Source of the DNA: Desulfovibrio sp.
GTDB lineage: Bacteria > Desulfobacterota > Desulfovibrionia > Desulfovibrionales > Desulfovibrionaceae
DNA: 64,000 nt
Direction: 5' to 3'
Assembly: GCA_031284485.1 (NCBI GenBank)
Contig: JAISZT010000099.1
Coordinates: forward strand, 1-64,000
Positions 1 through 64,000 of the stretch are shown here, piece after piece. Each line of letters starts with the position of its first letter. The stretch's first letter is position 1. The notes beneath the pieces are model-generated. The model saw only the letters and a list, made by a program, of their open reading frames with translations. It did no database searches and was not told the origin of the DNA. The translations under genes were made by a program, and so were the position numbers.

Positions 1-102
1 CGAACAAGCGAAGAGCTGTTCTGCTCCACGGGAACAGCTTTGGGCATGGTCACCGCAACCGATGCCCAAGGCTGGTTTGAATACGCTGGATATATAAAAT
101 AA
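1..102 (+). CDS. C-terminal end of an unidentified protein (partial)
   Basis: Frame 1 is open from the window edge to a TAA at 100-102 and gives 33 residues ending in DAQGWFEYAGYIK. The gene starts outside the window. Nothing in this short tail identifies a family. It converges on cbiC, whose stop is 14 bases away. Confidence 0.5.
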   Translation, partial: RTSEELFCSTGTALGMVTATDAQGWFEYAGYIK

Positions 103-115
103 AAGTTAAACCGCT

Positions 116-778
116 CTAGTTGCGTAAACCAAGGGCCAATTCGGCCAGAGCGTTCACGCAGGCCGCCGCCACGGCCGACCCGCCCTTGCGCCCCAGCAGC
201 GTGAAATGCGGCCAGGGACTCCGGTTGAGCAATTCCTTGGACTGGGCGGCATTCACAAACCCTACCGGCATCCCCACAATCAGGGCCGGCGGCAATGCTC
301 CGCCTTCAAGGGCTTCCAGCAGGGCCAGCAGGGCTGTGGGCGCGTTGCCGATGGCAATGACAGCGCTTGCCAGACCTCCTGACTGACGCGCGACCACACT
401 CTCCACAGCGGCGCGGGCGAGCGTGCTGTTGCCGAGGCGGGCCGCGCGCTCAAGACCGGGCAGGGCCATCAGCGGCGTCACGGTGACGCCGAGGGGCTTC
501 ATGCGCCGCATCGGCAGGCCGGCGGCCGCCATGCGCGTGTCCGTATACACAACGCACCCCCGCAAAAGCGCGGCCACGCCGGCTTCAAGCCCTTGCCGGC
601 TCAAGCGCAAATCCGCAATAATGTCCGTATCGCCCAGGGTGTGCACGCAACGCCGGGCAACCTGCCACAGCGCCCCGGAAAAAGGGCGCGGCTCGGGGAT
701 TTCCGCATCAATTATCGCAAAGGAACGGGCCTCAATTTCCCGCGGCGTAGCGGCCGGATCAAGAGTCACTGTCGGCAT
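116..778 (-). CDS. cbiC: Precorrin-8X / cobalt-precorrin-8 methylmutase
   Basis: CbiC/CobH moves the methyl group from C-11 to C-12 of precorrin-8, giving hydrogenobyrinate or cobyrinate in cobalamin synthesis. The 220-residue product has the family's normal length. It carries the early IEARSFAIIDAEI block, the IGNAPTALLALLEAL segment and the late VGMPVGFVNAAQSKELL segment that forms the active-site floor. The open frame runs upstream to 1063, but the ATG at 776-778 (MPTVTL) matches the family N-terminus, and the extra part is a shadow of cbiA. The start lies 20 bases inside the 3' end of cbiA, so the two are probably translationally coupled. No other corrin genes are in this window. Confidence 0.93.
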   Translation of the reverse strand: MPTVTLDPAATPREIEARSFAIIDAEIPEPRPFSGALWQVARRCVHTLGDTDIIADLRLSRQGLEAGVAALLRGCVVYTDTRMAAAGLPMRRMKPLGVTVTPLMALPGLERAARLGNSTLARAAVESVVARQSGGLASAVIAIGNAPTALLALLEALEGGALPPALIVGMPVGFVNAAQSKELLNRSPWPHFTLLGRKGGSAVAAACVNALAELALGLRN

Positions 779-2246
779 GCGTTCTCCCGGACATAAAATT
801 CCGACAAAGGTGCAGCCAGGCTTTCCAGAAGCTCCTGGAGCCTTCCGGGTACAAATGCACCCACGAACCGGCCACGCTGCCCCTGCGGCAGCCTTCCGCG
901 CCAAGCGACGCGCCGCCGCTGTCCCACATCTCCCAGACAGGCAAGGATTCCTGCCCGTCACCGGGCGCGACATCGTCCAATCGCCCGTAATGAAACTCAT
1001 GCCCGCGCGACCAATACGTTTTTTTACCGTCGCCCAGCCAGCCGGGCAAGGCGCGCGTTGCACGATAGCCCAATGCGGTTCTGCGTTTTTGCATAACGCA
1101 GCGCACGGGCAGAATACCGCTCATGGCGTATTCCATACCCTCATGGCGCAGGCTACGCATCAGATACATATACCCGCCGCACTCGCCGTACATGGGCAGC
1201 CCGCGCGTTGCCAGCCGCCGCAAAGCAGCCGGCATGGAAGCATTGTCGGAAAGGGCGCGCGCGTGCAGTTCAGGATACCCGCCGGGGAAGTACAAACCGT
1301 CGCACTCCGGCGGCGCGGCATCCCCAAGGGGTGAAAAAAACACTGTACGCGCCCCCATCTCCTGAAGCAGCGCGGGCAAATCCGCATAACAAAAGCTGAA
1401 GGCCGCGTCTTGGGCAATGCCCACGAGAGGCCCCTTTTGGCCCGGCTTTGCGGGCGGGAAAAAATACCGCCGCGCTGCCGGAATTTCCGGCGCGCCAACC
1501 CTGCCGAGCGGCGCGCCAATCCTGTCAAGCAGCGCGTCCAGGAGGCAGTTCTCTTCCATCCAGTTTCCAAGCTCACGCTGATCAATATTGGGCAGAGCTT
1601 CCGAGGCGTCCACAAGGCCGAGATGCCGGGAAGGCAAATTCGGCGCGCCCTCACGCGGCAAAAGCCCGATCAGGGGCGCTTCTTCCACCATGGCCAGAGC
1701 GTCGCGCAGCAGATCCTTGTGTTTCTCTCCGCCAACGCGCGTGCAGACAATGCCGGCGAATTCCGGCGCGCCGTTGACCGCCCAATGCGCCCAATGCGGT
1801 CGATGCCGCAAAAACCCCTCGGCCAGCGCGGCCACGGACTGCCCCATGCCCCCGACGTCAAGCAGCAGCAATATGGGCAGGTCAAGCATGGCGGCCGTCA
1901 GGGCCGTGCTCGCGGCCCCCCGCGCGCCGCCGTCGTACAAGCCCATTGCCCCTTCAATGACCAACAGGTCGGGACGAGGCAGATCAGGGCAAGAGTGACG
2001 CATGCGATTGACAAGACGGTCAAGGCCGGACGTTTCACCATGTGGTTCGGACATCCAGGCGTCCAGATTCGCCACCGGAGCGCCGGTGATTGCGGCATGG
2101 TAGCTTGTGTCGATGAAATCCGGACCGATTTTGGCCGCCCGCACGACAAGGCCCCTGGCCTTCAGGGCGCACAGCAGGGCCAGGGTGGTCAGCGTTTTAC
2201 CCACATGGCTGGCCGTCCCGCCGACAACAAGCCCCGGCATTGTCAT
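759..2246 (-). CDS. cbiA: Cobyrinic acid a,c-diamide synthase
   Basis: CbiA/CobB uses ATP and glutamine to amidate the a and c side chains of (cobalt-)cobyrinate. Its product is the next intermediate after the CbiC step, so the pair catalyses consecutive reactions. The 495-residue protein begins with a DTB-synthetase-type P-loop (GTASHVGKT, residues 10-18). It ends with a class I glutamine amidotransferase domain with PGGYPELHA near 321, the nucleophile in YGECGGY (Cys356) and the GHEFHYG histidines (about 416-420). ATG at 2244-2246 is used; a second in-frame ATG sits 6 bases downstream. The 3' end overlaps cbiC by 20 bases. Confidence 0.95.
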   Translation of the reverse strand: MTMPGLVVGGTASHVGKTLTTLALLCALKARGLVVRAAKIGPDFIDTSYHAAITGAPVANLDAWMSEPHGETSGLDRLVNRMRHSCPDLPRPDLLVIEGAMGLYDGGARGAASTALTAAMLDLPILLLLDVGGMGQSVAALAEGFLRHRPHWAHWAVNGAPEFAGIVCTRVGGEKHKDLLRDALAMVEEAPLIGLLPREGAPNLPSRHLGLVDASEALPNIDQRELGNWMEENCLLDALLDRIGAPLGRVGAPEIPAARRYFFPPAKPGQKGPLVGIAQDAAFSFCYADLPALLQEMGARTVFFSPLGDAAPPECDGLYFPGGYPELHARALSDNASMPAALRRLATRGLPMYGECGGYMYLMRSLRHEGMEYAMSGILPVRCVMQKRRTALGYRATRALPGWLGDGKKTYWSRGHEFHYGRLDDVAPGDGQESLPVWEMWDSGGASLGAEGCRRGSVAGSWVHLYPEGSRSFWKAWLHLCRNFMSGRTHADSDS

Positions 2247-2277
2247 GGTTGGACCGCTTTTTCCTGAGCGGACATGT

Positions 2278-2514
2278 TCAGCGCACGCGCAGGGCGTTGG
2301 CGATAATATCGGCGTCTTCCTTCGGGCGGGCCTTCACGCCCAGTTCCGCGTTGCCCCCGGAGCAGACAAAGCCCGAAGCGTGCAATGCCACTGTTCCGCC
2401 GGCGAGTATCTGCCCGTAGGGCAGTTGTTCGCGCATATCGCTGTGGTCCACGCGGCGCGGAAAAACAAAAGGCACGGGCTGGCCTGAAAAATCCTCTACA
2501 ATCAAATAATTCAT
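2278..2514 (-). CDS. Small conserved-looking hypothetical protein
   Basis: A 78-residue protein starting MNYLIVEDFSG, with GAGGTG placed about 6 bases before the ATG at 2512-2514. It contains PFVFPRRVDH, an ILAGGTVALHASGFVCSGG segment and a charged C-terminus. It has no signal peptide or membrane segment. It sits 31 bases upstream of cbiA on the same strand and is probably co-transcribed with it. I do not recognise the family. The position suggests a link to the corrin operon, but no residue pattern supports a specific role. The longer open frame to 2625 lacks a ribosome binding site at its first codon. Confidence 0.6.
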   Translation of the reverse strand: MNYLIVEDFSGQPVPFVFPRRVDHSDMREQLPYGQILAGGTVALHASGFVCSGGNAELGVKARPKEDADIIANALRVR

Positions 2515-2608
2515 ACTCTTCACCTCATTGACGCCGTAACGCCTTTCAGGCACATATCTGGTGTTTCGACAATGGATAAACACCCCAACCGCAACCAAGG
2601 AGTATCCC

Positions 2609-3034
2609 ATGCCCAGAACACTCATCGCCTTTGTCCTGTGTTCCCTTTTTATCGCAAGCCCTGTTTTTGCTCAACAGCTTTACCCGAAAAAAGAACTGAA
2701 AACATGGGATCGCGAAAAAGTCGGAGGCGGAGAAGGAACGCTGTACGGCAAGTTTTCCTTTACCCGCAACGACACCACAAAGGAAGACGCCATCAAGGAA
2801 ATCGGCTGGATGACGCTGCAGCCCGGCGCGTCCATCGGCATGCACAAGCATGAAAATAATGAAGACGCCTATATCATTGTCAAGGGCAAGGGCGTCTTCA
2901 CCGACTCGACGGGCAAGGAAACGCGCGTCAAAGCCGGCGATATCACCATCGCCAGAAAGGGCGAGTCCCACGCCCTCAAAAACACGGGCAAAAAGCCGCT
3001 TATCTTTCTGGACGTTGTCGCGGCGCAACAGTAA
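2609..3034 (+). CDS. Exported cupin-domain protein
   Basis: A 141-residue protein with an N-terminal Sec signal peptide (hydrophobic stretch after MPRTLIAF, likely cleavage after VFAQ) followed by one cupin_2 beta-barrel. The first cupin motif is visible as PGASIGMHKHENNEDAYIIV and the second as GDITIARKGESHALKNTG. The His, His, Glu and later His ligands expected for a bound metal are present. AAGGAG lies 6 bases before the ATG at 2609; an upstream in-frame ATG at 2561 lacks one. The substrate cannot be told from sequence. The gene stands alone, divergent from the small gene at 2278-2514 and convergent with mltG. Confidence 0.85.
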   Translation: MPRTLIAFVLCSLFIASPVFAQQLYPKKELKTWDREKVGGGEGTLYGKFSFTRNDTTKEDAIKEIGWMTLQPGASIGMHKHENNEDAYIIVKGKGVFTDSTGKETRVKAGDITIARKGESHALKNTGKKPLIFLDVVAAQQ

Positions 3035-3061
3035 CGCCGCCCCGCATCACGCCGCTTCGCC

Positions 3062-4123
3062 CTACCGCGCGGAGCGGCGGTTTTGCAGATAGCGCCGCAC
3101 GGCGCGGTTGTGATCCGCAAGATTGGTGGTGAACTCGTGCGCCCCGCCGTCCTTCACAGCGACAAAATACAAAAAATCGTGTTCTTCCGGGCGCACCGCC
3201 GCCGACAGCGCGGCCGCGCCGAAAGAGCAGATCGGCCCCGGCGGCAGTCCGGGGCGCTGGTAGGTGTTGTAGGGGTTGGCCGCGTCGTCCAGGTGTCTGC
3301 GCTGCAAATTGCCGCCAAAGGCCGCCCCAAGACCATAAATAACAGTGGGATCGGCCTGCAGGAGCATCCGTTTTTCAAGCCTGTTGCGGTACACGCCGGC
3401 CACGCGCGCCCGCTCGGCCTCAATCGCGGTTTCCTTTTCCACTATTGAAGCCAGAATAACCCACCGCATGAGCGTTTCCGCGTCGGGCTTTACGGCGTTT
3501 GGCCAGACGGAGGCGGCCTTGCGCCAAAAATTGTCCACAAGCCGCCCGACCACCGCGCAGGCCTGGGCAGCGTTGCGGACGCCGTCGGCATTGTCCGGAT
3601 CGTCCGGCTTTTTGAGCAGGTAGGTGTCCGGCATCAGAAAACCTTCCGCCGTGGCAAAGGGAATACCGTACCGGCGCAGAAAATCCCTGTCCGCAATCAC
3701 ATCACGGAAATTCTCAAAACGCACAAAACCGGCGGCCTCCAGCAAACGCCCGGTCTGCCACCACGTCAGACCTTCCGGCACTGTGACGCGGTGCAGCACA
3801 GGCTTGCCGTTGACCAGTTCATCCAGCACCTTTTCCGGCAGCCAGCCGGTGTTCAGGGCAAAGCGCCCGGCCTGCAGGCGATTGTCCTGTTGCGTGCAGC
3901 GCGCCAGCAGACCAAATTTACGGGCGTCGGTCACAAGGCCCTTTCTGACCAGTTCCGCGGCAATTTCGGCAAAACGCGCGCCGGGAGGAACGTCAAAGTG
4001 CACTTCAACACCGGGCGTTGCCGGTGGAGTGTTCAAAAAGGCCCGCGCCTCGCGCCACAGCCACAGACCAGCCGGCAACACGATGATCAGGCCCAGGGCC
4101 AACGCAATGCGCGCGATTTTCAT
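3062..4123 (-). CDS. mltG: Endolytic murein transglycosylase MltG (YceG-like)
   Basis: MltG cleaves nascent glycan strands at the inner membrane and sets peptidoglycan chain length. The 353-residue protein has a single N-terminal membrane anchor (about residues 5-23), a LysM-like segment, and the YceG core. The core includes EGFLMPDTY (about 160-168), the catalytic block ASIVEKET with the expected Glu near residue 229, and QADPTVIYGLG and NPYNTYQRPGLPPGPI. Length is normal for the family. The ATG overlaps the ruvX stop by 4 bases, so it is the last gene of a trpS-ruvX-mltG run. Confidence 0.95.
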   Translation of the reverse strand: MKIARIALALGLIIVLPAGLWLWREARAFLNTPPATPGVEVHFDVPPGARFAEIAAELVRKGLVTDARKFGLLARCTQQDNRLQAGRFALNTGWLPEKVLDELVNGKPVLHRVTVPEGLTWWQTGRLLEAAGFVRFENFRDVIADRDFLRRYGIPFATAEGFLMPDTYLLKKPDDPDNADGVRNAAQACAVVGRLVDNFWRKAASVWPNAVKPDAETLMRWVILASIVEKETAIEAERARVAGVYRNRLEKRMLLQADPTVIYGLGAAFGGNLQRRHLDDAANPYNTYQRPGLPPGPICSFGAAALSAAVRPEEHDFLYFVAVKDGGAHEFTTNLADHNRAVRRYLQNRRSAR

Positions 4124-4557
4124 GCCGACACCCGATGTTCGGACGGCAAAGCCAGAAACGAGGCCAGAATGCGGACGGCGGCCTGCTGATCAAGCACGGC
4201 CTTGCACCTGCGCGGAGCCAGACCGGCTTCTTTCAGATCGGCCCGGGCCTCTTCCGAACTCAGCAATTCGGACATGAAGAACACGGGCAGGGCGACGCGG
4301 CGCTTGAGGCGCTCCGTCACGTTGCGCACCTGCCGCGTGGTCAGGCTTTCCCCGCCGTCGGGCAGCACGGGCAAACCCATGACAACGCCGCCGGCCCCCT
4401 GGGCCGTGATTTTGTCGGCAAGGGCCGCCAGCAGGGCTTTACGACCGGTGAAATCCCGCAAACGCAACGTCGCCAGCGGAAAGGCAATGCGTTCTTCCGG
4501 ATCGGACACGGCCAGTCCCACGCGGGCCAGCCCGTAATCAACGCCGACAAACTTCAA
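4120..4557 (-). CDS. ruvX: RuvX/YqgF-family Holliday-junction resolvase-like nuclease
   Basis: A 145-residue RNase H-fold protein of the YqgF family, associated with Holliday junction resolution and pre-16S rRNA 5' processing. The N-terminal FVGVDYGLARVGLAVSD supplies the first catalytic Asp. VVMGLPVLPDGG and the C-terminal KAVLDQQAAVRIL carry the other family signatures. The best start is TTG at 4555-4557, four bases after the trpS stop. The family begins right at this point, and the preceding in-frame codons are trpS shadow. Low initiation may therefore depend on trpS translation. Confidence 0.9.
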   Translation of the reverse strand: MKFVGVDYGLARVGLAVSDPEERIAFPLATLRLRDFTGRKALLAALADKITAQGAGGVVMGLPVLPDGGESLTTRQVRNVTERLKRRVALPVFFMSELLSSEEARADLKEAGLAPRRCKAVLDQQAAVRILASFLALPSEHRVSA

Positions 4558-4561
4558 CGGA

Positions 4562-5548
4562 TCAAAGTCCCATCTTTTGCCGCACGATGTCCATGGTGGC
4601 GAAAGCGGCGGCGCGCGCTTGCTCGTTGCCGACCGCAAGAACATCCTCCGCCATTCCCGGCTTTGCCGTGAAGCGCTCACGGCGTTCGTGCAGCGGCCCC
4701 AGAAACACTTCCAGATTTTTCAGAAATATTTTTTTGCAGTCCACGCAGCCAAGACCCGCGCATACGCAGCCGGAGCGGATGTCGGCTTGCTCCTGTGCTG
4801 TTGAAAGCAGCACGTGATAGGGAAAAAGATTGCACACGTCGGGATTGCCGGGGTCAGTTTTGCGCAGACGCGCCTTGTCCGTGAACATGCCGCGCACTTT
4901 CTCCCTGATGTCTTCAAAGCTGTCCGAAAGAAAAATGCCGTTATTATAGCTTTTGGACATCTTGCGCCCGTCAAGCCCCGGACACCTGGCCGCCGGGGTG
5001 AGCAGGGCCTGCGGCTCGGGGAAGATGTTGCCGTAATAGCTGTTGAAGCGTCGCGCGATTTCGCGGGTCAGCTCCATATGCGGGAGCTGGTCTTCCCCCA
5101 CCGGCACCCCGTAAGGCCGGTACATGAGAATATCGGCGGCCATCAGCACCGGATAGCAGAGAAAACCGGCGTTGCCCAGGTCTTTGCCGCTGATCTGCTG
5201 TTGCTGTTCCTTGTATGTCGGGTTGCGTTCAAGCCAGGAAACCGGCGTTATCATGGACAGCAGCAGAGAAAGCTCCGCTGTTTCCTTTATTGAGGACTGG
5301 CGGAAAACAACGCACTGCTCCGGATCAATGCCGGCGGCCACCCAATCCTTGATCATCTCCTGAATGTTGTGGCCTATGCGCGAAGTATCCGCAAAATCGC
5401 TGGTCAACGCGTGCCAGTCCGCAACAAAAAAGTAGGCTTTCGCGCTTTTCTGCAACTCGACCCAGTTTTTCAGCACTCCGAAGTAGTGCCCCAGGTGCAA
5501 TGGCCCGGTGGGGCGCATGCCCGAAGCCGCCCTCTTTTCTTCACTCAT
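4562..5548 (-). CDS. trpS: Tryptophanyl-tRNA synthetase with a probable Fe-S cluster motif
   Basis: Class I synthetase charging tRNA-Trp. The 328-residue protein has GPLHLGH (HIGH-type, residues 15-21) and KMSKS (196-200). The C-terminal tRNA-binding region carries four cysteines spaced C239-x21-C261-x6-C268-x2-C271, plus an extra Cys263. This closely matches the C-x22-C-x6-C-x2-C motif that binds a 4Fe-4S cluster in Thermotoga maritima TrpRS. It heads the trpS-ruvX-mltG run and follows the M50 protease gene with 35 bases between. The cluster assignment is inferred from spacing. Confidence 0.96.
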   Translation of the reverse strand: MSEEKRAASGMRPTGPLHLGHYFGVLKNWVELQKSAKAYFFVADWHALTSDFADTSRIGHNIQEMIKDWVAAGIDPEQCVVFRQSSIKETAELSLLLSMITPVSWLERNPTYKEQQQQISGKDLGNAGFLCYPVLMAADILMYRPYGVPVGEDQLPHMELTREIARRFNSYYGNIFPEPQALLTPAARCPGLDGRKMSKSYNNGIFLSDSFEDIREKVRGMFTDKARLRKTDPGNPDVCNLFPYHVLLSTAQEQADIRSGCVCAGLGCVDCKKIFLKNLEVFLGPLHERRERFTAKPGMAEDVLAVGNEQARAAAFATMDIVRQKMGL

Positions 5549-5583
5549 GAATACGCCCCGCAGGGTTTCAGCCCGGCTGAATG

Positions 5584-6255
5584 CTACAGTCCAAGCAAGG
5601 AATAATATCCCCGAACGCTGCCGAAAACCAGCGGGCCGAGAACCTTGCCCAGCAAACCGGAAAACAGCAACAACAAAAGAATAACAAAGCCGTAACGCTC
5701 AAGGCGCATAAATTGCCGCCCCGCCTCGCCCGGCAGAAACCAGGACAACACCTTGCTGCCGTCCAGCGGCGGTATGGGCAGCATGTTCAGCCAGCCCAGA
5801 CCGAAATTTATCACAACGCCCGCCTGCAGTGAAGACAGGGCGAACGTATACTCGACGCTGTCCCGCCATTGCTCGTAGGGCAGAAATTCCAGGGTCAGGC
5901 GCAGAATCACGCCAAAGGCCAGCCCCAGCAAAAAATTCGTCACCGGCCCGGCAAGGGCCACGAGCATCATGTCCTTCATGGGATTGCGGAAATAGCGCGG
6001 ATTTACCGGAACAGGCTTTGCCCAGCCGAAGACGAAAGAGCCGGACAGGCTTGTCAGCCCGAACACCAGAAGCCCCATCGGGTCAATGTGCGGCAGGGGA
6101 TTGAGCGACAGGCGGCCAAGGGCGGCGGCCGTGGGGTCGCCGCGCCGCCAGGCCACATAGCCGTGGGCCACTTCGTGCAGGATGATGCCCAGAAGAGCGG
6201 GAACGGCGGCTATTGACAGCGTGTGGAGCGCCTGGGAAAAATCAGTGTTCAGCAT
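5584..6255 (-). CDS. Site-2-protease-family (M50) membrane metalloprotease
   Basis: A 223-residue integral membrane protein of the short YwhC/SREBPS2P-like M50 subgroup. The zinc motif HEVAH is at residues 27-31, inside the first hydrophobic segment, with the family's GYVAWRRGDPTA following. The third ligand region is NMLPIPPLDGSK near residues 157-168. About five hydrophobic segments can be seen, and no PDZ domain. In D. desulfuricans-type genomes such short M50 proteins are commonly next to trpS, which is the case here. The substrate is unknown. Confidence 0.88.
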   Translation of the reverse strand: MLNTDFSQALHTLSIAAVPALLGIILHEVAHGYVAWRRGDPTAAALGRLSLNPLPHIDPMGLLVFGLTSLSGSFVFGWAKPVPVNPRYFRNPMKDMMLVALAGPVTNFLLGLAFGVILRLTLEFLPYEQWRDSVEYTFALSSLQAGVVINFGLGWLNMLPIPPLDGSKVLSWFLPGEAGRQFMRLERYGFVILLLLLFSGLLGKVLGPLVFGSVRGYYSLLGL

Positions 6256-6394
6256 TGATTGTATGTACCATCAGGCGACGACGGTGGCAAGACGCGAAAA
6301 ACGCCATAAGGAACAGCGGATTTCCAGCACGGACACAACCGAAAGATGCATGGCGGCCATGACCGGACCGCCGGCCCGGGCGGCAACGCGCCCT

Positions 6395-6631
6395 CTATCC
6401 GGTGGATCCGACCTTACGCACCAGCAGTTCGTCGTCAGGCCATATCCGCCTGTCCGGCGTCAGCAATTCGCCATTGCGCGCCACAAGGGCGCATTCCTCC
6501 TGCAAGTTCAGCGCCGCCAGCAGTTGGCGCGAAGTTTTGGGACGCGGCAATAACAGCACCGCGTCCTCCGGCTGCAAGCGCACGGTCACATAGGCGCCCT
6601 CATATTCCGTTTTCACTGTTGTTTCCGGCAT
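6395..6631 (-). CDS. ThiS/MoaD-like beta-grasp protein
   Basis: A 78-residue protein with the order expected for a ThiS/MoaD sulfur-carrier fold: initial strands (YEGAYVTVRLQ), the helix SRQLLAALNLQEECALVARNG, the loop LLTPDRRIWPDDELLVRKV, and a short tail. The last residues are VGSTG rather than the Gly-Gly end that is adenylated and thiocarboxylated in true carriers, so activity as a carrier is uncertain. It lies 16 bases downstream of the membrane-protein gene and belongs to the rnhA-gate-protein run. No thiG, thiF or moaE homologue is nearby to give a pathway. Confidence 0.7.
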   Translation of the reverse strand: MPETTVKTEYEGAYVTVRLQPEDAVLLLPRPKTSRQLLAALNLQEECALVARNGELLTPDRRIWPDDELLVRKVGSTG

Positions 6632-6647
6632 GCCCCCTCCCGCGCAT

Positions 6648-7604
6648 TCACCCGCAATAATAATACAGCGCCGTCACCAGCGCCATGCTCACGGCCCGCA
6701 AGACCTGATTGGCCAAAACTAGCCGCAGGGCCTGCCCAGGGCGAAAAAACCCCGAATAGGCGGGCAACTGATGGCGCAGGGCGCGCATGGGCGTGGAAAG
6801 AATATTGCCCACCAGCAGCGCCAGCACCACATCGCGCGCCGTCAGCGCCCCAACATGCAACGCGCCGCCCGCCGCCCCCAGAGCCGCGCCGAACTCCGCC
6901 GCCAGATGCAGGGCAATAATGCCCATAGCCTGCGGCTTCAAAAAAGCAAGCCATTCCATGTGCGCCGACAGCCACACCTCCGCCGCCTGGAACGCCCCGC
7001 AGCGTTGCAGGACGTACATGAGAACGTATACAGGCACGGTAAAACAGACAAGTTTCGGCAAGCGGCGCAAAAAACGCCGCCACGCCGCGCCCAAGGCCGC
7101 TTGCCGGTCAAAACCCCTGTCCGGCATCTCCGCCGCCCTGTTTTGCCCCGTTTGCGGCTTGTCGAGCAGACAACGCGCCAGCAGCACGGTGAACCCCGTG
7201 CGCCCGACCGCGGCCAGCAGGGTCAGCGCTACATAGAGCAGAGCGGGCGCTCCGATGGCGGGCCAGATGAGCAGAAAAATCGCCGGAGTGTGCACAAGAT
7301 AGGCGGGCAGGCTGTTGAACAGGTTGGCCAGCATCAATTCCCTGCCGGACAGGCGCCCCGCTTCGCGGCTTTCGGCCAGCAGCCCGTTGGCCGCAGCCGG
7401 GGAAACAAAAGCCAGGGCAAAGGCGGCCCCGACCTCCTCACGCAGATGCGCCGCACGGGCCAGGGGCGCGGCAAGCGCGGCCAACGGCCGCGTCCAGCGC
7501 AGGGCTTCCAGCACATTGGCGGCCAGCAGACCGACGGCCATACCAAGAACCAGACGAGTCAGAGGCCAGCCAAGACCCTGCCAGAGTTCGGCCAATTGCG
7601 TCAT
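6648..7604 (-). CDS. Nucleoside-recognition/gate-domain membrane protein
   Basis: A 318-residue protein with about eight hydrophobic segments. It resembles the gate (nucleoside recognition) domain proteins related to spore maturation proteins and to FeoB. The repeats are seen as FALAFVSPAAANGLLAES...LFNSLPAYL in the first half and IIALHLAAEFGAALGAAGGAL...LVGNILSTPMRALRHQLP in the second, which fits an internal two-fold arrangement. The start chosen is ATG 7602-7604, overlapping the rnhA stop by 4 bases; the frame is open further up but only as an rnhA shadow. The transported or sensed ligand is unknown. Confidence 0.75.
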   Translation of the reverse strand: MTQLAELWQGLGWPLTRLVLGMAVGLLAANVLEALRWTRPLAALAAPLARAAHLREEVGAAFALAFVSPAAANGLLAESREAGRLSGRELMLANLFNSLPAYLVHTPAIFLLIWPAIGAPALLYVALTLLAAVGRTGFTVLLARCLLDKPQTGQNRAAEMPDRGFDRQAALGAAWRRFLRRLPKLVCFTVPVYVLMYVLQRCGAFQAAEVWLSAHMEWLAFLKPQAMGIIALHLAAEFGAALGAAGGALHVGALTARDVVLALLVGNILSTPMRALRHQLPAYSGFFRPGQALRLVLANQVLRAVSMALVTALYYYCG

Positions 7605-8098
7605 GCCCGGCCCGGCGCAAGGGGCGCGGGGACAAAACCCGGATCGGGCGGCAAGTCCGCCCTCGCGGCATACTTCCCGGCCAGCGCGTCGCAACGCTCG
7701 TTTTCCGCATGGCCGCTGTGTCCGCGCAGCCAGTGAAAACGCACCTTGTGCCGCGCCAGCAGCGGCGTCAGTTGCTGCCACAAGTCCACGTTCCTGACCG
7801 GTTTTTTGTCGGATTTGACCCAGTTTTTAGCCTGCCATGCGACAAGCCAGCCCTTTTCAACCGCATTGCGGACATATTGCGAGTCCGTATACAGGTTTAC
7901 CGCGCACGACTCTGTCAACGCGGACAAAGCTTCAAGCACGGCAACGAGTTCCATCCGGTTATTGGTTGTCGCGGCAAATCCGCCCGCCATCTCTCTGCGG
8001 TGCTCCGTGTCTTCAAGACGCAATACAGCGGCCCATCCGCCGGGGCCGGGATTGCCCAGGCACGCGCCGTCCGTATGGATAACAACTTTTTTCATCAT
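7601..8098 (-). CDS. rnhA: Ribonuclease HI
   Basis: RNase HI degrades RNA in RNA/DNA hybrids. The 165-residue protein has the four acidic residues of the fold: Asp in IHTDGACLGNPG, Glu in NNRMELVA, Asp in LYTDSQYV and Asp in ENERCDALA. It also has the substrate-handle region AWQAKNWVKSDKKPVRN and the catalytic-loop His in GHSGH. A C-terminal extension of about 15 residues is proline-rich. The gene sits 3 bases after the ahcY stop codon region and overlaps the next gene by 4 bases. Confidence 0.96.
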   Translation of the reverse strand: MMKKVVIHTDGACLGNPGPGGWAAVLRLEDTEHRREMAGGFAATTNNRMELVAVLEALSALTESCAVNLYTDSQYVRNAVEKGWLVAWQAKNWVKSDKKPVRNVDLWQQLTPLLARHKVRFHWLRGHSGHAENERCDALAGKYAARADLPPDPGFVPAPLAPGRA

Positions 8099-8101
8099 CG
8101 C

Positions 8102-9526
8102 CTAATAACGATAATACTCCGCCTTGTACGGCCCGCCCACTTTCACGCCGATGTAGTCCGCCTGTTCCCTGGTCAACGTGGTCAGCTTCGCGCCAAGCCG
8201 GGGCAGGTGCAGTCGGGCCACTTCCTCGTCCAGTTCCTTGGGCAGGGTATAGACCTTTTTTTCCAGCGTGTTGTCCGCGGCCAGACGTATCTGGGCAAGA
8301 GTCTGGTTGGTGAAGCTGTTGGACATGACAAAGCTGGGGTGGCCTGTGGCGCAACCCAGATTGACCAGCCGCCCTTCGGCCAGAATGAGAATGGAACGCC
8401 CGGAGCGCAACGTCCACTTGTCCACCTGGGGCTTGATGTTGATTTTGCTCACGCCGGGTGCGCGCTCCAGATAGGCCATGTCGATCTCGTTGTCAAAGTG
8501 GCCGATATTGCAGACAATGGCCTCGTCCTTCATGCCTTCCATGTGCGCGCCGGTTATGACGTTGAGATTTCCGGTGCAGGTCACGAAAATATCGGCCTCG
8601 GCAAGGGCGTCCTCCACCGTGGTGACTTCATAGCCTTCCATGGCCGCCTGCAAAGCGCAGATCGGGTCTATCTCCGTAATCAGCACCCGCGCGCCGAACC
8701 CGCGCATGGACTGAGCGCAGCCCTTGCCCACGTCGCCGTAACCGGCAATGAGCACACACTTGCCCGCCACCATGACGTCCGTGGCGCGTTTGATGCCGTC
8801 GGCCAGAGATTCACGGCATCCGTAAAGATTGTCGAATTTCGATTTTGTGACCGCGTCATTGACGTTGATGGCCGGAAAAAGCAGCCGCCCTTCCGCTTCC
8901 AGTTGGTACAGGCGGTGTACCCCTGTTGTCGTTTCCTCGGAAACGCCCTTGATCCTTGCGGCAGCGTCGCGCCAGCGGGAGGGATTTTCCGCGTGGCGCA
9001 GGACCAGGCGGTCCATGATGGACCGCAACTCCTTGTTGTCGTGCTTTTCCTGCAGCAGGGCCGGATTGTTCTCCACCTCAACGCCCTTGTGCACCATCAA
9101 AGTGGCGTCGCCGCCATCGTCCACTATAAGGTCGGGGCCTGCGCCGTCCGGCCAGGTGAGGGCCATTTCCGTGCACCACCAGTAGTCTTCAAGGCTTTCC
9201 CCCTTCCAGGCGAACACCCTGGCCAGCCCCTGCTCCGCAACGGCGGCGGCGGCGTGATCCTGGGTGGAAAAGATGTTGCACGACGCCCAGCGGATATCCG
9301 CGCCCAGAGCGTGCAGGGTTTTGATCAGCATGGCCGTCTGTATGGTCATGTGCAGCGAACCTGTAACGCGCAATCCCGCAAGCGGCTTTTGCGGACCGTA
9401 TTTTTTCATGCATTCCATAAGGCCGGGCATTTCTTTTTCGGCAAGCTGCATTTCCTTGCCGCCGAAACCGGCGAGGCCAATGTCGGCCACTTTGTGCGGC
9501 AAGTCACGTTCAAGCGATTTTACCAT
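8102..9526 (-). CDS. ahcY: Adenosylhomocysteinase (SAH hydrolase)
   Basis: AhcY splits S-adenosylhomocysteine into adenosine and homocysteine in the activated methyl cycle, using bound NAD. The 474-residue protein has [12 protein letters not shown] near the N-terminus, the [14 protein letters not shown] block, the NAD-binding [20 protein letters not shown] and the family C-terminus [13 protein letters not shown] at 9524-9526 is preferred because AAGGAG lies 6 bases upstream; the other in-frame ATG at 9530-9532 would sit right against that ribosome binding site. Only 70 bases separate it from the divergent DUF721 gene, and I see no SAH riboswitch there. Confidence 0.97.
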
Positions 9527-9596
9527 TGTCATCTCCTTGTGTATCGCGTAAATTGCAATCTCTTAAAGCTACCAGCCACATGCCCCGGAGTCAATC

Positions 9597-10022
9597 TTGC
9601 CTGTAACAAAACCGACAGCGCCACGCCGCAGATTCCGCAAGAGGAATGGAGACCGCGATTCCGGTCCGGTAAGCGCCGCCGACGTTCTGGTTGATGTGCT
9701 CCGCGCCCTTGGGGGCGGGCCGGAAAGAGATCGCCTCTTGCAATTATGGCATAACTGGAACATGGTTCTTGGCCCGGAACTCGCCCCGTTCGCCCTGCCG
9801 CTGGGAAGCAGGCGCGATACCCTGCTTGTGGGCGCTGAAGACGCCATGCTCGCCCAGGAACTGCAACTCCAGTCAGGGGAAATTCTGGAGCGCGTCAACG
9901 CCTTTATGGAATCTCCCTATTTCCGGAAAGTGCGCGTTTCCCTGCAACTCGGCCAGGACGCGCTGCACCCTGCGGGGGAAAATGGTCCGGATGCCCACAA
10001 CTTTTTCCAACTTGAAAAATAA
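9597..10022 (+). CDS. DUF721 / DciA-like protein
   Basis: A 141-residue protein with a basic N-terminus (RRRFRKRNGDRD) followed by a DUF721 domain: ADVLVDVLRALGG, LLQLWHNWNMVLGPELAPFA, and the strand region DTLLVGAEDAMLAQELQLQ. DUF721 includes DciA, the ancestral replicative-helicase loader partner of DnaB. The start is TTG at 9597 with GGAG 6 bases before it. It is followed after 9 bases by the SDR gene, so the two are probably co-transcribed. A DciA-type role is inferred from the domain only. Confidence 0.75.
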   Translation: MPVTKPTAPRRRFRKRNGDRDSGPVSAADVLVDVLRALGGGPERDRLLQLWHNWNMVLGPELAPFALPLGSRRDTLLVGAEDAMLAQELQLQSGEILERVNAFMESPYFRKVRVSLQLGQDALHPAGENGPDAHNFFQLEK

Positions 10023-10031
10023 GGAGAACGC

Positions 10032-10781
10032 ATGTCTGCTGTTTGCATAACCGGCGCCACATCCGGCATTGGAAAGGCCGCCGCTGCTCGTTTTATCAAA
10101 GAAGGCTGGCAGGTCGTCGGAACAGGGCGACGGGAAGAACGCCTGCATGCCCTGAAGCGGAATCTGGGAGACCGGTTTCTGCCGCTCCCCCTTGACGTGC
10201 GCGACAACAAGGCTGTTGTTTCGGCTTTCGCCTCGTTGCCGCCGGCATTTACGCCGCTTGACGCGCTGATCAACTGCGCAGGCCTCGCTCTTGGCCGAGA
10301 GCCTGCCTGGGAGGCTTCACTGGAAGATTGGGACACCATGGTCGCCACAAATATCAACGGCCTTTATTATTGTACGCACGCCGTGCTGGGCGAAATGGTC
10401 GCGCGCGGGAAGGGGCATATTATCAATGTGGGATCCATTTCCGGCAACTATGCCTATCCGGGCGGGAATATTTACGGGGCCACCAAGGCTTTCGTGAAGA
10501 TGTTTTCCAAAAATCTCCGCTGTGATCTGCACGGAACCGGCGTGCGGGTCACCAATATTGAACCCGGCATGCTGAACTCGGAATTCTCAACGGTTCGCTT
10601 TAAGGGCGACGCCGAAAAAGCGGCCGCTCTTTATCGGGAAGTTGATCCCCTTGCTCCGGATGATGTGGCCGATATTCTGTACTATGTGGCGACTGTGCCC
10701 CCGCATGTCAACATAAGCTGCGTCGAGGTGATGCCCACCTGTCAGTCCAACGGGGGCACGCGCATTGCCAAAAGAAGATAA
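10032..10781 (+). CDS. Short-chain dehydrogenase, YdfG-like
   Basis: A 249-residue classical SDR. The nucleotide-binding glycine motif TGATSGIG is at residues 7-14, and the arginine pair after the second strand (TGRREERL) suggests NADP preference. NCAG, the catalytic Ser in VGSISGNYAYPG and YGATK complete the active site. Best resemblance is to YdfG-type 3-hydroxy acid / serine dehydrogenases, including the C-terminal VATVPPHVNISCVEVMPT. AAGGAG lies 5 bases before the ATG. The exact hydroxy acid substrate cannot be read from sequence. Confidence 0.85.
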   Translation: MSAVCITGATSGIGKAAAARFIKEGWQVVGTGRREERLHALKRNLGDRFLPLPLDVRDNKAVVSAFASLPPAFTPLDALINCAGLALGREPAWEASLEDWDTMVATNINGLYYCTHAVLGEMVARGKGHIINVGSISGNYAYPGGNIYGATKAFVKMFSKNLRCDLHGTGVRVTNIEPGMLNSEFSTVRFKGDAEKAAALYREVDPLAPDDVADILYYVATVPPHVNISCVEVMPTCQSNGGTRIAKRR

Positions 10782-10832
10782 TTTCGTCCGCAATTCCGGA
10801 AGATGCAATTCCGCGTAACAAATTTGCCTTTG

Positions 10833-12782
10833 CTATTCTTCCCTGTCCTGCCGGAGCTTTCTCCACAGGCTCATGCGGCTTATGCCAAGGGTCTTCGCAA
10901 CGCCCGCCTGGTCATTGCCGCTGTCGGCAAGCAAAGTCCGTATGGCTTCGCGTTCCAGCCTTTGCGTCATTTCTTTCAAAGAACCGGCAAGGGGAACGGT
11001 GAGAGAGGACTCCACGTTTCCTGTTGTCTTCACTGTCGGCCTGGAACGCCCTGCCGCCCAAACTTCGTCCAGCAGTTCAATCCAGGGACGATCGGGCATA
11101 ACAGAAACGGCGATGACCAATCTCTCCATCACATTGGCCAATTCCCGCACATTGCCCGGCCAGGCGTGGGACAGAAGCCTTGGCGTCAATTCCGCAAGAG
11201 CGGCTTCTTCTCCCTTTGACCCGGAAAAAGCAGGATGCAGAAAGGCACGGGCAAGAAGAGGAATGTCCTGCGGCCTGTCCCGAAGCGGCGGGATTGTGAG
11301 CGACAGCACGTTCAGGCGGTAATAGAGGTCTTCACGGAAAAGCCCGTCGGCAATCTGCTCCGAAAGCTCAAGGTTGGTGGCGCAAATGATGCGTATGTCC
11401 ACGGGGATAACCTGAACGCCTCCCACGCGGATGATTTCCCGTTCCTGCAGCACGCGCAGCAGTCTGGATTGCAGGCTCCTCGGCAGTTCGCTCACTTCGT
11501 CGAGAAAAAGGGTTCCGTTGTGGGCCAGTTCAAAAAAACCGGCTTTGCCCTGACGCCGCGCCCCGGTGAACGCGCCTTCCTCGTGGCCGAAAAGTTCGCT
11601 TTCCAATAGCGTTTCGGGAATGGCGGCGCAATTGACCGCTACAAACGGCCCCTTGCCGCGCCTGCCCGCAAGGTGGATGCCCTGGGCAAAAAGCTCCTTA
11701 CCGGAACCGGATTCCCCTTGCAAGACGATGTTCGCGTCAGTATCGGCATAGAGTTGCGCGAGATTTTTCAGGCGTTCCATGGCCGGATCCCGCGTCAGTA
11801 TATCCGAGAGGCGGTAATGGGCGCAAAACCCGCTGTTTTGCCGGCGCCCGCGCAGGCGGCGCTCGGCGATACGGATATTGCCGGCTTCAGAAAAAGTGCA
11901 GACCACGCCCACAGGCCGATTTTCCGCAATAATGGGCACACGGCTGGTCACAATGGTGAATTTGCCGGCATCCTGAATCTCGTTTATTTCCGCAATGCCG
12001 CTTTGCAGCACGCGCAACGTCCGGGTATTGGGGATGACATCCTGACCCTTCCGCCCAAGGGCCTGCTCCGCCGAAACCCCCAGCAGACGTTCCGCCATTG
12101 TATTGATGAGAGTGATGGTGTTGGTTTCATCCGTAACCAGCATGCCTTCGGCAATGGTGTCAAGTATGGTGTACAGTCTGGCCTGACGCTGCTGGGCCAC
12201 GCGATTCACTTCCGCTATGGAAATGGCTTCGCGCAAGGCTCTGGCGACAGCGTCCTCCCCCGCTTCCAGAACTATGCCCCGCACCCCGCAGATTTCGTGC
12301 ATTCTGGCTGTGAGGACACCGCCGATGCCGAGTTCCGCGCCCTGCATTTTTGCCCGCAGCATGCAGGCAAAAAGGTCGTCCTGACCGTAAAAAAAATATT
12401 CGTCAATGGTGATCCCCAGAGTTTGGCCGACAAGGTCAACCCCGATCATCGGCTCAAGGTAATTGAAAAAAGCGACGTGCCGTATTTGTCCGGCAAAAGG
12501 AAAAAGCGTTCGCAGAAGATCAAGGGCAGTGGTTGAAATACCGACAACCGGCGTTTCCACACGCTTGCGTATGTACGCGGCTGTCCCCCCCCGGCTCAGA
12601 ATGACGTCGGGGACGTGGGAGGCGACAAGTTCCTGAGCCGCGTCAGCCGCTTCTTCAAGGGCAACCTGATCGCGGACTACCAAGGTGCAGGGCATATCCG
12701 CCGCCACCTTTTTGGCGAGGCCGGCCAGATTGCCGTAAGGGGCGATAACGGCAAAGGTAAAAGGCTCAATATCCGGGCGCAT
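10833..12782 (-). CDS. PrpR-type sigma-54-dependent transcriptional activator
   Basis: A 649-residue enhancer-binding protein. Residues 1-195 match the PrpR N-terminal ligand-sensing domain (VIAPYGNL, VDVILSRGGTAAYI-like SRGGTA, GVRGIVLEAGEDAV). Residues about 203-300 are a PAS domain (LYTILDTIAEGMLVTD). Residues 328-560 are the AAA+ domain with GESGSGKE (356-363), GAFTGA (403-408) contacting sigma-54, and LFLDE (425-429). The Fis-type helix-turn-helix is at 612-645 (VAKTLGISRMSLWRKL). It is the last gene downstream of the TRAP genes. With the -24/-12 promoter at 18323-18337, it probably controls the CoA-transferase/lyase/TRAP operon in response to one of its acids or acyl-CoA derivatives. 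Confidence 0.93.
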   Translation of the reverse strand: MRPDIEPFTFAVIAPYGNLAGLAKKVAADMPCTLVVRDQVALEEAADAAQELVASHVPDVILSRGGTAAYIRKRVETPVVGISTTALDLLRTLFPFAGQIRHVAFFNYLEPMIGVDLVGQTLGITIDEYFFYGQDDLFACMLRAKMQGAELGIGGVLTARMHEICGVRGIVLEAGEDAVARALREAISIAEVNRVAQQRQARLYTILDTIAEGMLVTDETNTITLINTMAERLLGVSAEQALGRKGQDVIPNTRTLRVLQSGIAEINEIQDAGKFTIVTSRVPIIAENRPVGVVCTFSEAGNIRIAERRLRGRRQNSGFCAHYRLSDILTRDPAMERLKNLAQLYADTDANIVLQGESGSGKELFAQGIHLAGRRGKGPFVAVNCAAIPETLLESELFGHEEGAFTGARRQGKAGFFELAHNGTLFLDEVSELPRSLQSRLLRVLQEREIIRVGGVQVIPVDIRIICATNLELSEQIADGLFREDLYYRLNVLSLTIPPLRDRPQDIPLLARAFLHPAFSGSKGEEAALAELTPRLLSHAWPGNVRELANVMERLVIAVSVMPDRPWIELLDEVWAAGRSRPTVKTTGNVESSLTVPLAGSLKEMTQRLEREAIRTLLADSGNDQAGVAKTLGISRMSLWRKLRQDREE

Positions 12783-12818
12783 AGGCGCTACCTGCCGGTC
12801 AACAATGTATGGAAGGCG

Positions 12819-14102
12819 TCATTGCGCTATCTGTACACGATCAGGGATGAAGAGCACAAGCTCCGGAAAAAAGAGAATGATGAGCATCACCGCAAGCATT
12901 ATGCACAGATACGGAATGCAGGCCATGGATATTTTTTCAATGGTAATGTTGGCGATGTTGCAGGCGACAAAGAGGCACAAGCCGACAGGCGGGGTTATTT
13001 GCCCTATCGCCAGGGTCAGCACCAGCAGCACGCCGAAAAAGACCGGATCAATGCCGGCGCTTGCGGTAACCGGGAACAGAATGGGGGTCATAAGAACAAC
13101 CGCCACAGCGTTGTCGAGGAAAGTGCCGACGACGAGCAGGGAGGCGCAGATAAGCAGCAGGAGAACATGCGGGTCGCGCGAGATTTCAAGCATTATCCTG
13201 GTGATGGCCTGAGGTATTTGTTCACTGGCGAGAATATAGCTGAAACAGTGGGCCAGAGAAACCAGAAGCATGATGATGGCCGAGCTTTTGGCAGTGGAGA
13301 GAATGACATTGCACAGTTTTTTAAAATCCAGTTCACGATAAATGAATATGCCCACAAAGAGGCCGTAAGCCGCCGCCACAACCGCTGATTCCGTCGGGGT
13401 AAAAATGCCGCCGTAAATGCCTCCAAGGATGATGACGGGCATGAGCATGGCAAAAAAGGACTCGCGCGTGGCCTTCCAGGCCTCCTTGGATGTCGGGGGC
13501 GTTTCACCCACAAAGCCGTGCTTTTTGGCGACAACGTAATTCACAATCATAAGCGCCGCGCTCATAATGAGCCCGGGAATAATGCCGCCGAGGAACATCT
13601 TGCCGATGGAAGCGCCGGTGATGACGCCGTACAGCACCATATTGATGCTTGGCGGAATCAGCAGGCCGATAACCCCGGAGGATGCCACGCAGGCAGCGGC
13701 GAATTCTGTGGAGTAGCCCTTTTTCTTCATGGGCGGAACCATGACGGAACCGATGGCCGCCGTAGTCGCCGGCGCGGAACCGGAAATTGCGCCGAAAAAG
13801 GTGCATGCCGCTGTGGAAACTTGAGCAAGCCCCCCGGTGAACCGCCCGAAAAAAATATTGGCAAACGCCACAAGACGCGTGGAAACTCCACCCTGCGACA
13901 TCACGTTGCCGGCAAGGATAAAGAAGGGAATGGCCATCAGGGTGAACGTGTCAAGGCCGCTGTACGCCTTTTGAATCATGACCATGGTGTTGGCGTTGCT
14001 GTTCAATAGCAGGGCGATCACGGAGGACAGGCCAAGAGCAATGGCAATGGGCACACCGATAATGATTAAAAGAAAAAAGGCGACAAAAAGCGTTGTTCCC
14101 AT
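12819..14102 (-). CDS. dctM: TRAP transporter large permease (DctM)
   Basis: A 427-residue protein with about 12 hydrophobic segments, in the DctM/YiaN family of ion-coupled TRAP permeases. Family blocks include the N-terminal GVPIAIALGLSS, QKAYSGLDTFTLMAIPFFILAGNVM split over segments 1-2, SGSAPATTAAIGSVM and LAIGQITPPVGLCLFVACNI. It works with DctQ and the periplasmic DctP encoded immediately upstream to import a small organic acid. The gene begins 10 bases after the dctQ stop and is followed after 36 bases by the sigma-54 activator. Confidence 0.95.
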   Translation of the reverse strand: MGTTLFVAFFLLIIIGVPIAIALGLSSVIALLLNSNANTMVMIQKAYSGLDTFTLMAIPFFILAGNVMSQGGVSTRLVAFANIFFGRFTGGLAQVSTAACTFFGAISGSAPATTAAIGSVMVPPMKKKGYSTEFAAACVASSGVIGLLIPPSINMVLYGVITGASIGKMFLGGIIPGLIMSAALMIVNYVVAKKHGFVGETPPTSKEAWKATRESFFAMLMPVIILGGIYGGIFTPTESAVVAAAYGLFVGIFIYRELDFKKLCNVILSTAKSSAIIMLLVSLAHCFSYILASEQIPQAITRIMLEISRDPHVLLLLICASLLVVGTFLDNAVAVVLMTPILFPVTASAGIDPVFFGVLLVLTLAIGQITPPVGLCLFVACNIANITIEKISMACIPYLCIMLAVMLIILFFPELVLFIPDRVQIAQ

Positions 14103-14112
14103 GTCCTTGCTC

Positions 14113-14640
14113 CTATATTTCGTCCGGGTTTGCGGTCTGAATCCCCTCGCCCGTGGTCAGAGAGTGAAAATGGCGCACCGCGTGGGCAAGCACATTCAGA
14201 GCCATAAACAGGCACCCGATGGGGATCGCCACATAGACAACGCCGACATACAGCCAGGGCAGGGAAGAGGAAATTTGTCCCAGATTCAGTATCCTGTTGC
14301 TCAAAAGAAAGCCTTTATAGGCGAAGAGGATCAGGAACCATAAACTGGCGGCATCAGCCACCAGCGACATGCCGGCTCGTACACGCGCATTTTTGAAAGT
14401 ATCTGTGAAAAGGGTAACATTGATGTGCTTGCCTTCATAAAAGGCAATGCTTGCTCCCGTATACGTGGCCCACACAAAGAGATAACGGGCGACCTCCTCA
14501 GACCATGCCAGGGGATATTCAAGAAGATAACGAAAAATCACCTGAAAAAAAGTTATAATCACCATAAGAGTAAAGGTAACAAACATTACTCCGCACATTA
14601 TTGTGTTCATTTTTGTGTTGAAGACTTCCAGCAATTTCAT
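14113..14640 (-). CDS. dctQ: TRAP transporter small permease (DctQ)
   Basis: A 175-residue protein with four transmembrane segments, typical of DctQ. It shows FFQVIFRYLLEYPLAWSEEVARYLFVWATYTGASIAFYEGKHINV, the most conserved part of the family, in two overlapping blocks. The start is ATG 14638-14640 with AAAGGAG 6 bases upstream; the open frame to 14727 is upstream noise. It lies between dctP and dctM and is probably co-translated with dctM. Confidence 0.93.
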   Translation of the reverse strand: MKLLEVFNTKMNTIMCGVMFVTFTLMVIITFFQVIFRYLLEYPLAWSEEVARYLFVWATYTGASIAFYEGKHINVTLFTDTFKNARVRAGMSLVADAASLWFLILFAYKGFLLSNRILNLGQISSSLPWLYVGVVYVAIPIGCLFMALNVLAHAVRHFHSLTTGEGIQTANPDEI

Positions 14641-14695
14641 GGATACTCCTTTTCCTCCTCCGCCGGAGATGCTCCCTCCGGCGGAGGAAACGATC

Positions 14696-15676
14696 TTACT
14701 TCTTCGCGGCGGACCGCACTTTATCAATGTACGCGCTGAAGTCCTTGCGGTACTGTTCGTACACGGGCTTCACGGCGTCCCTGAAGGGCTGTATGTCGGC
14801 AACCTTGTTGGTAGCAATCAACGCTTCCAGTTTTTTTAACTGGCCGGCTTCATCATCAATAACCATTTTGCGGGAAACTTTTGCGTGCTCGCGACCGACT
14901 TCAAGAAGAATCTTCTGATATTCCGGCTTCAAACCTTCAAACACCATCTTGCTCATGACCAGAGGCTCGACATTATGCTGGTGAGAGGTCAGGGAAAAAA
15001 ACTTCTGCACTTCATACCATTTCTGGGTAAGCAGGTGGGCAATGGGGTTTTCCTGCCCGTCCACCGTGCCCAGTTGCAAGGCGGAATAAATTTCGCCGAA
15101 ACTCATGGGGGTAGGCGACGCGCCGAGCGCTTTGAAGCTCTCAATGGTAACCGGAGCTTCCGGCGTACGCAGCTTCAACCCTTTGAGGTCTTCAAGCGCG
15201 TTGATGGGACGCCTGGAATTGCTGACATGACGGAAACCGTTTTCCCAGTAGCCGAGAATGACAAGTTCCGCTTTGGCGGCATCGGCTGTGAACATCTCAC
15301 CGGCAGCGCCGTCCATGGCGACGGCAACATGCTCGATATCGTCAAACAGAAAAGGAAGATTCAGGATACCGAAACTTTTCACAAATGCGGACAGTACCGA
15401 GTCCGAAGTCAGCACCATGTCGGTAGTGCCTACCTGAGCGCCTTCAACAAGCTGACGCTGTTTGCCGAGCTGGTCGGAAGGGAAAATCTTGATTTCGATC
15501 TCTCCCTTGGAGCGCTCCGCAACAGCCTTGGCAAAGGATTCGCAGGCCATGTTGTAATGATGGTTGGGAGCGCCGGTGTGTCCGAGCTTCAACGTCGTCT
15601 TGGCTATAACCGCATTCGGGAGCAGAAAAAGACCGGCGCAAAGCGCGCAACAGAGAGCAAGAAGGCGTAAACGCAT
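14696..15676 (-). CDS. dctP: TRAP transporter substrate-binding protein (DctP family)
   Basis: A 326-residue exported protein. The signal peptide covers about 25 residues (MRLRLLALCCALCAGLF, cleavage near VIA-KTT). The mature part has LKLGHTGAPNHHYNMACE, SDQLGKQRQLVEGAQVGTTDM and RRPINALEDLKGLKLRTPEAP, which contains the conserved arginine that binds the carboxylate of the ligand. VDGQENP is also present. AAGGAG lies 8 bases before the ATG. The ligand is therefore probably a carboxylate. Gene context (CoA-transferase and lyase) points to a C4-C6 di- or branched acid; this is inference. Confidence 0.94.
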   Translation of the reverse strand: MRLRLLALCCALCAGLFLLPNAVIAKTTLKLGHTGAPNHHYNMACESFAKAVAERSKGEIEIKIFPSDQLGKQRQLVEGAQVGTTDMVLTSDSVLSAFVKSFGILNLPFLFDDIEHVAVAMDGAAGEMFTADAAKAELVILGYWENGFRHVSNSRRPINALEDLKGLKLRTPEAPVTIESFKALGASPTPMSFGEIYSALQLGTVDGQENPIAHLLTQKWYEVQKFFSLTSHQHNVEPLVMSKMVFEGLKPEYQKILLEVGREHAKVSRKMVIDDEAGQLKKLEALIATNKVADIQPFRDAVKPVYEQYRKDFSAYIDKVRSAAKK

Positions 15677-15731
15677 GACAGAACTCCTTGGGCAAAAGGT
15701 TAATGACATCGCTGAAAGTTTCATAGGTGAC

Positions 15732-15818
15732 GTTACGGAAGGACTGATCAACTCGCCAAATACGCCGCCGGATAATTATAACTCTCAGGGATCTCGAATT
15801 AATCAGCGCTTCCGTTAC
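15732..15818. repeat. 10-bp inverted repeat upstream of dctP
   Basis: GTTACGGAAG at 15732-15741 and its exact reverse complement CTTCCGTTAC at 15809-15818 lie in the non-coding stretch between dctP and the leuD-like relic, 67 bases apart. The arms contain GTTAC, also the core of the TGTTACA sites upstream of the operon. This might be a secondary control region for the TRAP genes, or chance. Confidence 0.35.
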
Positions 15819-15900
15819 ATATCAGCCCACGACGCCTCCGGTGGGCGTGGCGAACTTTTTGTCGTCAAAGCCGACGGAAAAATTCAACGCGCGGCGCGCA

Positions 15901-16080
15901 CTACTTTTTCCTCTTCTTTTTCAAATAGCCGATAAGGCCGCCGGCCTGCACCAACTCCAGAATATGCGGCGGCAACGTGCTGCACAAGTATTTTTCTCCG
16001 CTGGTTTCATTACGGATGACGCCGTTGGTAAAGTCGATATCCACAACATCCCCCTTTTTGATCTTGTCCGTATCCGGAAT
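15901..16080 (-). pseudogene. Relic of an aconitase-type small subunit (LeuD-like), C-terminal part only
   Basis: The minus strand encodes 59 in-frame codons ending at TAG 15901-15903. They match the C-terminal third of 3-isopropylmalate dehydratase / homoaconitase small subunits: PDTDKIKKGDVVDIDF, GVIRNETSGEKY, LPPHILELVQAGG and GYLKKKRKK. The family is about 160-170 residues. Here the N-terminal two thirds, including the swivel-domain start, are missing, and an in-frame TGA (16081-16083) precedes the homology. A good ribosome binding site (GAGGAGG) and ATG at 16082-16084 remain but read into a different frame. This suggests an internal deletion that joined the start to the tail, or a frameshift. 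It lies 66 bases downstream of the lyase gene, so the intact operon once probably encoded a hydratase. Confidence 0.8.
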
Positions 16081-16146
16081 TCATAACAAATCCTCCTCAG
16101 GGGTAACATATTAAAAATACCGGAGATGTGTCATGGCGCCGAGCGC

Positions 16147-17076
16147 TCACGCTTTACAAGAATAAAAGCTGAACTCGCTGTATGTTCTTGCGGATGCAAG
16201 CCGCCCCGTTATGGCGGCGTCGATTTTTTCCCTGATAATGGCGACCGCGCCCAGGAGCCGCTCCAGATTTACGCCTGTGGCAATGCCCATGCGGTGCAGC
16301 ATGTTGACCATGTCCTCGGTCGAAGTATTGCCGGCGGCACCCGGGGCGAACGGGCACCCCCCAAGGCCGGCGGCGGCGGTTTCAAAGATATCCACGCCTT
16401 CTTCAAGGGCGGCAAGGGTATTGGCAAGCCCCATGCCGTGCGTGTCGTGCAGATGCAGGGCAATGCGCAGGTCGGGAAATTTTTCGCGCACGGCCCTGAC
16501 CACGGCGTGAACCTGGACAGGGTTGGCAACGCCGATGGTGTCGCACAGCGTCACGCTGCCCGCGCCCCTCTGCAGACATTCCCTGATCAGCCAAAGCACG
16601 CGATTGGCGGGCGTTTCCCCGACAAAGGGGCATCCAAAAACCGTGGACAGGGAAATGTTGATGAAAAGTTCCGGGCTGACCTTGGCGATAGCTTCAAGAT
16701 CCGCCAGTGAAGCCTCGTGGGTGCGGTTGATGTTGGCCTTGTTGTGCGCCTCGCTGACAGAAATCACATAACTCACTTCTTTCAGCCCGGCGGCAACCGC
16801 GTTCTGCGTTCCGCGCAAGTTGGGGGTGAGGGCCACAAGTTCCATCTCCGGGTATTTTGTCCGCATATGTTCCGCGACAATCGCGGCGTCCGCCATCTGG
16901 GGTATGGCCTTCGGGCTGACAAAGGAAGTAAATTCCATCTTGCGAATTCCGGCTGCGGCCAATTGATCAAGCACGGCTGTTTTTATTTCAGTGGGTATCC
17001 ATTGCTTGACGTTCTGAAAACCATCACGGCCTGTAATGTCGGTAATTTGCACTTTTTTGGGAAGATTGCCGCTCAT
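16147..17076 (-). CDS. HMG-CoA lyase-family acyl-CoA lyase
   Basis: A 309-residue TIM-barrel enzyme of the hydroxymethylglutaryl-CoA lyase family. It cleaves a 3-hydroxy-3-methylacyl-CoA to acetyl-CoA plus a keto acid. The metal and catalytic motifs are DITGRDGFQN (Arg-Asp pair, residues about 13-22), the HLHDTHGMGLAN histidines, and the active-site cysteine loop AAGLGGCPFAPGAAGN. ATG at 17074-17076 is chosen because GGAG is 8 bases before it; an ATG 12 bases upstream overlaps the CoA-transferase stop. With a class III CoA-transferase and a former hydratase in the same operon, a substrate such as citramalyl-CoA is as plausible as HMG-CoA; sequence alone does not decide. Confidence 0.9.
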   Translation of the reverse strand: MSGNLPKKVQITDITGRDGFQNVKQWIPTEIKTAVLDQLAAAGIRKMEFTSFVSPKAIPQMADAAIVAEHMRTKYPEMELVALTPNLRGTQNAVAAGLKEVSYVISVSEAHNKANINRTHEASLADLEAIAKVSPELFINISLSTVFGCPFVGETPANRVLWLIRECLQRGAGSVTLCDTIGVANPVQVHAVVRAVREKFPDLRIALHLHDTHGMGLANTLAALEEGVDIFETAAAGLGGCPFAPGAAGNTSTEDMVNMLHRMGIATGVNLERLLGAVAIIREKIDAAITGRLASARTYSEFSFYSCKA

Positions 17077-17087
17077 AAATGTCTCCA

Positions 17088-18284
17088 TCAGATGACGCCT
17101 TCGGCCTTGAGCGTGGCGAGTTCTTTGTCGTCAATACCCAGCAGTTCCTTGTATACTTCAGCGCTGTGCTGCCCCAGTAGCGGGGCCGGGCTGCGTATGG
17201 AGGTCGGGGTTTCGGACAATTTGATGTGGGAACCGGTTATTTTCATCCTGCCGGCAACGGGGTGATCCACCTCGACAAACATTTCGCGGGCGCCCGCTAT
17301 ATGAGGGCAGGAAACAAGCTTGTCAATAGTGTTGATGGGCGCTGCCGGGCAACCCGCCGCGAGAAGCTTCTCCACTGCTTCGTCAGTGCTTTGCGTGTTG
17401 GTCCATTCTTCAATAATGGGCTTCAACTCGGCATGGTGAAGAACCCTGTTGGGATTGGATGAAAACCGCTCTTCCCTGACAAGTTCCGGTTTTCCCATGA
17501 CCTTGCAGCAAATTTCAAAAAGTTTGTCGTTGCCCGCCCCGATAACCATGCTGGCGTCTTTTGTTTTGAAAGAGTCGTAAGGGTAAACGGATTCATAGCG
17601 GTTGCCGATGCGCTGAGGTATCTTGCCCTGCGTCAGATAAATCTGGGTTATGATTTCAAGGCTTGCGACCACGGAATCGACAAGAGCCACATCCACTTTT
17701 TGTCCGATGCCTGTTGTTTTACAATTGTGAAGAGCCGCCAGAATTCCGATGGCGGAGGAAAGACCGGCCAGCACATCGCTCATGGCGGTGCCAGATCGGG
17801 TGGGTTCTCCGCCCGGCCAGCCTGTGGTGCTCATAAGCCCGCCCATGGCCTGGCCTATAATATCGTAGCCGGGACGCTGACTGAAGGGGCCGAAATGCCC
17901 GAAACCTGAAATCGCTCCATAGACGATGCGCGGATTAACTTTTTTCAGGTCTTCGTAGCCAAGACCCAGCTTTTCCATAGTGCCGGGGCGGTAGTTTTCG
18001 ATCACCACATCGGATTTTTTCACCAGGGCGAGAAAAATATCCTTTCCCCTGCCCTTGAGGTTGAGGGTACAGCCTTTTTTATTCCTGTTGAGATTCATGT
18101 AATAGGAGCTCTCGCCATTTTTGAACGGGGCGAAAGCGCGACTGTCGTCGCCTTTTTTGGGTTCTTCTATTTTGATGACTTCCGCGCCCATGTCGGCAAG
18201 CATCATGCTGCAAAAAGGCCCTGCGAGAACGCGGGTCAGATCCAGAACGCGCACACCTGCGAGAGCACCAGCGTTATTTGGCAT
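17088..18284 (-). CDS. Class III (CaiB/BaiF) CoA-transferase
   Basis: A 398-residue CaiB/BaiF-family enzyme that moves CoA from a donor such as succinyl-CoA to a free carboxylic acid. Family signatures are VRVLDLTRVLAGPFCSMMLADMGAEVIKIE at the N-terminus, with the catalytic aspartate in PGYDIIGQAMGG, and NRNKKGCTLNLK. ATG 18282-18284 follows GGAGGAAAT; the longer frame to 18326 lacks a start signal. It is the first gene of the operon, and its promoter region carries a sigma-54 site and a palindrome. It would activate the acid imported by the TRAP system for the downstream lyase. Confidence 0.92.
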   Translation of the reverse strand: MPNNAGALAGVRVLDLTRVLAGPFCSMMLADMGAEVIKIEEPKKGDDSRAFAPFKNGESSYYMNLNRNKKGCTLNLKGRGKDIFLALVKKSDVVIENYRPGTMEKLGLGYEDLKKVNPRIVYGAISGFGHFGPFSQRPGYDIIGQAMGGLMSTTGWPGGEPTRSGTAMSDVLAGLSSAIGILAALHNCKTTGIGQKVDVALVDSVVASLEIITQIYLTQGKIPQRIGNRYESVYPYDSFKTKDASMVIGAGNDKLFEICCKVMGKPELVREERFSSNPNRVLHHAELKPIIEEWTNTQSTDEAVEKLLAAGCPAAPINTIDKLVSCPHIAGAREMFVEVDHPVAGRMKITGSHIKLSETPTSIRSPAPLLGQHSAEVYKELLGIDDKELATLKAEGVI

Positions 18285-18322
18285 ATTTCCTCCGGTAAGT
18301 AAGAAGCGATTACGCTGTCTAT

Positions 18323-18337
18323 ACAAGAACAGTGCCA
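18323..18337 (-). promoter_or_regulatory. Sigma-54 (-24/-12) promoter for the CoA-transferase operon
   Basis: Read on the minus strand, TGGCAC (-24), five bases, then TTGT (-12). The -24 element is perfect and the -12 differs from TTGC at one base. It lies about 40 bases before the first start codon. The activator gene at 10833-12782 is of the class that needs such a promoter. Confidence 0.7.
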
Positions 18338-18442
18338 GAGGTGTTTTTTTTCTTTTGTCAATACTATCTACTTGAATATTTTATTTTTTTTGAATACTTC
18401 CGATGACGCCGCCCGATAAAGCGGCAAAAAAACATCATTTTC

Positions 18443-18480
18443 TGTAACATAATTGTTACACAATCAATAACACTGTTACA
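18443..18480. promoter_or_regulatory. Candidate enhancer (UAS) for the sigma-54 activator
   Basis: A palindrome TGTAACA-TAAT-TGTTACA occupies 18443-18460 and a third copy of the half-site, TGTTACA, is at 18474-18480, about two helical turns away. The palindrome centre is roughly 120 bp upstream of the -24/-12 promoter, the usual distance for enhancer-binding proteins. An AT-rich stretch between the two could help DNA looping. Confidence 0.55.
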
Positions 18481-18534
18481 CGGATCTTCATGAAAAACTT
18501 CTAAAGCAAACCTTTAAAACCGCAATGCGAAACA

Positions 18535-18600
18535 AGAAGATGTATATTTTTTTTAAATATTTTTTTCAATATATTATATAAATAAATAAAAAATTTTTTA
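18535..18600. other. Very AT-rich tract in the 445-bp gap 18285-18729
   Basis: This gap holds no gene that I can find. Its middle contains about 65 bases of almost pure A/T with phased A and T runs, in a GC-rich neighbourhood. It lies between the divergent operon's enhancer region and the promoter at 18631, so it may act as curved or UP-element DNA. Confidence 0.5.
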
Positions 18601-18630
18601 TGCGATCTTGCTGTTTTTTCACTGCGATTC

Positions 18631-18659
18631 TTGACAAGACAAAGCGAGGATGCTAATTT
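18631..18659 (+). promoter_or_regulatory. Sigma-70-type promoter for the 125-residue protein
   Basis: TTGACA at 18631-18636, 17-base spacer, TAATTT at 18654-18659. It lies about 70 bases before the ATG at 18730. Confidence 0.6.
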
Positions 18660-18729
18660 CCATCACCGTGACACAGTCATTTTTTCACAATGGATAAGCA
18701 GGGTTAGCCATGCTCAGGCGGAGGAAGGA

Positions 18730-19107
18730 ATGAACACCCAAAGCACTATGGAACAGATCTGTCTCAAACATGACAACGGCAGCGATCTGCAGTTCTGCGG
18801 ACGACTTTTTTCAGAATGTTCCTGGTTTGATGAAAAATATGGCATGTTTACCCGGCAGAAACTGTACGTTACCGACAACAATGAGCAGGTGTACTATATA
18901 GTGCGCTCCGACGGGCAGGAACACAGCCGCCACGCCTACCGCCTTGCCGTGCAGGGCAACAACTGCATTATCCACAACGGCTCCACTGAAATGTCCATGC
19001 AGTTTGACTTGCTCATGCTGGCCGTGCGCGGGCTTTGCGGCATCAAGGACGGCGAAACCCCCACCCTTTCCGAAGTGGAACATATACTCAAAGCCGCCAA
19101 CGCCTGA
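18730..19107 (+). CDS. Hypothetical protein, 125 residues
   Basis: Starts MNTQSTMEQICLKHDNG with GGAGGAAGGA directly before the ATG. The body has alternating strand-like segments (KLYVTDNNEQVYYIV, AYRLAVQGNNCIIHNG, STEMSMQFDLLMLAV) and ends in a helix (LSEVEHILKAANA). This is a compact soluble domain with no signal peptide or membrane segment. I do not recognise the family. It has its own promoter and converges with the AEC permease gene 8 bases away. Confidence 0.7.
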   Translation: MNTQSTMEQICLKHDNGSDLQFCGRLFSECSWFDEKYGMFTRQKLYVTDNNEQVYYIVRSDGQEHSRHAYRLAVQGNNCIIHNGSTEMSMQFDLLMLAVRGLCGIKDGETPTLSEVEHILKAANA

Positions 19108-19115
19108 GCATCCCT

Positions 19116-20078
19116 TCAAGCCCCAAAGCCGTTCACGGCGTGCAGCGCCAGGGCTGTCAGCGAAATGGTGAACAGGCTGAACGCCGTGCTCATGAAGATG
19201 ATGACCGGCGTATCTTCAACTGCCACATTGTATTTTTCAGAAAGTAAAATGCAGGAAACACCGGCCGGCATGGCGCTCACGAGAACGCCCACATTGAGCG
19301 CCATGCCGCTTACGCCGAACGCGGCCAGACACACATAGGTCAGCAGGGGCTGCGCGACAAATTTAGCCAGATGAACAGGCAGGTGGTTGGCGAGACGGGC
19401 CAGATATCCGCCGCTTGCGGAAGCAAGCTGCATGTGCAGCGACATGCCTATGGAAAAGAGCGCGCAGGGGGCTGCCGTCGCGGCAAGCATGGACAGTGCC
19501 GCCATGCAGGTTTTGGGAAACGGGATGCCGGACACGCTGATCAGGATGCCGCACAGGGCGGAAAGAAGAACGGGGTTTTTGGCCGAGGCCGCAAAAACCC
19601 CTCTGACCGCGCCTGTTCTGCCTTTGCCCTCACGCAGCAATTCAAGCAGCACATCGACAAAAATGAAGGTGGCGTTGCCGATCACAGTAATAACAATCGC
19701 CGTCGCAAGGGCAAATTCGTCGCCGGGCAGAAGCAGAATTATCACCGACAATCCCATATAGCCATAATTGGGAAAGCTGCCCAGCAGCCCCAGGACAATG
19801 CTTTCCTTTCCGCCCCGGCGCATGCCCGCTCTGGCGGCGATGTAAGCGGCAATAAAACTCGCTGCCAGCCCGGCAAACGTGCCCGCGATAATTTCTCCGG
19901 AAAAGCTCCGGGAGTCACATCCCGCCATCTGGGTAAAAAGCATGGCTGGCAAGCTTATCCAGTAAACAAACTGGTTGAGGCACTGCGCTGTGTTCCCGTG
20001 CAGCAGCCGGGCGCGCTGGATCACGGCGCCGACAAAGATAATGCCGAATATGGGGATGAGACTTGAGAGTATGGTCAT
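19116..20078 (-). CDS. AEC-family (auxin efflux carrier-like) permease
   Basis: A 320-residue membrane protein with about ten hydrophobic segments in two halves, as in the AEC/MdcF family. Conserved pieces include the N-terminal LIPIFGIIFVGAVIQRARLL, YWISLPAMLFTQMA, the GLLGSFPNYGYMGLSVIILLL region and the C-terminal GMALNVGVLVSAMPAGVSCILLSEKYNVA with the mid-membrane helix break. Members export or import organic acids such as malonate or malate. The substrate here is unknown. The stop converges on the small gene at 18730-19107, and the next gene upstream on this strand ends 25 bases away. Confidence 0.87.
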   Translation of the reverse strand: MTILSSLIPIFGIIFVGAVIQRARLLHGNTAQCLNQFVYWISLPAMLFTQMAGCDSRSFSGEIIAGTFAGLAASFIAAYIAARAGMRRGGKESIVLGLLGSFPNYGYMGLSVIILLLPGDEFALATAIVITVIGNATFIFVDVLLELLREGKGRTGAVRGVFAASAKNPVLLSALCGILISVSGIPFPKTCMAALSMLAATAAPCALFSIGMSLHMQLASASGGYLARLANHLPVHLAKFVAQPLLTYVCLAAFGVSGMALNVGVLVSAMPAGVSCILLSEKYNVAVEDTPVIIFMSTAFSLFTISLTALALHAVNGFGA

Positions 20079-20103
20079 GGCGCAAACTCCGGCAATGCGG
20101 GGA

Positions 20104-20979
20104 TTATGGCTTTGCGCCCCCCTCGCGTTGCGGGGGCATGAAATGGTTCGTTACCCACGTCAGAGCCAGGATGTAAAGCGCGGCGACAACGCTTATGGCG
20201 GTGTCCAGCGGCGGCAGGGCGGAAAGCGACAAACGCATGAGCAGAGTGCCGATGACAAAGCCCGAATTGCGGAACACGGCGTGAAAGGTGGGCATATAAC
20301 GCTGGGCAATGAGCACAAGGGCGATATCGGCAAAAATGAGCACTGTGTAAATAGTTTCAAAAAAATCCTGCCCGCTGCCGCGCGCCACAAAAAGAAAGAG
20401 GTCGCGCGCGGCCAGACAGCAAAAAATAACAAACAGAAAAAGCGCGAGCAGTTTTTTCGTCATCACATAACGCATGCGTATATCCGGCGTCTGAATAAAG
20501 CCCTGACTGCGAAAAATACGGTTAAACACGCAAAGGCAGCCAAAAATGCACAGCGCGCCGACGCCGGAGACAATAATATTCAATACGGGATCAAAGTTGC
20601 CGGCCACGCTGACCGGTTCGGGCAGCGCGCCGAGTTCCTTGAAGGCGTTACGCAACAAAATCAGGGCAAGTATTTCAAGCTGTTTGCCGACGGAGCGGCC
20701 GACGGAGCGGGAAATTGTCAGAATAAGCCCCATAACTTCCAGAGCGAGAATTAACGTGAAGGCCAGGTGAATGGCGTTAAAATGCCCCAGCGGCGTTATG
20801 GCCGCAAGCCGGGGGGGGAGCAATCCGTTGCGGTTCAACTCAATGCCCGCAAGGGCGATCAGGTAAATCCATAAAATAATCAGGCCGATGCGACGTTGGG
20901 TCACAGGATGTTCAAAAACATGGTGCACAAAATCAAAAACATCAGTAACTGGTTGTAAATGATGTATTAACATTCTCAT
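20104..20979 (-). CDS. Unidentified integral membrane protein
   Basis: A 291-residue protein with about seven hydrophobic segments (for example IGLIILWIYLIALAG, LAFTLILALEVMGLIL, LLALFLFVIFCCLAARDLFL, TAISVVAALYILALTW). It has an N-terminal His-rich stretch (LIHHLQPVTDVFDFVHHVFEH) and a polar loop with QLEILALILLRNAFKELG. GGAG is 6 bases before the ATG at 20977-20979; the open frame to 21240 upstream of that is noise. It precedes the AEC permease gene by 25 bases and may be co-transcribed with it. I do not recognise the family. Confidence 0.75.
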   Translation of the reverse strand: MRMLIHHLQPVTDVFDFVHHVFEHPVTQRRIGLIILWIYLIALAGIELNRNGLLPPRLAAITPLGHFNAIHLAFTLILALEVMGLILTISRSVGRSVGKQLEILALILLRNAFKELGALPEPVSVAGNFDPVLNIIVSGVGALCIFGCLCVFNRIFRSQGFIQTPDIRMRYVMTKKLLALFLFVIFCCLAARDLFLFVARGSGQDFFETIYTVLIFADIALVLIAQRYMPTFHAVFRNSGFVIGTLLMRLSLSALPPLDTAISVVAALYILALTWVTNHFMPPQREGGAKP

Positions 20980-21086
20980 TGGATTCTCCGCAAGCACAAG
21001 CGCAAACTCAGTAATTAAGCACTTTGTCCCATGCGTCAAGGTCGGGCGCGCCCGACACGGGCGCATGCCATTATGGCTGTTATTTC

Positions 21087-21114
21087 TTGACAAAAGAACG
21101 GACGGCGGTATAAT
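21087..21114 (+). promoter_or_regulatory. Strong sigma-70-type promoter for the FIST/kinase operon
   Basis: TTGACA at 21087-21092, 16 bases, TATAAT at 21109-21114: both elements are perfect. The leader to the GTG start at 21224 is about 100 nt and contains a GCGGTT/AACCGC stem. I could not match it to a known riboswitch. Confidence 0.75.
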
Positions 21115-21223
21115 TTCTTTCACGCCCGGAAAACGAAAACGATCATGCGAAAACCGAATAATAAGCTCTGCCGAAGCGCGGCGGTTTTGCCGGCCGAACC
21201 GCACAGCAGAAAGGAGTACAGCC

Positions 21224-22378
21224 GTGGTGAAGATGTTCACAGCATATACCGAAGAAGTCGACGATGTCGAGAGCGCCGTTGACGAGATACTGCGTCAGGT
21301 TGACATCGCCGGCCTGTCTTCCGAGTCCGTGGGGATACTGTTCTGTCACCGGGAGTTTCTCGACTCCGGCGTTGTCGACGGGTTGCGCGCCCGTCTGCCC
21401 TTTGATGTGATCGGCATGACGACCATGGCCGGAGCGACCGCTGCCGGGCACGGCGACTTCATGCTCAATCTCGCCGTGTTGAGCGGGGACGATGTTGTTT
21501 TCCGAACCGCCGTCACCGAACCGCTGACGGCCGGCAACGCCCGGGAAGCCATGGCTGCCGCCTACGGCGCGGCGCGCGCGCAGCTGCCCGGCGACCCGGC
21601 GTTCATCATCAGCTTTTTCCCCTTTCTTAACGACATAAGCAGCGCCGACGTCCTCAAATATCTGGACGCCGCATGCAGCGGCATCCCCGTATGGGGCAGC
21701 GTGGCCAGCGGCATGGACATGTCCTATGCCGGCGCCGGCATCATCGGGGACGGCAGCTTCCATGAAAAGTCCGCCGTCGTGCTGCTGCTTTACGGACCGC
21801 TTGAGCCGGAATTCATCGTGGCCTCCATACCCGACAGAAACATCAGCGACCGCGGCGCACTTATTACGGAATCGGACGGCTGTATTCTAAAAAAAGTCAA
21901 TGATATACCGCTGTTGTCGTATTTTGAAGATGCGGGCATCGTCATGCGCATCGGGCAGGACAACACCACCTTGCCGTTGATGGTGGACTACGGGGACGGC
22001 TCGAAACCCGTGGCCCTGGCCGTTTACGCCCTGACCCCGGAGAACTGGGCCGTGTGCGGAGGCGAGGTGCCGGAGGGGGCGTTTTTCTTCTGCGGTGAAA
22101 TGGACAAGGACGGCATTATGGAAAGCGCCGGCGAGGCAATGACCCAAATTCAGAAAGTGGAGGGGAAAACCTGCCTGCTCATGCTCCCCTGCGTCACGCG
22201 CTACATTATGATGACGCCCGAACAGGACGAAGAAATACGCTTTGTCTCCGAAACGCTGGGCGGCAGGAAGCCCTTTGTCTTCGCCCTGTCCGGCGGTGAA
22301 ATCTGCCCGGTGCGGGACCGTAACGGAGTCCGGCACAACCGGCACCACAATTTTACCTTCTCAGCCTGCCTGTTCTGA
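21224..22378 (+). CDS. FIST-domain sensory protein
   Basis: A 384-residue soluble protein made of a FIST N domain followed by a FIST C domain, a ligand-sensing module often coupled to two-component signalling. Visible features are LSSESVGILFCHREFLDSG, the GMTTMAGATAAGHGDFMLNLAVLSGDD block, GIPVWGSVASGMDMSYAGAGIIGDG, and the C-terminal half with LIMPC-like LLMLPCVTRYIM and ALSGGEICPV. The start is GTG 21224, 7 bases after AAAGGAG; the first in-frame ATG is 9 bases later. The kinase gene starts 8 bases after its stop. Small molecules such as amino acids are suggested ligands for FIST domains in general; the ligand here is unknown. Confidence 0.9.
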   Translation: MVKMFTAYTEEVDDVESAVDEILRQVDIAGLSSESVGILFCHREFLDSGVVDGLRARLPFDVIGMTTMAGATAAGHGDFMLNLAVLSGDDVVFRTAVTEPLTAGNAREAMAAAYGAARAQLPGDPAFIISFFPFLNDISSADVLKYLDAACSGIPVWGSVASGMDMSYAGAGIIGDGSFHEKSAVVLLLYGPLEPEFIVASIPDRNISDRGALITESDGCILKKVNDIPLLSYFEDAGIVMRIGQDNTTLPLMVDYGDGSKPVALAVYALTPENWAVCGGEVPEGAFFFCGEMDKDGIMESAGEAMTQIQKVEGKTCLLMLPCVTRYIMMTPEQDEEIRFVSETLGGRKPFVFALSGGEICPVRDRNGVRHNRHHNFTFSACLF

Positions 22379-22385
22379 AGCGGTT

Positions 22386-24620
22386 ATGGAAGGGGGCAAC
22401 ACGCCGGGTCGCGGCACGGAAAACGACTGCGCGCGCGGCCCGCTTGAAGAGGGCAACACGGCGGTTTGCGATGCGGAAAACGTGGAGACGCGCGACGAGT
22501 TGCAGGAATTGCGCTGGCTTGTTGAAGCACAGCGCCGGCGCATTGAAGAATTTGAGAAAAACGAGAAAAAAAACGCACGTGAAGTGAACCGGCTGCACCG
22601 GGCCATAGAACACGAGCGCACCGTCGGTATAGCCAAGGCCAACCGGGAAGCGGCCAAATCCCTCGCACAGCGCGAACGCGAACGCTACATGCGTCTGGTG
22701 CTGGAAAACAGCTCCGATATTATCCTGTTGTTGGACAAAAACCTCAGGTTTGTCTACTGCACCAGGATCTTTCTGGGAAAAATAGGCAACCCGGACACCA
22801 GGCATCTCGTCGGCCGCACCTTTCAGGAGGTCTTCGGGCGTTTCGCCGGGGAGGAAATTACCGACGCCTTTTTCGAGACAATGCGCGATGCGGTGCGCGT
22901 GAACTCCCCCGCCGAACGGACCGTGGAAATAGGCGCGCAGGCGGACGGGCACAAGTATACCGCGGTCTTTACGCCCATGAGCGACGAAAGCGGAGCCAAC
23001 AAAGGCATCCTGGTCCACCTGCACGATGTGACCGTCATCGAGAGGGCGCGTGAAATGGCCGAGCGCGCCAGCACGGCGAAATCCGACTTTCTCTCGAACA
23101 TGAGCCACGAGATACGCACCCCCCTGAATGCCGTCATCGGCATGACGGCCCTTGCCAAGGAGTCGCCCTCCGCGGAGCGCAAGGCGTACTGCCTGGACAG
23201 GATAGAGGAGGCTTCCCGGCATTTGCTGGGGATCATCAACGACATTCTGGACATGTCCAAAATTGAGGCCAACAAGTTCGTCCTTTCGCCCGAAGAGTTC
23301 AATGTCGAACATATGCTCCGCAGAGTGACCGATGTGGTCAACTTCAAGGTAGCCGAGAAACAGCAGAAGCTTTTCGTCAACATCGACAGGAATATACCGC
23401 GCATTCTGATCGGCGACGACCAGCGGCTCGCGCAGGTCATCACCAATCTGCTCTCCAATGCCGTAAAATTTACCCCGGAGTCGGGAACCATACGCGTAAA
23501 CGTTGAACTGGAGCAGGACGCCGGCGCACACTGCACGCTGCTTGTGCAGGTCGCGGACACGGGCATAGGCATCAGCAACGAGCAGCAGTCGCGCATCTTC
23601 CGATCTTTTGAGCAGGCGGAAAGCGGCACTTCACGCAAGTTCGGCGGCACCGGCCTGGGTCTGGCCATCTCCAGGCGCATCGTCGAAATGATGGACGGGC
23701 ATATCCGCGTGGAATCGGAGGCCGGCAAAGGCTCGACCTTCATCTTTACCGCGCGGCTGGCCAAAGGGAAAGAGGAACAACACCCCCTGCTGGAAGGCGT
23801 GAACTGGGATACGCTGCGCGTCCTCGCCGTCGACGACGATCCGGAACTCCTGATGTATTTCACGCACCTGGCCGAACATCTCGGCTTCGCCTGCGACACC
23901 GCGCCGGGCGGCGCTGAAGCCTTGCGGATGATCGAGAGCAACGGCCCTTATGACCTGTATTTTGTGGACTGGAAAATGCCCGGCATAGACGGCATGGAAC
24001 TGTCGCGCCGGATCAGGGACTACGGCGCGGACAAATCCGTGGTCATCATGATTTCTGCGGCGGAATGGGGCCGAATTGAAGACGACGCGAAACAGGCCGG
24101 GGTCGGCAAATTTTTGTCCAAACCCCTTTTCCCGTCCGATCTGGCCGACTGTATCGGCAGTTGCCTGGGAAGGGGCGGCATCAAGGAAGAACGCGCGGAG
24201 GCGGACTGTTTTCGGGAGTTTCGCATCCTGCTGGCCGAGGATGTGGATATCAACAGGGAAATTGTCGTCAGCCTGCTTGAGCCGACGGGTCTGGGCGTCG
24301 ACTGCGCGGAAAACGGCGCGCTGGCGGTCGCGATGTACGCAGCCGGGCCGGAGCGCTACAGCATGATTTTCATGGATGTGCAGATGCCTGAGATGGACGG
24401 TTACGAAGCCACGCGGCGCATCCGCGCCCTGGAGCATCCTCTGGCCGCGCATGTGCCCATCGTGGCCATGACGGCGAACGTGTTCAAGGAAGACATCGAG
24501 CGTTGCCTGCAGGCGGGCATGAACGACCACGTGGGCAAGCCCATTGACCTGAACGAGGTGCTGCACATGCTGCGCCGTTATCTGACCGGCGCCGGGCCGC
24601 ACCCGAGTCCGCATTGCTGA
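22386..24620 (+). CDS. Hybrid sensor histidine kinase with PAS and two receiver domains
   Basis: A 744-residue cytoplasmic hybrid kinase with no membrane segment. Order: an N-terminal coiled coil (about residues 35-100, LRWLVEAQRRRIEEFEKN), a PAS domain (about 105-220), HisKA with the phospho-accepting His241 in MSHEIRTPLNAV, HATPase_c with NLLSNAVKF, DTGIGI and GGTGLGLAI, a first receiver with Asp528 (VDWKMPGIDG) and a second with Asp664 (MDVQMPEMDG). No Hpt domain or output domain is present, so phosphate must pass to another protein. Its only obvious input partner is the FIST protein encoded directly upstream. ATG 22386 has a poor ribosome binding site, so translational coupling is likely. 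Confidence 0.93.
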   Translation: MEGGNTPGRGTENDCARGPLEEGNTAVCDAENVETRDELQELRWLVEAQRRRIEEFEKNEKKNAREVNRLHRAIEHERTVGIAKANREAAKSLAQRERERYMRLVLENSSDIILLLDKNLRFVYCTRIFLGKIGNPDTRHLVGRTFQEVFGRFAGEEITDAFFETMRDAVRVNSPAERTVEIGAQADGHKYTAVFTPMSDESGANKGILVHLHDVTVIERAREMAERASTAKSDFLSNMSHEIRTPLNAVIGMTALAKESPSAERKAYCLDRIEEASRHLLGIINDILDMSKIEANKFVLSPEEFNVEHMLRRVTDVVNFKVAEKQQKLFVNIDRNIPRILIGDDQRLAQVITNLLSNAVKFTPESGTIRVNVELEQDAGAHCTLLVQVADTGIGISNEQQSRIFRSFEQAESGTSRKFGGTGLGLAISRRIVEMMDGHIRVESEAGKGSTFIFTARLAKGKEEQHPLLEGVNWDTLRVLAVDDDPELLMYFTHLAEHLGFACDTAPGGAEALRMIESNGPYDLYFVDWKMPGIDGMELSRRIRDYGADKSVVIMISAAEWGRIEDDAKQAGVGKFLSKPLFPSDLADCIGSCLGRGGIKEERAEADCFREFRILLAEDVDINREIVVSLLEPTGLGVDCAENGALAVAMYAAGPERYSMIFMDVQMPEMDGYEATRRIRALEHPLAAHVPIVAMTANVFKEDIERCLQAGMNDHVGKPIDLNEVLHMLRRYLTGAGPHPSPHC

Positions 24621-24636
24621 TTTCTGCGGAAATCAG
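24617..24636 (+). terminator. Stem-loop at the end of the hybrid kinase gene
   Basis: CTGATTTC-TGCG-GAAATCAG forms a perfect 8-bp stem that includes the kinase stop codon. There is no T-run after it, so it is a weak terminator candidate or an mRNA 3'-end stabiliser. Confidence 0.4.
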
Positions 24637-24637
24637 T

Positions 24638-24841
24638 AAACATCGGCCGTAGAGGTGGTTCCCACTGTTTGGACAGGCTTCAGCGGTTCCTTGGCTTGTC
24701 TTTTCCCTTATCAGGCTACCTTCAGCAAGTTCTGTTCACGGCGCATGCCGCGCTTGCCATCCGGCAATATTGAAAGTAGTATGCCTCAAATCTTGCGCGC
24801 ACAGCGCGCATTTTTACTTCCAGCGCCGTGAGGTTTCTGTC
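24638..24841. other. Unassigned 200-bp stretch, possible gene remnant
   Basis: No convincing gene. On the minus strand two short frames look coding-like. One ends at 24711 (KRGMRREQNLLKVA). The other lies just downstream and ends with VQTVGTTSTADVY. They are separated by stop codons and may be remains of one reading frame. I could not assign them to a family. Confidence 0.3.
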
Positions 24842-27800
24842 ATGCCCCATAAAGGCCCGCATATTTCCATAGCTCCCAACTATGTCGTAAACCGCATATT
24901 GCGCATAAACATAGATGATTTTGCGGAATGGCCGGAAAGTGTGCGCCTTTTGGCCATTGCCATTGCTGAAGAACTTTTTCTCGTGGCCTACAATCCCTTT
25001 ATTGACGCCAACATTGTCCGCGGCAGCGTGCAGGAGCGATTCGAGCGGGAGTCCGTTTCCCTTGCCCACTACTATGCCACGGCCATGGGCGAGGGCATCA
25101 CCATGTTCTGGTCCGCCCATGAGGCGGAAACAGAATTCCGCGCCAAACTCATTGACGCCCTGAGGCGCCTTCTGCCGGAAGAATGCGTCCTGACGCAGCC
25201 CGCGTCGCTGATTGAAACCGCCACCGACGCGACAGACTTGCGCATGGAACTTCCGCTCCTGGTTGTGGAGCCGGACACGACAGAGCAGGTGGCCGAAATA
25301 GTCAAGCTGGCGAACGACCTCAAATTCGCCCTGATCCCGCGCGGCGGCGGTTCCGGGCTGACAGGCGGTGCGGTTCCGGCGCGCAAGCGCACGGTGATCG
25401 TCAGCCTGACGCGCCTGACGCATATCGGCCCTGTTGACCTTGAGGCGATGACCGTCACCTGCCAGGCCGGGGCCATCACCCAGGATGTCATCAACGCCGT
25501 CAACAGGGCGGGCTCTCTCTTTTCCGTTGATCCGGCCTCAAAGCACGCCTCGACCATCGGCGGCAATATTTCCGAAAACGCGGGCGGCCCGAGCGCCTTC
25601 GAGTACGGCACGACGCTGGACAATCTGCTCTGGTGGCGGATGGTGACGCCTACCGGCGAAATCATCACTGTGGAGCGGGAAAATCACCCCCGCCACAAAA
25701 TCATGCCGGACGAAACAGCGAGCTTTCCGGTCAAGGACGTGAGCGGCGGCGTGCGCAATGTGGTGCAGATGCGCGGCGGCGAAATCCGCCTTCCCGGTCT
25801 GGGCAAGGACGTTACCAACAAGACCCTTGGCGGTCTGCCGGGAATGCAGAAAGAAGGCGTGGACGGCATCATCACCGAGGCCGCCTTCATTATCCATAAA
25901 AAACCGCTCCACTCGCGGGTTATGGTCCTGGAATTTTTTGGCCGCTCCATGCGTCCGGCGGCCGATGTGGTGAATGAACTTGTCGCCCTGCGTGACCGCA
26001 TACGCCGGGAGGGCGACTACGCCCGCCTCTCCGCTCTTGAGGAATTTGGCGCAAAATATGTCCAGGCTATTGAATACCAACGCAAATCCACAAAGTATGA
26101 CGGCCTGCCCATTTCGGTCATCATCCTGCAACTGGACGGTGACGACCCCTTTCTGCTGGACAAATGCGTCAACGATATTGTCGCTCTGGTGGAGACGCAG
26201 GAAAATGTGGACATCCTTGTCGCCGCGGACGAGAAAGAGGCCGAGCGCTTCTGGGAAGACCGCCACAAGCTCTCCGTCATAGCCAGGCGCACTTCAGGCT
26301 TCAAGCTCAATGAGGACGTGGTCATCCCCACAAGCCGCATCCCGGACTTCGCCCTTTTTCTGGAGCAGCTCAACCTGGAATGCACTGCCCAGGCGTACAG
26401 ACGCGCCTTGCAGGAAGTGGGAAGACTGCCCGGCTTCCCCATGGACGACAAGGATTTTAACCGCGAATTTTCACTGGCTTCCAAGGCCGCGTCCGGCGAT
26501 GTGCCGTCGGACAGTCTTTCCGACGCGGAACTGCTCACGCGGGCCGAAGGCTTTCTTGCCTCCCTTGCGGAAAAGCACGCGCACCTGGTCAAAAAAATAG
26601 CCGCCATCACCGTGGCCATGAAGGCAGGCCGCGTTGTCGTGGCAAGCCACATGCACGCGGGCGACGGCAACTGGCATGTAAACATCCCCGTCAACTCCAA
26701 TGACCCGGTAATGCTGGAAGAAGCTGAAAAAACAGCTTTTCGCGTTATGGCCCGAAGCCAGGAAATGGGCGGGGAGGTTTCCGGGGAGCACGGCATCGGC
26801 ATCACCAAGATAGCCTTTTTGAGCAAGGAAAAAATGGACGCCCTGCGCGCCTTCAAGGAGCGCGTTGACCCGCGTGATGTGATGAACCCGGCAAAGCTGG
26901 TGTACCATGAACTGCCGGTGCGGCCCTTCACTTTTTCCTTCAACAGGCTTATTCGCGACATCCGCGAAAGCGGACTGCCGGACAAGGAAAACCTCATCAC
27001 CCTGCTCACTTCCGTGCAGATATGCACACGCTGCGGAAAATGCAAGCAAGCGTGCCCCATGAGTTACCCGGAACGCTCCATGCACTACCACCCGCGCAAC
27101 AGAAACATGGTGCTGGGCATGCTGCTGGAAGCCGTCTACTATTCCCAGACCAACATGGGGCGCATCGACGAAACCCTGCTCAAACGGCTGCGCGACCAGG
27201 TGGAGCACTGCACAACCTGCGGCCGCTGCACGGCCAACTGCCCCATTGACATACCTTCGGGCGAAGTGGCGCTCTCACTGCGCAACCTGCTGGATCACGA
27301 AGGCGCGGGGGGCCACCCCCTCAAAACGCGCTCCCTTGCCTTCATCGCCCGCGATCTTTCCGTCCGCGCGCCCAAAATGGCCAAACTGGCCTCTGTCGGA
27401 CAAAAATTCCAGAACAGGCTGCTCGGCTTCGTTCCGGAATTATGGAAAAAACGCATGGCAAGCCCGCTGTTTTCCGGGCGCGGCCCCAAGATGGGCTACA
27501 CAAATCTGTACGAATCGCTCAAGCTGCACAGAGGATCAGTGTTCGCGCCCGCGGAACCGACGCCCGGCATGGTCTGCGCGCTCTATTTCCCCGGCTGCGG
27601 CGGGGCGCTCTTTTACGACCGCATTGCTGTTTCCGCCATCATGCTGCTGCTCAAAGCCGGTTTTGCCGTGGCTGTGCCGCCGCGCCACCTTTGCTGCGGG
27701 TATCCGTTGCTGGCCGCCGGCCTTGGCACGCTCTTTGAGGACAATCTGGCCCAAAACCGCCAGTACCTGTCCGCCATGCTGCGCAATCTGGAAAAGCAGG

Positions 27801-28408
27801 GCTTTGACTGCCGCTATCTGGTCTCGGCCTGCGGCACATGCCGCGACAGCCTGACGCGGCTTGCCCTCCATGAACAATTTCCCAATCTGCTCCAGCAGGA
27901 CGTGACGCAACTGGCACTGCCGCTTTTGCGCAAGGATGATATCCGCAAGACGCCGCCCCCCGGCGCGTCCGTCATTTACCACACGGCCTGCCATTGCGAA
28001 TGGGCGAATGTGCACAAGGTCAAAAGCCGCGCCCAGACGGCAAAGGCGCTTGCGGATTTCTCCGGCGTCAACGTCGAACCGAGTGAGGGATGCTGCGGCG
28101 AATCCGGCATGGGAGCGATGACTTCGCCGCAGATTTTCAATATTTTGCGCTCGCGCAAGATTGAACATCTCCGCAATGCGCTTGCGGATAATACAACGTG
28201 TGAAGTGCTGGTGGGCTGCCCTTCCTGCAAAATCGGCATTGCCCGCTGCCTTATCGCCATGCGTGACGAAAAACGCCCGGTTCTGCACGCAGCGGAATGG
28301 CTGGCCGGGCTTCTGGACGGCGAGGACAGGCGGCAGAGTTTCCGCAAAAAAGCAAACGACGCCAAGGGCGACGTGCGTGTTGTGCCCCTTGATGACAAGG
28401 ACAACTGA
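24842..28408 (+). CDS. DUF3683-type FAD/Fe-S oxidoreductase (D-2-hydroxyacid dehydrogenase-like fusion)
   Basis: A 1188-residue fusion protein. An N-terminal DUF3683-like region (FAEWPESVRLLAIAIAEELF) is followed by a FAD_binding_4 domain (PRGGGSGLTGGAVP, DPASKHASTIGGNISENAGGP) and a FAD-oxidase C-terminal domain (HMHAGDGNWHVNIP, GEHGIGITK). Two 4Fe-4S motifs follow (CTRCGKCKQACP and CTTCGRCTANCP) and then two CCG cysteine-rich modules (YFPGCGG, LCCGYP, SACGTC, ACHCEW, EGCCGESGMG, GCPSCKIG) as in GlpC/HdrD. It probably oxidises a 2-hydroxy acid such as D-lactate and passes electrons through the iron-sulfur part to the quinone or another acceptor. ATG 24842 follows GAGG; no membrane segment is seen. 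Substrate is inferred. Confidence 0.88.
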   Translation: MPHKGPHISIAPNYVVNRILRINIDDFAEWPESVRLLAIAIAEELFLVAYNPFIDANIVRGSVQERFERESVSLAHYYATAMGEGITMFWSAHEAETEFRAKLIDALRRLLPEECVLTQPASLIETATDATDLRMELPLLVVEPDTTEQVAEIVKLANDLKFALIPRGGGSGLTGGAVPARKRTVIVSLTRLTHIGPVDLEAMTVTCQAGAITQDVINAVNRAGSLFSVDPASKHASTIGGNISENAGGPSAFEYGTTLDNLLWWRMVTPTGEIITVERENHPRHKIMPDETASFPVKDVSGGVRNVVQMRGGEIRLPGLGKDVTNKTLGGLPGMQKEGVDGIITEAAFIIHKKPLHSRVMVLEFFGRSMRPAADVVNELVALRDRIRREGDYARLSALEEFGAKYVQAIEYQRKSTKYDGLPISVIILQLDGDDPFLLDKCVNDIVALVETQENVDILVAADEKEAERFWEDRHKLSVIARRTSGFKLNEDVVIPTSRIPDFALFLEQLNLECTAQAYRRALQEVGRLPGFPMDDKDFNREFSLASKAASGDVPSDSLSDAELLTRAEGFLASLAEKHAHLVKKIAAITVAMKAGRVVVASHMHAGDGNWHVNIPVNSNDPVMLEEAEKTAFRVMARSQEMGGEVSGEHGIGITKIAFLSKEKMDALRAFKERVDPRDVMNPAKLVYHELPVRPFTFSFNRLIRDIRESGLPDKENLITLLTSVQICTRCGKCKQACPMSYPERSMHYHPRNRNMVLGMLLEAVYYSQTNMGRIDETLLKRLRDQVEHCTTCGRCTANCPIDIPSGEVALSLRNLLDHEGAGGHPLKTRSLAFIARDLSVRAPKMAKLASVGQKFQNRLLGFVPELWKKRMASPLFSGRGPKMGYTNLYESLKLHRGSVFAPAEPTPGMVCALYFPGCGGALFYDRIAVSAIMLLLKAGFAVAVPPRHLCCGYPLLAAGLGTLFEDNLAQNRQYLSAMLRNLEKQGFDCRYLVSACGTCRDSLTRLALHEQFPNLLQQDVTQLALPLLRKDDIRKTPPPGASVIYHTACHCEWANVHKVKSRAQTAKALADFSGVNVEPSEGCCGESGMGAMTSPQIFNILRSRKIEHLRNALADNTTCEVLVGCPSCKIGIARCLIAMRDEKRPVLHAAEWLAGLLDGEDRRQSFRKKANDAKGDVRVVPLDDKDN

Positions 28409-28464
28409 CGGCGCGCCGCCCTTGCGCCAAGGTTTCCACTGCCGCTGATTCAGGAATTTTCCGC

Positions 28465-28493
28465 TTGACTCCCGGCTTTGACGGGAGCATATT
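28465..28493 (+). promoter_or_regulatory. Promoter upstream of trpB
   Basis: TTGACT at 28465-28470, 17-base spacer, CATATT at 28488-28493. The spacer holds the dyad CTCCCG...CGGGAG (6-bp arms), which could be a repressor site or simply the end hairpin of the preceding gene. Confidence 0.55.
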
Positions 28494-28577
28494 CGAAAGT
28501 TGTCGTCAATCAATCTGAAGACCGAAAAATCGGCCTGTTTTCCAAAAAAACGTCTTGTGTCACCGCAAGGAGGCATC

Positions 28578-28643
28578 ATGAAAAAATCACCGGGTGCCAA
28601 AACTCCGGCCTTTCCCCTGCCCGCCTTCCTGGCGGGTTCGTAA
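28578..28643 (+). CDS. Possible 21-codon leader peptide upstream of trpB
   Basis: AAGGAGG four bases before an ATG opens a 21-codon frame beginning MKKSPGAKTPAF and ending at TAA 28641-28643, 43 bases before the trpB start. Its last codons lie inside the stem CCCGCC-TTCCT-GGCGGG (28620-28636), with an outer CCCTG/CAGGG pair ending at 28650. There are no Trp codons and no T-run, so it is not a classical trp attenuator. The strong ribosome binding site and the hairpin still suggest translation-dependent control. Expression is unproven. Confidence 0.4.
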   Translation: MKKSPGAKTPAFPLPAFLAGS

Positions 28644-28686
28644 GCCAGGGCCGGAAAAATCCGTCCGCAAACTCAACGGAGAAAAA

Positions 28687-29919
28687 ATGACCGCTCACAC
28701 CGCCACCGAAACCGGCGCCCCCTTCGTGCCCGGCCAAGATCCCGACCAGCAAGGTTTTTTCGGCCCTCACGGCGGTTGCTACGTGCCGGACCCTCTCTTG
28801 CCCGTCATGCGGGAAATTGCCGATATGTACGCATTGTGCAGAAAGGATCCCTCCTTTCAAGAAGAACTCGACCGCTACCTGTCCACCTACACCTGCCGGC
28901 CCACCCCCCTTTTTCTGGCCGAGAACCTGACCAGAAAACTGGGAGGAGCCAAAATCTATCTCAAACGCGAAGACCTGAACCACTTGGGCGCTCACAAACT
29001 GAACAACTGCCTGGGCCAGATACTTCTTGCCAAACGCATGGGGAAAAAAGAAATTATTGCCGAAACCGGAGCAGGCCAGCACGGCGTCGCCTCTGCCGCC
29101 GCGGCGGCCCTTATGGGCATGACCTGTAAAGTCTTCATGGGCGAAATAGACGTCAAACGCCAGCAGCCTAATGTTCTGCGCATGCAGATGATGGGTGCCG
29201 AAGTCGTTACGGTTACCCGGGAAAACGGCGGTCTGAAAGAGGCTGTGGACGAGGCCATCGAATTCCTCATGCGGAATCCGGCCGTCTTCTACCTTATCGG
29301 CTCGGCTGTCGGACCCCATCCTTACCCCTTGATGGTCCGCAATTTTCAGTCGGTCGTGGGCAAAGAAATCAGGACCCAGTGTCTGGCGCTTGAAGGACGC
29401 CTGCCGGACATGCTTATCGCCGCTGTGGGCGGCGGCTCCAACGCCATAGGCATGTTCCACCCCTTTATCAATGACGTCCAGGTCAAGATGGTCGGCGTAG
29501 AGCCTGGAGGACGCGGCTCCAAACTGGGCGACCACGCCGCCACCCTCTCCTACGGCAGCCATGGCGTTGTCCATGGCTATCACTCTTACGTTCTCAAAGA
29601 TGAAAACGGCGAAGTGGCCCCTGTGCACTCCATCTCCGCCGGTCTGGACTATCCCGGCGTCGGGCCTGAACACGCCATGTTGCGGGACGCGGGCCGGGCC
29701 GGGTATGCGCCGGTTTCAGACCTGGAAGCCTTGGACGCCCTCTTCACTTTGAGCCGCCTGGAAGGCATTATTCCGGCTCTTGAGTCTGCCCATGCCCTCG
29801 CCTATGCCGTTAAGACAGCTCCCGGCATGCCCAAAAACGCCGTTATCGTGGTCAACCTGTCCGGACGCGGAGACAAGGACATGCCACAGATTATGGAAAT
29901 GATGAAGAAAAAAACCTGA
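28687..29919 (+). CDS. trpB: Tryptophan synthase beta chain
   Basis: TrpB condenses indole with serine using pyridoxal phosphate. The 410-residue protein has the PLP lysine in GAHKLNN (Lys104), KREDLNHLGAH, AETGAGQHGVA, the phosphate-binding GGGSNAIG and the C-terminal VVNLSGRGDKD. Length and motifs are those of the TrpB1 class that pairs with TrpA. No trpA or other trp gene is adjacent here, so the operon is broken up in this genome. GGAG lies 5 bases before the ATG; a longer open frame starts at 28594 but has no start signal. A strong terminator follows at 29986. Confidence 0.96.
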   Translation: MTAHTATETGAPFVPGQDPDQQGFFGPHGGCYVPDPLLPVMREIADMYALCRKDPSFQEELDRYLSTYTCRPTPLFLAENLTRKLGGAKIYLKREDLNHLGAHKLNNCLGQILLAKRMGKKEIIAETGAGQHGVASAAAAALMGMTCKVFMGEIDVKRQQPNVLRMQMMGAEVVTVTRENGGLKEAVDEAIEFLMRNPAVFYLIGSAVGPHPYPLMVRNFQSVVGKEIRTQCLALEGRLPDMLIAAVGGGSNAIGMFHPFINDVQVKMVGVEPGGRGSKLGDHAATLSYGSHGVVHGYHSYVLKDENGEVAPVHSISAGLDYPGVGPEHAMLRDAGRAGYAPVSDLEALDALFTLSRLEGIIPALESAHALAYAVKTAPGMPKNAVIVVNLSGRGDKDMPQIMEMMKKKT

Positions 29920-29985
29920 GCATAGTATTTTCCGGATAACATATTGGCAAAAAGGCTTTTCTTTGACCGGTGAAAGCCGGCTCTC

Positions 29986-30038
29986 GCGGAGATTGCGGTC
30001 AACGGCGAGCCGACCGCAATCTCCGCTTTCAATTTTTT
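29986..30038 (+). terminator. Rho-independent terminator of trpB
   Basis: A perfect 15-bp stem (29986-30000 with 30012-30026) with an 11-base loop, followed by TTTC and then AATTTTTT. This is the strongest terminator seen in the window. It stands between trpB and the convergent zraP. Confidence 0.9.
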
Positions 30039-30053
30039 GATTCAGAACCGGGA

Positions 30054-30467
30054 TTACCAGCAGCAGTTGCCGCGCGGTCCGTGCATGCCCCGGCCATAGC
30101 CGCCATGCCATGCGCCGCGGCCGGGGGCAAAACCCTTGTCGCCCAGCTTCGCGCGCATTTCACTGCGGGCGGCGTACAACTTTGCTTCAAGCTCCCCGAT
30201 TTCTTTTATCAACGCCTGCGACTTGGGATCGCTTTGCGGGATATCTTTGTAATACAGGGCGTCCAGTTCCGCCTGCCTGGCGTAAAGTTGCTGCTCCAGA
30301 GGCTGGATGGTTCTGCCCGCTTCGGCATAGGCCTCCTGCATGGCCGCGTACTGCTCCGGAGGCATGTTCATGCCGCGGTATCCATGCGAACCGGCATTGG
30401 CCGCGCCGGAAACGCCCGACAGGATTGCCAGGGCCAGAAACGATAACAACAATTTTGACTTCTTCAT
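30054..30467 (-). CDS. zraP: Zinc-resistance-associated periplasmic protein ZraP-like
   Basis: A 137-residue exported protein of the ZraP/Spy (LTXXQ-like) group, periplasmic metal-binding chaperones. The signal peptide covers about 25 residues (LLLSFLALAILSGVSGAANA). The mature part has NMPPEQYAAMQEAYAEA, a long helix ELDALYYKDIPQSDPKSQALIKEI, and a C-terminal Gly/His-rich tail AWHGGYGRGMHGPRGNCCW that could bind zinc. A sigma-54 promoter lies upstream, and the divergent genes encode a ZraS-ZraR pair, the same organisation as in enterobacteria. Confidence 0.88.
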   Translation of the reverse strand: MKKSKLLLSFLALAILSGVSGAANAGSHGYRGMNMPPEQYAAMQEAYAEAGRTIQPLEQQLYARQAELDALYYKDIPQSDPKSQALIKEIGELEAKLYAARSEMRAKLGDKGFAPGRGAWHGGYGRGMHGPRGNCCW

Positions 30468-30512
30468 GATGGTATCCCCATGGTTGAATGTTTATGTCAT
30501 GCCTTGGATAAA

Positions 30513-30527
30513 GCAAGCCCTATGCCA
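30513..30527 (-). promoter_or_regulatory. Sigma-54 promoter of zraP
   Basis: On the minus strand TGGCAT, five bases, TTGC: a full match to the -24/-12 consensus, about 46 bases before the zraP ATG. ZraR, encoded divergently, is a sigma-54 activator. Confidence 0.8.
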
Positions 30528-30611
30528 ATTTCCTGATCCATATAACACGTTAAATAACTTGATTATATTTTTAAACAGACCACCTTGCCCCTTGTTGTTG
30601 TCCAAAAATTA

Positions 30612-30650
30612 CTCATTCTCTTGACAGAGTGAGGAAAAAATACCTATTCT
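30612..30650 (+). promoter_or_regulatory. zraSR promoter with an overlapping dyad
   Basis: TTGACA (30621-30626), 18 bases, TATTCT (30645-30650) forms a sigma-70 type promoter for zraS. The imperfect dyad CTCATTC (30612-30618) / GAGTGAG (30627-30633) flanks the -35 element and is a candidate ZraR binding site. It is 90-115 bp from the zraP -24/-12 element, so it could serve as the zraP enhancer and as an autoregulatory site. Confidence 0.5.
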
Positions 30651-30681
30651 GCATGTAACGCAATCCGTCCAAGGATAACAC

Positions 30682-32130
30682 ATGCTCAAAGATTTTTCCA
30701 GGCTGTCGCCGGCATCGCGCAGATTTTTCGGTTTTTCCCCCTGGCTGTTCATCGGCATCGCGGCCATTTTCGGCATCGCCATCACCATAATGGCCGCCGG
30801 CAACGTGCGGCGCGAAAAAGAATACATGACGCAAAACCTGACGGACAGGGCCGAATCTCTCATCTGGGCGCTTGAGGCGGGCGCCAGAACATGGATGGGC
30901 ATGCATTCGGGTGGAAACAGGCAACTGCAACCCCTGGTGGAAGAAACCGCGAAACGGCCCGGCGTTGTTTTCCTCGCCGTCACCGACATGCGGGGCGAGA
31001 TTCTGGCGCACAGCGATCCGCAACAAATCGGCGCGCGCATCGCCCAGGATTTGCTGCCGTCACAAGATGTTACGTCAACAATCGCATGGCGGTTGCGCTC
31101 GCGCGACGGCGAGACAATATTTGAAGTCTATCGCCTGTTCTCGCCCTTTTCACCCCCCCATCACGCACGGGGGGAGGGGCGTCGGGGCATGCGCGGCGGC
31201 CCGCGCATGATGCCGGACAGAACAACGCCGGACAGGATAATTTTTGTCGGCCTGGATCAACAACCCTTTGAGGACGCGCTGGCGGATGATTTCAAAAACA
31301 CGCTGTTGTCCGCCGCGCTGGTCGCCGCTCTGGCTCTGGCCGGATTTGTTTCCCTTTTTTGGGCGCACAATTACCGGCATTCCCGCCGCCTGCTCAAAGA
31401 CGCGCGGGCCTTCGCTTCCGAGCAGGCGCGCCGTAACGAAAACCTAACCTCTCTCGGCAATCTGGCCGCCGGGGTGGCGCATGAAATCCGCAATCCCCTC
31501 AGCACCATCAAGGTGCTTGCCACCTATCTGGCAAAAACCTTTCCCCCCGGCGGGTCGGAGGAAAACGCCGCCAAAACCATGGTCGCGGAGACAGACCGCC
31601 TGAACCGCGTGGTCACGGAACTGCTGGAATTTGCGCGGCCCGGCGCGCTTAAACTGTCGGAAACGGACGTGCATGAAACCGTCGCCCGCGCCCTGCGGCT
31701 TGCCGAGGCGGACATAAAGGCCAAGAACATCGTTGTCCGGCTTGAGGAAGATCCCGCCATTCCCCGCGTTTCCATCAATCCCGAACGCTTTATCCAGGCC
31801 CTGCTCAATGTGTTCCTGAACGCCGTTCAGGCCATGGAGCCGGGGGGCGAGCTGCGCGTCGCCTGTCGGCTGCAGGCAGGGGGCGACAGCTTCAGGGTAG
31901 TGATTTCCGATACGGGAAAAGGCATCCCCGAAGAAGCGCTGGAATCCATATTTACCCCGTATTTTACGACAAAAGCCTCAGGCACGGGACTGGGGCTGGC
32001 CATAGTGCAGCAGGTTGTCGAAAGCCACGGAGGCTCGATAACCGCTCAGAGCCGCCCTGGCACCGGAAGCGCATTTACCATGACACTGCCCGTGAAAGCC
32101 CGGGAGATTCCATGCCTTCAACAGCAATAA
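30682..32130 (+). CDS. zraS: Sensor histidine kinase ZraS-like
   Basis: A 482-residue membrane kinase. Transmembrane segments lie at about residues 20-40 and 207-228 and enclose a periplasmic sensor domain that includes LAVTDMRGEILAHSDP and a His/Gly/Met-rich stretch (SPPHHARGEGRRGMRGG). The HisKA motif with His267 is in GVAHEIRNPLSTIK. The ATPase domain shows NVFLNAVQAM, SDTGKGIP and GTGLGLAIVQQV. The 3' end overlaps zraR by 19 bases. It probably senses excess zinc or envelope metal stress and phosphorylates ZraR. Confidence 0.9.
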   Translation: MLKDFSRLSPASRRFFGFSPWLFIGIAAIFGIAITIMAAGNVRREKEYMTQNLTDRAESLIWALEAGARTWMGMHSGGNRQLQPLVEETAKRPGVVFLAVTDMRGEILAHSDPQQIGARIAQDLLPSQDVTSTIAWRLRSRDGETIFEVYRLFSPFSPPHHARGEGRRGMRGGPRMMPDRTTPDRIIFVGLDQQPFEDALADDFKNTLLSAALVAALALAGFVSLFWAHNYRHSRRLLKDARAFASEQARRNENLTSLGNLAAGVAHEIRNPLSTIKVLATYLAKTFPPGGSEENAAKTMVAETDRLNRVVTELLEFARPGALKLSETDVHETVARALRLAEADIKAKNIVVRLEEDPAIPRVSINPERFIQALLNVFLNAVQAMEPGGELRVACRLQAGGDSFRVVISDTGKGIPEEALESIFTPYFTTKASGTGLGLAIVQQVVESHGGSITAQSRPGTGSAFTMTLPVKAREIPCLQQQ

Positions 32131-33446
32131 CACTGCTTGTGGTGGACGACGATCAAAACCACCGGCAGACGCTGATGACCCTTCTGGAAAAGTTGGGCTA
32201 CCGCGTCAGCGGCGCGGACAACGGAGAATCCGCCATTGCCCTGTGCCGGGAGCAGCCCTTTGATCTCATCCTCATGGACGTCCGCATGGCCGGAATGAGC
32301 GGCATTGAGGCGACGCGCGGCATTCTGGCCTATAATCCGGCCATTCCCATAATCATCATGACCGCCTACTCCGCCGTGGAAAACGCGGTGGAGGCGCTCA
32401 AGGCGGGGGCCTACGACTATCTGACCAAACCTCTGGATTTTGACGAACTGAAGCTGGCCGTAGAGCGGGCGCTTGATCACGCCGCCCTGCGGGATGAAAA
32501 CCGCCTTTTGCGCGATGCCCTCTCCCCTTCCATCGACGCCGTCATCGGACAGAGCAGGCCCATGCGGCAGCTCTTCGACATGCTCAAGACCATAGCGCCT
32601 TCTGAAGCTACGGTGCTGATCACGGGCGAATCCGGCACGGGCAAGGAGGTTGTGGCGAAGATGATCCACGCGAACAGCAAACGGGGAAAAGAACCTTTTG
32701 TCGCCGTCAACTGCGCGGCCCTGTCGGAAACCCTGCTGGAATCGGAGCTTTTCGGACATGAAAAAGGGGCCTTTACCGGCGCGGACAAAAGGCGGGAAGG
32801 CCGCTTTCTCGCGGCGCACAAGGGAACCATCTTCCTTGATGAAATAGGTGAAATGCCCCAGTCCATGCAGGTCAAGCTCCTGCGGGTCATACAGGAGCGC
32901 GAGCTGCAGCGGGTGGGCGGCGACCAGACCGTCAGGGTGGACGTGCGCATCCTGGCGGCAACCAACCGGGATCTCAAAGAGGAAGTCAAGGCCGGAAAAT
33001 TCCGGCAGGATTTGTATTACAGGCTCAACGTGGTCAACGTGAATGTCCCGCCCTTGCGGGATCGGGTGGAGGACATCCCCTTGCTGGCGATGTACTTTTT
33101 GAAGCTGTACGCGGACAAAAATGACAAAACCGTCAAGGGATTCGCCCCCGGCGCGATGGACAGACTGCTGAAATACCTTTGGCCGGGCAATGTGCGGGAA
33201 CTGGAAAACGCCGTGGAGCGGGCCGTTGTTTTGCTGATGGGCGAATATGTCAGCGAGCGGGAGCTTCCGCCGGGCATTGTGGAAAATGAGGACGGCCTTG
33301 CGCCGCGAAGATCCTTCGGCAACATGACCCTGGAAGAAATTGAGCGCCTTGCGGTGCTGGATGCCCTGGAAGACGCGGGAGGCAACAAGAGTGAGGCAGC
33401 GCGGCGGCTTGGCATAAACCGCAAGACGCTGCTCTCCAAACTGTGA
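32112..33446 (+). CDS. zraR: Sigma-54 response regulator ZraR-like
   Basis: A 444-residue NtrC-type regulator. The receiver has the acidic pair VVDDD (10-14) and phospho-acceptor Asp56 (LILMDVRM). The AAA+ domain contains GESGTGKE, ESELFGHEKGAFTGAD and IFLDEIGEM. The C-terminal Fis-type helix-turn-helix is NKSEAARRLGINRKTLLSKL at the very end. It would act on the zraP sigma-54 promoter at 30513-30527. Homologues include HydG/AtoC, so the zinc assignment relies on the adjacent zraP. Confidence 0.92.
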   Translation: MPSTAITLLVVDDDQNHRQTLMTLLEKLGYRVSGADNGESAIALCREQPFDLILMDVRMAGMSGIEATRGILAYNPAIPIIIMTAYSAVENAVEALKAGAYDYLTKPLDFDELKLAVERALDHAALRDENRLLRDALSPSIDAVIGQSRPMRQLFDMLKTIAPSEATVLITGESGTGKEVVAKMIHANSKRGKEPFVAVNCAALSETLLESELFGHEKGAFTGADKRREGRFLAAHKGTIFLDEIGEMPQSMQVKLLRVIQERELQRVGGDQTVRVDVRILAATNRDLKEEVKAGKFRQDLYYRLNVVNVNVPPLRDRVEDIPLLAMYFLKLYADKNDKTVKGFAPGAMDRLLKYLWPGNVRELENAVERAVVLLMGEYVSERELPPGIVENEDGLAPRRSFGNMTLEEIERLAVLDALEDAGGNKSEAARRLGINRKTLLSKL

Positions 33447-33456
33447 TTTTCCGTAA

Positions 33457-33546
33457 AGAAAACGCTATGGCGAGGCCTACCGGGAGTACAAAAGGAATGT
33501 TCCGCGCTGGCTGCTGCGCTTGCGCCCCTGGCGCGGGGAATTATAG
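33457..33546 (+). pseudogene. C-terminal relic of an isoprenylcysteine/phospholipid methyltransferase-like gene
   Basis: The plus strand reads RYGEAYREYKRNVPRWLLRL and a short tail to TAG at 33544-33546. This is the characteristic end of ICMT/PEMT-type membrane methyltransferases (GE.Y..Y...VPR). An in-frame TAA is present at 33454-33456, and the upstream DNA is the intact zraR, so the other 150 or so residues are gone. It has no start codon of its own. Confidence 0.6.
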
Positions 33547-33593
33547 GTGTGGAGATTGTCAGGACAATTTAAGGCGATAAGGCTTTTTGCTAA

Positions 33594-33628
33594 TTGACAT
33601 TGACATTCATTTTTAAAATTCGTATCGT
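33594..33628 (+). promoter_or_regulatory. Promoter with tandem TTGACA upstream of the DUF4418 gene
   Basis: TTGACATTGACA occupies 33594-33605. From the second TTGACA a 17-base spacer leads to TATCGT (33623-33628), about 30 bases before the ATG. The A/T-rich spacer (TTCATTTTTAAAATTCG) could also hold a metal-regulator site; this is speculative. Confidence 0.45.
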
Positions 33629-33659
33629 ATACATCCCCGTTCATTTTCTGGAGACGCGC

Positions 33660-34124
33660 ATGCGCAACAAGTATATATCCGCTTTTCTTTGCCTTGGCAT
33701 GGGCATTCTCTACATCGCCGTGCCGCACACCCTTTTGCCGGTATGCGAGTATGCGGAAACGGCGATGGGTGGACATGCCGCAATCGCGTCTCCTATGGGG
33801 CATTCCACACAAAGCCACATGGCCTGCTTCTGGACAGCGAGGGCCGAATTGGGACTCGGAATGCTGATCATATTCGGAGGCTTGCTGCCGGCCTTGTCCA
33901 ATTCCATTGAACAACGCCTGGGCATTACGCTCATGTTTGCGGCATCTTCCGTTTTGGGGGCGGCGATACCTGCCGTGCTCATTGGCGTGTGTCCGGGTGA
34001 AACCATGCCCTGTCGTGCCGGAACACTCCCGGCCCTTCTGATCCTGAGCGGGCTTTTCTTCCTTTTTTCTCTCCTGAACGTCCTTTTCCTCAATAAACGC
34101 CGTAAGGCGGGCGGCAATGGCTGA
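33660..34124 (+). CDS. DUF4418 family membrane protein
   Basis: A 154-residue protein with four hydrophobic segments, matching the DUF4418 pattern: an N-terminal segment (YISAFLCLGMGILYIAV), a Cys/His/Met-rich loop (PVCEYAETAMGGHAAIASP, MGHSTQSHMACFWTARAE), LGMLIIFGGLLPAL, and a second cysteine pair (GVCPGETMPCRAGT) before the last helix. The loops could bind a metal or form a disulfide. It is the first gene of a three-gene cassette with an ABC permease (overlap 8 bases) and ATPase. The function of the family is unknown. Start ATG 33660; the open frame upstream to 33594 lies over the promoter. Confidence 0.82.
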   Translation: MRNKYISAFLCLGMGILYIAVPHTLLPVCEYAETAMGGHAAIASPMGHSTQSHMACFWTARAELGLGMLIIFGGLLPALSNSIEQRLGITLMFAASSVLGAAIPAVLIGVCPGETMPCRAGTLPALLILSGLFFLFSLLNVLFLNKRRKAGGNG

Positions 34125-35325
34125 CAAAAAATTTACGCTGCACTGGCTGGCTTTGCAGAATGTGCGGCGTAAACCGTATCGAAATCTCGGGCTGGCCGCA
34201 TTGGTGGGCATCTTTTCCGCAATTCTTTTCGGCGGTTCCATTCTCAACAGTCAACTGGGCAAGGGTCTGGAAAGCCTGTCCGACCGTCTGGGCGCGGATG
34301 TGCTGATTGTTCCTTATGGACATGAACAAATTGCCAAAGCCGCCCTTCTGCGCGGCGAACCAGGCACCTACTACATGCGAAAAGAAGCCCTGAGCAGGAT
34401 TCGGGAATTTCCGGGCGTCACAGCGGCGACGCCGCAATTTTTTCTGGCTTCTCTCAGCGCCTCATGCTGCGCGGAGCGGGTGCAGATCATCGGCTTTGAC
34501 CCGGACAGCGACTTTTTGATCCGCCCCTGGATACAAAACAAAATCACGCAATTACGTGACGGCGAGGTCGTGGCAGGCTCCAAAATCCGTGCCGGGGCAG
34601 GAGAAGAAATTTTCTTTTTCGAAACCACATACCGTGTGGCCGCCAAGATGGACGCCACCGGCCTGGGACTGGACACATCAATCTTTATGCCCCTTTCCGC
34701 CCTGTATGCCTTGATGAGGGACAACCCGGATATTGTGCGGCAGATTGACAGCCCGGAACAGTATATTTCTTCGGTAGCGGTCAAGATTGACCCTGCCTTG
34801 TCGCCCAGGGACGTGGGCAACGCCGTCATGCGGGCCTACGCCATTGAGTACAACCTGGATCTGATAGTCGCGGAAACCATTGTGAGCGAAACTGCGCGCC
34901 GCCTGCACACCTTGTCCGCAGCCGTTTACTGGATTGCGGCCGGAGTTTGGGCGCTGGCGTTTCTTGTCATCAGTCTGATTTTCTCGGTCACCGTAAGCGA
35001 GAGGAAACACGAGTTGAGCGTCTATCGGCTGCTTGGAGCGCAACGCTCCTGGCTGGCAAGGCTGCTCCAGTGGGAGGCGTTTTTTATTTGCGCCGGGGGG
35101 GCGCTGGCTGGCATACTGGCTGCCTCATGCGTTGTTTTCCCGTTCAGCGCGCTGATTTTCACCAGCCTCAAATTGCCCTATCTTGGCGTTTCCGGCCTCA
35201 TGGCTGCCGGTCACGCGCTGTCGGTTCTGGCAATTGCCGGAGTGAGCGGGCCGCTGGCCTGCCTCAACACGGTTTGGTCCGTCACCCGCTTTGACGTGTA
35301 CAACACCTTGCGGGAGGGAGAGTAA
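34117..35325 (+). CDS. ABC transporter permease, FtsX/MacB type
   Basis: A 402-residue permease with one N-terminal membrane segment (GLAALVGIFSAILFGGSIL), a large extracytoplasmic domain of about 220 residues (SDRLGADVLIVPYGHEQ, EEIFFFETTYRVAAKMDATGLGLD), and three C-terminal segments in the FtsX domain (VYWIAAGVWALAFLVISLIFSVTVSERKHELSVYRLLGAQRSWL region). This is a MacB-like architecture for exporting or relocating substrates across the envelope. It overlaps the DUF4418 gene by 8 bases and shares one base with the ATPase start. The substrate is unknown. Confidence 0.88.
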   Translation: MADKKFTLHWLALQNVRRKPYRNLGLAALVGIFSAILFGGSILNSQLGKGLESLSDRLGADVLIVPYGHEQIAKAALLRGEPGTYYMRKEALSRIREFPGVTAATPQFFLASLSASCCAERVQIIGFDPDSDFLIRPWIQNKITQLRDGEVVAGSKIRAGAGEEIFFFETTYRVAAKMDATGLGLDTSIFMPLSALYALMRDNPDIVRQIDSPEQYISSVAVKIDPALSPRDVGNAVMRAYAIEYNLDLIVAETIVSETARRLHTLSAAVYWIAAGVWALAFLVISLIFSVTVSERKHELSVYRLLGAQRSWLARLLQWEAFFICAGGALAGILAASCVVFPFSALIFTSLKLPYLGVSGLMAAGHALSVLAIAGVSGPLACLNTVWSVTRFDVYNTLREGE

Positions 35326-36014
35326 TGCGCCTGCGGATCAATCATCTGACCAAACGCTATCAGCGCGGCGACTCCTGGTTTGATGCCGTGCGCAACGCAA
35401 GTTTTTCTCTGGACGACGGCGCGCTCGTCAGTATGGTCGGACGTTCCGGCAGCGGAAAAACAACCCTGCTGAACATGGTGAGCGGCCTGCTCTGCCCGGA
35501 TTCCGGCGAAATCCTGGTGGACGGGATAAATCTGTTTTCCATGGATGACAAAAAGCGCAGCGACTTCCGCAATGAAAAAATCGGCTACATCCAGCAGGGC
35601 CGAAGTCTTCTGGGCAATTTGACGGCCCTGGACAACGTACGCCTGCCCTTTCACCTGCAGCGCCGCTCCGGCGACAGCCTGCAAAGAGCACGTGGGCTTT
35701 TTGCCGATTTGGGCGTTTCCCATCTGGAAAACAGTTATCCGGCGGAACTTTCTGGTGGGGAATTGCGGCGGATAGCGCTGGCAAGGGCGTTGATCAACGC
35801 GCCGGCGATTGTCATAGCCGATGAACCGACCAGTGACCTTGATATCGACACCGCGCATGAAATACTGGAACTGTTCTCCCGCCTGAACGCGCAGGGCGTG
35901 GCCTTTCTGGTGGCCACCCATGATCCGGAACTCAGCCGTTGCGGCGGGATGGCGCTGAAAATGGATGCGGGGGAATTGACAAAGGCGACGGAGCTTCTTT
36001 CTCCATTTGGGTGA
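35325..36014 (+). CDS. ABC transporter ATP-binding protein, LolD/MacB type
   Basis: A 229-residue ATPase. Walker A is GRSGSGKTT (about residues 39-47), the Q-loop lies in EKIGYIQQGRSLL, the signature is ELSGGELRRIALARAL, Walker B is IVIADEPTSDLD and the H-loop is VATHDPEL. Closest in pattern to the LolD/MacB group that drives mechanotransmission-type permeases. It completes the DUF4418-permease-ATPase cassette, and its start codon overlaps the permease stop. Confidence 0.93.
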   Translation: MRLRINHLTKRYQRGDSWFDAVRNASFSLDDGALVSMVGRSGSGKTTLLNMVSGLLCPDSGEILVDGINLFSMDDKKRSDFRNEKIGYIQQGRSLLGNLTALDNVRLPFHLQRRSGDSLQRARGLFADLGVSHLENSYPAELSGGELRRIALARALINAPAIVIADEPTSDLDIDTAHEILELFSRLNAQGVAFLVATHDPELSRCGGMALKMDAGELTKATELLSPFG

Positions 36015-36141
36015 TGCCGACGCAGATCAGAATGCGCGGGCATCGGCGAACGGATCGACTTCTACAACCGAAGCGCATTGCGTCAGTATATCCACGCAGA
36101 AAAGTAAATTTGATACATGAACGTGCCGCCCGGCGGCGCGA

Positions 36142-36390
36142 TCAATGCTTGCCGACAAGATAGCGGATGCTGTCACGGTTGTTCATTTCCGCGTCCCTTG
36201 TCTGGGGAACTTCACTGTAGAACAGCACGCCTGGGGTGATGCCGGTTTCCTGCACCACCTGATCATAGACGCGCATGGGGCCGAAATGCTGCAAGGGCAG
36301 GGGCGCAAGCACATACACAACAACCAGCAGAACCGCCAGGGCAAGGCCGAGGCGAACCATTCGTGTGAGGGCTGAAGGAGCGTCGCGCAT
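36142..36390 (-). CDS. Small single-span membrane protein next to the YeiH-like transporter
   Basis: An 82-residue protein with one hydrophobic segment (LGLALAVLLVVVYVLAPLPL, about residues 14-33) and a polar C-terminal domain (MRVYDQVVQETGITPGVLFYSEVPQTRD). It lies 53 bases downstream of the YeiH-like gene on the same strand and is probably co-transcribed. I do not recognise it. The pairing with a transporter suggests an accessory subunit, by position only. Confidence 0.62.
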   Translation of the reverse strand: MRDAPSALTRMVRLGLALAVLLVVVYVLAPLPLQHFGPMRVYDQVVQETGITPGVLFYSEVPQTRDAEMNNRDSIRYLVGKH

Positions 36391-36443
36391 TCTTTGTTTT
36401 GTCGTCGGGGACGCCGCGACAGTATCGCGGCGCCCCTGTTTGT

Positions 36444-38195
36444 TCAGATTTTCGCGGTTATTTCAGGAAACACAAGATAAAACATGATATAGGCCATGGT
36501 CAGCGTCAGCACCAGATTGAAACTCTGCCCGCACACATACAGGATAACAGGTTTGCCGCCCTTGAAGTAATGGGCCAGCTCGCGGAAATTGGTGCCCAGA
36601 CCGATGGAGGTAAAGGCCAGCACAAAGCACCAGGTGCGCATCGGGCCGGCTATGCCGCGCACAAGGCCTTCATTCACCAGCGCGCCGGAAAGGTCGGACC
36701 CGAGGTTGCCGCTTATCATTGAGGCAAGGATGGAAGCGATGAGAAAGCCTATCACAAACTTGGGGAAACGGTTCCATATCTCGCTCATCCCCACTTTGCG
36801 GCCGGGCAGGCCGTTTTCGGCCGGCTCCACCTTTGTCGTCCAGTACAGGGCGACAAAAAAGGCGGTAACGCCGATGAGCACGTTCTGGATCATCTTGATG
36901 GTGGCGGCCACGTACATGGCTTTTTCGCCAAGGGCGGCGCCCGCCGCGGCCACGGCGCCGGTGGAGTCCACAGTGCCGCCGATCCACGCGCCGCCAAGTA
37001 TGTCGGGTATGCCCACAGCCTTGATAAAGGCGGGCATGGCAATCATCATGACGGCCGTGAACGCCAGGGAAAGCCCTATGGAAAGAGCCAGTTCCTCTTT
37101 CTTGGCCCGGCAGGCCGCGGCCGTGGCTATGGCCGCCGAAGTGCCGCACACGCTCATGTCGGCGGAAATGGTGATGTTCAGAGTTTTGGACGGCATTTTC
37201 AGCACTTTCTGGCCAAAAATGAATGTGCTGACAAGCACGATGGGCGTCACCACCCAGGCCACGAACACGCCGGGGATACCGATGGCGATGATTTTGTCAA
37301 ACAGCACTTCCGCGCCCAGCAGTACAAGGCCGGTTTTGATGTAGTATTCCGTCTGAATGGCCGGTTTTATAAATTTGGGCGTGCCCACGGTGTTGGCGAC
37401 AATCATGCCCAGAATGATGGCCCAGGCCTCGGCATTGATGCCGTACGTTCGCATTGTGGCCTGCGCCCCCATCATGAAGGCCAGATTGGCAAAAATGAAC
37501 ACCCCGATAAAGGCCAGGGCAAACTGCGCGACATTGTGGCCCATAAAAACAATGCCGACACCAAAAAAGATAATAAGAACAACCATGAACGCCCCGAGAG
37601 AGGGGAACAGGTTCATGGGTTTGGCCGTAGCCCTTGTATTGGCCCTGGAGGCGGAAGACTGGGCTTTGCGCCAGTCGCCTATTTTCGCTTCAGCCTGGCT
37701 GTTGAGCGAGGCGTCCTTATACCCGGCGTCCTCCGCCGCTTTCTGCGCAACTTTCGCGCTCTCAAGCGCGGCGGCCTCGGCCGCCTTTGCGCTGTCAGCG
37801 GCGGGCTTTGCCTTGGCGTTGGCGGCATCCATCGTTTCCTTGTCAATATAGAACGAATCCAGAGGGTTGTCTTTCCATCCGCCGGGCGTCTTTGTATACG
37901 CGGCAATAGTCTTGCCTTCGGCATTGTCTCTTGCCCTGAGCTTCTTTTTGGAATCCTGGGCAGCGTGCCATTCAATGGTCTTGAAAGGAGCTTTTTCCGC
38001 GGACGCCATCATGGTCTGGTTGGCTTTGTCCACTGTTTCTGCGAACTTGGGCTGCATCTGCGCGACAAACAGGACATAGCCGATTATCAACACAAGAAAG
38101 CCGAGCCAGATGGCCCAGTAATCCTCTTTTTTCCACAGATCGGACAGTTTTGACCTGCCGTCATCTACAACAACGCCGGTACTCTCGTCATTCAT
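36444..38195 (-). CDS. YeiH/UPF0324-type putative anion exporter with a large N-terminal insertion
   Basis: A 583-residue membrane protein. The last 390 residues match the YeiH family (putative sulfate exporters): GLVLLGAEVLF, MSVCGTSAAIATAAACRAKKEELALSIGL in two blocks, GGAWIGGTVDSTGAVAAAG and FTSIGLGTNFREL. About ten hydrophobic segments are visible. Family members are about 340-350 residues. Here a first membrane segment (about 29-46) is followed by about 145 polar residues rich in Ala, Lys and Asp, probably an exported helical domain. ATG 38193-38195 follows AGGAGG by 7 bases. In a sulfate-reducing lineage a sulfur oxyanion or related acid is a possible substrate; not shown. Confidence 0.88.
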   Translation of the reverse strand: MNDESTGVVVDDGRSKLSDLWKKEDYWAIWLGFLVLIIGYVLFVAQMQPKFAETVDKANQTMMASAEKAPFKTIEWHAAQDSKKKLRARDNAEGKTIAAYTKTPGGWKDNPLDSFYIDKETMDAANAKAKPAADSAKAAEAAALESAKVAQKAAEDAGYKDASLNSQAEAKIGDWRKAQSSASRANTRATAKPMNLFPSLGAFMVVLIIFFGVGIVFMGHNVAQFALAFIGVFIFANLAFMMGAQATMRTYGINAEAWAIILGMIVANTVGTPKFIKPAIQTEYYIKTGLVLLGAEVLFDKIIAIGIPGVFVAWVVTPIVLVSTFIFGQKVLKMPSKTLNITISADMSVCGTSAAIATAAACRAKKEELALSIGLSLAFTAVMMIAMPAFIKAVGIPDILGGAWIGGTVDSTGAVAAAGAALGEKAMYVAATIKMIQNVLIGVTAFFVALYWTTKVEPAENGLPGRKVGMSEIWNRFPKFVIGFLIASILASMISGNLGSDLSGALVNEGLVRGIAGPMRTWCFVLAFTSIGLGTNFRELAHYFKGGKPVILYVCGQSFNLVLTLTMAYIMFYLVFPEITAKI

Positions 38196-38252
38196 AGCCA
38201 AACCTCCTGGGCAATAGCCCGTATTCGGGACATCAAATTATTAGCGTGCTGT

Positions 38253-38281
38253 AATATATATGACAGCGGGCGGTTACGCAA
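38253..38281 (-). promoter_or_regulatory. Possible promoter of the YeiH-like gene
   Basis: On the minus strand TTGCGT, a 17-base spacer and TATATT lie about 58 bases before the start codon. The -35 is imperfect. Confidence 0.4.
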
Positions 38282-38377
38282 GGCATTTGCCCAAAATATG
38301 CGTATAAATCGAAAGGTGTTCTTGCTCCCGCCGGCCGTATGACGTACCCTGCCAGACAAATGGTGACGGAGGCAATC

Positions 38378-39391
38378 ATGCGTGTTCTTGTTACCGGCGC
38401 AGCCGGCTTTATTGGCTGTCAACTTGCTTTGCGGCTTCTTGCCGGCGGGCACGAAGTGACAGGCCTGGACAACTGCAATGACTACTACGACACGCGGCTG
38501 AAAAAAGACCGCCTTGCCCGGATATCCGGGCAAGGGGACGCGCGCTTTCGCTTTGTCAAGGGGGATCTGGCCGACGCCGGCTGCCTGAACGCGCTGTTTT
38601 CCAGTGAACGCTTCACCCATGTGGTCAACATGGCCGCCCAGGCAGGCGTGCGCTACAGCCTCGTCAACCCCGCCGCCTATATATCTTCAAATCTTGCCGG
38701 CTTCGGCAACTTGCTGGAATGCTGCCGCAAGAGCGAAGTACAGCATCTGGTATTTGCCTCGTCCAGTTCCGTCTACGGGCTGAACACGTCCCAACCCTTC
38801 GCCACCCGGCACAACACCGACCACCCCGCCAGCCTTTACGCCGCCACCAAAAAAAGCAACGAGCTCATGGCCCACGCCTACAGCCACCTTTACCGGCTGC
38901 CCTGCACCGGGCTGCGCTTTTTCACCGTTTACGGCCCCTGGGGCCGGCCGGACATGGCCCCGCATATCTTTGCCACGGCCATCGCCCGTGGGGAAGCGAT
39001 CAAGGTGTTCAACAACGGGCGCATGCGCAGGGACTTCACCTATATTGACGACATCGTGGAAGGCGTGACCCGTCTTCTGCCCGTAATCCCGGCGCCGGAT
39101 CCGGCCTTTGATCCGGCGAATCCCGATCCGTCCGGCAGTTCGGCCCCCTGGCGCATCTACAACATCGGCAACAACCGGTCGGTGGAGTTGAACGACTTCA
39201 TCAGCGAGCTGGAAAACGCCCTGGGCCGCAAGGCGCGCAGGGATCTGCTGCCCATGCAGCCGGGCGACGTGGAAGCGACCTGGGCCGACATCAGCGATCT
39301 GGCCGAGGTAACGGGCTTTGCGCCCGCCACCCCGCTGTCCGAGGGCATCGCCCGCTTCATCGCCTGGCACAAGGAGTATTACGGGTTATGA
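38378..39391 (+). CDS. NAD-dependent epimerase, UDP-glucuronate 4-epimerase-like
   Basis: A 337-residue extended SDR. The Rossmann motif is GAAGFIG (residues 7-13), followed by LDNCNDYYDTRLKKDRL, a stretch typical of UDP-glucuronate/UDP-galacturonate 4-epimerases (GalE/Cap1J group). The catalytic site has FASSSSVYG and YAATKKSNEL. RFFTVYGPWGRPDMA and RDFTYIDDIVEGV are also family blocks. It would supply an activated uronic acid for cell-surface polysaccharide. GGAGG lies 5 bases before ATG 38378. The stop overlaps the U32 gene by 4 bases. Confidence 0.93.
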   Translation: MRVLVTGAAGFIGCQLALRLLAGGHEVTGLDNCNDYYDTRLKKDRLARISGQGDARFRFVKGDLADAGCLNALFSSERFTHVVNMAAQAGVRYSLVNPAAYISSNLAGFGNLLECCRKSEVQHLVFASSSSVYGLNTSQPFATRHNTDHPASLYAATKKSNELMAHAYSHLYRLPCTGLRFFTVYGPWGRPDMAPHIFATAIARGEAIKVFNNGRMRRDFTYIDDIVEGVTRLLPVIPAPDPAFDPANPDPSGSSAPWRIYNIGNNRSVELNDFISELENALGRKARRDLLPMQPGDVEATWADISDLAEVTGFAPATPLSEGIARFIAWHKEYYGL

Positions 39392-41430
39392 GCGCAGCGC
39401 AAAAGCCTGAAATTCTCGCCCCGGCGGGAGACGCCGCCTCCTTTCTGGCGGCTCTGGCCGCGGGGGCGGACGCCGTCTATCTGGGGCTGAAACATTTTTC
39501 CGCCCGGATGCTGGCGGAAAATTTCAGCCTGACGGAACTTTCCCGCCTGACGGATCTGGCCCACGCGCATAACAGGCGCGTATACGTGGCCATGAACACC
39601 CTTATAAAACCGGACGAAACTTCCGCCGCCTGGCGACTGGCCGTCCGTCTGGCGCGGCAGGTCGCTCCGGACGGGCTGATCATACAGGATGTGGGTATGC
39701 TTGATCTGGCGCGGCAGGCCGGGTTTGAGGGGGGGCTGTTTCTCTCCACCCTGGCGAACCTTACCCACCCCGAAGCGCTTGAACAGGCGCGGCAACTCGG
39801 CGCGCAGAGGGTCATTCTGCCGCGCGAGCTTTCCATTGATGAAGTCCGCCTTCTTTCCGCGGCCTGCCCGCCCGATCTGGGGCTTGAATGTTTCGTGCAC
39901 GGCGCATTGTGTTTTTGCGTTTCCGGGCGTTGTTACTGGTCAAGCTATATGGGCGGAAAAAGCGGCCTGCGCGGCCGTTGCGTCCAACCCTGCCGCCGCA
40001 TGTACCATCCGGCGGAGCGCAATACCGCAAAATCCGCGGCCAGGACGAAACGCCAGGCGAAAAAACAAGAGAGCCGCTTTTTTTCCTGTCTTGACCTGTC
40101 GCTGGATGTGCTGGCAAAAACCCTGCTGGACATTCCCCATCTGGTTTCGTGGAAAATTGAAGGCCGCAAAAAAGGACCGCACTATATCTACCATGTGGTC
40201 ACTGCTTATCGCATTCTGCGCGACAGATCCACCGACCCCGCCGCGCGCAAAATGGCTGTCGAACTTCTGGAAGCGGCCCTTGGGCGCGACGGAACAAGAG
40301 CACGCTTTCTTCCGCAAAGATCGGCCTCCCCCACCCTGCCCGACGGACAGACTAGCTCCGGGATGATTGCCGGCAAAGTCTCAAGCCAGGACGGCGGAAT
40401 TTTTCTCAAACCGCGCCTGGATCTTCTGGCCCGGGATTATCTGCGCCTTGGCGCGGAAGACGAGCCCTGGCACGACACCTTTCCCGTGACGCGCCGCGTG
40501 CCCAAAGGAGGCTCTCTTCTTTTGCGTCTGCCCAGGCACAAAACGCCGCCCCACGGCGCGCCGGTGTTCCTCATTGACCGGCGTGAACCCGAGTTGCTGC
40601 GCCTGCTCGCCCAGTGGCAGGGCAAACTCGCGGCCCTGCCCGCGCGCCCGAGCCGAGCTGTGGACGGCGCGCCTGTCCCGCCCGGGAAAAGAGCGTCAGT
40701 GGCAAAATTGCGGTCAGGCCCTCCGGACATGCTGCTCACCTCCGCCATCCCCAGGGGCCGGGAAACCCGCCCCGGACGGAACACGCAACTCGCGCTCTGG
40801 CTTTCGCCGCGCGTCACCTCCCTTTCGCGCACCCTGTTGCCGCGCCTTTGTCTGTGGCTGCCGCCCGTTGTCTGGCCCGGAGAGGAAGAGCGTTTGCGCC
40901 GCCTCCTCAGCCGCCTGATCCGCGACGGGGCCGGACACTTTGTCTGTAACGCGCCCTGGCAGCGCGGGTTTTTTCCTCCGCTGCCCGAAAACATGCGCCT
41001 TACGGCCGGGCCTTTTTGCAATGTTTCCAACGTGTTTGCCCTTGGCATCCTTGAACGCATGGGCTTTACCGACGCCTTTGTCAGCCCCGAGTTGAACCGT
41101 GAAGACATGACCGCCCTGCCAAGGCATAGCCCCCTGCCTCTGGGCGTGGTCATCAGCGGCTACTGGCCTGTGGGCATCAGCCGTTTTGAAGCGCCGGGCG
41201 TCAAGACCGACGCGCCCTTTGCCGGGCCCAAGGGGGAAGTGTTCTGGGCAAGGCGTTATGGTGAAAACCTCTGGCTTTATCCGGGCTGGCCCCTTGATCT
41301 CACTGAAAAGCGGCAGGAGCTTGTTGCGGCAGGCTACTCCTTTTTTGCCGACATGCAGGAATTTTCGCCGGCGGGACTGCCGCAGTCGCCGCGCCCCGGC
41401 CTGTTCAACTGGGAGGGCGCGTTGCTGTGA
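39388..41430 (+). CDS. U32-family peptidase-like protein, long form
   Basis: A 680-residue protein. Residues 1-300 form the U32 core: ILAPAGDAASFLAALAAGADAVYLGL, VYVAMNTLIKP, the ECFVHGALCFCVSGRCYWSSYMGGKSGLRGRC cysteine signature split across two blocks, and CQPCRR-like VQPCRRMY. The C-terminal 350 residues are less conserved and Arg/Pro-rich. U32 proteins such as TrhP and RlhA act in tRNA/rRNA C5-hydroxylation rather than proteolysis. The cysteines may hold an iron-sulfur cluster. It overlaps the epimerase and TrmN6-like genes by 4 bases on each side, forming one operon. Confidence 0.85.
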   Translation: MSAAQKPEILAPAGDAASFLAALAAGADAVYLGLKHFSARMLAENFSLTELSRLTDLAHAHNRRVYVAMNTLIKPDETSAAWRLAVRLARQVAPDGLIIQDVGMLDLARQAGFEGGLFLSTLANLTHPEALEQARQLGAQRVILPRELSIDEVRLLSAACPPDLGLECFVHGALCFCVSGRCYWSSYMGGKSGLRGRCVQPCRRMYHPAERNTAKSAARTKRQAKKQESRFFSCLDLSLDVLAKTLLDIPHLVSWKIEGRKKGPHYIYHVVTAYRILRDRSTDPAARKMAVELLEAALGRDGTRARFLPQRSASPTLPDGQTSSGMIAGKVSSQDGGIFLKPRLDLLARDYLRLGAEDEPWHDTFPVTRRVPKGGSLLLRLPRHKTPPHGAPVFLIDRREPELLRLLAQWQGKLAALPARPSRAVDGAPVPPGKRASVAKLRSGPPDMLLTSAIPRGRETRPGRNTQLALWLSPRVTSLSRTLLPRLCLWLPPVVWPGEEERLRRLLSRLIRDGAGHFVCNAPWQRGFFPPLPENMRLTAGPFCNVSNVFALGILERMGFTDAFVSPELNREDMTALPRHSPLPLGVVISGYWPVGISRFEAPGVKTDAPFAGPKGEVFWARRYGENLWLYPGWPLDLTEKRQELVAAGYSFFADMQEFSPAGLPQSPRPGLFNWEGALL

Positions 41431-42173
41431 ACCAGATCACCGCCGCCAGAGAACGCTTCCCCAGAGGGCTGAAACAACCGGCGGGCGGCATGCACTTCGG
41501 CATGGACGCCCTGCTTCTTGCGGCCTTTACAGCCAGTTGCGGGACAAAGGCCTTTTCTGTTGCGGAACTTGGTTGCGGTTGCGGCGCCGCCCTGCTTGGG
41601 CTTGCCCTGCTCAGGCATGAGGGCAAGTGTTGCGGACTGGAACGCGACGAGATCCTCTGCGCGGCCGCGCAGGACAATGCGTCGCTGCTGGGGCTTGAGG
41701 ATCGCGTGAGCTTCCTGCATTGCGATCTTGCGGACGTTGCCCCGCATCTGGATCGTTTTCCCGCAAGGTTCGACATGGTCATGGCAAACCCGCCTTACGG
41801 TCTTTCCGGACAGGGTCGGTCCTCTCCGTTGCCCCGGCGAGAAAGCGCCCTGCGCGACACCGCGGCTCTGCCTGTGTTTTGCAAGGCCGCCGCCACCCTT
41901 TTGCGGCATCACGGATATTTTTTTTGCATTTTTGCGGCGAACGCGTTGCCCAGACTCTGCGCGGCCCTTGGCGAGGCAGCTTTCGGCCTTCGGCGTGTTG
42001 TGCCTGTACGCGCGTACAGGGCCGCGCCCGCGCTGCGCGTGCTGGTTGAAGCCCGCTATGGAGCCGCCCACGATGTGCGTCTGGAAGCGCCGCTTACCCT
42101 GCATTCCAAAATTGGGGCAACGCCGTCCTGGGCGCCGCAGGCCTTGCGGTTCTGCCCCTGGCTCGCGAAATAG
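41427..42173 (+). CDS. TrmN6-like tRNA (adenine-N6) methyltransferase
   Basis: A 248-residue SAM-dependent methyltransferase. GMHFGMDALLLAAF precedes motif I ELGCGCGAALLGLALL, and the catalytic NPPY is in MVMANPPYGLSGQG. This pattern matches tRNA1(Val) A37 N6-methyltransferase (YfiC/TrmN6). It starts with GTG 41427-41429, which overlaps the U32 stop (GTGA), with GGGAGG 10 bases upstream. A hairpin array follows the stop. The exact tRNA target is inferred from family. Confidence 0.85.
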   Translation: MNQITAARERFPRGLKQPAGGMHFGMDALLLAAFTASCGTKAFSVAELGCGCGAALLGLALLRHEGKCCGLERDEILCAAAQDNASLLGLEDRVSFLHCDLADVAPHLDRFPARFDMVMANPPYGLSGQGRSSPLPRRESALRDTAALPVFCKAAATLLRHHGYFFCIFAANALPRLCAALGEAAFGLRRVVPVRAYRAAPALRVLVEARYGAAHDVRLEAPLTLHSKIGATPSWAPQALRFCPWLAK

Positions 42174-42191
42174 GAACTTGTCCAGAGCCTT

Positions 42192-42321
42192 TTCTGAATG
42201 AAATTATCCAATTTCATTCAGAATCATTTTTGGAAAAAACGCGGTTTTTCCAAAAAATCCACACCGCATCGCGGCGCGTTGCTCTGGCGAGCAACGAGAG
42301 CGCCTAGACTTTTTCAAAGTC
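42192..42321. repeat. Cluster of four inverted repeats
   Basis: Four hairpins lie in 130 bases between trmN6-like and the 85-residue gene. First, 42192-42205/42210-42223, a perfect 14-bp stem with loop ATCC. Second, 42227-42240/42244-42257, TTTTTGG-A-run against T-run-CCAAAAA with one bulged base. Third, 42277-42284/42289-42296, CGTTGCTC/GAGCAACG with loop TGGC. Fourth, 42307-42312/42316-42321, GACTTT/AAAGTC. The first two could terminate trmN6 transcription; the whole looks like a REP/BIME-type mosaic. No second copy was noticed in the window. Confidence 0.8.
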
Positions 42322-42329
42322 AAGCCGCT

Positions 42330-42587
42330 CTATTCTTCCAGCCAGGAATCGTCTTCCAGCGCTCTGAACACCCGCACCATGATGTAGTTTAGCCCGTCGG
42401 ACTCTTCCAGCAGGCCGGTCGCTTCCACCAACGTGCTGATTTCGTCGTCCAGATCAATGCCTGCCCCGCGCGGGACAACGCGATACTCGACATCGTCCTG
42501 CACAATGGCCACCCGCGCCTGTCGCTCGTCCATCGCGCGCGGCACGATCACAACATACCCTTTAACGGTAACAGAAGTATTGTTCAT
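42330..42587 (-). CDS. Hypothetical protein, 85 residues, acidic
   Basis: An acidic soluble protein starting MNNTSVTVKGYVVIVPRAM and ending ALEDDSWLEE. Predicted short strands (VAIVQDDVEYRVVP) and a helix (DDEISTLVEATGLLEES) suggest a small alpha/beta domain. There is no signal peptide. It is flanked by the hairpin array at the 3' side and by a GCCTC-TT-GAGGC stem with T-run at its 5' side. I do not recognise the family. Codon use is like its neighbours. Confidence 0.65.
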   Translation of the reverse strand: MNNTSVTVKGYVVIVPRAMDERQARVAIVQDDVEYRVVPRGAGIDLDDEISTLVEATGLLEESDGLNYIMVRVFRALEDDSWLEE

Positions 42588-42600
42588 AAATGCCGATACT

Positions 42601-42746
42601 GCCTCTTGAGGCTTTTTTTACCCTTTAGCTTTAGCCTATTTTAACGCATGCTTCAAGACACAATTCGCGTGTTTGAAATTTTTTTGCCTGATGGATAAAA
42701 TTCAAATTCTTTTTGACGTGGCCTCCGTTCCAGTGAGGCATTTTTT
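42601..42746 (+). terminator. Two terminator-like hairpins with GCCTC/GAGGC stems
   Basis: GCCTC-TT-GAGGC plus seven T (42601-42619), and GCCTC-nine bases-GAGGC, A, six T (42721-42746). Both point along the plus strand and flank about 100 AT-rich bases inside the 295-base gap 42588-42882. A short transcript ending at the second could exist. Otherwise I see no gene in this gap. Confidence 0.5.
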
Positions 42747-42882
42747 ATGCTTATCATTTTACCTGTTTTGCCGATAAGTAATTCAAAGGCGTGGACGGCG
42801 CAGGTACATCACCCCCGCGCATTGCGCTCCCGGCGGGACGTATGGCCTTAAACCTGAAATGTGGAACAAGGAGCAAATCGCC

Positions 42883-43464
42883 ATGTATCAAAGCATCTGG
42901 ATTGCGCTGATTGCAAAACGCAAGCTGAGCGCAAGCGAACCTTTACCCGCAAACGGCCATAAAGTGGCTTTCTTGCGGCAAAGTGACGCAATCCCTGCTT
43001 TGCGGATTTGCTTTTTGCTCCTGTTTTTTTGCGCTTTTTTGTCCGGTTGCGGGCTTATGAAACCCGCAACCGACAAACAGACACCGATAGCCGCGCAAAA
43101 AGTTGTTAAAACCGCTTACAGCCAGGTTGGCGCAAAATACCGGCCGGGCGGCGCTTCTCCAGGCAAGGGCTTTGACTGCTCGGGCCTTATCTGGTGGGCG
43201 TATAAACAGCACGGACTTCAGGTGCCCCGCCTCACGGTTGATCAGGCAAAGTCCGGGCAGGCGGTGCCCCAGGGGCGGGAACGCCCCGGCGACATTGTTG
43301 TTTTTCGCACCAGCCAAAGCCCGCGCGGCCTGCACACCGGCCTCTACGCCGGCGGAAACGCCTTTATTCACAGCCCGCGCAGCGGTGAGCGCGTGCGCAT
43401 GGAAAGCATAACCGTACCGTACTGGCGCAGCAAGCTTGTCGCAGTACGCCGCGTTGTGCGCTGA
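42883..43464 (+). CDS. NlpC/P60-family lipoprotein (peptidoglycan endopeptidase)
   Basis: A 193-residue protein. The first 40 residues are polar, then a hydrophobic stretch ends in a lipobox (AFLSGCGLMK), so it is probably a lipoprotein with an unusually long N-region. The NlpC/P60 domain has the catalytic Cys in GFDCSGLIWWAY, the His in GLHTGLYAGG and the third polar residue in FIHSPRSG. Such enzymes cut D-Glu-mDAP bonds in peptides of murein. AAGGAG lies 9 bases before ATG 42883. A T-tract terminator follows the stop. Confidence 0.9.
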   Translation: MYQSIWIALIAKRKLSASEPLPANGHKVAFLRQSDAIPALRICFLLLFFCAFLSGCGLMKPATDKQTPIAAQKVVKTAYSQVGAKYRPGGASPGKGFDCSGLIWWAYKQHGLQVPRLTVDQAKSGQAVPQGRERPGDIVVFRTSQSPRGLHTGLYAGGNAFIHSPRSGERVRMESITVPYWRSKLVAVRRVVR

Positions 43465-43490
43465 TTCCCCCATCCTTTGCGCTTGCGTCT

Positions 43491-43517
43491 TGCGTTTTTT
43501 CAAAAAAAACGCATTTT
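43491..43517 (+). terminator. Terminator after the NlpC/P60 gene
   Basis: TGCGTTTTTT-C-AAAAAAAACGCA followed by TTTT: a stem with T and A tracts and a minimal loop. It starts 26 bases after the stop codon. Confidence 0.7.
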
Positions 43518-43613
43518 CGCAATTACGTTGCTTGCCATGCTTTTTTTTTTGGAGTAAGTCTAGAAAAATTCTTGGCACAGCGTGTTTTTGCCGCATATAC
43601 AACCGGAGGCGCC

Positions 43614-44213
43614 ATGACACACGAATCCCCCATAGGCGAACGCCTTTTGAGCATTGCGGACATATCCCGCCATTTTTCCCTGCCGGAGTCCACCACGCGC
43701 TATTATTGCAAGCGCTTTGCCGCGTTTATTCCCGGTGTAGGCGAAGGCCGCAGACGCCGTTATCGCCCGGAAACGCTGGAAGTGATAAGCGCGGTGCTGG
43801 AACAGATGCAAAAATCCCGTACCGCCATTGCGGTGGAAGACGCCCTGCAAGCGCGTTTCCCTCGCAATGCCCTTGCTATTTCCGAAGCAGCCCGACATCC
43901 GGCCGCCCGGATGTCGCCCGAGCAGAGCGCTCCGGCCTTTTTGCCGGCTTCGGCCTTGCATCTGCTGGAACGGCAGACCATGGCTCTGGAAAGCATTTCG
44001 CAGGTAATCCGGCTTGTTGCGGAGCGTTTCTCCGCGCCCGCCGCCGAAAGCGCCGACTCTTTGCGTCAGGATCTGGACACGCTGCGCCTTTTGCTGCACG
44101 CTTCAGAAAAAACCCAACAGGCGGATCTGGACCAGTTGCGCCGCTGGATGACGCGGGTTATCCAGACGCGCTCCGTTGCTGTGGACAAGGCGGATACGGC
44201 TCAGGCTGTTTAA
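43614..44213 (+). CDS. MerR-like DNA-binding protein
   Basis: A 199-residue protein with an N-terminal MerR-type winged helix (LLSIADISRHFSLPESTTRYYCKRFAAFIP, GEGRRRRYRPETLEVISAVLEQM) and a long helical C-terminal part with ALHLLERQTMALESISQVIRLVAERF and RQDLDTLRLLLHASEKTQ, probably coiled coil. No metal-binding cysteine pair is seen. GGAGG is 4 bases before ATG 43614; the frame is open to 43572 upstream. Its target genes are unknown; the next gene, dsbA-like, faces it. Confidence 0.8.
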   Translation: MTHESPIGERLLSIADISRHFSLPESTTRYYCKRFAAFIPGVGEGRRRRYRPETLEVISAVLEQMQKSRTAIAVEDALQARFPRNALAISEAARHPAARMSPEQSAPAFLPASALHLLERQTMALESISQVIRLVAERFSAPAAESADSLRQDLDTLRLLLHASEKTQQADLDQLRRWMTRVIQTRSVAVDKADTAQAV

Positions 44214-44236
44214 GCCGGTTTTATTCCAACTCTCAA

Positions 44237-45049
44237 TTATCTGGTCTGCCGCAAGGCCGTCTCAACTCCGGCCCTGAACAGATCCAGAGGCAGCGCGCCG
44301 CGAATCACCAGGTCGTTCACCAGGAAGTACGGCGTGCCCTCCACCCCGAGTTTCTGGGCGTCCTGCTGGTCTTCAGCCAGCATGTCGGATATTTTTTTGC
44401 TGCGGACATCGCGTTGCAGGCGTTTCATGTCAACATCCAACGACTGCGCCGTTTTTTTCAGGTAGTCCTCCCCTTCAGCCATCAGGCGGTCGCGCTCCGC
44501 GAACAGCTTTTTGTAAAAGCTCCAGGCGAATGTCTCATTCTGTTGCGCTATGGCCAAAAAATAGGCCGCGGCCTGCGCGCTGACGCCCTTGTCCTCCAGC
44601 GAGTAATTTTTAAAAACGAAACTCACGTCCTTTCCGTATTCCCTCATCAGGATATTCACTGTTTCCGAGGCCTGCTGGCAGTAGTGGCAGGTAAAATCGG
44701 AAAAAGCCACAATGCGCACAACTGCGTCCGCGCGCCCCATCAGGGGTCTTCCCTCAAGATGCACTTTTTTCGGCTCCTTGATGTCTCCACGCCATTGCGC
44801 TTCCAGATTGCGCTTGCGGCGCATATTGGAACCCTGCTGGGCTATGTCCAGCACAGCTTCGCTGTTGCGCCGCATGACATCCATCACAAGTTCGGGGTGA
44901 TCTCTCAGCACTTTTTCCAGCATTTTCACAAGATTATCTTCTGTGATCTGCTCCGCCGCCCGTGCTTGCCCGGGCAATCCCCAAAAACCGCAAGCAGCCA
45001 GCGCAATAACCGCCGCAACGGCGCACAACAACCTGTTCACTCTGCACAT
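44237..45049 (-). CDS. DsbA-family thioredoxin-like exported protein
   Basis: A 270-residue protein. The N-terminus is a signal sequence that can be read as a lipoprotein signal (VIALAACGF, LAAC box) or as a Sec signal cleaved after GQARA. A helical stretch (about residues 35-90) precedes the thioredoxin fold, with the redox CHYC in AFSDFTCHYCQQA and the cis-proline in GVEGTPYFLVND. It resembles BdbD/DsbG-like oxidoreductases of the DsbA family, and it would form or reshuffle disulfides in the periplasm. No DsbB/VKOR gene is adjacent. Confidence 0.9.
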   Translation of the reverse strand: MCRVNRLLCAVAAVIALAACGFWGLPGQARAAEQITEDNLVKMLEKVLRDHPELVMDVMRRNSEAVLDIAQQGSNMRRKRNLEAQWRGDIKEPKKVHLEGRPLMGRADAVVRIVAFSDFTCHYCQQASETVNILMREYGKDVSFVFKNYSLEDKGVSAQAAAYFLAIAQQNETFAWSFYKKLFAERDRLMAEGEDYLKKTAQSLDVDMKRLQRDVRSKKISDMLAEDQQDAQKLGVEGTPYFLVNDLVIRGALPLDLFRAGVETALRQTR

Positions 45050-45125
45050 AGTTAAAACTCCCTATACGTTGCAGCATACGCTCACTTCCGCCGCCTGTCC
45101 ACGCCGCGATTACCTGACCGGATTT

Positions 45126-45144
45126 CATTTTTTTCAAAAAAATG
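45126..45144. terminator. T-tract/A-tract hairpin between convergently read genes
   Basis: CATTTTTTT-C-AAAAAAATG is a perfect 9-bp inverted repeat with a one-base loop. It lies between the stop of the flavin-reductase-fold gene (45180, minus strand) and the dsbA-like start. It probably terminates the former. Confidence 0.6.
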
Positions 45145-45179
45145 GATTTGCGCTGCTGTTCAGGCAAAACATTCCGCAA

Positions 45180-45656
45180 TCATTTGTCTTTTCTTGCTTT
45201 TCCTGTAATTTTGCCCGGTTGTATGACGTACACGGCTGTGGCGGCAAAGTGCCGCCTGATGTATTCCGGCGCTGCTTTTAGCAAAGCGGGCTGATATTTT
45301 TCAGCTAACGCATAAAGGACGGCATACTTTTGCTCACTGTTTTCAACAAGATGCGCACGACCAAATACTATGGCGCTGCTGTAATTTACGGCAAAATCAT
45401 TTTTGGCGGCCGATGCCTGTCCCACAACGACAAATACCACGCGAGCATCAACCGCCAAGTTATCCGTCTTGTGTCCGACAAGCGCGCAATGAAAACAGAT
45501 TTGACCATCCATGACAACGTAGGATACGGGCACGGCGTAAGGAGATCCTGTCGCATCAACAGTCGCCAGCGTCCCGAATTCCCCCTGCTCCAGCACGGCC
45601 CACGTTTCGGCTGGCCCAAGCTCACGATCTTTTCTGCGCACTTGATAATCTGACAT
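45180..45656 (-). CDS. Pyridoxamine 5'-phosphate oxidase-fold (NimA-like) flavoprotein
   Basis: A 158-residue split-barrel flavin-binding protein. Features are VRRKDRELGPAETWAVLEQGEFGTLATVDATGSPYAVPVSYV, typical of the NimA/pyridoxamine-oxidase-related group, CFHCALVGHKTDNLA and SSAIVFGRAHLV. These proteins bind FMN or F420; some reduce nitroimidazoles, but most have unknown substrates. ATG 45654-45656 follows AAAGGA; the longer frame to 45689 is not needed. Confidence 0.85.
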   Translation of the reverse strand: MSDYQVRRKDRELGPAETWAVLEQGEFGTLATVDATGSPYAVPVSYVVMDGQICFHCALVGHKTDNLAVDARVVFVVVGQASAAKNDFAVNYSSAIVFGRAHLVENSEQKYAVLYALAEKYQPALLKAAPEYIRRHFAATAVYVIQPGKITGKARKDK

Positions 45657-45724
45657 TGAGTATCCTTTTTTATGTATATCTTCACTCACGCAACCTGTCC
45701 ATAAAAAAACGCGCGCTTTTAATC

Positions 45725-45753
45725 TTGACGATGCCCGGACTGTTCTATATTTT
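45725..45753 (+). promoter_or_regulatory. Possible parA promoter
   Basis: TTGACG (45725-45730), 17 bases, TATTTT (45748-45753). It lies upstream of both parS sites, so ParB bound there could affect parA expression. Confidence 0.4.
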
Positions 45754-45788
45754 TAAGTGCCCTGTTTTTACAGCCCGACTTTTATCCC

Positions 45789-45804
45789 TGTTTCACATGA
45801 AACT
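45789..45804 (+). promoter_or_regulatory. parS site 1
   Basis: TGTTTCACATGAAACT differs from the common parS TGTTTCACGTGAAACA at two positions. It is 72 bases upstream of parA and is the ParB binding and loading site for chromosome segregation. Confidence 0.93.
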
Positions 45805-45812
45805 TTTTTTGC

Positions 45813-45828
45813 TGTTTCATGTGAAACA
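45813..45828 (+). promoter_or_regulatory. parS site 2
   Basis: TGTTTCATGTGAAACA differs from the common parS at one position. Its centre is 24 bp from that of site 1, and apart from one end base it is the reverse complement of site 1. Confidence 0.95.
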
Positions 45829-45875
45829 CAAAGCGCATTGACAAGGCTGCCGGGGCAAAGCCATGCGGAGGGAAT

Positions 45876-46685
45876 ATGGCACGCATCATCTCCATCGCCA
45901 ACCAAAAAGGCGGCGTCGGCAAAACGACAACAGCCATAAACCTGTCAGCGGCCCTGGCGGTAATGGAAAAAAAAGTGCTGCTCGTGGACTGCGACCCGCA
46001 GGCGAACAGCACAAGCGGCATTGGCCTCTTACGGGACGAGATACAGCACGACATATACAGCATACTGTATACGCCGGACAATATTCGTGACGCCATAACC
46101 AAAAGCCGCGCCTCATTCCTGGACGTGCTGCCCGCCTCTACAGAACTTGTGGGTGCCGAACTGGAGCTTGTGGACCAAATGGCGCGCGAGTATTTTTTGG
46201 ATGAATGCCTGAAGCGGGTAGCCGGGGACTATGAATACATCATTCTTGACTGCCCGCCTTCCCTGGGCTTGCTTACCCTCAACGCCCTATGCGCATCCGG
46301 CGAATTGTTGATCCCGTTACAATGTGAATTTTTTGCGCTTGAAGGTATTGTCAAGTTGTTGCAAACCTATGAGCAAATCAAAAAAAGGTTGAATACGCGC
46401 CTCAGATTGCTCGGTGTTGTGCTGACCATGTACGACATCCGCAATCGGCTGTCTCATGAAGTTAAAAGTGAAGTCCATCGCTGCTTCCCGGAACATCTGT
46501 TTGAAACAGTTATCCCGCGCAATGTCAGATTGTCGGAGGCCCCCAGCCACGGCAAGTCAATAATCCACTACGACATAAAATCCAAGGGGTCGGAAGCCTA
46601 CCTCGGCCTTGCCAAGGAAGTTCTTCTCCGGGGCGCGCCCAGAGAAGCAAAGGCCAAAGTTATAGAGGATGCCGGTCAACCATGA
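45876..46685 (+). CDS. parA: Chromosome partitioning ATPase ParA/Soj
   Basis: A 269-residue ParA/MinD-type ATPase that moves ParB-parS complexes. The deviant Walker A KGGVGKTT (residues 11-18) is near the N-terminus, with [14 protein letters not shown], Walker B region [11 protein letters not shown] and the C-terminal [19 protein letters not shown] typical of Soj. GGAGG lies 4 bases before the ATG. Two parS sites sit just upstream. Its stop overlaps the opposed zinc-ribbon gene by 10 bases, and parB is 545 bases further on. Confidence 0.97.
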
Positions 46686-47068
46686 ACACTGTGCTCCAGG
46701 GCGACATGATCGCGAAAATGCTTTTGCCGTATAGTGGTGTCGCACTGCTTGCAGCGAAAGACAAGCAACCCGCCAAAGTTGGCGTTCACAAGGCGAAAGG
46801 GACGGACATCCCCCATGCGCCAATCCTGCGTGGACGCGTTACAAACGGGGCAAACAACGGCCGGAGAATACGGATAGCGAAAATCCCAGTGCTGAAGAAA
46901 TTCGTCAAAAGCCTGGATCGGCTCGGGCGTTTCAGCGACAGCAGGCTTGCCGCAAAGTACAGACCGGGCCAAAGGCTCAATCTGCCGCCAGATATCCAGG
47001 GGAACCTGCACGGCCATGGTGCGGCCCTTATCATCGCATACATAACAGAGACTCTGAGCTGTTTTCAT
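46676..47068 (-). CDS. Zinc-ribbon-containing protein encoded between parA and parB, opposite strand
   Basis: A 130-residue protein. An N-terminal part ([27 protein letters not shown]) is followed by a CPVC...CKQC pair of knuckles about 30 residues apart ([10 protein letters not shown] ... [12 protein letters not shown]) and by [10 protein letters not shown]. This is consistent with a zinc ribbon. ATG 47066-47068 has AAAGGA 7 bases upstream; the first codon of the open frame is TTG. It overlaps the parA end. The function is unknown. Confidence 0.72.
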
Positions 47069-47229
47069 CAAAATTTCCTTTACGGCCTGAAACCTCTAAA
47101 AGAATGGATTGAAAATTTGCCAGCATATACACCAAGCTATAATTTCACAATCAAAAGTTCGCGTCCAGCTAAATGCCGGTTAAAAGCAGGACAAATGGGT
47201 GATTTTCAGTCCGGCACATGGAGATGAGC

Positions 47230-48126
47230 ATGAGTAGCACCAATAAAGTATTGAAACGCGGCCTGGATTCGCTGTTCAGCGGCAGCACCCCTGACGCCGA
47301 AACAAAAAATGACACGGCAACGTTGCCGCTCGCTTCGCTGATCCCCAACCCGAACCAGCCAAGACGGTATTTTGATTCAGAGTCCCTTCAGGAACTGGCG
47401 GATTCCATAAAGGTTCAGGGCATCATACAGCCCTTGCTGGTGCGCCCGCAAAAAGACGGCAGTTTATGGGAGATTGTCGCCGGTGAGCGCCGCTGGCGCG
47501 CGGCTAAAATGGCAGGTCTTGAGCAGGTGCCGGTACTTATAAGGGAATTGAGCGACAACGAAGTGATGGCCGCCGCCCTGATTGAAAATTTACAGCGGGA
47601 AGACCTGAACCCGATGGAAGAGGCTCAGGCCCTGCACGATTTGCGCACGGCCCTTGAACTGACCCAGGAGGAACTGGCGGCGCGCCTGGGCAAAAGCCGC
47701 CCTGCCGTTGCAAACGCCCTGCGTCTGCTGCAACTTGAACCGGCGGCACAGCAGGACTTGCGCAATGGCGATATCAGCGCGGGCCACGCGCGGTGCCTGC
47801 TGGGCATTGACGATCCTGAAGCCGCCGACCTTCTGCGTGTGCGTATCAAAAAAAGGCAATTGACCGTTCGCCAGACAGAGGAAGCCGCCGCCGCATGGAA
47901 AAACACGCGCCGCTTCCCCTGGGATGAGCACACGGACGTTCAGCCGGTCGCCACACCGCGCGCCAAAAGAAAAAAAACGCCGGAACTGAAAAAACTTCAG
48001 GACGATCTGAGTCAGTCTCTCGCCTGCAACGTGTCAATCACAGGCGACGAAAACTCGGGACGGATAAGTCTGGCCTATTCAAGCAGCGCTCAATTCAACG
48101 CTATACTTGAACTGCTGCGTACATAA
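47230..48126 (+). CDS. parB: Chromosome partitioning protein ParB
   Basis: ParB binds parS and spreads along DNA using CTP. The 298-residue protein has an N-terminal ParA-interacting tail (KVLKRGLDSLFSG), the CTP-binding motifs PNPNQPRRYFD, GIIQPLLVRP and GERRWRAA with ENLQREDLNPMEEA, a helix-turn-helix (TQEELAARLGKSRPAVANALRLL) and a C-terminal dimerisation domain. ATG 47230 is 6 bases after GGAG; two in-frame ATGs lie 6 and 12 bases upstream. A TATAAT at 47138-47143 may be its own -10, needed because of the opposed gene before it. Confidence 0.96.
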   Translation: MSSTNKVLKRGLDSLFSGSTPDAETKNDTATLPLASLIPNPNQPRRYFDSESLQELADSIKVQGIIQPLLVRPQKDGSLWEIVAGERRWRAAKMAGLEQVPVLIRELSDNEVMAAALIENLQREDLNPMEEAQALHDLRTALELTQEELAARLGKSRPAVANALRLLQLEPAAQQDLRNGDISAGHARCLLGIDDPEAADLLRVRIKKRQLTVRQTEEAAAAWKNTRRFPWDEHTDVQPVATPRAKRKKTPELKKLQDDLSQSLACNVSITGDENSGRISLAYSSSAQFNAILELLRT

Positions 48127-48181
48127 AGGACCATCACTGCCTTGCGGACAGCGTAACCAAGCTTCGAACTGCCGCATACCC

Positions 48182-49543
48182 TCAACCCTTGCGCAGCAAC
48201 GCGCCGAACATGCCTTCCATCCAGGGGTGATCGTGCGGGGTCTGCCACTGCCTGACAAGGCGCATTGCCGGCACCGCATGCAAAAGACGCTCAACGGCAA
48301 GCTCATTTTCCGCAGTATTCAAGGTACAGGTGATGTAGGCCAAATCACCGCCGCAGGCCAGCACTTCTGAAAGTTTACGCAATAACTTGTCCTGGACGGC
48401 GGCAAAAGCCGGCATGTCGGCAACGGCGCGGCGCGCCCTGATATCCGGACGACGGCTCAACACGCCAAGGCCGCTGCAGGGCGCATCCAGCAAAATATGC
48501 CCTGCCCAGGAGGAAAGAGGCGGACGGACACTGTCCGCTAGACAGATTACGGGCCGCGGCAAACGCAATCTGCCGCATTGCCCGGACAAATGACGTAAAC
48601 GGGAATGGGAATTGTCCGAACAAAAAGCAACGGCAACGCCTTGTTCCAGCAAAGCCAGACTCTTTCCTCCATACCCGGCGCAACAATCCCAGACAGGCCT
48701 GTTCCAGTCGGCAAGGCCCAGACGCTCCAAAACCTCCAGAGACCCGGCGGCCTGAAAGGACACAGCCCCACGTTCAACCCAACGCGAAATTGCGCTGCCC
48801 AAAGCCTCAAAGGGAAGCGCGCCGGAGGCATACGCAAGGCCGCAAGCGCTCACAGGGCAAACCTGATCTTGCGGTGCGGCATTGCGCAAGGCGGCAAACA
48901 AATCGCGCCCTTGTGGATGCAAAAGATTGACGCGAAGCCCGACTCGCGGCCTCTTAAAAGAACGCCGCATCAGACCAAGCGCGTTTTCCTCGCCATAGGC
49001 GGCGCGCCAGAGGTCAACGATCCAGAAAGGGAGACTGTAATACAGGGCAAGGGCGCGCCATTTGGCCTCATGCCCGATAATTTCTCCTTTTATGGAACGC
49101 AGATAAAATTCCTGATCTACAGTCTCGTCCGCCATGCGCTGCAGCGAACGCAACGCGCCGTTGGCCACACGGGCAAGGACAGCGCCGTAAAGCAATCGCG
49201 TCTGCATGACAGCGCAATGCACAACAGCGTACGCAGGAAGACTCCGGACAAACAGCAGGGAATAGACGGCCAAATTGAGAATATGGGCCATGGGCCTTGG
49301 CAGACGCGAAATTTTGGGCAAAACGCAACCAAGCAAAAAACCGCAGCGCAATTCAGTGCGCAATGTGCCGTAAAACAATTCGGCGCTGAGGCGGCGTTCG
49401 CGCAAATCAAGCCCACTGCGACCAAACGCCTGATCCAGGGCAGACTGGGAGTGCCGGCCAGCGTCACACAGCAACAGGGCGTGCAAGGCGACAGAACGGG
49501 CGTCACACGGCAGTTTATTGAGCAAGAACATAAAAATCCGCAT
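48182..49543 (-). CDS. rsmB: RsmB/Sun-type 16S rRNA (cytosine-C5) methyltransferase
   Basis: A 453-residue enzyme that methylates 16S rRNA cytosine. An N-terminal NusB-like domain (ARSVALHALLLCDAG, LDLRERRLSAELFYGTLR) leads into the RsmB methyltransferase. Motifs are CCAGYGGKS for SAM, LLDAPCSGLGVLSRRPD with one catalytic cysteine, and YITCTLNTAENE with the second (usually TCS). The ATG shares one base with the fmt stop (TAATG). The order fmt-rsmB (sun) is the same as in many bacteria. Length is typical. Confidence 0.9.
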   Translation of the reverse strand: MRIFMFLLNKLPCDARSVALHALLLCDAGRHSQSALDQAFGRSGLDLRERRLSAELFYGTLRTELRCGFLLGCVLPKISRLPRPMAHILNLAVYSLLFVRSLPAYAVVHCAVMQTRLLYGAVLARVANGALRSLQRMADETVDQEFYLRSIKGEIIGHEAKWRALALYYSLPFWIVDLWRAAYGEENALGLMRRSFKRPRVGLRVNLLHPQGRDLFAALRNAAPQDQVCPVSACGLAYASGALPFEALGSAISRWVERGAVSFQAAGSLEVLERLGLADWNRPVWDCCAGYGGKSLALLEQGVAVAFCSDNSHSRLRHLSGQCGRLRLPRPVICLADSVRPPLSSWAGHILLDAPCSGLGVLSRRPDIRARRAVADMPAFAAVQDKLLRKLSEVLACGGDLAYITCTLNTAENELAVERLLHAVPAMRLVRQWQTPHDHPWMEGMFGALLRKG

Positions 49544-50535
49544 TAGCCGGAAGTGACGGCAACCCCGCATTCCGGCAAGGCCGCATTGCGCAAATAGCCG
49601 TTCACAAAATCACGCACCGGCATGTCCCTGCCTCCTTCCGGGCGCAAACGGGACACGGTATACCAGCGATCCGCGCAGGCAACCTTGAGCGTATCACCCT
49701 CAAGAAAAAGAGAGCCGGGTTTTTGCCCCTGAAGCAGTTCTCCCGAAATGCCGGGAGAAAGCGTAAAGGCAAGCGGCGCTGAAAGCGCATGAAAGAGAAA
49801 AGAAGCGCGCGCGCCCGGCCTTGGCGTCAGGGCGCGGATGTGCGCGTGTACGGCGGCTGCCGGACGATCCCAGAAAATATGCCTGTCCTGTCGGGTAATT
49901 TTGGCCGCATAGGTGGCGGTGGCGTCGTCCTGATCGCAAGCAGACGCAGTGCCTTTCAGCAGGTCATCCAGTACGTGAAGGAGCAGACGCGCGCCCTCCT
50001 CGGCCAGCAAATCATGCAGAGAACCGAAGGTGTGCCCACTCACCGGCACTTTGCACGCGGCAAACACAGGCCCGGAATCAAGACGCCGCACAATACGCAT
50101 GACGGAAACGCCCGTAACGGCATCTCCACGCCAACTGTCCATAATGGCGCGTTGCATGGGGGCCGCGCCGCGGTACAAGGGCAGAAGGGAAGCGTGGACG
50201 TTCAGCGGCTCAAGCCTGGGAAGAGACAAAACGGTATCGGGCAGAATCATGCCGTAGGCCGCCACCGCAAGTACATCAGGCTCAAAGTCCGCAAGCGTCC
50301 GCAAATCCGCAGAATTGTCCAAACGCAAGGGCTGAAAAACCGGCAGGCCAAATTCAAGGGCCAGACGCTTGACTGCGGGTATTTGCAGCTTATACCCCCG
50401 CCCCGCAGGGCGATCCGGTTGCGAATAGGCCGCAACGACATCGGCACAAGGCCAAGCAACAAGAGCGCGCAAAATAATCGCCGCGAAGTCCGGCGTGCCC
50501 ATAAAGACTATTCGGAGTTTCGGCGAGTTTGCCAT
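49543..50535 (-). CDS. fmt: Methionyl-tRNA formyltransferase
   Basis: Fmt formylates initiator Met-tRNA with 10-formyl-THF. The 330-residue protein starts LRIVFMGTPDFAAIILRAL and has YSQPDRPAGRGYKLQIPAVKRLA, VAAYGMILP, LNVHASLLPLYRGAAPMQRA with the catalytic Asn-His, and TGVSVMRI. The C-terminal OB-fold domain is normal in length. It overlaps the end of def by 28 bases and precedes rsmB. Confidence 0.96.
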   Translation of the reverse strand: MANSPKLRIVFMGTPDFAAIILRALVAWPCADVVAAYSQPDRPAGRGYKLQIPAVKRLALEFGLPVFQPLRLDNSADLRTLADFEPDVLAVAAYGMILPDTVLSLPRLEPLNVHASLLPLYRGAAPMQRAIMDSWRGDAVTGVSVMRIVRRLDSGPVFAACKVPVSGHTFGSLHDLLAEEGARLLLHVLDDLLKGTASACDQDDATATYAAKITRQDRHIFWDRPAAAVHAHIRALTPRPGARASFLFHALSAPLAFTLSPGISGELLQGQKPGSLFLEGDTLKVACADRWYTVSRLRPEGGRDMPVRDFVNGYLRNAALPECGVAVTSG

Positions 50536-51032
50536 TTCTTCACCTTGGCGTCATAGAGTGACCGGCGCAGACGGCTAATTTGATCTATAAAAAGCACACC
50601 GTCAAGATGATCCGCCTCATGTTGCAGCACGATCGCCGGATAATCAACAAATTCTTCAGCAATGCTGTTGCCGTCCAGGTCAAGGGCGGAAAGCATGACG
50701 CGCGACTTGCGCATGACATCGGAACGGTAATTGAGCGGAACGGAAAGGCAACCCTCCTGCGGACTGACAACATCTTCACCCAGAGGCGTCACAACAGGAT
50801 TAATCAGCACCATTGGCGGATACACCGCCTCACCTTCGACGCTGACAGGATGCATGACAAGCATACGCAAAAAACGCCCTACCTGGGGCGCCGCAAGCCC
50901 GACACCGCGCGAGGCGTACATGGTGTCAAACATATCCTGGGCCAGCGCGCGCACCTCGTCGGTGATTTCGGCCACCGGATGTGAGACGGTTTTTAAACGC
51001 GGATCAGGATAGGTCAGAATGTCCAGAATCAT
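50508..51032 (-). CDS. def: Peptide deformylase
   Basis: Removes the formyl group from nascent proteins. The 174-residue metalloenzyme has GVGLAAPQVG, EGCLSVP with the metal-binding Cys, and QHEADHLDG with the two metal His and catalytic Glu. ATG 51030-51032 (MILDILTYPDPRL) fits the family start; an upstream TTG in frame overlaps the aspS stop. A C-terminal basic tail extends the usual protein by a few residues. It shares the operon with aspS and fmt. Confidence 0.96.
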   Translation of the reverse strand: MILDILTYPDPRLKTVSHPVAEITDEVRALAQDMFDTMYASRGVGLAAPQVGRFLRMLVMHPVSVEGEAVYPPMVLINPVVTPLGEDVVSPQEGCLSVPLNYRSDVMRKSRVMLSALDLDGNSIAEEFVDYPAIVLQHEADHLDGVLFIDQISRLRRSLYDAKVKKWQTRRNSE

Positions 51033-51049
51033 GAAGGGTTCCCGGGTGG

Positions 51050-52888
51050 TCAAGCGCCGCTTGCGGTTTCGCGCAAGCGCAGGCCAAGTTCGCGCAATTG
51101 CGCTGAAGAAACCCCGGAAGGAGCGTCAGTAAGCAGGCAGCTTGCTTTTTGCGTTTTTGGGAAAGCGATGACCTCGCGTATGCTGGAAGCGCCGGACAGC
51201 AACATGACAATCCTGTCCAGACCAAGGGCAATGCCGCCATGCGGCGGCGCGCCCTGTTCAAGCGCGCGCAACAGAAAACCGAAACGGCTGTCGGCGGATT
51301 CGGGCGAAAAGCCCAGAGCCTGAAACATGCGCCGCTGCACATCAGCGGAATGAATGCGTATGGAGCCTCCGCCGATCTCGTTGCCGTTAAGCACGATATC
51401 ATAGGCGCGCGCTCTGGCTTTGGACGGATCGGAAGTCATCATTTCCAACGACTCGCTGTCGGGCGAGGTAAAGGGATGATGGCAGGCCACATAACGCTTT
51501 TCCGTTTCATCATACTCATAGAGCGGGAAATCGGTCACCCAGAGAAAGTTGAAGGTGTTTTCGGGTATCAGGTTCAGGCGAGCCGCCAGATGCACCCGCA
51601 GGTTGCCGAGCGCGGCATTCACCATTGAAGGATCGCCAGCCTGAAAAAAAACAATGTCCTCATCACGCACATCCAGCATTTCCGCAATGTGTTTGCGCTC
51701 TATATCGGACAAAAACTTCACTATGGGCGACTGCCACTCGCCGGGTTTGAACTTTATCCAAGCAAGGCCCTGCGCTCCGTAGTTTTTGACAAATTCCAGA
51801 AGATCGTCAATTTCCTTGCGCGACAACACGGCTCCGCCGGGAACCTTCATGGCCTTGACCAACTGGGCCTGAGCAAACAGTTTGAAGCCGGAATTGCGCG
51901 TTACTTCAGTCAAGTCCACAAGTTCAAGGCCAAAACGCGTGTCCGGTTTGTCCACACCGTAGCGACTCATTGCCTCATTCCAACGCATCCGGGGAAAGGG
52001 CAGAGGGATGACGCGTCCCATAACGTCTTTGAAAATACGGGCCATAAGCCCTTCGGCCATAGTCATGACACGGGCCTCGTCCACAAAGCTCATTTCGATA
52101 TCCACCTGGGTGAATTCGGGCTGACGGTCGGCACGCAGGTCTTCGTCACGAAAACAGCGGACAATCTGAAAATAGCGATCCAGCCCGGCCACCATCAACA
52201 ACTGCTTAAACAACTGCGGCGACTGGGGCAGGGCGTAAAACTCGCCGGGATTCAAGCGGCTGGGCACCAGAAAATCACGCGCCCCTTCGGGGGTGGATTT
52301 GGTCAGTACCGGCGTTTCAACTTCGACAAACCCGCCCTCGTCAAGATGGCAGCGCACCGCCTGAACCACCCTGTGGCGCAAACGCAAATTGGCCTGCATG
52401 CGCGGACGGCGCAGATCAAGATACCGCCAGGCAAGGCGCAGATTCTCCCCTGCCTCGCAACGTTCCTCAATCGGGAAGGGCGGAGTTTTGGAAGTGTTGT
52501 ACAATTTCCAATCATGGACGACCACTTCTATTTCACCGGTCGGCATATTGGGATTGACCATGCCCTCAGGTCTTGGGCGAACCTTCCCCCTGACCGCGAG
52601 CACATATTCAGCGCGCAGTATATGCGCGTTCTCATGGGCGACAGGCGCGATATCCGGGCTGAAAACCACCTGGGTCAACCCGCCGAAGTCACGCAGATCA
52701 ATAAATATCAGACCGCCGTGATCACGCCTGAACTGCACCCAGCCCATAAGGCAGACATCAGCGCCCGCGTCGGACCGGGTCAGTTGCCCGCAGGAATGAC
52801 TGCGCGCCCAGCCGCCAAGATCCACAATAAATTTCTGATGCTCCCGCTGCAAATCCGGGGCGTACTGCCCGTCAAACCGCTCAGTCAT
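51050..52888 (-). CDS. aspS: Aspartyl-tRNA synthetase
   Basis: A 612-residue bacterial-type class II AspRS with an N-terminal OB anticodon-binding fold ([22 protein letters not shown]) and class II motif 1-2 regions ([51 protein letters not shown]). A GAD insertion domain and motif 3 ([14 protein letters not shown]) follow. ATG 52886-52888 overlaps the hisS stop by 8 bases; the open frame above it is a hisS shadow. Whether it also charges tRNA-Asn cannot be told here. Confidence 0.97.
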
Positions 52889-54137
52889 GCCTGTCTCCCG
52901 GCTGTAAATACCGGACAACCTGCGACCGGGGTATAACAACCTGCTCGCCGCTGTCCATTGTTTTGATTGACACCGTGCCCTTGGCCGCCTCATCGGCGCC
53001 GATAATCAGGCAATAACGCGCTCCGGATTTTCCCGCCCTGCGCATGCGGCTTTTAAACCCGCCCGCGCCGGAATCAAGCAGCCCGGACAGCCCGCAGTCG
53101 CGCAAGGTGCGGGCAAAAAGAAAAGCCATCTCCAAAAAATCATCATTCATCGCCAGAAGATAAAAATCCGGACGACGCGTCCCGCTTTCGGAAAGCAGCA
53201 AGGCCAGGCGCTCCATGCCGCAGGCAAAGCCGACACCCGGCACGTCCGCCCCGCCCATATCCCGGACAAGGCCGTCGTAACGCCCGCCTCCGGCAACGGC
53301 CGATTGCGCCCCAATCGCCCCGCTCACTGCCTCAAAGGTTGTGCGGCAATAATAATCAAGCCCCCGTACAAGGCGGTGATCCAAATCAAAGGAAATCGAA
53401 TCCGCTCCAAGCAGGGCACGCACGGCCGCAAAATGTTCGGCGCACTCTGTGCACAGACTGTCTGTGATTTTGGGGGCATTTCGGGTGAGTTCCCTGCATC
53501 CGTCACGCTTGCAGTCCAGAACGCGCAGGGGATTTTTTTCCACACGGCGCGCGCAGTCATCGCACAGGGCATCTGCGTTCACCGCCCGCAGGTAGCCCGC
53601 AAGAATTTCGCGATACCTGGGGCGGCACTCGGCGCAACCAAGGGAATTGAGTTTGAGGCTCAAATCCCTGACGCCAATATCGGAGAGAAAACGCATGAGC
53701 ATGGATATCAACTCGGCGTCGGCGACAGGACTGTCCGGGCCAAGGCACTCGCAGTTGATCTGATGAAACTGCCGCATGCGCCCCATTTGCGGTCGTTCGT
53801 AACGAAACATGGGGCCAATGGTGAACAAACGGCTCACAGACTCCCGGTTGGCGCGCCCGTCTTCAATAAAGGCGCGCACAACGCCCGCGGTGGCTTCCGG
53901 ACGCAAAGTCAGGGAGCGCCCCTTGCGGTCCGCAAAAGTAAACATTTCCTTGGAAACAATGTCGGTTTCCTCTCCAAGGGAACGCTGAAACAGTTCCGTA
54001 TACTCAAGCAGCGGTGTACGCAGTTCCACAAAACCATAACGGTCAAAGGCGGCGCGCGCGCAACTCTCCATACGGGTGAAGGCCGAACTTGCCGGCGGAA
54101 ACAAGTCCGCAAAACCTTTAATACGCTGAATACTCAT
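52881..54137 (-). CDS. hisS: Histidyl-tRNA synthetase
   Basis: A 418-residue class II HisRS. Motifs are [10 protein letters not shown], the motif 2 [15 protein letters not shown], the histidine-specific [14 protein letters not shown], and the [14 protein letters not shown] and [11 protein letters not shown] motif 3 region. The catalytic core also contains two cysteine pairs ([16 protein letters not shown]) in an insertion, possibly metal-binding. ATG 54135-54137 is chosen by alignment with family N-termini. It is followed by aspS with overlap and preceded by purF with 16 bases. Confidence 0.96.
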
Positions 54138-54153
54138 ACAACCAGCCCAAATT

Positions 54154-55560
54154 TCAGTCTGCAATACGCGCACAGAATGTTTCAAGACGGTGCTTGCCGC
54201 TCTCGGCGCCGGCCAGGGGATAGTCGCCGTTAAAACAGGCCAGGCAGTATCTGTCCGAATGCATCACTGAACGCAACAAGCCGTCAATGCTCAGATAATG
54301 CAGAGAATCCACATTCAGTATCCTGATAATTTCAGGCAATGTATAGCGCGCGGCGATCAATTCACCGCGTGAGGCAAAATCAATGCCGAAATAGCAAGGG
54401 AACCTCACCGGAGGACTGCTGATGCGAATATGCACTTCACGCGCCCCAAGTTCACGCAATTTTTGCACGCGGGTCATCACAGTGGTGCCGCGCACAATGG
54501 AATCGTCAATTATGCAAATGCGCTTGCCCTCAATCATGGGACGCACGGGATTGATTTTCACCCGCACACCGAAGCTGCGCATGCTGTGGCTTGGCTGAAT
54601 AAAGGTACGGCCGACGTAGTGATTGCGTATCATGGCATGCTCGTACGGCAGATCCGAACAATGGGCAAAGCCCAGAGCGGGGTATACGCCGGAATCCGGA
54701 AAGGGCATGACAAAGTCAACATCCGGCGTGGACTCATTGGCAAGCTGACAGCCCATCTCTTTGCGGCAGTGGTACACCTGCTCGTTAAAAACATATGAAT
54801 CGGGCCGGGCAAAATATATAAGCTCAAAAATGCACTGCCGGGTTTTTACCTGCTCCGCGTCGCGCAAACGCATACTGCGTTCGCCGGCCTCATCCACAAT
54901 ATACATTTCACCCGGCAACAAGGACCGCACATGCTCCGCCTCCAGAAGATCAAACGCGCACGTTTCGGAAGCAAACACAGGGGAACCGTCCAGCCGCCCC
55001 AGAGACAGAGGATGAAACCCGACAGGATCACGCACGGCTATAAGCGTTGAATCAACAAGAACGAGAAGACAATACGCGCCGCGCACTTTTGCGCACACCT
55101 CACGCACCGCTTCGGGCAAGTCGTGCTTTCGCAGGGAACGCGCCAGCATGTGAATAAAAACTTCCGTATCGTTGCTGGTGTTGAAAATGCTGCCCTCCTG
55201 CTCCAATTCGTCGCGCAGCGCCTGGACGTTGATTAAATTGCCGTTGTGGGCCACAGCAATGGCCTGCCCCCTGAAGTGAACAAGAAGAGGCTGGGCATTG
55301 CGCAACGCCGACACGCCCGTGGTGGAATAACGCACATGCCCCAAAGCAACGCGCCCTTCAAGAGCCTGCAAATCCGTTTCGGAGAAAACGTCCGGCACAA
55401 GACCCATGCCCCTGTGCTCATACACATGCGCGCCATCGGCGCTGACAATCCCGGCGCTTTCCTGCCCCCTGTGCTGCTGGGCATACAAACCGAAATAGGC
55501 CAGTCTTGCGGCGTCATCATGGGAATGTATGGCAAAAAGCCCGCATTCATGCCGTATCAT
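54154..55560 (-). CDS. purF: Amidophosphoribosyltransferase
   Basis: First committed enzyme of purine synthesis, making phosphoribosylamine from PRPP and glutamine. The 468-residue protein begins MIRHECGLFAI, so the catalytic N-terminal Cys is exposed after removal of five residues. Other features are GHVRYSTTG, the Asn/Gly pair AVAHNGNL, the PRPP loop CIIDDSIVRGTT and the C-terminal SDRYCLACFNGDYPL. GGAG is 5 bases before the ATG; the longer frame to 55620 is a spurious extension. Sits between the TPR lipoprotein gene and hisS. Confidence 0.96.
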   Translation of the reverse strand: MIRHECGLFAIHSHDDAARLAYFGLYAQQHRGQESAGIVSADGAHVYEHRGMGLVPDVFSETDLQALEGRVALGHVRYSTTGVSALRNAQPLLVHFRGQAIAVAHNGNLINVQALRDELEQEGSIFNTSNDTEVFIHMLARSLRKHDLPEAVREVCAKVRGAYCLLVLVDSTLIAVRDPVGFHPLSLGRLDGSPVFASETCAFDLLEAEHVRSLLPGEMYIVDEAGERSMRLRDAEQVKTRQCIFELIYFARPDSYVFNEQVYHCRKEMGCQLANESTPDVDFVMPFPDSGVYPALGFAHCSDLPYEHAMIRNHYVGRTFIQPSHSMRSFGVRVKINPVRPMIEGKRICIIDDSIVRGTTVMTRVQKLRELGAREVHIRISSPPVRFPCYFGIDFASRGELIAARYTLPEIIRILNVDSLHYLSIDGLLRSVMHSDRYCLACFNGDYPLAGAESGKHRLETFCARIAD

Positions 55561-55588
55561 ACCATCTCCAGCAGTTGCAGTTGCGAAA

Positions 55589-56383
55589 CTATTTCTTACT
55601 CTTTTTCCGTAATTGCGCAATGCGCTTGTCTATAACCGCAGTATTGGGGTAAAAATCCCGCGCAAGCTGAAACTGCTGAAGAGCGTCGTCCGTTTTTCCA
55701 AGCTGCTCCAGGGCGTCGGCCAGCAAATAACCGGTCAGTCCGGCAAGCTCGCCGTCCGCTTCGGCGTCAAGAATCTGCAAGGACATATCCGCCGCTTCCT
55801 GCCAGCGCTGCCGGCCGATGTTCAAATCCGCCAGATCATACGTGCACATAATTTTTTCATTATTGGGCAGATGAAGAGCAAGACACTGCTGCAGTACGCC
55901 CTCACCGGCGTCAAAGCGGCGCACCCTGAAATGCGTCGCCGCAAGGCGGCGATATCCAAAAACAAGCTCTTCCGACGAAAGACCGGACAGGCCGATATAG
56001 GCGCTCCAGACATTCGCGCTTCGGTCGTGACGGTGCAGTTCCTCGGTAATGACGCCCATGCGTTCAAGAATGCTTTTTGTTTTGTCGTCGCTGTCGGCGA
56101 ATTCTTCCAGCATAACCTCAAGGTATTCGAGACTGGCGAGCGGCTCCACGGCATGGGCGTTTGTAGACACAAGCAGCATGTTCCAGGCTTCCCAACGCCG
56201 ATCCGCAAGCTGCTCTTCGCGCAGACAACGGCGCAGCAAACGTTCGACCAGTGGCCAGTCTCGCTCGGCGACAGCCGCGCGGGCAGCCGACAAATCATCG
56301 CCCGGGGGCGCGGCCTGATCACACGCGGCAAGACAAAGGGTCAGGCCCAGCAGGGCGGCGGCAAACAGGCGATCAATCCGCAT
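55589..56383 (-). CDS. TPR-repeat lipoprotein downstream of gyrA
   Basis: A 264-residue exported lipoprotein: the signal sequence [13 protein letters not shown] carries a lipobox with Cys near residue 20. The body is a helical solenoid with TPR-like repeats ([62 protein letters not shown]). Start chosen at ATG 56381-56383; another ATG is 9 bases upstream, and neither has a strong ribosome binding site, so translation is likely coupled to gyrA, which it overlaps by 11 bases. Role unknown. Confidence 0.82.
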
Positions 56384-58880
56384 CAGCGTCATCCGGAGTC
56401 GCGCCGGCCAATTCGTCGGCTTCATCACCGGGGTCACGCCCGGTCTGCCCCCCTTCATCAACCCTGTCAAAGCCCACAACACTCGCGCCGTCGTCCAGAC
56501 GCACCAACATAACGCCCTGGGTGGCCCGGCCCTTGCTGCGCACATCCTCAACGCCTATGCGCACTACCTTGCTGGAGGAGGTCAGCAGTATCAGGCCGTC
56601 GTTGTCCCGCACGGGCATGGCCCCAACCACGGCCCCGGTTTTCGCCGTAACCTTGAAATTGATAATCCCCTTGCCGCCGCGCGACTGCAAGCGGTATAAA
56701 TCAACTCTGGTGCGCTTGCCATACCCGTTGGCCGAAATGGAAAGAATTTCCGTGGTCTGGTCCGCGTCCTTCAGGATAACTCCGGCCACCACTTCGTCAT
56801 TGCGGCGCAGGGCAATACCCTTGACGCCGGCGGCCACACGCCCCATCGGCCGCATATCCCGGCAGGAAAAGCGTATGGCGATGCCCCCGGCCGTGGCCAG
56901 CACAATATGACTGTCCTCGCGGATGGGGCGCACAAGCACAAGTTCATCGTCTTCCCTCAAACCAACAGCCATAAGGCCTGTTTTCCGGCAGCGCGCATAC
57001 AGGGAAGCGGCGGAGCGCTTTACCATGCCGCGTTTTGTGATGAACAGAAAATATTTGTCTTCGGCAAAAGCGCGTACCGCCAGCACCGTGGTGACCCATT
57101 CGCCTTCTTCCAGAGGCACGAGATTGTTGATGTGCGCGCCCCGGGCCGTACGGCGGCCTTCAGGAACCTGATGAGCCTTGAGCTGGTGCATGCGGCCCTT
57201 GTTGGTGAAAAGGCAAAGATACTGGTGATTGGTGGTGGTCAGAAATTCCTGCACATAGTCGTCTTCCGAGATGTTCAGGGCCGCGATCCCCTTGCCGCCG
57301 CGCTTCTGCTGGTGATAATTTTCCAAATTCGTGCGCTTCATGTAGCCGCGCCGGGACAGGGTGATCACCACTTCCTCGTCGGCAATCAAATCTTCAATAT
57401 CAATGCCGACAAGGTCTTCGGTCAGCACTTCCGTGCGCCTCGGGGTGGCAAAAGCCGTGCGTATCTCGGCGATTTCACGCTTTATCTCTCCGCGCAAGAC
57501 TTCCGGATTGTCCAGCACGGATTTGTAAAATTCGATTTTCAGCAAAAGTTCCTTGTACTCGTTAAACAGTTCTTCGCGCTGCAACCCGGTCAGACGCTGC
57601 AGACGCATTTCCAGAATGGCCCTTGCCTGAAGTTCGGACAGGGAGAATGTCTGCATCAAACCGGCGCGGGCTTCATCGGGGTTCGCCGAAGCCCGTATCA
57701 GAGCCACAACGGCGTCGATATTTTCTATGGCTATTTGCAGTCCTTCGAGAATATGCGCCCGTGCCTCGGCTTTTTCCAGATCAAAGCGGGTGCGGCGGAT
57801 GACGACCTCCCGCCGGTGATCCAAAAAACAGACCAGAGCGGACTTCAGAGTGAGCAACTGGGGGCGATTGTCCAGAACTGTGAGCATGTTGATGCCGAAG
57901 CTGCTTTCCAGAGGCGTGTACTTGTACAGAGAGTTGATGATAATGTCGGGGATGGCGCCGCGCTTCAAATCAATAACAATGCGGATGCCCGTGCGGTCGG
58001 ATTCATCGCGCAAATCCGTAATGCCGTCAATCTTGCGGTCGTTCACCAATGCCGCAATCTTTTTCACAAGGGAGGATTTGTTCAGGGCATAGGGTATTTC
58101 AGTGATCACAATGGATTCAAAGCCTTTCTTGCGCTCTTCCAGCTCCACGCGCCCGCGCACTTTTACCGTGCCGCGCCCCGTATGATAGGCGTCGTACAAG
58201 CCTTTGCCGGCATAGACAAAACCGCGCGTGGGAAAATCCGGGCCTTTCACCAGTTCCATGAGATCGTCCACGCTGCAGTGCGGATTGTCCAGCAGCAATT
58301 GCAGCGCGTCGCACAGTTCCCCCAGGTTGTGCGGCGGAATGTTCGTCGCCATGCCGACCGCGATGCCCGATGAGCCGTTGAGCAGCAGGTTGGGCACGCG
58401 CGTGGGCAGCACGGAAGGTTCTTCCAGAGTATTGTCGTAATTCGGCCTGAAATCCACTGTGCCCTTGTCCAGATCCGCTAGAAACTCCTGAGCCAGACGG
58501 GACATGCGCACTTCCGTATAACGCATGGCCGCCGGCGCGTCAGCGTCGATGGAGCCGAAGTTGCCCTGGCCGTCCACCAGCGGGTCGCGCATGGAAAATT
58601 CCTGGGCCATGCGCACCAGGGCGTCATAAACCGCCGAATCCCCGTGCGGATGATACTTGCCGATGACGTCGCCGACGATGCGGGCGGATTTTTTGTGCGG
58701 CCTGTTGTAATTGTTGGCAAGCTCGTGCTGGGCGAACAGAATGCGGCGGTGCACGGGTTTCAGGCCATCACGGGCGTCAGGAATGGCGCGCCCTATAATA
58801 ACCGAAAGCGAATACTCCAGATAGGATTTTCGCAGTTCTTTCTCTATGCTGATTTGCGCTTGATCAAAATTTTCAGACAC
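56373..58880 (-). CDS. gyrA: DNA gyrase subunit A
   Basis: The 835-residue breakage-reunion subunit. RPVHRR-like LKPVHRRIL, the quinolone-resistance region with [17 protein letters not shown] (Ser at the usual resistance position, so wild-type-like), and the active-site Tyr in [10 protein letters not shown] are present. The C-terminal DNA-wrapping domain shows repeated beta-pinwheel blades with the GyrA-box QKRGGKG. The start is GTG 58878-58880, with GAGG five bases before. It lies 85 bases downstream of gyrB. Confidence 0.98.
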
Positions 58881-58965
58881 GGTTGCCTCGGAAATGTAAA
58901 GATGAAGTATACGCGCCGGATAAAAAAAACATCCAGGATCTCCGACCCGACCCGGCCCAAATCAA

Positions 58966-62516
<3,551 letters not shown>

Positions 62517-62650
62517 AGTATAATCCTTGTAATTATAATGTGGTTTTTTGTATCTAACCAAACAAACCCTTTTGTATTGTTACATTTTTTATGAACCTTC
62601 CGGGCTTGTGAAAACGAACACCGGGCACGGGGGCAGGGCATCTTTTTTTT

Positions 62651-63745
62651 TCACAGGGCGACCTGCTCCAATTGTGTTATCATATTGTGCATACTTTCGT
62701 TACTAATTAATAATTGTTTAATTTTATTAACGGCATAAATAACAGTACTGTGATCCTTGCCGCCAAAAACCCTGCCAATTTCCTCATAGGAAAGTTTGAG
62801 TCTGCGTCTGCAGATATACATGGCGGTCTGCCTCGCCATGACGACATCCGGTCGACGTTTGCCGTGCACTATGTCTTCAGGCAGCACATTGAAGGCCTGG
62901 GAAACTTTTTCCATAATAGCATGATAATTTTCAGGAATATTAACCCCTCCGCTGCGAATTATATTTTCCATGTCGGCTGCTGCCGGAGTTTTGTCATACA
63001 CGGCGATAAAGGCTTTAATTTTCAGTATCAGCCCGTAGAGCAAACGAAATCCCGCGCATCGCCGGGCAAGAAACAGGCGCTGCTCCCTGCCGAGAGTAAT
63101 TTCATGCTGCTTGCAAAGCGTTTGTATATAACGCAAACGCACTTCCATGTCAGGTTTCATCAATTCAACGACAAGCCCTCTTTCCAAGCGGGAACACAGG
63201 CGTTCTTCCAGTTTTTTTATCTCGTTGACAGACCCGGCGCAGGCAAAAACCATTTGGGGGTTTTTATCCGGCGGCAAACGCAAGCAGGCGTCAATGCATG
63301 TTGCAAGCTGCTGCTGACAGGACGTGTTATTTACCAGTTCCTGTATATCGTCTAATATAAGTACATCATATTTTTTCCAAAAAATATCGTGTTTTTGTAA
63401 TATATATGTATTTTCCGTACAAAAACGTACGGCACTTTGAAAAATAATTTTTTTGGTCTTTTTGGCAAATTCCGCGGCAACAGTTTCCAATAAATGTGTT
63501 TTTCCCGTGCCGTCAGCGCCGCACAATATAAAGGGATTATATGTTTCTTCAGGTTTTTGATCCACAACTTTCTTTGCTAAAGCAAGGGGAAAGGCATTTT
63601 TAGCATTAGTAATAAAATCTTCAAATGTTTTATTTTTTAGTATTGTAAGTACGCTTCTTTGCCGTTTCTTTCTGTTTACAATCAAATACGTCGCCGCCAG
63701 TCGTCTGGCCAAAGACAACTTTTTTGAAGTAGATTTCGTTTTCAT
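62651..63745 (-). CDS. dnaA: Short DnaA (AAA+ and DNA-binding domains only)
   Basis: A 364-residue initiator-type protein. After a basic tail of about 40 residues come the AAA+ domain with FNPFILCGADGTGKTHLLE-like Walker A (GADGTGKT, 76-83) and Walker B VLILDDIQ (128-135), the arginine-finger region LCSRLERGLVVEL, and domain IV with GKRRPDVVMARQTAMYI and GGKDHSTVIYAVNKI. Domain I, about 80-100 residues that load DnaB, is missing: an in-frame TAA lies at 63770-63772 and only 141 bases separate the ATG from the next gene. The RELEGAL motif is reduced to RLLYGLI. It is the first gene of the dnaA-dnaN-gyrB-gyrA block. Confidence 0.9.
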   Translation of the reverse strand: MKTKSTSKKLSLARRLAATYLIVNRKKRQRSVLTILKNKTFEDFITNAKNAFPLALAKKVVDQKPEETYNPFILCGADGTGKTHLLETVAAEFAKKTKKIIFQSAVRFCTENTYILQKHDIFWKKYDVLILDDIQELVNNTSCQQQLATCIDACLRLPPDKNPQMVFACAGSVNEIKKLEERLCSRLERGLVVELMKPDMEVRLRYIQTLCKQHEITLGREQRLFLARRCAGFRLLYGLILKIKAFIAVYDKTPAAADMENIIRSGGVNIPENYHAIMEKVSQAFNVLPEDIVHGKRRPDVVMARQTAMYICRRRLKLSYEEIGRVFGGKDHSTVIYAVNKIKQLLISNESMHNMITQLEQVAL

Positions 63746-63886
63746 ATTTTTTTGCCCTACAAACAAAGATTAATTCTAGCCTAATTTTCCGGGGGAAACA
63801 AGCTCTGAAAAAATATTTATAGATTGCTGATTTTTATGAAAAACCTCCAACTGGACAAGAGCTTTTACGGGGGTTATAGTGGGCAA
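63746..63886. other. Divergent intergenic region upstream of dnaA
   Basis: An AT-rich 141-base stretch between dnaA and the exported-protein gene. I found no exact DnaA box (TTATCCACA or TTATNCACA) here or in the 134 bases between dnaA and dnaN (62517-62650). An origin in this neighbourhood is expected from the gene order but not visible as a box cluster. Confidence 0.4.
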
Positions 63887-64000
63887 ATGAAACAAGGTGG
63901 AATGGTTACGGCGGCAGGCTTTGTTTTGCTTTTTTTTCTTTGGGGCGCTTGCGCTGTAAATGCCGGTATTACGGTTGTTGACGGGGAAAATGCGCCTATT
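63887..64000 (+). CDS. N-terminus of an exported protein (partial), possibly a substrate-binding protein
   Basis: ATG 63887 opens a frame to the window end, 38 codons. The N-terminus is a signal sequence (MVTAAGFVLLFFLWGACAVNA) followed by ITVVDGENAPI, which resembles the start of periplasmic Fe-siderophore/cobalamin-binding proteins (TVTD..G). Too little is visible to be sure. A second ATG at 63902 is also possible. Confidence 0.5.
   Translation, partial: MKQGGMVTAAGFVLLFFLWGACAVNAGITVVDGENAPI

Follow-up and report, generated by a model that had tools for sequence, protein, structure and literature searches.

The window, by which we mean the whole 64,000-nucleotide stretch of Desulfovibrio DNA analysed here, contains a gene of the dnaA type, dnaA-1, located 5' of dnaN, gyrB, and gyrA (Table 1). 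A divergently oriented peptidase gene starts about 140 bp upstream of dnaA-1, and dciA is situated about 53 kb from it in the same window. The gap between the stop codon of dnaA-1 and dnaN (window positions 62562-62650) is about 83-114 bp long in most genomes of the order Desulfovibrionales; its length is steady although the flanking genes diverge strongly.

Table 1. Genes and sequence features of the window
Feature	Position	Strand	Remarks
dnaA-1	62651..63745	minus	DnaA paralogue without domain I; ATG 63745 gives 364 aa
dnaA-1, alternative start	TTG 63766	minus	Possible; gives 371 aa
In-frame TAA stop 5' of dnaA-1	63770..63772	minus	
dnaA-1, N-terminal tail	63635..63745	minus	Short, basic; stands where domains I-II would be
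dnaA-1, AAA+ domain	63164..63634	minus	PF00308
dnaA-1, Walker A GADGTGKT	63497..63520	minus	
dnaA-1, arginine-finger codon	63188..63190	minus	R193 (TTG numbering), equivalent of E. coli R285
dnaA-1, domain IV HTH	62720..62920	minus	PF08299; box-reading residues ARQ and GGKDHST intact
dnaN	61365..62516	minus	From likely ATG; BLAST against relatives
gyrB	58966..61365	minus	
gyrA	56373..58880	minus	
dciA	9597..10022	plus	PF05258 helicase operator, 7.7e-17; housekeeping across the order
Exact TTATCCACA	61223..61231	plus	Inside gyrB; sole exact copy within contig positions 60000-72000

A sequence-only reading of this DNA had described a dnaN-linked DnaA without domain I, an in-frame stop just upstream, the Walker A motif GADGTGKT, an altered RELEGAL motif, and a distant DciA-like protein. 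All of these features were recovered in our analysis. Pfam profiles identified the AAA+ domain (PF00308, 1.1e-25; 91 bits against a cut-off of 23) and domain IV (PF08299, 2.6e-25; 88.7 bits against a cut-off of 31.5) in the DnaA-1 protein, and no match to PF11638 (DnaA_N) was obtained. The RELEGAL position is occupied by FRLLYGL, with the sensor II arginine retained; the residue comparison revealed that Walker A/B, sensor II, and the arginine finger are all intact. Between the ATG and the AAA+ domain there are only about 37 residues, many of them Lys or Arg, and this tail shares just 26% identity with that of the sister species. In the AlphaFold model, a disordered tail (pLDDT <50 through residue 31, TTG numbering) is followed by the AAA+ and HTH domains. 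The model has the fold of DnaA domains III-IV (Z 24.0 to 1l8q; Z 23.1 to 8btg), and the nearest structures after DnaA are Hda chains (Z about 20). The protein misses the equivalog cut-offs of both TIGR00362 (240.7 against 343.9) and Hda (62.1 against 194.8), and it possesses domain IV in addition. Among the features of DnaA membership, the AAA+ domain, domain IV, and the place beside dnaN-gyrB are present, while domain I, the H/B motif, and a sufficient TIGR00362 score are lacking.

Domain I, the N-terminal part of DnaA-1, occurs in a diverged form in most relatives. It was aligned to the canonical domain I profile by hhalign (94.5%, E 7.7e-8), and the top structural match of its model was 4tps_B, the complex of DnaA domain I with SirA (Z 8.8), while the best unrelated structure reached Z 7.2. 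A profile built on the relatives' DnaA-1 N-termini as a probe for a remnant gave 70-148 bits on relatives bearing the domain and nothing credible in any of the six frames of the window locus. The DnaA-1 tree shows two losses of domain I. One lies in the clade that unites the window genome with G035, G001, G003, and G027 (support 96; five species of one genus), the other in G047/G055.

The genome from which the window originates consists of 138 contigs and is estimated to be 100% complete. The PF00308 search of this genome returned DnaA-1, a second DnaA (DnaA-2), and an IstB above the cut-off; Hda was not found by this search. DnaA-2 is encoded on contig C125, comprises 461 aa, and carries domain I (PF11638, 4e-10), which supports the earlier suggestion that another DnaA copy may supply the helicase-loading function. 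It also remains below the TIGR00362 cut-off (310.5). Its neighbours, named by reading the sequence, are putative fliW-like and prephenate-dehydrogenase-like ORFs. From relatives, 54 DnaA-2 copies were retrieved, none of which lies beside the genuine dnaN; a weak second dnaN-like gene was seen near DnaA-2 in genome G026. The DnaA-2 of one draft genome (L122; G018:C65) is broken into a pair of overlapping frames, 322 and 191 aa long, which is likely a frameshift or a sequencing error. A back-translated DnaA-2 pattern matched only the genus when run across the phylum and was uninformative on the origin of DnaA-2.

Compared with 30 outgroup DnaA from the phylum, chosen by high PF08299 score and nearly all adjoining dnaN, DnaA-1 and DnaA-2 each form one clade (support 100 for both, in trees obtained by short searches). 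PF11638 scores above the cut-off belong almost exclusively to DnaA-2 across 61 genomes; the DnaA-1 of G039 just passes (24.8 against 24.6 bits). DnaA-2 is present in nearly every genome checked, and some genomes carry DnaA-2 alone. DnaA-1 is missing in at least 10 genomes (G015, G029, G030, G040, G045, G046, G049, G053, G057, and G058), many genomes being draft assemblies in which gene absence can be a contig gap. A genome was counted here if dnaN was found, no DnaA occurred in about 1.4 kb upstream of it, and no second PF08299 match exceeded the cut-off. Since it is missing from these genomes, DnaA-1 cannot be indispensable for the order, and its absence also argues against an essential role in initiation throughout the order. 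The earlier picture of a shortened initiator in the canonical position was right about the absent domain I and misleading about the initiator: DnaA-1 is an order-wide divergent paralogue, absent from several lineages. In G029 (98% complete), none of PF00308, PF08299, and PF11638 was detected, with dnaN and an origin-like array being present; this lack of any DnaA domain may be a contig gap. Third ORFs with a DnaA_C domain, 329-364 aa long, were observed in family f4 (G048:C2:144058, G060:C1:3517389, G056:C14:209462, and G056:C5:189392).

Functionally important residues were compared in 54 DnaA-2, 44 DnaA-1, and 30 outgroup proteins. The roles of R285, V211, and R245 in DnaA have been described (PMC5742627). 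DnaA-1 retains the Walker A lysine (44/44), the arginine finger (42/44), and the box-reading residues Q408 (40/44), D433 (39/44), and H434 (44/44). It has lost the equivalents of V211 and R245 of the H/B motif, and the stretch between Walker A and Walker B mostly comprises 49-52 residues against 57, i.e. 5-8 fewer. In DnaA-2, V211 is represented by V or I in 53 of 54 proteins and R245 by Lys in 50, whereas the box-reading positions are altered: Q408 is replaced by Asn in all 54, a single Gly is missing, Arg or Lys occupies the D433 position in 52, and H439 is mostly Lys. The arginine finger, the loss of which blocks opening in Thermotoga maritima and E. coli (PMC10316083), has given way to H, Y, Q, S, or L in 41 of 54 DnaA-2. 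Judged by these residues, DnaA-1 and DnaA-2 have diverged in complementary ways. The finger state of DnaA-2 did not correlate with the presence of DnaA-1. DnaA-2 has Arg in families f2 and f4 whether DnaA-1 is present or not; Gln in f5 genomes, which possess neither DnaA-1 nor any second DnaA; and His or Tyr in most of f1, with DnaA-1. An obligate pairing in which one protein provides the finger to the other in trans was not adopted as the main claim, since the finger state is uncorrelated with DnaA-1 presence. This lack of correlation and the dispensability of DnaA-1 in several lineages count against an obligate DnaA-1/DnaA-2 pair.

The position of the origin was approached by reading GC skew in 20-kb samples of three complete genomes. 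The change from minus to plus skew coincides with dnaN in G060 and also in G045, the latter being a single 3.76 Mb contig without DnaA-1. In G006 it falls between 1.82 and 1.95 Mb, within about 175 kb of dnaN, with DnaA-1 at 1.97 Mb. DnaA-2 is located elsewhere in all three, inside the plus-skew half. The origin therefore appears to remain near dnaN, and in G045 DnaA-2 must serve it. GC skew in the window genome was too weak for placing its origin.

The residues of DnaA-1 that read the canonical box TTATCCACA are retained. Scanning contig positions 60000-72000 revealed no TTATCCACA cluster at the window locus. The whole genome contains 20 copies, compared with 6 of the reversed control, and these form no target cluster. 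Upstream of dnaN, TTATCCACA occurs 11 times against 4.2 expected (44 upstream regions). With this mild excess in relatives and no cluster in the window genome, a TTATCCACA cluster at dnaN as the target of DnaA-1 was rejected. The tandem pair TTATACACATTATACACA was noted in the window genome (G000:C45:169-186).

Three congeners without DnaA-1 beside dnaN (L166, L167, and L171; genomes G030, G015, and G029, respectively) contain an array of AATGTTCSWAACT 0.7-1.1 kb upstream of dnaN. The copies are mostly about 20 nt apart, with minus-strand copies followed by plus-strand ones. The motif was discovered on the same sequences where it was first counted; in a separately run scan for spaced pairs, 4 of 61 genomes matched, against 3 single control matches, and three of these four are the congeners lacking DnaA-1, with the array adjoining dnaN. 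The array is origin-like and AATGTTCSWAACT is a candidate DnaA-2 box, but its connection with DnaA-2 is no more than a lead because AATGTTCSWAACT is absent from the window genome.

We regard it as probable that DnaA-1 is a box-binding accessory initiator or regulator at the ancestral position, while DnaA-2 unwinds the origin and loads the helicase in trans. From the retained and lost residues we infer the following partnership. DnaA-1, a divergent, domain-I-less paralogue still at the ancestral dnaA-dnaN-gyrB position, would bind and probably hydrolyse ATP, oligomerise via the arginine finger, and recognise DnaA boxes of the classical type. Recruitment of DnaB through domain I would not be possible for it, and the residues for holding the melted origin strand (H/B) are lost. 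DnaA-2, full-length and separately encoded, would recruit DnaB together with DciA, hold the melted strand, and act in trans at an origin still near dnaN. Bound to boxes at promoters or in the vicinity of the origin, DnaA-1 would modulate DnaA-2, either in mixed filaments with it or as a regulator. Without the tasks of domain I and the H/B motif, which DnaA-2 may perform, DnaA-1 would therefore act on the DnaA-2 complex from its boxes, as an accessory or a regulator. The absence of DnaA-1 from at least ten genomes, the uncorrelated finger state of DnaA-2, the lack of a TTATCCACA cluster at the window locus, and the weak GC skew of the window genome weigh against this reading.

Alternatively, DnaA-1 could act outside the initiation complex, as a regulator that titrates boxes, represses genes such as dnaN-gyrB, or presents an Hda-like finger to the ATP of DnaA-2. 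We consider this possible, though doubtful. Such a function agrees with the retention of the ATP site, finger, and HTH without the helicase and single-strand residues, with the loss of DnaA-1 in several lineages, with the lack of Hda in the PF00308 search of the window genome, and with the position of Hda chains as the closest structures after DnaA. The TTATCCACA copies, however, are in excess over the control without a target cluster, and finger-less DnaA-2 occurs both with and without DnaA-1.

It is improbable that DnaA-1 represents the ancestral dnaA in decay, left almost without function after DnaA-2 took its place. A decay would fit the graded series from domain I present, through its two losses, to an absent gene, as well as DnaA-2 in nearly all genomes checked. 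However, reading frames are intact in the 44 aligned DnaA-1 copies (several at contig edges), and the catalytic and box-reading residues are near-invariant. In the five closest DnaA-1 pairs, dN/dS is 0.07-0.20 for the AAA+ domain, 0.03-0.09 for domain IV, and 0.11-0.71 for the N-terminal part. Constraint on domain IV is slightly weaker among members of the clade without domain I (dN/dS 0.15-0.24, at high dS). By these estimates, DnaA-1 is under purifying selection in the AAA+ domain and domain IV, and its N-terminal part is least constrained.

It is very unlikely that DnaA-1 is the sole initiator and that DciA loads DnaB onto it despite the missing domain I. In favour are the place of DnaA-1 beside dnaN and that of dciA in the same window. 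The earlier proposal that DciA compensates for the missing domain was rejected: DciA is no special compensation, because it is encoded in 41 of 41 genomes whatever their domain I state. Moreover, a DnaA-2 with domain I exists, the H/B residues are gone from DnaA-1, and some genomes have only DnaA-2. An assembly or sequencing error that separates an upstream domain I by a frameshift, named in the sequence-only reading as the contrary outcome, has practically no probability: most relatives carry domain I in this gene, but no upstream remnant exists in any of the six frames, five congeneric species of one clade share the loss, and the divergent peptidase gene begins about 140 bp upstream.

A broader, tentative and rather unlikely proposal is that Desulfovibrionales possess a split initiator, in which DnaA-1 would contribute classical box reading and the finger, and DnaA-2 domain I, single-strand binding, and an altered box. 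Where DnaA-1 is absent, finger-less DnaA-2 would initiate alone, in three congeners at an origin rebuilt with a AATGTTCSWAACT array. The usual view of DnaA is that of a single, near-universal initiator, and annotation and origin finding equate it with the dnaA gene beside dnaN. Here, two ancient forms of DnaA occur throughout an order, their losses are complementary, and it is the copy at the textbook place that is missing from some lineages. If DnaA-2 with a Gln finger does initiate alone, it would be a natural exception to the rule, based on E. coli R285A and T. maritima R251A, that open-complex formation requires the arginine finger. Genetic manipulation is feasible in some cultured strains of Desulfovibrio. 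A search of the open-access literature yielded no paper describing two DnaA proteins in Desulfovibrio.

DnaA-1 resembles the DnaA of E. coli, B. subtilis, Aquifex, and Thermotoga (8btg, 1l8q/2hcb, 2z4r) in the AAA+/domain IV fold (Z 23-24), ATP site, arginine finger, sensor II, and canonical box-reading residues. Unlike these proteins, it has no domains I-II and no V211/R245, possesses a shorter insert between Walker A and B (ISM region), scores under the TIGR00362 cut-off, and is accompanied by a second DnaA. In domain content it equals the laboratory truncation of E. coli DnaA to domains III-IV, which opens oriC in vitro and fails to support replication (PMC5448010). That truncation keeps the single-strand residues and is not viable, whereas DnaA-1 is natural, selected, and coexists with a full-length paralogue. 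Hda/HdaA are likewise DnaA-like AAA+ proteins with a finger and without domain I, but only DnaA-1 has a full domain IV.

More than one DnaA per genome is also known from Chlamydiae (DnaA1 and DnaA3), which are likened here by description, not sequence; DnaA3 was described as confined to Chlamydiae and was grouped with transcription factors (PMC4989314). DnaA-2 is resembled by the DnaA of T. maritima, in which domain IV has NRxH without GGRD and the boxes are non-standard 9/12-mers (PMC10316083). The latter protein, however, has retained an arginine finger, R251, on which it depends (PMC10316083), while most DnaA-2 lack the finger.
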